Assembly: GCA_022539475.1 (NCBI GenBank)
Contig: VCMS01000051.1
Coordinates: 237,544-259,190 of the forward strand
Origin: Gracilaria domingensis
Lineage: Eukaryota; Rhodophyta; Florideophyceae; Gracilariales; Gracilariaceae
Direction: 5' to 3'
DNA length: 21,647 nt
Shown: positions 1-21,647 of the stretch, one piece after another
Numbering within the stretch: position 1 is the stretch's first letter
How the letters are laid out: each line of letters begins with the position of its first letter
Notes under the pieces: model-generated
Seen by the model: only the letters and a program-made list of their open reading frames with translations
Database searches by the model: none
What the model was told of the DNA's origin: nothing
Program-made: the position numbers and the translations under genes

Positions 1-2
1 GG

Positions 3-200
3 CACCTTTTTTTAGATGGCACAAATACTGTTGCTCGCACGTTGGACGCTTTGGGTTTGACGTTTGAGCCTTCTAAGTACGGAATGTGTCAAGGGGTGGC
101 CAGAGACAAGAAAAACTGTTTACAAACGAATTTTGCTGAACTGCTACCTCTGTGTTTTAAAGAATGTTCTGGGGAATGTTTTAGGCAACATGTTCCTTGA
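3..200 (+). CDS. Partial open frame running in from the left edge, function unknown
   Basis: An uninterrupted rightward frame enters from the left edge and ends at a TGA at 198-200, giving about 65 residues. It starts with HPFLDGTNTVARTLDALG and is rich in Cys near its end (CLQ, LCF, ECSGECF). The composition is more protein-like than that of the surrounding frames, and no start codon is visible inside the window. It could be the last exon or C-terminus of a gene or transposon protein lying mostly to the left. I do not recognise the family. A chance frame of this length is possible. Confidence 0.3.
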   Translation, partial: HLFLDGTNTVARTLDALGLTFEPSKYGMCQGVARDKKNCLQTNFAELLPLCFKECSGECFRQHVP

Positions 201-2358
201 CGGAACAATTCCCAGCGGTTCATAATTTGGAACGACAACGGAATGATTGACTAAGGTTCTTGTAATCGACATGAGAGAGGCTACATTTGATATCGAATGC
301 CGTCGAACGGAAGACTTTACCTCACTGTGAAAGAACAATTTTTTATTGACAGTGTGGAGCCGAAGATTGGGGTCTAATTAGCGATTGCTTCGTTGGTGAA
401 TGCGAGGAAGGGGATATGGAGTTCAAGTAAATGGACATGAACGATTTTCGGGTGAATTAACACAGAATCTACAAGAAAGGCACCACCAAGGTGAACATGT
501 AGAAGATGGAGCCTTAATGTATTAAGGCTGTACCAGATCAACGTGGCTCATTGGTCCTTCATCTGATCATGATTAGAACGATTGATGTACGAATCGGTGT
601 TGGAACCATTGAAGTGGAGGACAATAAAGTGGAGCAGGGTAGTTTGATCGAACAACACTGGCAGTTATCTTCCGCTGTAGTGGCAGAAGCCGGAACCATT
701 CCCGTACCAAAGGAGTTAACTCTACGATAGTCCTCCGCTTTGGAATGACGAGGGAACGGAAAGAGTGTGGTTCTTTTCATCGTTTGTAGCCACGCGTAAA
801 GAATATGCATTTCAATATGTGGTCATGTTTGTTGGCGGGGGGTAAAACCTCGAAATACCGGACCGAATGCCACCTCTGGTGCGGTAAGTGCAGAATAAAA
901 GGAGAGATATTCGAAATCAGGAGCGCTACCATGGGCCAACTCAAGTCTTCTGAATCTATCTCCCTTACCAATACAGTGGAAAAACTTTGGCTTTCTACTG
1001 GGACCAAATGCTGGAGAAGCGAGAACACGGCCGTGTGGATGATGGGGTATTTGGGTTCGTCCCAGCTTAAAATGCCCTCATAAGCAAGACGAATCGTAAG
1101 TGTTCAAGAGTCGGATCAGAAACCGCCCTTTCACGAGGGCCGAATTCACCAGAGATTAGTCCTTGCTTTTACTTCTGGGAAGTATGTAATATGAGTGCTC
1201 ATCAGTGTTTCTTTCACGAAGACTGAGGAAAGGAGGCACCAGGGCTGTTGACCATATTGATGGCAATGAATCGACCCTGTGTCCGTACTTGAGGAACAAA
1301 TTTCTCTAACAGCAGTCCATGTTTCTGAAGGCTGGAACATCAACTTGAAAGGACACTGCAATGTTTGAAGCAGCTTCGTTAATAGTAAGAACGCCCTCTC
1401 ATTGGCAAACCGAGGAAGCTGTGTGGAAGTTCCTGGTAAACGATTACACTCGTCTGGTAGATTAGGTGGAAGTGAGTATAATGTGCGACCATTAAGCAGA
1501 CTTGAGCTGTTCGTAACAATGTCCGAGTTGCTCCATATGAGCGTATGCGATATAGTTCCATTCATCAGGTCTGACGTCTGTGAGGCTCGCGTTGGTTCTT
1601 CGATGTGGACGAATCGCTTTTTTGGATCGAGTTGCGATCGTTGTTTTAAATAGCAGGTGGCATGTTCGTATATAGCCTGCCGTCGTAATACTTGAGTACT
1701 GTCCAGACTGGCGAATATGTCCAGAGGCCAGCGCGGAGTAAGATGGATCGAAGAAGATAGAAATTCCTTCAGAGAGCGCTAGTCTTGGAAGTAGAAGTGA
1801 AAATCCGCCAGAGTTCTTTGTTGCGGAGAATACGCTATGTGAACGTTTCAATCTTCCGAACTAATTGACTGCCGAGGAAGGAGAGCTTTCAGGGACTCCA
1901 ATTAAGGGTCACGATTGTCAATCTGAATAAGGTCGAGAGGCAGTCGAATACTGAGAGAAAAACGGTTGTGATTGCGGTGTGTGCGAACGGATTGACGTCC
2001 TGATTCTTCAGAGAGATAGTCACACATAGTCGTCACGATATTGCATCTCCTGATGGAAGAGGGAAAGACCTATGTCAATAGTTGCTTTGCTAGATTTTTG
2101 TTGGCCGTCTCTGGTCAGATTCCTACTCGTGCGATAGGGACCGCCTTTCGTGCGAAGCTAGCCATTCAACTAGATCTGTGCCTTTACTCCCTCGTGAGAG
2201 AAAATTCGATATTGTAAATAACCTATTGGGTGCGAGGAGGAATTACGGCGTTGTCCTATGGCGCAGCTAGGATTGTGCGTGTTAGCGTAATGAGTTGGAC
2301 GGGCGTTACCAATGCCAGTGTGACCTGTCGTGATGCTTGAGTTGGGTGCGGTATCGAT
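201..2358. other. Long stretch without a supportable intact gene, probably degraded transposon DNA
   Basis: Only short frames broken by stops are present on either strand. The stretch lies directly 3' of the leftward transposase at 2359-4146, where the C-terminal half of that protein should be. Leftward frames near 1492-1851 and 1146-1565 are the longest, but I cannot align them to a transposase core. The likeliest reading is the decayed 3' half of that transposon plus unrelated degraded DNA. I see no RNA gene, CRISPR array or clear terminal repeat. Confidence 0.4.
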
Positions 2359-4146
2359 TCAGAGAATGAAGCGCGATGCAATGTTCCTAATGGTGGTGCA
2401 CAGGGTGTCCTGTGTACTATGCGTAGTCTCTCGATTGTGGCCGTTTTTAATCAACTTTGAGATGCCGAGATGCAAGTTGTGTAATGGTTCGAATGAGAAC
2501 AGACTGTATGGAGACAATCCCGGGATCATTCCAAGGCTTACGGAAGTTTCGAGGAACGAAGGAATGAGAGATATGGAATTTGAACGCATCAGAGTATCCG
2601 CTTGAGATCTCCTCTCCCTCGCACGACGTGGACGTCTTTCCGCCTCGTCTTTTTGTGCATGTTGCAAGATAGCTGTGTATGTCTTTCGGATGCTTTTCGT
2701 GTGCTTTTGAGAACGTCCGTTGAATGAGGTGGGAATAGGACTGCATAAAGACGAGCGAGGGGCTTTGCATCTATGACACGGGCTTTCCGTTTTGGTGCCA
2801 TGAAGAATAGACAGAATGTCCTTAGCCTCAGGAATATCCGCACAATAACTTGCAAGCAGAGGATGGCACACTCGACTTAGTTTGTCTTCGCCGATGAACT
2901 GAAAACCTTTCTGCGTGAGATTTAGAATGGGCTCCAGGACTTGACGAAGAGATTCTTGAAGGATTTGCATCCTGGACTCGCGTAGAGACTTGCTAGAAAC
3001 AAATGGCATTGCGTCTGCTTCAGATGCGGAAACCTCGATCAGTGTGGTAGGGAAGTATGCCACTACTGTGAGGTCATCACGGATACACTTACGGCGAAGC
3101 TGGTCGGAGAAGTTGAGAAATATGAGGTGAAGAGGATAGGCGGTAACCGATGTTTGCTTTAGAGTTGTTGAAGACTTATCGGTGTATACCTGCAGAAGAC
3201 CTACGAAAGATTCACTGTAACTTATTTCTTGGGAGTACCACACTATTCTACTATCCAAAGAGCCCATGACCATTTCCTTAAGTTTTGAGGTGGCGTCTCT
3301 TGCGAGAGAGCCGGACATGGGGTGAGATATTTTCGTGGAGTGGGTCTGAGGTATAGGGTGGAAGAATGTGTTTTCGTTGTTAGCCAACTGGAGCTGTTTC
3401 ACAAGTGTCTGAACGGGGTCTCTCGTGTAGAGGGTGGCGCTGAACTTACATCCTTCTGGCGAGACAGTTCTGCGATTGAAACCGTCCTTTGAGGCGTATC
3501 GTTCGAAAATGGCCTTCTTCAGTTCTGTACAGCGCTTGGAACTTGTTATGGTCTCGTTGAATCGCTTTTGCGAGAATCGCGGGTCCCGAAGTAGCCCAAT
3601 TAGCTCGTCCGCCTCACGATGACCAAGGTTGGAAGCTACTGAAGCCAGACAAACCGTGAGATAATCCATATGCAAATCACCGAGGGCCTCCTCAGAAGGC
3701 ACTGGGCGGGAACTGCTTCCGTGTTCTCGCTCTAATGACGCGGGAGCCGGGGAAGGAGAAACACAATGCAAAGTGTCCGGAATGGGAGGGGCGCACGGAG
3801 TGGGGTCGACGATGTCCTCGGACACTGGAGGCTCGGGAAGGCGACAAGGGGCAGTGACCGTTTCGGAAGATGCGGGCGCGGGTGCGGAAAGCTTGAGACG
3901 CTTGCTTCTCCGAATGGGCCGGCTATTGTCGTCTTCCAGCGCTGCTTTCAGACGAAACGGGCAATGGTTGACATGCTGTTGAAGGGATAAGACTCCTCGG
4001 CGAGTAACGAAGGGGCACCCACGCTTCTTATGTGTACAGTAGTAGACCATGGGAAGAAGAACTGAACGAGAAACGACGACAAAGACTGCAAGGGAAGGGC
4101 GTCCGAAGGGAGAAGGAGGTCGAGCGACAGTCAAGATCGACGTCAT
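2359..4146 (-). CDS. Plavaka/CACTA-like DDE transposase, N-terminal and central part, truncated
   Basis: This 595-residue leftward frame resembles transposases of the CACTA/Plavaka (tnp2-related) group, which cut and paste DNA elements. Near the N-terminus is a Cys/His cluster (C37, C44, H58, H61, C62) typical of a DNA-binding zinc finger. A Pro/Ser-rich linker follows. The central region has YTDKSSTT with D323, which fits the first catalytic Asp and is followed by an aromatic-rich segment (AYPLHLIFLN). Next come a CxxC (C457, C460) and EPLHNLHLGISK (553-564). The last matches the DxxHNxxLGxxK motif of the second catalytic acid, with Glu replacing Asp. The frame ends about 30 residues later, so the third acidic region is missing and the copy is probably dead. 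The ATG at 4146 is the longest start; an ATG at 4050, just before the zinc finger, is equally plausible. Upstream DNA is AT-rich and promoter-like. Confidence 0.6.
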   Translation of the reverse strand: MTSILTVARPPSPFGRPSLAVFVVVSRSVLLPMVYYCTHKKRGCPFVTRRGVLSLQQHVNHCPFRLKAALEDDNSRPIRRSKRLKLSAPAPASSETVTAPCRLPEPPVSEDIVDPTPCAPPIPDTLHCVSPSPAPASLEREHGSSSRPVPSEEALGDLHMDYLTVCLASVASNLGHREADELIGLLRDPRFSQKRFNETITSSKRCTELKKAIFERYASKDGFNRRTVSPEGCKFSATLYTRDPVQTLVKQLQLANNENTFFHPIPQTHSTKISHPMSGSLARDATSKLKEMVMGSLDSRIVWYSQEISYSESFVGLLQVYTDKSSTTLKQTSVTAYPLHLIFLNFSDQLRRKCIRDDLTVVAYFPTTLIEVSASEADAMPFVSSKSLRESRMQILQESLRQVLEPILNLTQKGFQFIGEDKLSRVCHPLLASYCADIPEAKDILSILHGTKTESPCHRCKAPRSSLCSPIPTSFNGRSQKHTKSIRKTYTAILQHAQKDEAERRPRRARERRSQADTLMRSNSISLIPSFLETSVSLGMIPGLSPYSLFSFEPLHNLHLGISKLIKNGHNRETTHSTQDTLCTTIRNIASRFIL

Positions 4147-4150
4147 GCTG

Positions 4151-4419
4151 AGAACGGAGAATATATTTTGAGTTCAAATCACGTGCTTTCGTTCAAAAAG
4201 GAACGTAGGTACACGTCGACCTCAACACAAGGGTGTACTTCTCGTATTATCTACCACTGGTTATAAACCTGTGGTTTCGCAACGTTGTACGCTGTACACC
4301 TGTCCAATCTCGCACAGAAAAATAAATCTCTTCCCTCCGCCGCCGCCGCCGCGCCTCCGACGTCCGACCTTCCCTTACCGTCGTGATCCGTGCCATCCAC
4401 ATCCTCGCGTTATACTCCC
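4151..4419. other. Non-coding upstream region of the transposase
   Basis: AT-rich DNA with a pyrimidine-rich tract and a short CCG triplet run around 4337-4351. Its position suggests a 5' flank or promoter for the leftward transposase. No terminal inverted repeat of that transposon could be identified. Confidence 0.3.
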
Positions 4420-4494
4420 CTCCGTCCTTCTTTTTTCCTCCCTGTACTTTATGGAGGTTCCTTAAAGTAGAGGGCGGAAAAAAGTAGGACGGAG
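4420..4494. mobile_element. Short hairpin element, MITE-like, 31-base arms
   Basis: Bases 4420-4450 and 4464-4494 are inverted copies matching at 28 of 31 positions, with no gap and a 13-base loop. The outer ends read CTCCGTCC and GGACGGAG, which resemble the CTCCCTCCGTCC ends of Stowaway/Tc1-mariner MITEs. TA lies a few bases outside the left end, but I cannot find a matching TA on the right, so the target duplication is not proven. A transcribed hairpin, such as a small-RNA precursor, is an alternative. Confidence 0.5.
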
Positions 4495-4901
4495 TCATCC
4501 GTATCTCACGGATGTATTCCGTGCAGTCTTTTCGTAGGTTCTCTTCCATATTCTTCTATGTATCTTTCCTCTAAACTAACCCATCCTCACCACGTTTTTT
4601 CGCGCTATTCGACATGTAAACGGCAGAAAATAAGCTTTGGGTTACCGGGTTCCCGTTTTCAGCCTCCAACTCGTTCCATTTGTTCAACTACGTTCTGCTT
4701 ACGATATGTTCCATCTTGTTCTACGTCTTGCTACTAACATTGAAGTGATTGAAGGTAACCACTATTTGACGTGCGTCCTTTGTATTTCTTCCGACGTCCA
4801 CAACGACTGTAAGTACGCAACCAGTTTCATTTCGTCTCTCAAGATCGATCTCTGACTGCTCGTGTAACCTATCACGCGGTATTGCCGATCTTGGTTCACT
4901 T
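4495..4901. other. Non-coding spacer
   Basis: AT-rich DNA without a convincing gene. A small inverted repeat (catccg and cggatg, 4496-4501 and 4509-4514) sits next to the hairpin element. Nothing else stands out. Confidence 0.3.
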
Positions 4902-5340
4902 TGTTGCGCCATAGGCGTCTCTAGCTTCTCGCATCTTGCGCTACTTTTGGTTTGTTGGCGATCTTGGTTCCGCCATAGACTCTTCTCTCTTCTCGCGTCT
5001 TGCGCTGCTTTTGGTGTATTGGCGATATTGGTTGATATTGGTTGACTGGCTCGGGCGATAGGTTCATCATTGGCAATCTTGGTTGACTAGGTTGCGCCAT
5101 AGGATGGTCTCTCTCTTATCGCGTCTTGCGTTACTTTTGGTGCATTGGCGATATGGTTTGACTTGGTTGCCTCATAGACTCGCCTCTCTTCTCGCGCCTT
5201 ACGTTGATCTTCTTGTATTGGCGATCTTGGTTGACTGGCTTGCGGGATAGTCGATTCTGGTACTTGGTTGCGACATAGGCTGCTCTCTCGTTTATCGCAT
5301 TTTGCGGTATGTTTGCTGCATGGGTATTCTTGGTGTCGTT
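4902..5340. repeat. Degenerate tandem repeat, about five diverged units
   Basis: Five units recur in the same order. Each has a block like TTGCGCCATAG, then a CT-rich run with TTCTCGCGTCTTGCG, then TTTTGGTGTATTGGCGAT, then CTTGGTTGACTGG. They begin near 4902, 4966, 5090, 5163 and 5263. Unit length varies from about 65 to 125 bases because of internal duplications and deletions. The block carries no supported gene. Its order and strong divergence point to an old minisatellite or an array inside a decayed transposon. Confidence 0.6.
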
Positions 5341-5615
5341 GCTTGTGAGTTCTCGCTTCGACACCTTTCGCGGTTTACGATGATATGGTGGGCTTGTAAT
5401 CTAACCGATCCCTTTCCTGCTTCTTCTTCCGTTTGCGAGTTACCAGGTCCCTCGACTTTTCTAGCGCAACGTTTCTGTTTTGTTTTATCAATGGTACGTT
5501 CCATCGCATTTCAAATGTATCTAACGGATCATTGACTAACTTATGGATACTTTCTGCTTGCGTATACAGGTAAATGACTTTTGATGCGTACGTAGCTCAC
5601 GAGTTGCAGGTGCAG
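5341..5615. other. Non-coding spacer
   Basis: Short frames only, with no recognisable motif. It separates the tandem repeat from the triple-hairpin cluster. Confidence 0.3.
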
Positions 5616-5667
5616 GTTCCTCAAGTAGGGAACCATGCATCTGGGCATGGTTCCCTACATGAGGAAC
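5616..5667. repeat. Hairpin 1 of a three-hairpin cluster, 23-base arms
   Basis: Arms 5616-5638 and 5645-5667 pair with a single mismatch around a 6-base loop. The core of each arm is TAGGGAACCATGC or its complement. The hairpin would be stable in RNA or extruded DNA. It is one base from the next hairpin. Confidence 0.7.
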
Positions 5668-5668
5668 G

Positions 5669-5701
5669 GAGAGGATGAGGCGCTTCGCGCCTCATCCTCT
5701 C
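5669..5701. repeat. Hairpin 2 of the cluster, perfect 15-base stem with 3-base loop
   Basis: GAGAGGATGAGGCGC at 5669-5683 is followed by TTC and then its exact reverse complement at 5687-5701. The stem is GC-rich and perfect. No T-run follows, so it does not look like a simple bacterial-type terminator. Confidence 0.75.
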
Positions 5702-5748
5702 GGAGTGCGTATGTGTTCTACCGATCCAGCAATTTGGTGCAGGTGCCC

Positions 5749-5768
5749 TCTGCGGCATCTGCCGCAGA
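5749..5768. repeat. Hairpin 3 of the cluster, perfect 9-base arms
   Basis: TCTGCGGCA at 5749-5757 and its exact complement at 5760-5768 flank two bases. It is the third strong inverted repeat within about 150 bases. The sequence GGTGCAGGTG just before it resembles GCAGGTGCAGG ahead of hairpin 1. Confidence 0.6.
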
Positions 5769-6022
5769 TTGGGCCTACATCCGATCCATCATGGGGAAAT
5801 GGTACATGTAATATAGCGAAGTAGTGGTTAGCAAAAGCGGTCGATAGAAGAATAGATACGAATAAAACGGTATGATTTCATAATGGGCATCATCTGTACT
5901 AGCACTAGTATTCCATGCGTTGCAGGGTATCATTCCGCAGAAGGTATCGTGTAATGTGCACCTTAATGGAAACTGAACCTAGACTTCGCGAAATACAGTT
6001 CAGGTAGCCCTCGACTAAAGAA
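5769..6022. other. Non-coding AT-rich spacer
   Basis: No supported gene or repeat was found between the hairpin cluster and the weak leftward frame that ends at 6023. Confidence 0.3.
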
Positions 6023-6478
6023 CTAGCACGAGTGGAAAACCCACCAGTATTTACTGCACAGCGATTCTGGACGACCCAAGCAATTATCTGCAGATTTTGA
6101 AATAATTGATCTCGATATTTTTTCAAAAAATTTACTGGACGACCCTTGCCAATTTCTGGACGACCCTCGCCAAAAACTAGCATCTGCAAGAGACAGACGT
6201 ACGGGCGCGGGACCAGCCTGAGCTGGAGCGTGATCTTGCCCGGAAGAACCCGGCTGGGAGGCAGCCGCCGACTGCGGGAGAGGTACAGACCGGAACGGCG
6301 GGTTGGAAACTTGCATACGTGCCGTCGAAGACGGATGGGCGTTCGGCGTGTTGGACATCGCGGCAGGGCTCGAAATGGCGAGGTTCGCTACTGACACCGG
6401 AGCTGTCAGTGGTTCCGAACAGTTCTCGGCAGACCCGTCTTGGGAGACTTCCTTATATACCTCCATCGCGAGGTGCAT
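6023..6478 (-). CDS. Hypothetical leftward frame, Ser/Pro/Ala-rich, 151 residues
   Basis: The frame starts at ATG 6476-6478 and encodes 151 residues. The first part (MHLAMEVYKEVSQDG) is helix-like. The middle is low-complexity Ser/Pro/Ala/Gln, and the C-terminus repeats a GSSRNWQGSSSKFF-type segment because the DNA there holds a short tandem repeat. I recognise no domain. The low-complexity middle and gene-poor setting would fit a Gag-like or other retroelement product, but no reverse transcriptase, protease or integrase is visible nearby. It may be non-functional. Confidence 0.35.
   Translation of the reverse strand: MHLAMEVYKEVSQDGSAENCSEPLTAPVSVANLAISSPAAMSNTPNAHPSSTARMQVSNPPFRSVPLPQSAAASQPGSSGQDHAPAQAGPAPVRLSLADASFWRGSSRNWQGSSSKFFEKISRSIISKSADNCLGRPESLCSKYWWVFHSC
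6067..6176. repeat. Short direct repeat CTGGACGACCC, three copies
   Basis: CTGGACGACCC followed by a CAA-containing stretch occurs at 6067, 6135 and 6156. The last two copies are in tandem at a 21-base period. They lie inside the weak leftward frame and encode its repeated Gly-Ser-Ser segment. Confidence 0.6.
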
Positions 6479-6479
6479 C

Positions 6480-7475
6480 GAGCCGACGGAGTCGGTGCCT
6501 CAGCCTGAGAAGGGGGAGATATAGAGCAAAACGCCCTTCGTGGGGATGCACCGAGGTGTTTTTCATAGTTTGTTGATCCGTTACCGGCTTCGACACCTCA
6601 GGTTATGAGAGGTTACTGTAGTGATGGCCCCATTTTGGGGTATGCCTAGGAACTGTAGTGTTTCCGCACACGTGTGCTGAGTTGGCCCGAGGCCGGGTGC
6701 GCCGTGGCAAGCCTGCCACTGTTTCACACGTGTAGGATGTTGGCCGGCAGCGCCGGATAGTTAGATATTTTTGGTTGATATTTTCAAGTGCCCTATATAG
6801 GTGGCGGCACTTGCCGCCACTGTATGGGAAGCAAACCTCAAGGAGGCCTTTGGCTCTAGCTTCTTGCCGCGTGCGAACGGTTCTTCGTCCCTAACCGGGC
6901 TATACCGCCGCATCCCCGGAGTCGCTATCCACCTCTGTCCCCGAGGAGTTCTAGACCGTCGTTACGGCATCTTTTCTGTTATTTTATTGTTATTATTTCC
7001 GTCATACGGCTCCTATCGCTCTGCCCTGTTATACAGGTTTGGCCCATATTGTTCGGGAATATTTCCCGATCTCGCGAGTCAGTGCTCCGCTGTGCGGCTC
7101 GTTTGTCGTCTGTTTTGCCCAACACCGTTGGCCTGGATATCTCCACCCGCTGTGGCTCGCCGGAATTACCCGGATTCTACGCCGATTCTACCCACCCCAA
7201 CCTCCGGCTGCACGCCCAAGACGGGGCTGCCCGGATTTACACCCGGCCCGTATCAGCCCTACCGGAGGGTTCTACCACCGTCCCTACCCCTATAGGGAGC
7301 GGGGCTCGAACACCCTGTGGGTGCGTTTTCCGCGACGCGGCTCTTGTTTGCCCACTCGTGGGATTGCACCACAATAGGGTCATGTGTGGACGTATACTTT
7401 TGGTCTGAATTTGTGCCTTGCCGTAGGTAGGGGGTTGCAGAGCTCAGGAGGTTGTGTACCGGGAAGATCCCAAAT
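6480..7475. other. GC-richer promoter-like or LTR-like stretch, no supported gene
   Basis: A purine run (GAGAAGGGGGAGA) lies near 6508-6520. An imperfect direct repeat containing ACACGTGT occurs at 6659-6689 and 6720-6747; the first copy is centred on the perfect palindrome GCACACGTGTGC (6666-6677). A TATATA box lies at 6794-6799, followed at once by a 9-base-arm palindrome (6801-6820). Such a cluster is typical of retroelement LTR control regions, with a polypurine tract, U3 repeats and a TATA box, but no second LTR or primer-binding site is identifiable. Frames across 7039-7408 look like chance frames in GC-rich DNA. Confidence 0.3.
6801..6820. repeat. Perfect palindrome just after a TATA-like box
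   Basis: GTGGCGGCA and TGCCGCCAC (6801-6809 and 6812-6820) pair perfectly across a CT loop. The palindrome starts one base after CCCTATATAG. If 6794-6799 is a TATA box, the hairpin would lie around the start of the transcript. Confidence 0.55.
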
Positions 7476-7775
7476 TCAGCATAGTGCATGGTTGGAATTT
7501 TGATGTTTGTGTTCTTGTGCTGTGTCGCTTGGTGAAATGCCGTCTCGCGTGATCTGGGCCAACGTCGCCATGTCATTGCCTCTATCTTGGTTTTCTCTTT
7601 CGCCGCCTGTTGTGTTCTGGTCTTCGGCTCCTTTGCTGGAGCCGTTGGCACTGCCCGGTCCTGCCCCACGCCCGTTGACGCTTAACGTCTCGCCCGCCAG
7701 CGACAGGGCGTCGGACAGTCTGATTAATTCTTTCGCTTCCGCCTTGTTAGCCGCGGTGAATGGCGTAGCCTTGTT
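7476..7775 (-). CDS. Weak leftward frame, possible coding fragment
   Basis: An open leftward frame encodes VNKATPFTAANKAEAKELIR followed by a helix-like LSDALSLAGETLS and a Gly/Ser/Gln/Asn-rich tail, ending near 7476. No ATG starts it; it opens after a TAA just upstream. The amphipathic N-terminal part suggests real protein origin, perhaps a decayed retroelement Gag or a lost exon. I do not recognise it. Confidence 0.25.
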   Translation of the reverse strand, partial: NKATPFTAANKAEAKELIRLSDALSLAGETLSVNGRGAGPGSANGSSKGAEDQNTTGGERENQDRGNDMATLAQITRDGISPSDTAQEHKHQNSNHALC

Positions 7776-8384
7776 CACTGTGGCTGCCCCTTATTCCTCT
7801 CCAGGGCGTATCTAGACAGCTTTGAGGAGACCCGAATGATGCTGGAGCGTTTAGCTCGTGACCTAATATAGACGATTTTCCTTTAACTGAGGGAGAAAGT
7901 GCGTGCGATCGATGATGAACATTTCCGCCATTAGACCTCTCAACACGTTGTTGACTTATATATGCAATAAGAGATAATTTGCTTGTTTGCACGACGTGGT
8001 TGTTTCTCCGAACATTTAAGTACACAAAAGTTTTTTACTTTTTATAGGCAGGCCCACGTCCATATTAATATTTTGATTGTGTAGCAAAACTATATATGAG
8101 CAGTGCAAAAACATTATGTTAAAGTTGTCCCACTACCACTCTTTTGCTAAGCAGTATAGCAATGTATGTAATGCAAAAAACCCGGTTTTGGAGCAAAATG
8201 CGCAATGTTTGTTTTAGTTTATCTTTTTACTGGATGTGCGGTTGAAGCCAATACTTTTGTCATCTGTGTATCTTTGCATGAGCATCAAATTTGGACACAT
8301 AGATTACAGTTCTTGAATATGGACAAAGACATATTGCAAGTTCTTCAACACGCTCTGAAAGTATTTAGAGTATGCGACGATACA
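7776..8384. other. AT-rich stretch without supported gene
   Basis: Short frames only. The longest (8205 rightwards, about 61 residues before it enters the transposon at 8389) has no recognisable motif and is probably chance in AT-rich DNA. A run of T with TTTTTTAC lies near 8031-8045. Confidence 0.3.
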
Positions 8385-8408
8385 TTAACCCTTTTGGGAG
8401 TAAAAGTT

Positions 8409-8434
8409 CTTATGTCTAGTGAGCTAGACATAAG
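8409..8434. repeat. Palindrome copy 1 inside the piggyBac-type MITE
   Basis: Arms CTTATGTCTAG and CTAGACATAAG flank the loop TGAG. The match is perfect over 11 bases. The copy is close to the left terminus of the element. Confidence 0.85.
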
Positions 8435-8592
8435 AAATAGCCAATGAGAAGGAAAGAAACGAGTCGACCATGCGGCTGAGAGAGAGCGGTGTAACAAACC
8501 ATGTTGATTGAACTACAGGTGGTACTCGAGTTCGAATGTTATTGGTTTAATTACAAACCGATTAAATTAGGAGCCAATTGAAAAGATTTTTT

Positions 8593-8620
8593 GCTTATGT
8601 CTAGTGAGCTAGACATAAGC
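8593..8620. repeat. Palindrome copy 2 inside the piggyBac-type MITE
   Basis: Same arms as copy 1, extended by one base to 12 (GCTTATGTCTAG), with the same loop TGAG. Confidence 0.85.
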
Positions 8621-8681
8621 CAAGCTGACAAGTGGCACGCTGAAAACGATTGGTCATAGCGGCTAGCCAATCATGTTGCCC

Positions 8682-8709
8682 GCTTATGTCTAGCTCACTA
8701 GACATAAGC
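8682..8709. repeat. Palindrome copy 3 inside the piggyBac-type MITE, inverted loop
   Basis: Same 12-base arms but the loop reads CTCA, the complement of TGAG, so this copy is inverted relative to copies 1 and 2. It is seven bases inside the right terminus, roughly mirroring copy 1. Confidence 0.85.
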
Positions 8710-8730
8710 AAACCGTCTCAAAAGGGTTAA

Positions 8731-9031
8731 CCTGCAGCATTTTATTACCCGAAGGATGACCCCTACTGGCACCCGCAAACTGATGGCAAATTCGTTCTAC
8801 ACTGCCATGTAGCGAAAATGAAGCCTGCGACCCCTGCTACCCGTGTGACCGACAGCGTGACTGACACATGCGTAAGCAGCCTAAGTACCCCCTTGTAAGC
8901 ACTGGCAGAGGCTGCAAACAAGGCTACCAAACATATAGTAGTATCTCGACGAACAAAGAATGAACTTGTACATGCACTGAAAGCACTTCTTCTCATGCGT
9001 GAGGAGGTGGGTCATAAGATGGTCACCGTCG
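8731..9031 (+). pseudogene. Possible N-terminal remnant of the MutS2 gene
   Basis: A rightward frame is open from 8731 to 9078 except for one TAA at 8896-8898. After the stop it reads ALAEAANKATKHIVVSRRTK and then a helix-like NELVHALKALLLMREEVGHK. It lies directly upstream of clear MutS2 sequence in a different frame. It may be the N-terminal part of the same gene separated by a frameshift or a lost intron. I cannot align it to MutS2 by eye, so this is inference from position and composition. Confidence 0.3.
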
Positions 9032-10853
9032 GCGGATACTCTGGCGGCTGCGCGCAAAATACGGCGATCCATAGATGCTGAAGAGCATCCTTAAACGCTC
9101 TGTGGTGCATGATGTGAGTGCGTCGGGTGGCACTACATACTTGAAGCCCGCAGCAGTGCGGAACTTAAACGACCGACTTCGTATGTCGGCTACAAAGGAA
9201 AGCGCCAAAATTAGCAACGTGTTGAGGGAGTTGAGCGACTTTTGTGTCCTCTTCCACTACGATATGGTGTAGTTAAGCAAAATTCTTCGTCAGCTGGCTG
9301 TCGCTGCGGCCAATCCGAGAGCCTCTCACGAGCTGGAGGCCGTGGACGTGACGTTTGATGATTCCAACCCGCTAAGATTTCTGGGCGTGCGGCATCCACT
9401 GCTGTAATGGCGAGCCATTACACAAGCGCACTCCACACGGCCGCAAACTTCCTCCGAGCAAACAGCAGGAAGTAAAGAGCTGCTGTGGAAGCGCGATGTG
9501 CTTCCGACGAGCTATGAGCTCTCGGATGGTGTTCGATGCGTCTGTGTTACTGGCCCCAATACGGGTGGAAAAACGCTCGCGGCAAATACTCTTGGTGCGT
9601 CTGTGCTAATGGTAAAGGCTGTTATGTTTGTACTCAGCGTGTTGCAGAGAAGTGGCCATGAAGGTTCTATGTGCGCCCGGATTCCCTACTTTGATAACAT
9701 GCTTGCAGATATTGGTGATGACCAATCGCTTGTGCAATCGTATTCAACGTTCTCGGGGCACGTTGAGAAGATCAAACGTATCCAGGCCGTGAGTACGCCA
9801 GAGTAGTTGGCTTCATTGGACGAGATTGGCTCTGGAACAGTACGTATGATTTTCTTTGTGTTTGCTACAATTTGATACGAATCTATTAACTTTCTGAGTT
9901 CTGTGCGACTGTTTCATACACAGGATCCGGCTGAGGGAGCTGCGTTGGGAATGTCCATTCTCAGACATCTGGCCGTCGGCCAATGAACAGCTCTAACTTT
10001 TGCTACCACACATCATGGCGAGCATAGAACTCTAGAGTATGCGAAGGACAATTCCGCACTCTTCTTCGAGAACAAGGGCGCGGAGTTTGACGATGTGAAC
10101 ATGGTGCCGACCTATCCGTTGATCTGAGGGATACCGGGTAGGTCAAATGCTCTTGCTATTGCAGAGCGACTTGGCTTTAATTTCTCAGTCATTGAGGAGG
10201 CACGCTTTCTTTTGAAAGGAGGCTATAGCGAGAACGGGGACAGCTCACGAGTGGACATTGAGAAGATGATACCAAGCCTCGAGCGTGATAAGAACGCGGC
10301 TGAAGCTGCACGCGAGGATACGGAACGCGCTTTACGAGAATCGAAGACAATGCGTTCTGAGTTGGAGGGTCGTCTCCATCGATTACGGGAGAATGAGGCG
10401 CAGCTCAGAAAGGACCAGAAGAGTGCGATGGAACTCGAAGTGAAGCAGGCAAAGAAACAAATCGCCAAAGTTATTCGGGCGATGCAGAAAGGTGGTGGTT
10501 CTGCGCAGGCCGCAGGCCGCGAGACGGAAAAGCTGGGGAGGATGAAAGTTCCTGGTGCTGAGACTTCTCCATCGCAAGTTGTGCGATCGGAATCAATCAA
10601 CGTTGATGATGTTAGAGAATATGATAAGGTGATTGTTCCCAGGCTGAGTGCTAATGAGGTAGAGGTAGTGCAAAAGCTCAGCAAGAATGAACTGATGGTA
10701 GCTATTGGAGCGATGAAGGCAAAAGTCAAAGTCGAGGAAGTCGCATCAGTTAATCAGAGGAAGGTTAAACAGCCCAATGTCACATCCAAACGGAGGCGAG
10801 GGAACGGGACGGGTAGCAAGCAGCTCAATGTATGTACGGCACGCGGCACGTGA
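9032..10853 (+). pseudogene. mutS2: MutS2-type ATPase pseudogene, five in-frame stops
   Basis: MutS2 proteins are MutS-family ATPases that bind branched DNA or stalled ribosomes; in photosynthetic eukaryotes some are plastid-targeted. The remnant follows the family order: ADTLAAARKIRRSID, then the clamp segment VVHDVSASGGTTYLKP (9108-9155), then GVRHPLL, the Walker A motif GPNTGGKT (9552-9575), Walker B LDEIGSGT with DPAEGAALGMSI across an intron, ATTHHGE, GIPGRSNALAIAERLGFN, a long coiled coil (about 10240-10500) and a KOW-like region (DKVIVPRLS..NELMVAIGAMK). The C-terminal Smr nuclease domain is absent. Stops interrupt the frame at 9270 (TAG), 9405 (TAA), 9804 (TAG), 9984 (TGA) and 10125 (TGA). 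All lie in one frame from 9075 to 10853; only one frameshift, near 9075-9090, is seen. The intron is kept, so this is a decayed gene and not a retrocopy. Confidence 0.8.
9840..9923 (+). other. Retained spliceosomal intron in the MutS2 remnant
   Basis: An 84-base insertion sits exactly between GSGT and DPAEG of the MutS2 Walker B region. It starts GTACGT, ends CACAG, and holds CTATTAAC, a good branch-point match, about 30 bases before the acceptor. The phase is 0. Because 84 is divisible by three, the frame carries through, but the exon junction is clear from the protein motif. Confidence 0.75.
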
Positions 10854-10993
10854 ACTATCTTTCATCAAGGCTTGATTAGCAGGACAATTGATGCAAGACC
10901 AAGAACATTTGATGAGGCACGAAGAACGGCCAAACGCGTAGGTACGTCGGGCGCAAACGAACCAAAGCTCTTGCAATTTAGCGTAGCTTCCAT
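10854..10993. other. Short spacer between MutS2 remnant and recombinase gene; likely element edge
   Basis: After the TGA at 10851 the same frame stays open to the TAG at 11001, and reads DARPRTFDEARRTAKRVG. The left boundary of the recombinase-bearing element probably falls here, but no terminal repeat can be fixed. Confidence 0.3.
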
Positions 10994-12199
10994 TTACTTG
11001 TAGATCTCGCGCATTACACTTTCGTCTTGTTCATCTATCTGTTCTTCGGTAAGAGTAATGGCATGGTTCAAGAAAGCTTCGACTCCATTAAAGCGAGGTA
11101 GACTGGTTTGACAGTCGTTGTAGACCTCACAATAGTTTGAGTATGACGCAAAGTCGGACGACTTCACCAATTCCATGATAAACTCATCCTTATATCCCAA
11201 AGAACGATATAACTGTACAGCACCTCTCTTCAAAGAATGGCCGGAGTACGCCGAAGCATCTCCTTCACCAACACCGATAGATTGTAATCTACTTCGTAAT
11301 AGATCTGTAAAGCTCTTGACGGAAAATGGTGTGTTATACTGCAAAATACACCCGGCATTCGTGTTTTTCAAGTTGCAGAAGAGATATCCCTCAAACGGCC
11401 CACGCAAACAGAGCCAAACCAAAATGGCAACAAAAGGATCCATGATGATAGAATATCGTAACCACAGACTACCACACCACTCCTGAATGTTATAGGTTCT
11501 TTCCCTGGTACAGTTTTTAGTCGCTACCGGTATAGTGAGCGTGATAGTATTGCTGGTAGTTGAAACATGTTTGTAAGAAAGTTTGGTAACTTCATCATAC
11601 TGCAGTCCCAAGTTCAAGCCAACCACAATAATTGTATGCACCAAAACGTCCGTAGGCTTAACAACCTTACCATTGCCAAACCAAAATTGCTCTGCAAAGT
11701 CACAGGCTAGATGAACAGATAGAGGCCTTGTGCGCATCTTTATATCTCCTCTGCGACTCAACGTAACCCTATAAGCTCTTCTAAAATGGTTCAAGTCCTC
11801 ATTTTGTATGAGAGGGTTCCCAAAACTCCCGGAACCAGGAGATGGGTTCCATGAAGAGCGATGACCATAATTCGAGTACACGATGCGCAACCCTTGACAA
11901 AGCGCCAGCACAGAGTCATATCCAAGCATGTCATTTCGTCCATAGTTACAATGCTGCGCAATTAAATTGATAATCAGCTCTGAGCTTGAGCCACTTACCT
12001 CACGAGGATCATTAGCCTTGATTTGTTGAGCATAAGTCTGCAGTACACGTTCGGCCTTCCTTGCGTTCGCCTTCGATGCTTCGCTTGTAGCGGTGTGAAT
12101 CAGTTTCTCGACTGGAATCGGACTTTCAAAGTTTAAGGTTGCACGCTTACGTGTATTGCGTTTAGTGATCCTATTTCGAGTACCAGACCTAGTCTCCAT
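10994..12199 (-). CDS. Tyrosine recombinase, Crypton-like
   Basis: A 401-residue protein from the ATG at 12197-12199; a GTG 11 codons upstream is not needed. The N-terminus is basic (TRNRITKRNTRKR). The C-terminal half has the tyrosine recombinase layout: GLNLGLQYDEVTKLSYKHV (box I, about residues 194-212), a KN-containing beta hairpin, then SGHSLKRGAVQLYRSLG (box II, about 319-335) and a final SYSNYCEVYND with Tyr353 and Tyr356 as candidate nucleophiles. Such enzymes cut and rejoin DNA through a covalent tyrosine and move Cryptons, DIRS elements and some plasmids. Two catalytic Arg positions look altered: Gln at box I and Lys in HxxK, with Arg next to it. The frame is intact, unlike its MutS2 neighbour. 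Palindrome array 1 lies 183 bases upstream, and the gene diverges from the GCR1_C-like gene at 15231. Confidence 0.7.
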   Translation of the reverse strand: METRSGTRNRITKRNTRKRATLNFESPIPVEKLIHTATSEASKANARKAERVLQTYAQQIKANDPREVSGSSSELIINLIAQHCNYGRNDMLGYDSVLALCQGLRIVYSNYGHRSSWNPSPGSGSFGNPLIQNEDLNHFRRAYRVTLSRRGDIKMRTRPLSVHLACDFAEQFWFGNGKVVKPTDVLVHTIIVVGLNLGLQYDEVTKLSYKHVSTTSNTITLTIPVATKNCTRERTYNIQEWCGSLWLRYSIIMDPFVAILVWLCLRGPFEGYLFCNLKNTNAGCILQYNTPFSVKSFTDLLRSRLQSIGVGEGDASAYSGHSLKRGAVQLYRSLGYKDEFIMELVKSSDFASYSNYCEVYNDCQTSLPRFNGVEAFLNHAITLTEEQIDEQDESVMREIYK

Positions 12200-12381
12200 G
12201 AAGAAGAGGTTTTGAGCCCAAGATCGGAACACTAACCTCAGACGTCTAGTAACAGGTTATTTATCCGTTGGTTATCAGGCCCATTTTGGTTCCAATAAGA
12301 TACTTACTCCAAATTCGTGAAAACATCATCAAAACATTTTCTGTGCCGAAAATGAATTAAAATTTGAATGGATTGTAAACC

Positions 12382-12471
12382 ATGAACGCTCGCTGTGAAC
12401 GTACACCGTGAACGTACACCGTGAACGTACACCGTGAACGTACATCGTGAACGTTCACAGTTAACGTTCAT
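12382..12471. repeat. Palindrome array 1: seven GTGAACGTWCAC-type units, 13-base period
   Basis: Units begin at 12382, 12395, 12408, 12421, 12434, 12447 and 12460. Four central units read GTGAACGTACAC or CAT-ended variants, one is the perfect 12-base palindrome GTGAACGTTCAC, and the outer units are diverged. The one-base spacer gives a strict 13-base period. The array is about 180 bases upstream of the recombinase start codon. Confidence 0.9.
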
Positions 12472-13610
12472 AGTGTCACCTGCTCACGATGATTATACAT
12501 AGCAAAACTTTGTCCATTAGCACAGACCAACACATGGCAATAAAAAAGTTCTAGCTTTTCAATTCTACACCTAGTCCGTCTACGTCGGTGACATAAATTT
12601 ATTGCAAGATAGGGATGTTAGAGATATTGATTAATGATGTCTGAATGCCCATTCTCTTCCTATTATATTGATTCTCTGTGAAGCAATGCCACTTGCTTTT
12701 CACGAAAAGCTCCAGCCTTAAATTCATAAATGTTTGTAAAACCTCAGACATAATGGCAGATATATATGAAAGCAAAACCTCGATAAACAATATAAAGATA
12801 CTACTTCTAAAAACTTAAACGTTTTTGACTGAAACATGGATTATGATGCAGCGGTTGCCATGCAAAACGTGTTTAAAAGATCTGCACAATGTTTCCGAAC
12901 AGAATTTCATGGATCAAGACAACAAGAACATAGAAAATTCTCGCGTTGATCTTTCTTAGATCGAAAACAGACATATGTCCGCTCGACCATCCATATAGTG
13001 CCGCAAACGCGCTCGCGCAACTTACGCCGAGGTTGGTTCATCTTTTTATAAGATCAACCAAAGTGTCACCTTGACCAAGGCAAATTTAGTCGGATGTTCT
13101 CCATGAGAATACAGGTGGTAAAGGGCTTTGAAAAAAAAAACTTTTCAGCGTTCTGACTGGTAGGAACGTTTTTTTTACTTCTTTAACTGACTCAACCGTT
13201 CGTACTTCCTCTTCCATCAGACATGTTTGCGGGAACTGATGATGAAATGGAATCCTGCACAGGAGATCGAGTTTCTGGAATTATTTGACAGAAAATCATG
13301 ATGGTATTTGTCTTCATCGTCGAATAAAAGGATACATATCTGGTAGTCAAAGGCAAGAGGGATGTGCTCTAACTTACAAAGCTCTATAACAAATATTACA
13401 AAGGTAGAAGAATACGAAAAAAACCTTACAGCCAGAAAGAATATATAATTTTACAAGCACGATATAGAACTGAATGCCTTTTGTGAGACAAGCAGGTGTT
13501 CACTGTTTCATGAGGTAGATACATTTGACGATCGTTGACTTCTGTTGTCATTATTTGTACAAAAATCTCAGAGTGACTTTAACCCTCACGTTCCTGTCCC
13601 ACATCTAGAC
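12472..13610. other. AT-rich non-coding core, left part
   Basis: No supported gene on either strand. It contains A and T runs (13131-13140, 13169-13176) and short frames only. It lies between palindrome arrays 1 and 2 inside the proposed element. Confidence 0.4.
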
Positions 13611-13698
13611 GTGAACATTCACCATGAACCTTCACCGTAGCCGTGAACATTCACCGTGAACGTTCACTATACCGTGAACATTCACCGTGAACGTTCAC
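13611..13698. repeat. Palindrome array 2: six GTGAACRTTCAC units
   Basis: Units begin at 13611, 13624, 13643, 13656, 13674 and 13687. Most read GTGAACATTCAC or the perfect GTGAACGTTCAC. They form three pairs at 13-base spacing, each pair separated by 6-7 extra bases. The array is about midway between arrays 1 and 3. Confidence 0.9.
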
Positions 13699-14904
13699 CA
13701 GACTTAACTGGGGCGATGAAATGAAACCTTTCTGTATTTCATGTAGAAAAATATCTATTCATGCCATTTTCGTCCTCTCCTTTTATTTTCTTTTTTTTTT
13801 GTAAACGATCGTGTCCATTTCGACAGCAGACGTTCCATCACAGCTTACATTGCAACAATGTAGCATGATTTGGATATTAACATATAGCACACTGCGGAAA
13901 AACGCGTTTCGTGCAACTTTGTAGCTTTTGTGATTCATACTGATCGCTCCCGTACGGAGGTGAGGTAAAGCTCTTTATGAGTTGTACGATGGTTTGCCAA
14001 TTACTTGGGAATGGTCACAATGGGAATTGGTCACGGTCGTATACACAGCCTTGCTGAATTCTTCACTCACATGTAGTGCTTGCCACGTCCATTCATAGGG
14101 AGAACTAGTATTATTTGTAACCTTGTAGATATTTAGAATATCGTAATCGATAAATTAAGTAAATTAAGTAATCTAGTGCACACCTAAGCAGGTCCATACA
14201 CGTGGTACGCGTGACAAGCCGCGGCAGCGGCCAGTAAAATATCCGACAAGCATAAAAAAACATGTGTGAACACACCCAATCCTACACACGCGTACACGCG
14301 ACCAACACTCATCTGCGCCACGTCATGGCCGGACCCTCAGGGTACCGTACCTCAATACCGCCGAAAGCATCCCATCCGTGGGCCAATACCCATACCGTCC
14401 GAGTACCCGGAATCGTCACGGCCCGTGCTACATCAGTGTCTGTGTGTGTGTCTCGTGACATCTCACTCCCAGCATCGCCGTTGTCTACACAACATCCCAG
14501 ACTTCTAGGCAGACTCTCTTGAGCTCTATACGCCCGAAGTGACGGTTTGCTCTCGGCTTACACCCAACTCGTTGCACTATTTCTAGCAGCGCAATATCTG
14601 CTGTGATTACCTCTTGGAGGGAAGGTCCCGTACGCCTTTTGTGCCTTCCTTTACAGGGGTTTCCACTACACACACCATGGAAGCGCAGCTAGGTTGTGTT
14701 TCAGTTCTAAAACTTTTTGAGTTCTCAAACTCAGTCATCCACCTCTAGACCTTGGCATCAAAATTAAACTTTTTTCTTTTGGATGAGTTGTTTATGGTAT
14801 ATATGTACTGTAATATTGGTAACGGTTTTCGTTAGACACAAAAATGGCGTGTTGCCCTTAACTGTCAGATGGCATCACTGATGGTGGCACCATAATCGTT
14901 TACG
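13699..14904. other. Non-coding core, right part, with a GC-rich island
   Basis: No supported gene. Most is AT-rich, with the tandem AAATTAAGT near 14153-14170. Bases about 14190-14690 are clearly richer in C and G and CpG than their surroundings and give only poor, low-complexity frames. That island may be a separate insertion or a promoter-like segment. Confidence 0.35.
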
Positions 14905-14986
14905 GTAAACGTTTACGGTGAACTTTGACGTTCACGGTGAACGTCACTGTGAACGTTCACTGTGAACGTTCACGGCGAGCGTTCAA
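14905..14986. repeat. Palindrome array 3: about six GTGAACGTTCAC-type units
   Basis: Units begin at 14905 (GTAAACGTTTAC), 14918 (arms split by extra bases), 14937 (one base short), 14949 and 14962 (both perfect) and 14975 (diverged). Period is 12-13 bases in the right half. The array ends 245 bases upstream of the ATG at 15231. Confidence 0.88.
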
Positions 14987-15230
14987 GGCTAACTTACAGC
15001 TAGAACAATCATGACTATTCAATGTTAGGAAAAGATCTTAATGTTTTAAAATTATCTTATGTACTCAAAAAGCATGTAAAACATTTTGGAAATTTGGGAA
15101 AAAATTTTACTTCGACGTTTTCATAGATACTCAAGAGAAGATTACCATGATCTGCCCATGTTCACGTTTGTTTTGGCATTTGACCTCATTTGGTGAGTTT
15201 GGTGTCTTTTGACGTCCCGGTGCTTTGCTA

Positions 15231-16022
15231 ATGGAAAGAAGAGGTACTTCATCTGCTACCCAAGGAGGAGGAAAAGGGAATGGGTTTGTGGTTCCAGTCC
15301 AGATTAAAGCTGAGAAGGAAACAGGTCCTGGAATCGTTAGGCACATTTTGAAATCTGCGAACGGATGGGTGGCAGATCGTCAGCTTTCATTGGAATTCGA
15401 AGAAGAAGTCAATTTGGAAAACCAGGTAAGGCATGATGAAGTCCACTTGCGATTGCTGGAGAGGAGGCTTAGGCATCTAATGGAAAGAAGAAACCAATCG
15501 TGTGAGAGCTGCCTGACTGTTCAGGGTGGAGGTGGGGATGCAGATTTTCACGACAAGAGTAGTAATGAAGTCGATAAGGATAGGGTTCGGAGAAATACCA
15601 CCGTAGCTGCTGAAGGGAAGAAGGTAGGTAAGAATCGTACCGATGCATCTCTGATCAAGCCTTTCATTCCTGGACTACCGAATAGTATCGAGAAAGTAAT
15701 TGAAATATGGAACCACGGGATTATTTCTCAAGGAGTTCTTCCTTTGCGTCTGCTACGTGATGCGAAAAGTAGATCTAAACTCTTACGGGGGTATTCAAAC
15801 AATGTATGGTCTAATGGTGGACAGAAAAGCGCATTCAAAAGATACAAGAAGCTTGTTCTGTGTGTGTCTGAATTTGCGCCCCTCACTCTGAACATATACG
15901 AGGACATCAATATGTCGTCCTGGAGCGCAGCACTAGAGGCATATCATAGAGTTTATGATGTGAATGGTAGTCCAAGATGTTTGACAGCCGTGATCAAACT
16001 TTACAACTCTAACGAGTTGTGA
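15231..16022 (+). CDS. Protein with GCR1_C-like DNA-binding domain
   Basis: A 263-residue protein from the ATG at 15231. Residues about 52-90 are charged and predicted helical (LEFEEEVNLENQ, LRLLERRLRHLMERR), and a low-complexity linker with a CxxC follows. Residues about 146-238 resemble the GCR1_C fold: IPGLPNSIEKVIEIWNHGI, then a PLRLL segment, then VWSNGGQKSAFKRYKKLV. This has the family pattern of Trp, Gly, Leu, then Trp and a basic helix. GCR1_C occurs in yeast Gcr1, Msn1 and Hot1 and, in several lineages, in Crypton recombinase proteins. Here it is a separate gene divergent from the recombinase at 12199. Its likely role, by inference, is to bind the palindrome arrays between the two genes. 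It ends in TGA at 16020. CAGGTAAGG near 15423 resembles a splice donor, but the frame is open through it. Confidence 0.5.
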   Translation: MERRGTSSATQGGGKGNGFVVPVQIKAEKETGPGIVRHILKSANGWVADRQLSLEFEEEVNLENQVRHDEVHLRLLERRLRHLMERRNQSCESCLTVQGGGGDADFHDKSSNEVDKDRVRRNTTVAAEGKKVGKNRTDASLIKPFIPGLPNSIEKVIEIWNHGIISQGVLPLRLLRDAKSRSKLLRGYSNNVWSNGGQKSAFKRYKKLVLCVSEFAPLTLNIYEDINMSSWSAALEAYHRVYDVNGSPRCLTAVIKLYNSNEL

Positions 16023-16314
16023 TGCCGGTGGCGCTGCTCCGGGCATTGTGCTCGTCATCACGCCGCTGCTGTCGCAAATGCATGACGAGCAGGATGTGCT
16101 TGACGAGGCGAGCAAGAACGCAATCGACTTCATCCTCGACATGTATCAAGGGCTGCAGCGATTAAGCGCAACAATAAAGTGCGAATTTGAATTTTTTGAA
16201 TCATGGCATATGAACCTGGCGCACGATGTGTTCAAGTCTCATAGTGAGGTACGACAAAGAGCTAGGATACTTCGGATCTCAACTTCTTCAGCGCTTAGTA
16301 AGAATTCTTACTAA
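16021..16314 (+). other. Open segment upstream of and in frame with the 16315 gene
   Basis: In the frame of the 16315 gene the sequence is open from 15994 and reads DAGGAAPGIVLVITPLLSQM, then a helical DEASKNAIDFILDMYQGLQRL, up to a TAA at 16312-16314. The first 120 bases are GC-rich, unlike what follows. The segment could be the true N-terminus of the next gene, cut off by a nonsense codon or joined by an intron, or the start of flanking DNA at the element's right edge. Confidence 0.4.
16295..16314. repeat. Perfect 20-base palindrome at the stop/start junction
   Basis: TTAGTAAGAATTCTTACTAA is perfectly self-complementary. Its last three bases are the in-frame TAA, and the ATG of the next frame begins at the following base. 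It contains GTAAGA, a splice-donor-like hexamer, and CTTACTAA, which resembles a branch point. Confidence 0.85.
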
Positions 16315-17574
16315 ATGGAAAGGTATCAAGACGCACTAAAGTCAACGCATCTGCGAACGAGTATAGCGACTCTGAATGATCGTCTAGTGAGTCTCAATGT
16401 TTCCGAAAGCGGCGATAACCTTTTTGAACGTCTTCGTCTCCGTGCATCTGGTGTTGTGAACGATCTACCCGAGAGTATACAAACAGAGCTTCGTAATCTG
16501 CATTCTAGATCAGCCCGATCTAATCCGGTTAAGAAGGCTCTGCATGAGAATCTGGGTACGTTTTGGCGGTGTCTGAGGGGATTAACTACCTCATTGAGAG
16601 GCGACGAAGATGCCGGTGTTCGCGCTTTGGCCCGCAAGGCAGCCGAAATTATACCCTTGATCCACGAAATCCACCGCATGATGCCACCTTGGATTACCGA
16701 GCTTCCAGTATTGTTCTTACTCACGTCAATAGGATTTCAGTGGTACATTTTTTCCCATATGCATCGTGAAATAGCTGTGTCTCCGCCAGAAGAGGGAAAC
16801 AAGAAGCTTCTCTGGCTTGCCAGATTGAACGCAAAAGAAGAGAAAGATTACATGAAGACGTTTCTAACCACCTTTCAACAATACATTCCAAGAATTCATC
16901 AAAACGGATTTGATAGCGTGGTCGTGGCAGATATATCCCACCCATCGTCCACATGTTCTGCTTTCTCGGGCGAGGGTCGTAAAAATCTTGGGAGATGTAC
17001 AATACTTCTCCAGGATATGTGTGCCTATATTCCTTTTGGAATGGCTATGTCAGGATTCAGGAGAAATAATGTTGCAAACTGCTGGTTGAGAATGGACAAT
17101 GTTGTTGTCTCAACAAAAAACATTGTGAAACGAAAATCGAAGGAATCAGTTGTTGATAACGCATATGACAAATGTGGATGCTGTTACCCGTTTCTTGACA
17201 AACTTCGACAATTGACCTCAGGAACGGTTTCAAAAGTTATGAGTGCTGCTATCTTGGAGCACGCTGTGGCATCTGGCTTGTCTGGGCGTCCGGAGCCGAG
17301 AACTTTCGACGAAGTTTGTCGTTTTTGGGAGATATTAAGCTACATGGCGAGCCCTATGTTCCGGCGTATAATTCACAAACATGGCCTGGAGCCGGTTACT
17401 GAGAAAGGAAGGAACGCTTTGACATTGAAGAATTCTTTTAATGTTATCAAGGATGAGCTACGTGAGCTGTACTACTTTTTTCTCCTTTTGGATGTCATCC
17501 TCGACGACAACTTAAAAGTTTTCGATGACGTTGTTGCTCTCGTAGTTCATAAGAAACGTAGAACAGAAAGATAA
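16315..17574 (+). CDS. Unrecognised protein of 419 residues
   Basis: An intact frame from ATG 16315 to TAA 17572-17574. The N-terminal half is helical and basic (SARSNPVKKALHENL, RALARKAAEIIPLIHEIHRM). A hydrophobic stretch, ITELPVLFLLTSIGFQWYIF (about 129-148), could be one membrane segment or a buried helix. Later features are KCGCCYPF (about 287-294) and an Asp-rich FLLLDVILDDNLKVFDDV near the end. I recognise no family. It follows the GCR1_C-like gene on the same strand, with 292 bases between, so it may be cargo of the same element. Base composition matches the AT-rich element, not the GC-rich block to the right. The upstream in-frame segment suggests a longer original protein. Confidence 0.5.
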   Translation: MERYQDALKSTHLRTSIATLNDRLVSLNVSESGDNLFERLRLRASGVVNDLPESIQTELRNLHSRSARSNPVKKALHENLGTFWRCLRGLTTSLRGDEDAGVRALARKAAEIIPLIHEIHRMMPPWITELPVLFLLTSIGFQWYIFSHMHREIAVSPPEEGNKKLLWLARLNAKEEKDYMKTFLTTFQQYIPRIHQNGFDSVVVADISHPSSTCSAFSGEGRKNLGRCTILLQDMCAYIPFGMAMSGFRRNNVANCWLRMDNVVVSTKNIVKRKSKESVVDNAYDKCGCCYPFLDKLRQLTSGTVSKVMSAAILEHAVASGLSGRPEPRTFDEVCRFWEILSYMASPMFRRIIHKHGLEPVTEKGRNALTLKNSFNVIKDELRELYYFFLLLDVILDDNLKVFDDVVALVVHKKRRTER

Positions 17575-17704
17575 AAAAACCGTTTTCGTTGCGCGATGAA
17601 GGAGACGTTCACTCTCAACTAATGTAAGTCGAGCGCGTGTAGCCTCTCCCCCCCCATTTCGATCTTCTATTTGCCTTCATGCCAAACGCCAAAGACGAAA
17701 AGTG

Positions 17705-17887
17705 AGGGACCTGTTCGCCCAACGTCCTCCCGTTCTTAGAGGATACCATCTGCAAGTGCTATCTCAACACTTCCTGGGGCGGCACCGAGCGCGAGTGCCA
17801 GCCTTATCCGCCAGGCACCTGCTTCTTCTCATTCCCTGTTTCATATCGTCCTTCCAATTCGATGCACGTACGCAGCCGCCGATGACG
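17705..17887 (+). pseudogene. Short Cys-rich coding-like fragment
   Basis: Between two stops a rightward frame reads TCSPNVLPFLEDTICKCYLN and then TSWGGTERECQPYPPGTCFF, ending near the TGA at 17885. Five Cys, with Trp, Gly and Pro, look like part of an extracellular disulfide-rich domain. There is no start codon or neighbouring exon. It may be an orphan exon or chance. Confidence 0.22.
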
Positions 17888-18965
17888 GTATGTGCGAGTG
17901 TGCTGTAGGAGTATGAGTTAGAGACAGTATCTGAATCAGTTGGGTACTGATGGAGATCACAAAAGTGCACATCAGAAGTAGCTCATGGTTGCGAACTTCC
18001 ATCGCAGCGGTCGGTACAGTTTGCAAAGGCACGAGTGTGGGCTTAGATTTGTAATTCTTTGTGCTTGTAGCACCGTTCGTCCACACTTTCGGCTTGAGAC
18101 GCTCCACACAGTCCGACGCTTCGGCCCCCGACAGCTTGGCTTGCACCAGCAGTCGCTCCTTATCAGCTATATCAGAGTTGCGCGCATTACTCGACGCCTT
18201 GGACCCCAGCATGGCGCGGCGCACATGCAACGTCTTGTGCGCCCTGAGCGCGGGAAGCGCGTGTTGATTGTTAGAATGTAGCGTCCGTTGCGTGAGCGCA
18301 ACCAACACGGACAGATCGACACAGCCGGCCTTGGCGCCTCGCAGCGCGGAGAGCTGCGCGTCCAGCATTTGTGACACCGGACGCGTGGAGGCGGAAGCAG
18401 ATGGTCACGAAGCCATCTTGGCTGCGGGGAGCGGCTGCGACGCGCGCGCAGGCGGTCTACGAAAGGCGGCGTAGAAAGTGTACTACGCGCGCGACAGAAT
18501 GGAAGCGCGTGGCTGCGGGCCCGGAGTCGCGTGGTTGTGAGAGTGCTGCGATTGAGAATGCGGCTGTGACGGGGTGGGCGGCGGCGGCGATGGCGGCGGT
18601 GATGCATTCGAATGCACGGAGAGCTGCGCAGAGTCAAAGATGGACGATTGCGAACAGAAGGTAGAGGCGGTCAGGCGGGACGGCGTGTAGGCGGTATCTA
18701 GTTAGATGTCGAGCTGCTGGACGCGCGGCCACGACATATCCAGAACGGTGTCGGGTGCGCGGCGGCGCAGAGGGATGTGCGGCGGAGTGGTGTACAGCGG
18801 GCTGGTGCTGGTGGACGACGACGACGCGGCGGGCGATGGCGGCGCGGCGGTGAGGGCGAGGCGGCGGTCATTGTGGCGAGTTGCTGACGGTGGCGCGGGG
18901 GGGCCCGGCACGCGGCGGAGCGCGGGCTCTTGGGTGCGTTTTGGTTTGAAGGTTTGACGCGCCAT
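17841..18965 (-). pseudogene. Leftward gene relic with three in-frame stops, unknown family
   Basis: From an ATG at 18963-18965 (MARQTFKPKRTQEPALRRVP) one frame continues to 17841, about 370 codons, broken only by TAA at 18702-18704, TAG at 18483-18485 and TGA at 18405-18407. There are no indels. The N-terminal part is basic, then Ser/Thr/Pro-rich and then Pro/Gln/His-rich (SQPHSQSQHSHNH). The C-terminal part looks folded and helical: MLDAQLSALRGAKAGCVDLS, VLVALTQRTLHSN, ALPALRAHKTLHVRRAML, then DKERLLVQAKLSGAEASDCV. The last 175 residues could still be made from the ATG at 18368. I do not recognise the domain. It is head to head with the zinc-ribbon/methyltransferase locus, 111 bases away, so the two may share a promoter. 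Alternatives are a chance GC-rich open frame or an intron-containing gene whose introns span the stops. Confidence 0.4.
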
Positions 18966-19076
18966 GGCGGCCCGCATTGCTGGCGACGTGTGCACACGTG
19001 GCGCGCGAGCAGCCGCTTTGGGGGCAACACGCGTGCGCATGCGCGGGCGCACGGGCGCGGCTTCGCCGCGGACGCC
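18966..19076. promoter_or_regulatory. Probable bidirectional promoter with two palindromes
   Basis: The 111 bases between divergent ATGs hold ACGTGTGCACACGT, a perfect 14-base palindrome (18986-18999) containing a CACGTG-overlapping core, and TGCGCATGCGC (19034-19044), which resembles the NRF1-type palindrome of animals. The region is CpG-rich. No TATA box is visible. Use as a shared promoter is inferred from gene orientation. Confidence 0.4.
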
Positions 19077-19388
19077 ATGAGCACGTCAGGCCGAGCGAAG
19101 AGCCGCGCGCTGGCGCACCAGAACGCGGTTGCGTTCCGGCACAACCGGCGGTCCGCGCTGTCGGCCAGGATTGAGCGCGCGGTCGATACTAATGGTCTTT
19201 GCGACGCGTGCGCGAGCAAGATCGAGTGGAGGAAAAGTATCGCAAGTACAAGCCGCTTTCGGCACCAAGGCGATGTAATCGCTGCCACCACAAGTGCGTT
19301 CTTAGCGCGTACCACACCTTGTGCAGCGCCTGCGCGAGCGAGCGCAGCGTCTGCGACGTGTGTGCCGGCGCGCTCACAGTGGCGGCGG
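19077..19388 (+). CDS. C9orf85/DUF2039-type zinc-ribbon protein or domain, frame broken
   Basis: From ATG 19077 the protein begins MSTSGRAKSRALAHQNAVAF and reaches CDACASKIEWR. The family motif then continues one frame over as KYRKYKPLSAPRRCNRCHHK, AYHTLCSACASERSVCDVC. Together these give the conserved order of this small eukaryotic family: HQN near the start, CxxC, IEWR, KYxKYKPL, then three more CxxC pairs, which should bind zinc. Its molecular function is poorly known. The break is at AAAA (19233-19236), where one base appears to be missing; this is either a homopolymer sequencing error or a real mutation. No stop separates it from the methyltransferase part, and the two may form one fused gene. 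An intron is unlikely because no bases are extra. Confidence 0.72.
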
Positions 19389-20561
19389 ATGAGCGCGTCG
19401 ATATCAGCGACACGCGCCTGGGTGGTGGTGCACGAGAAGTACACCTCGCTCAGCGCCGTCACGCTGCGCGCGCGCGCGCACCTAGACAACTGCTACGGGC
19501 GCTTCCGCCACGACGACGCGCTGCGCGCCGGCTTCGGCACGCGCTGGCGCGCCGTCTCGCGCGACGCGCGCCGCTGCGCCGGCTTTGTGCACGCGCTGCA
19601 GCCCAACGCGGCGCTGATGGCGTACGCCATGCTGCACCGCACGCAGATCGTGTACCCGCACGACGCGTTCGTCGTCGCCGCGTTCCTGCGCCTGCGCCCG
19701 GGCTGCGTCGTCGTCGAGTGCGGCACGGGCTCCGGCTCGGCCGCCGCCGCGTTTGCCACCGCCGTGGCGCCGCACGGCCGCGTGCTCAGCTTTGAGTTTC
19801 ATCGCGGCCGCGCCGAGGCCGCCGCCAGCCACTTTGAGCGCCTGCGCATTGCGCACATCGTCAGCGTCACCGCCGGCGTGGACGCCGTCAAGGAGGGCTT
19901 TGTGGGCGTGCGCGACGCCAGCGCAGACGCCGTGTTCCTGGATGTGCCCGCCCCGTATGCGTTGGTGGCGGAGGCCAAGCGCGTGCTCAAGAACAACGGC
20001 GTGCTCTGCGCCTTCTCGCCGTGCGTGGAGCAGGTGGCAAGAACGTGCGAGCAGCTACGCCGCGCGCGCTTCTACGCCGTCAGAACGCTCACCGCGCCGG
20101 TGAAGACCTTCAAGACCAGGCGCCGCGCCGACGGCGCGCCGGGCTTCGCCGCCGCGTCGCCGCCCGTCGGCGCGAAGAGGACGCGCGCGCACGCGCGCCC
20201 GTCGTCGATTGCGTCGCGCGTCGGTAAGAGAAGGCGCGGCGACGACGGCTCGCCCAGCGCCGCCGAGCAGCGCGCGGCCTCGGACGCCGACGCCGACGGC
20301 GCCGGGCGCCGCAGCGCGGGCGCGGAGCGCGTGGCCGTGGCTGCGCTCGGCGAGCAGCGCCACGTCGGGCGCGTGGTGCGCGCGGCCGTGCCGCTGCACA
20401 GCCGCCCGTTCTCCGTCATGAAGGGGCACACCAGCTTCATCACCTTCGCCACCAGCGCGCGCGCATCGCCGCCGCCGCCGCCGCCGGCGAGAAGGTGGCG
20501 GCGCGGTCGGCGGCGCCCGCGCGCGGGCGCGACGACGCGCAGCGCGCGCGATGTTTGGTGA
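19389..20561 (+). CDS. TRMT61A: tRNA (adenine-58-N1) methyltransferase catalytic subunit, TRM61/TRMT61A type
   Basis: This enzyme, with its partner TRM6, methylates N1 of A58 in the T-loop of tRNAs using S-adenosylmethionine. From the ATG at 19389 the frame has 390 residues and carries the family motifs in order: an N-terminal beta domain (VVVHEKYTSLSAVTL, NCYGRFRHDD), GFVHALQP, HRTQIVY, the SAM-binding VVVECGTGSGS, FEFHRGRAEAA, ADAVFLDVPAP with the catalytic Asp of the DxP, and CAFSPCVEQVARTC. After a low-complexity basic insert (about 20110-20380) it ends with VMKGHTSFITFAT, the usual C-terminal motif. The catalytic part is intact. The extreme N-terminus is doubtful: the frame of the upstream zinc-ribbon reads DERVDISDTR and would join VVVHEKY if one G of GGG (19420-19422) were extra. 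Very high GC and CpG, like the rest of this block. Confidence 0.85.
   Translation: MSASISATRAWVVVHEKYTSLSAVTLRARAHLDNCYGRFRHDDALRAGFGTRWRAVSRDARRCAGFVHALQPNAALMAYAMLHRTQIVYPHDAFVVAAFLRLRPGCVVVECGTGSGSAAAAFATAVAPHGRVLSFEFHRGRAEAAASHFERLRIAHIVSVTAGVDAVKEGFVGVRDASADAVFLDVPAPYALVAEAKRVLKNNGVLCAFSPCVEQVARTCEQLRRARFYAVRTLTAPVKTFKTRRRADGAPGFAAASPPVGAKRTRAHARPSSIASRVGKRRRGDDGSPSAAEQRAASDADADGAGRRSAGAERVAVAALGEQRHVGRVVRAAVPLHSRPFSVMKGHTSFITFATSARASPPPPPPARRWRRGRRRPRAGATTRSARDVW
20466..20483. repeat. Short CCG triplet run near the end of the methyltransferase gene
   Basis: GCCGCCGCCGCCGCC encodes a short Pro run after the conserved C-terminal motif. Such runs are length-unstable, so the end of the protein may vary between alleles. 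Confidence 0.5.
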
Positions 20562-20793
20562 TGTGAGTGGCGGGCGTGCGCGCCGCATGATGCGCGCACG
20601 CGCCAGCGCGCCGTCCCGGCGTGCAGTTTTGCTTTTTTTCGCTGGCGCAACGGCGCGCTTTTTTGCGCGCTGCGCCGCGGCTGGTGTGCGCCATCCGCCA
20701 TCGACTACAGCTGCCATTGCGTCCGCCGTGCGCTTTCCGCGTTCGTCCCTGCCCCCCACCGCCTCTGCCCCCTCCGCAGCTTCCACGTCCGTC

Positions 20794-21314
20794 ATGTCCG
20801 CGCCGCCGCCGCCGCGCCCCCCTTCCGCGGCGTCCCCCGCTCCCCCTCGCCAGCTTCGTCCGGCGAAGGCGCCGCCCCGTCCGGCGTCGCCAAGCGCGCC
20901 AAGAATACCTCCCCCGATCACAAGCGCGTCACCATTTGGAACCGCGTTCAGGGCCGTAAAATCGCCGGCAATGCCGCCCCCTTGCAGAAGAACCTCGACG
21001 AGTATCTGCGTAAACACCCGCATTGCGAGCGGTACAACGGACAGGATCGTGCTACTAGATACACGCAACATAGACGTATCTTGCCTGTCGGCGCCAACGT
21101 CGCGCAGGTGAGGGCGCCGCCGCAGGTTATGTTGCCCGTGCAGACCGTGCTGCCCTTGCCTGTGCAGTCCTTCCCTACTTCTAGTGCCTTGCATCTCCCT
21201 GTGCAGCTCGTGTCGTATCCCGTACCGTTGGACGCCGCCAATTTGCATCTCTACAACGCCCAACAACGCCCGTCGTACTTCGTGCCGCAGTATCCCATCC
21301 CACCAGATCTTTAG
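20794..21314 (+). CDS. Unrecognised protein with a conserved-looking IWNR...GNAAP module, Pro/Gln-rich tail, frame broken at 5' end
   Basis: From about 20860 to the TAG at 21312 one rightward frame reads [53 protein letters not shown] and then a Pro/Val/Gln/Leu-rich tail. The 45-residue front part looks like a compact conserved module and the tail like a disordered region. That frame has no ATG upstream. The likely start is ATG 20794 ([10 protein letters not shown]), one frame off, which would connect if one base were missing near the C6 run at 20817-20822. Right after the TAG the same frame reads QQQQQTQQPQKLN, suggesting the TAG was once CAG. I do not recognise the family; a nuclear or chromatin role is only a guess from composition. 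Confidence 0.5.
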
Positions 21315-21647
21315 CAGCAGCAGCAGCAAACTCAACAACCGCAAAAGCTCAACAACTGCAACCGTCGCGCGCCCCACACCCACACCAACCGTCTGCGTCA
21401 AACGTCGCCCCGTCGCAACACCAAACGCCGCCGCCAGCAAGCATCCGCCGTCGACGCCCGGCGCGGGCCGCGCACCCGCTTGCCGTTGGTGACGCCCTGC
21501 ACAAGCACAAGTCCTTGCAACAGCCGCCGTTGTTCCCGCATCATACTTCCCCCTCGTGAATGAGCATGCTCCGCTTGATTCCAGCTCGCGCGCCAGACAG
21601 CCGAGTTTACTGTCGAACAATGCGATGCGAAGGCTAACGCGCGATGA
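21315..21647 (+). pseudogene. Gln/Pro/His-rich coding-like tail beyond the stop
   Basis: Downstream of the TAG is a CAG repeat (21315-21330). The best protein-like frame then shifts and reads AQQLQPSRAPHPHQPSASNV, later VGDALHKHKSLQQPPLFPHH, ending at a TGA near 21557. Composition matches the tail of the preceding protein, so this is probably its original C-terminus, now detached by a nonsense codon and a frameshift, or by an unseen intron. The last 90 bases show no feature. Confidence 0.35.

Follow-up and report, generated by a model that had tools for sequence, protein, structure and literature searches.

The window analysed here, a stretch of 21,647 nucleotides from the red alga Gracilaria domingensis, raises the question of what kind of unit is formed by two open genes that diverge from a spacer of 3031 bp. 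One encodes a tyrosine recombinase (YR), the other a protein that we call the partner. The ORF list and a motif scan bear out the layout described in the sequence-only reading, with the two open ORFs head to head and three palindrome arrays between them. We consider this unit to be a damaged copy of a family of YR DNA transposons of the same alga, which would move as a circle via CATTA-type ends and whose partner would bind the arrays, and assign this reading a probability of about 0.74. The features of the locus are:

8742..10840, plus strand: decayed MutS2-like host gene, 3' part absent, adjoining the recombinase side; copies elsewhere
10841..10993, no strand: stretch of 153 bp from the MutS2-like pseudogene to the recombinase stop codon
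10994-12199, minus strand: YR gene, 401 aa (ORF, Cre-like fold and residues)
12380..12475, no strand: palindrome array 1, with six sites of GTGAACGTTCAC type that span 12395-12471 in a 13-bp period
13606..13702, no strand: palindrome array 2, whose six sites span 13611-13698 in a 32-bp period
14890..14990, no strand: palindrome array 3, four sites with at most 2 mismatches at 14905-14973
15231-16022, plus strand: partner gene, 263 aa (ORF)
16030..16240, plus strand: helicase-like host gene fragment (comparison with the copy on C20)

In the MutS2-like pseudogene, the MSSS domain scores slightly below the curated Pfam cut-off, and the missing 3' part is presumably Smr-like. The window match of the MutS2 copies on C73, C56 and C221 ends at 10840; the element's end on the recombinase side may lie within the following 153 bp or have been replaced by them. 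On the other side, C20 carries 2.8 kb, absent from the window, between the helicase-like fragment and the partner gene. We take this fragment to be RecQ-like by its motifs; the sole Pfam match in the helicase part of C20 was a GRF zinc finger, and the window fragment had no match.

The recombinase and its partner

The window YR has a predicted Cre-like fold. Its catalytic positions, which we assigned on the assumption that residue spacing follows Cre, are Q200 (Arg I lost), K228, H321, K324 (at the Arg II position), S347 and Y356. Across 22 aligned YR rows, the Arg I position is occupied by R in 18, S in two, Q in one and W in one; the catalytic His is present in 21 rows and the Tyr in all. 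The Gln at Arg I is found in the window copy and in C577, unlike in the other readable near-identical copies. At the Arg II position every row (22/22) has Lys, so that, judged from these residues, homology would give no assurance of catalysis, and the R-H-R-Y tetrad expected of a Crypton is absent.

None of 12 YR proteins matched a Crypton- or captain-type YR family in Pfam, including the captain family DUF3435, in searches run with the HMMER filters on, which detected even Phage_integrase in just one of these proteins. Protein searches returned 13 relatives of the YR, among them one from Gracilariopsis chorda and a transcript record. None of 17 pattern matches in viral contigs was confirmed as a relative.

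The partner begins with the motif MERxG..QGGGxGxGF, which it has in common with its relatives. Long helices are predicted for its N-terminal half, followed by a conserved C-terminal domain (residues ~143-263, pLDDT mostly near 90). Its conserved pattern, W..G..P..L..W..R.K, presumably resembles GCR1_C, and the sequence-only reading had taken the protein to be GCR1_C-like, naming the lack of a profile match beforehand as one refuting outcome. This is what we found: none of 12 partner proteins matched PF12550 at E-values up to 10, and a genome-wide profile search yielded no match, as was also the case for the control genomes. We have accordingly abandoned GCR1_C as a demonstrated homology of the partner.

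Fold searches against PDB and BFVD gave no partner match at E < 0.001. A second fold look (VIA) covered mainly the N-terminal helices, so the C-terminal fold need not be new. The partner could be placed in no recognized fold or family; its matches were weak or sub-threshold, among them a phosphoprotein chain (E 0.0045) and SdiA (E 0.0087, far below the SdiA cut-off). Most likely, the partner is the element's own sequence-specific DNA-binding protein, acting on the palindrome arrays.

Copies, ends and the state of the window copy

As the sequence-only reading had anticipated, the genome holds many more copies in which the genes stand in this order. Among 39 YR loci, many of which are copies of each other, 28 have a partner match within 5 kb (24 divergent, none convergent) and 11 do not. 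The subfamily of the window and its sister subfamily (C1, C7, C29 twice, C70; hereafter C1 subfamily) are ~48% identical at the protein level.

In the C1 subfamily the ends are exact: CATTA direct repeats delimit the element at four insertion sites, and two elements in head-to-tail arrangement have a single CATTA in common. These ends and the single-CATTA junction are the mark of YR integration in the manner of Cryptons. The subfamily thus shows the short direct repeats without long terminal inverted repeats by which Cryptons are recognized. It also shows a YR without reverse transcriptase, the YR fold being that of the window protein and the absence of reverse transcriptase coming from a Pfam scan of 11 distinct frames of the C1 element out of 32 frames of at least 90 aa. 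In these 11 of 32 frames, the combination of reverse transcriptase and YR that defines DIRS and Ngaro elements is lacking. The C1 YR and partner were also scanned with NCBIfam and PHROGs. By eye, the only inverted match noticed close to the ends of this subfamily is one of 9 bp.

The proposal that aligned copies would define the ends thus held for the C1 subfamily and not for that of the window, for which C20, C56, C221, C73, C51b and C35 yielded none; its mobility is therefore argued from the sister subfamily. No common direct repeat emerged from the ends of a third subfamily, C49. Three candidates were dropped. The homology ends at 10991-10994 and 16022 coincide with stop codons and may, in diverged copies, be a mere limit of coding conservation; the apparent target site common to loci L048 and L050 lies in a shared flank that is another repeat, breaking the partner gene of L050; and the 763-bp direct repeats around the C464 block have the appearance of an LTR that inserted twice, once in each place, rather than of ends of this element. 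Separately, sequence that flanks the partner of C20 on its right is also present, inverted, close to the recombinase of C56 and C221.

The window copy adjoins decayed host genes, and its open frames had been attributed to selection or recent arrival. Comparison of recent copies offers no excess of silent changes (YR: Sd 1 / Nd 3 and Sd 0 / Nd 9; partner: Sd 1 / Nd 5 and Sd 3 / Nd 12). Coding and intergenic differences are alike in C528 and in C464 (0.75% and 0.76%, respectively, in C464), and the YR of the window copy has lost Arg I. On these comparisons we reject selection as the explanation of the open frames, which do not support a recent arrival of the element either; the recent copies show little or no constraint.

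Because copies also carry, wholly or in part, the decayed MutS2-like, helicase-like and GCD14 blocks along with the gene pair, the unit could simply be part of a segmental duplication, two leftover genes with no function as an element, as the low silent changes and the C464 values would also suggest. For the window copy this holds: it is a passenger within a segmental duplication, and is probably end-damaged and inactive. Yet the same pair occurs in many diverged contexts, the C1 subfamily has precise ends, and in C88 the YR differs less than intergenic sequence (0.33% vs 1.16%), so that duplication is unlikely to be the whole account. The evidence supports a mobile-element family consisting of a YR, a separate conserved partner and palindrome arrays.

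The palindrome arrays

Allowing up to 2 mismatches, GTGAACGTTCAC has 16 sites in the window, all within the three clusters, against an expectation of 0.94; in 100 dinucleotide shuffles of the window there were at most 4 sites each. Measured upstream from the two start codons, the sites of array 1 lie at 196-272 bp (recombinase) and array 3 ends at 246-258 bp (partner), near the distances of about 180 and 245 bases originally given. The exact 12-mer occurs 77 times in the genome, its reversed control 6 times. Of the 77 sites, 50 were listed, and 45 of these have a YR or partner match within 10 kb, while 5 are far from either gene.

The symmetric layout of three arrays does not extend to all copies: the C1 and C49 subfamilies have palindrome-bearing repeat arrays outside the gene pair, and in C35 the window 12-mer lies downstream of the partner gene. 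Since array position varies among subfamilies, a simple promoter-operator role is weakened. The exact 12-mer is absent from the C1, C29, C70, C49 and C18 loci L046-L050, among which those of C1, C70 and C49 bear other palindromes.

The arrays might be bound by a host factor or by the recombinase, with the partner serving otherwise, for instance as a subunit with a structural or regulatory role in the recombinase. The long helices of its N-terminal half and the location of arrays inside or outside the pair, depending on subfamily, are in line with this. It is nevertheless improbable, given the clustering of 45 of the 50 listed sites with the gene pair and the absence of the 12-mer from subfamilies with other palindromes; the palindromes differ between subfamilies along with the proteins that the element encodes, which sites of a host factor would not do.

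Relation to Cryptons and other elements

Few eukaryotic DNA transposons are known to be moved by a YR. For Cryptons a circle route has been proposed, and fungal Cryptons presumably insert precisely. In the model we infer for the present family, the YR fold, exact ends and one-CATTA tandem junction are the observed parts of such a route: the recombinase would recombine the short direct repeats that bound the element (CATTA in the C1 subfamily), releasing it as a circle that would integrate at another such short sequence with no further target duplication. The observed pairing of the genes and co-localization of palindromes belong to its second part, in which the partner would occupy the arrays travelling with the gene pair and, once bound, would control the two promoters, help the recombination complex assemble, or both.

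The elements of this family work like a Crypton, yet we do not file them as such, given the missing tetrad. As in Cryptons, the YR is the only recombinase recognized and there are no long terminal inverted repeats. The text available of one study gives terminal direct repeats of 4-6 bp for fungal and oomycete Cryptons, against the 5 bp of CATTA, and reports some Cryptons with a second protein, a C48 peptidase, where the partner is another (PMC3212892). Cryptons occur in fungi, oomycetes, a diatom and animals, the present element in a red alga; it differs in its separate, divergent partner gene without detectable GCR1_C, its palindrome arrays and the Lys at the second catalytic Arg. A CryptonF of known kind, which has GCR1_C within the YR protein, here split into two genes, is the least probable reading: the Cre fold, the partner pattern and the Crypton-like terminal repeats of the C1 subfamily agree with it, but neither the 12 partners nor the genome gave a GCR1_C match, the 12 YRs lack Crypton- or captain-type matches (with Phage_integrase in only one) and Arg II is Lys in all 22 rows.

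Compared with Cre and the YRs of prokaryotic integrative elements, the present element is eukaryotic and has a partner gene and arrays. The En/Spm (CACTA) proteins TnpA and TnpD offer a parallel, in that one catalytic protein and a second protein go with repeated motifs near genes or ends; En/Spm differs in its DDE transposase, terminal inverted repeats and target duplications, none of which were seen here. Starships are likewise YR-driven eukaryotic DNA elements with other genes (here a RING gene), but are giant, compared with 8 kb here, where there is a partner gene; their captain (DUF3435) was unmatched in our 12 YRs, only one of which matched Phage_integrase.

In the literature searched, which leaves aside Repbase, preprints and most subscription papers, no red-algal YR DNA transposon is described. 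The text available of PMC3212892 calls Crypton boundaries difficult to characterize, and its main text does not contain the word Rhodophyta. In the portions available of further sources, PMC3627910 describes Fanzor elements of Cyanidioschyzon, a red alga, and names no red-algal Crypton in its Crypton passages, PMC6338049 reports Gypsy- and DIRS-clade retrotransposons that have DNA methylases in some groups, Rhodophyta among them, PMC8729191 has a Crypton row in its table of plant repeats, and PMC8533490 has no red-algal Crypton. Tentatively, and at somewhat less than even odds, the elements may form a red-algal superfamily of two-component YR elements, in which a partner unrelated to known DNA-binding families reads the arrays and the YR works with Lys at Arg II.

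Several subfamilies in one red alga, one of them with exact ends, varied sites and a tandem, make the circle route of Cryptons directly testable. The invariant Lys at Arg II, together with a partner that has subfamily-specific arrays, constitutes a natural experiment on recombinase control. If the partner binds its arrays, the pair would be a modular combination of recombinase and specificity protein in a eukaryote.

A genome-wide family of gene pairs

The sequence-only reading described two open reading frames and three palindrome arrays in this DNA of the red alga Gracilaria domingensis (Rhodophyta, Florideophyceae), and all are found in the sequence of the window, the final 21.6 kb of contig C51 (genome 77.9 Mb, 680 contigs):

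10994-12199 (-), tyrosine recombinase gene (YR), 401 aa, Cre-like fold
15231-16022 (+), partner gene, 263 aa, divergent from the YR across 3031 bp with the three arrays

Genome searches gave 61 matched stretches for the YR and 47 for the partner, which merged into 39 and 34 loci, respectively. In 28 of the 39 YR loci a partner lies within 5 kb, in divergent orientation in 24 of them, in the same orientation in 4 and convergent in none; the 28 pairs are not 28 independent events. The same reading had proposed that the pair is an element, and further copies with this gene order do exist, there being 24 divergent pairs with the window's included. Nine are near-identical to the window unit (counting the window itself), six belong to the C1 subfamily and four to the C49 subfamily, both named after contigs. 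Some of the 11 YR loci without a partner are truncated by the end of a contig or by another repeat (e.g. C577, C517, C18).

In a midpoint-rooted YR tree without outgroup, the window, C88, C464, C51b, C35 and P0024, a transcript record on a long branch, form one clade with support 100/100, separate from C1, C49 and further lineages. Since pN is lower than pS between the YR of the window and those of C51b (0.148 against 0.818) and C35 (0.261 against 0.854), with silent sites saturated in both comparisons, the YR is, as judged from these codon counts, under purifying selection over the long term. The partners of the window and C35 have pN 0.395 and pS 0.837, the C35 partner carrying one stop codon.

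Ends and movement of the C1 subfamily

Copies of the C1 subfamily (C1, C7, two on C29, C70) are 98-100% alike; the C1 element measures about 7.96 kb and encodes a YR of 415 aa and a partner of 289 aa. Left ends read AAAGT-CATTA, CACC-CATTA, AATAAT-CATTA and TCCAA-CATTA, followed in each by CCTGCCATAAGAACCGTC, and right ends read GGACAATAATCCTA-CATTA, followed by CCGACC, CCAAGA, TTGAGA and TTATTT. Exact matches in the genome number 5 for the left-end 23-mer, which has 8 more at 1-3 mismatches, and 6 for the right-end 22-mer; the reversed controls have none. On C29, two head-to-tail copies with a period of 7964 share one CATTA between them. Terminal direct repeats of 5 bases, different flanks and a tandem junction with a single shared repeat are the pattern expected from integration of a circle by a YR. 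PMC3212892 describes or proposes both features, short direct repeats at the termini and a circle route, for Cryptons.

One further gene lies between the ends of the 8-kb element and is possibly a cargo or control gene:

L046 (an extracted locus) 1758-2279 (-), RING-finger gene

A Pfam scan of 11 of the 32 reading frames in the C1 element detected no reverse transcriptase. On C315 the right end is present and the matching left end is absent at the expected place. The mismatched left-end motifs lie away from the listed YR matches, on C43, C23, C312, C41, C109, C159, C509 and C612, the C109 motif having a partner match about 10 kb away; they possibly mark non-autonomous or more diverged relatives.

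Palindrome arrays and the partner protein

The window holds 16 GTGAACGTTCAC-like sites at up to 2 mismatches, against 0.94 expected, and all 16 fall in the three arrays. The exact motif has 77 genome copies, against 6 of its reversed control; of the 50 copies listed, 45 have a YR or partner match no more than 10 kb away and 5 do not (C16, C42, C154, C155, C264). Near diverged copies it lies downstream of the partner (C35), between YR and partner (C51b) or upstream of the YR (C221), C35 and C51b having silent sites saturated relative to the window. The exact 12-mer is absent from the C1- and C49-subfamily loci L046-L050; the C1, C70 and C49 loci carry different palindromes, mostly within 161-bp or 154-bp repeats that lie outward of the two genes. 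Since GTGAACGTTCAC recurs near window-clade copies and these loci carry others, the arrays are common to the subfamilies, with subfamily-specific sequence and variable position. We infer that a protein encoded by the element reads them, the partner being the likeliest. A near-perfect 121-bp hairpin (L049 8063-8183) lies near the right junction of a C49-subfamily element.

A search of 5.8 billion proteins returned 11 relatives of the partner, including two from G. domingensis (FGB62_241g05, FGB62_251g014) and one from Gracilariopsis chorda. Eleven of the 12 proteins in the alignment begin with ME, which in P0021 is preceded by 12 residues. All 12 have QGGGxGxG close to the N-terminus, and their C-terminal domain is conserved, the invariant residues being W160, G163, P171, R181, Y188, W193, G197, Q198, K199 and W231. 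The earlier label "GCR1_C-like" is not supported: PF12550 matches none of the 12 at E up to 10 and nothing in the genome, the control genomes likewise giving no match, and the resemblance seen by eye is a lead only. Solved and viral structures yielded no match to the partner at E < 0.001. Gracilariopsis chorda has relatives of both YR (P0009) and partner (P0014), and a 3,758-bp contig is listed for both P0001 (YR relative) and P0016 (partner relative), which may adjoin each other in another organism.

The window copy and its place in the group

The window block recurs on C88, C464, C528, C41, C388, C295, C577, C253, C485 and C20, its copies carrying decayed MutS2-like, helicase-like and GCD14 genes, whole or partial. 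The unit looks rearranged on both flanks: MutS2 copies on C73, C56 and C221 run beyond 10840, where the window has its junction, and on C20 partner and helicase fragment are separated by 2.8 kb that the window lacks. On C56 and C221, recombinase and partner lie 32-34 kb apart with palindromes nearby, possibly as parts of one element; there the MutS2-like gene stands on the side of the partner, in the window on that of the recombinase. A 763-bp LTR-like repeat (TGTAG...CAACA) interrupts the copies on C464, C528, C485 and C253 at window-equivalent 10201, 21449 or both.

Between recent block copies, neither gene has an excess of silent changes. Silent and replacement differences from the window number 1 and 3 (C88) and 0 and 9 (C464 and C528, each) for the YR, and 1 and 5 (C88) and 3 and 12 (C20) for the partner. 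Coding and intergenic divergence are similar in C464 (YR 0.75%, partner 0.76%, intergenic 0.76%) and C528 (0.75%, 1.16%, 0.70%), whereas in C88 both genes (0.33%, 0.76%) are below the intergenic 1.16%. Unlike the window copies, two other YR pairs lean toward constraint, on small counts: C1-C70 has 3 silent and 3 replacement changes, C49-C18 has 6 and 5. The C1-C70 partners differ by a single replacement.

The window also carries another transposon gene:

2359-4146, Plavaka-type transposase ORF

The adjoining 2 kb (about 4200-6200) recur, 99-100% identical, at 36 or more other places, marking the element at 2359-6200 as one that was very active recently. The segment at about 8388-8735, TTAACCCTTTTGGGAG ... 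CTCAAAAGGGTTAA with internal CTTATGTCTAG palindromes, looks like a short piggyBac-type element, part of which adjoins the C56 recombinase. A 419-aa ORF (16315-17574) in the block common to the copies has no recognised Pfam family.

The elements are Crypton-like, yet are kept apart from Cryptons by the test of the second catalytic arginine (Lys in all 22 YR rows), and because of this test we do not class the group as Crypton. The literature covered, outside Repbase and most subscription journals, describes no such elements for red algae. The group is real, a multi-subfamily set of red-algal, Crypton-like YR transposons that have a conserved partner gene and palindrome arrays, and one worn copy from it lies in the window.
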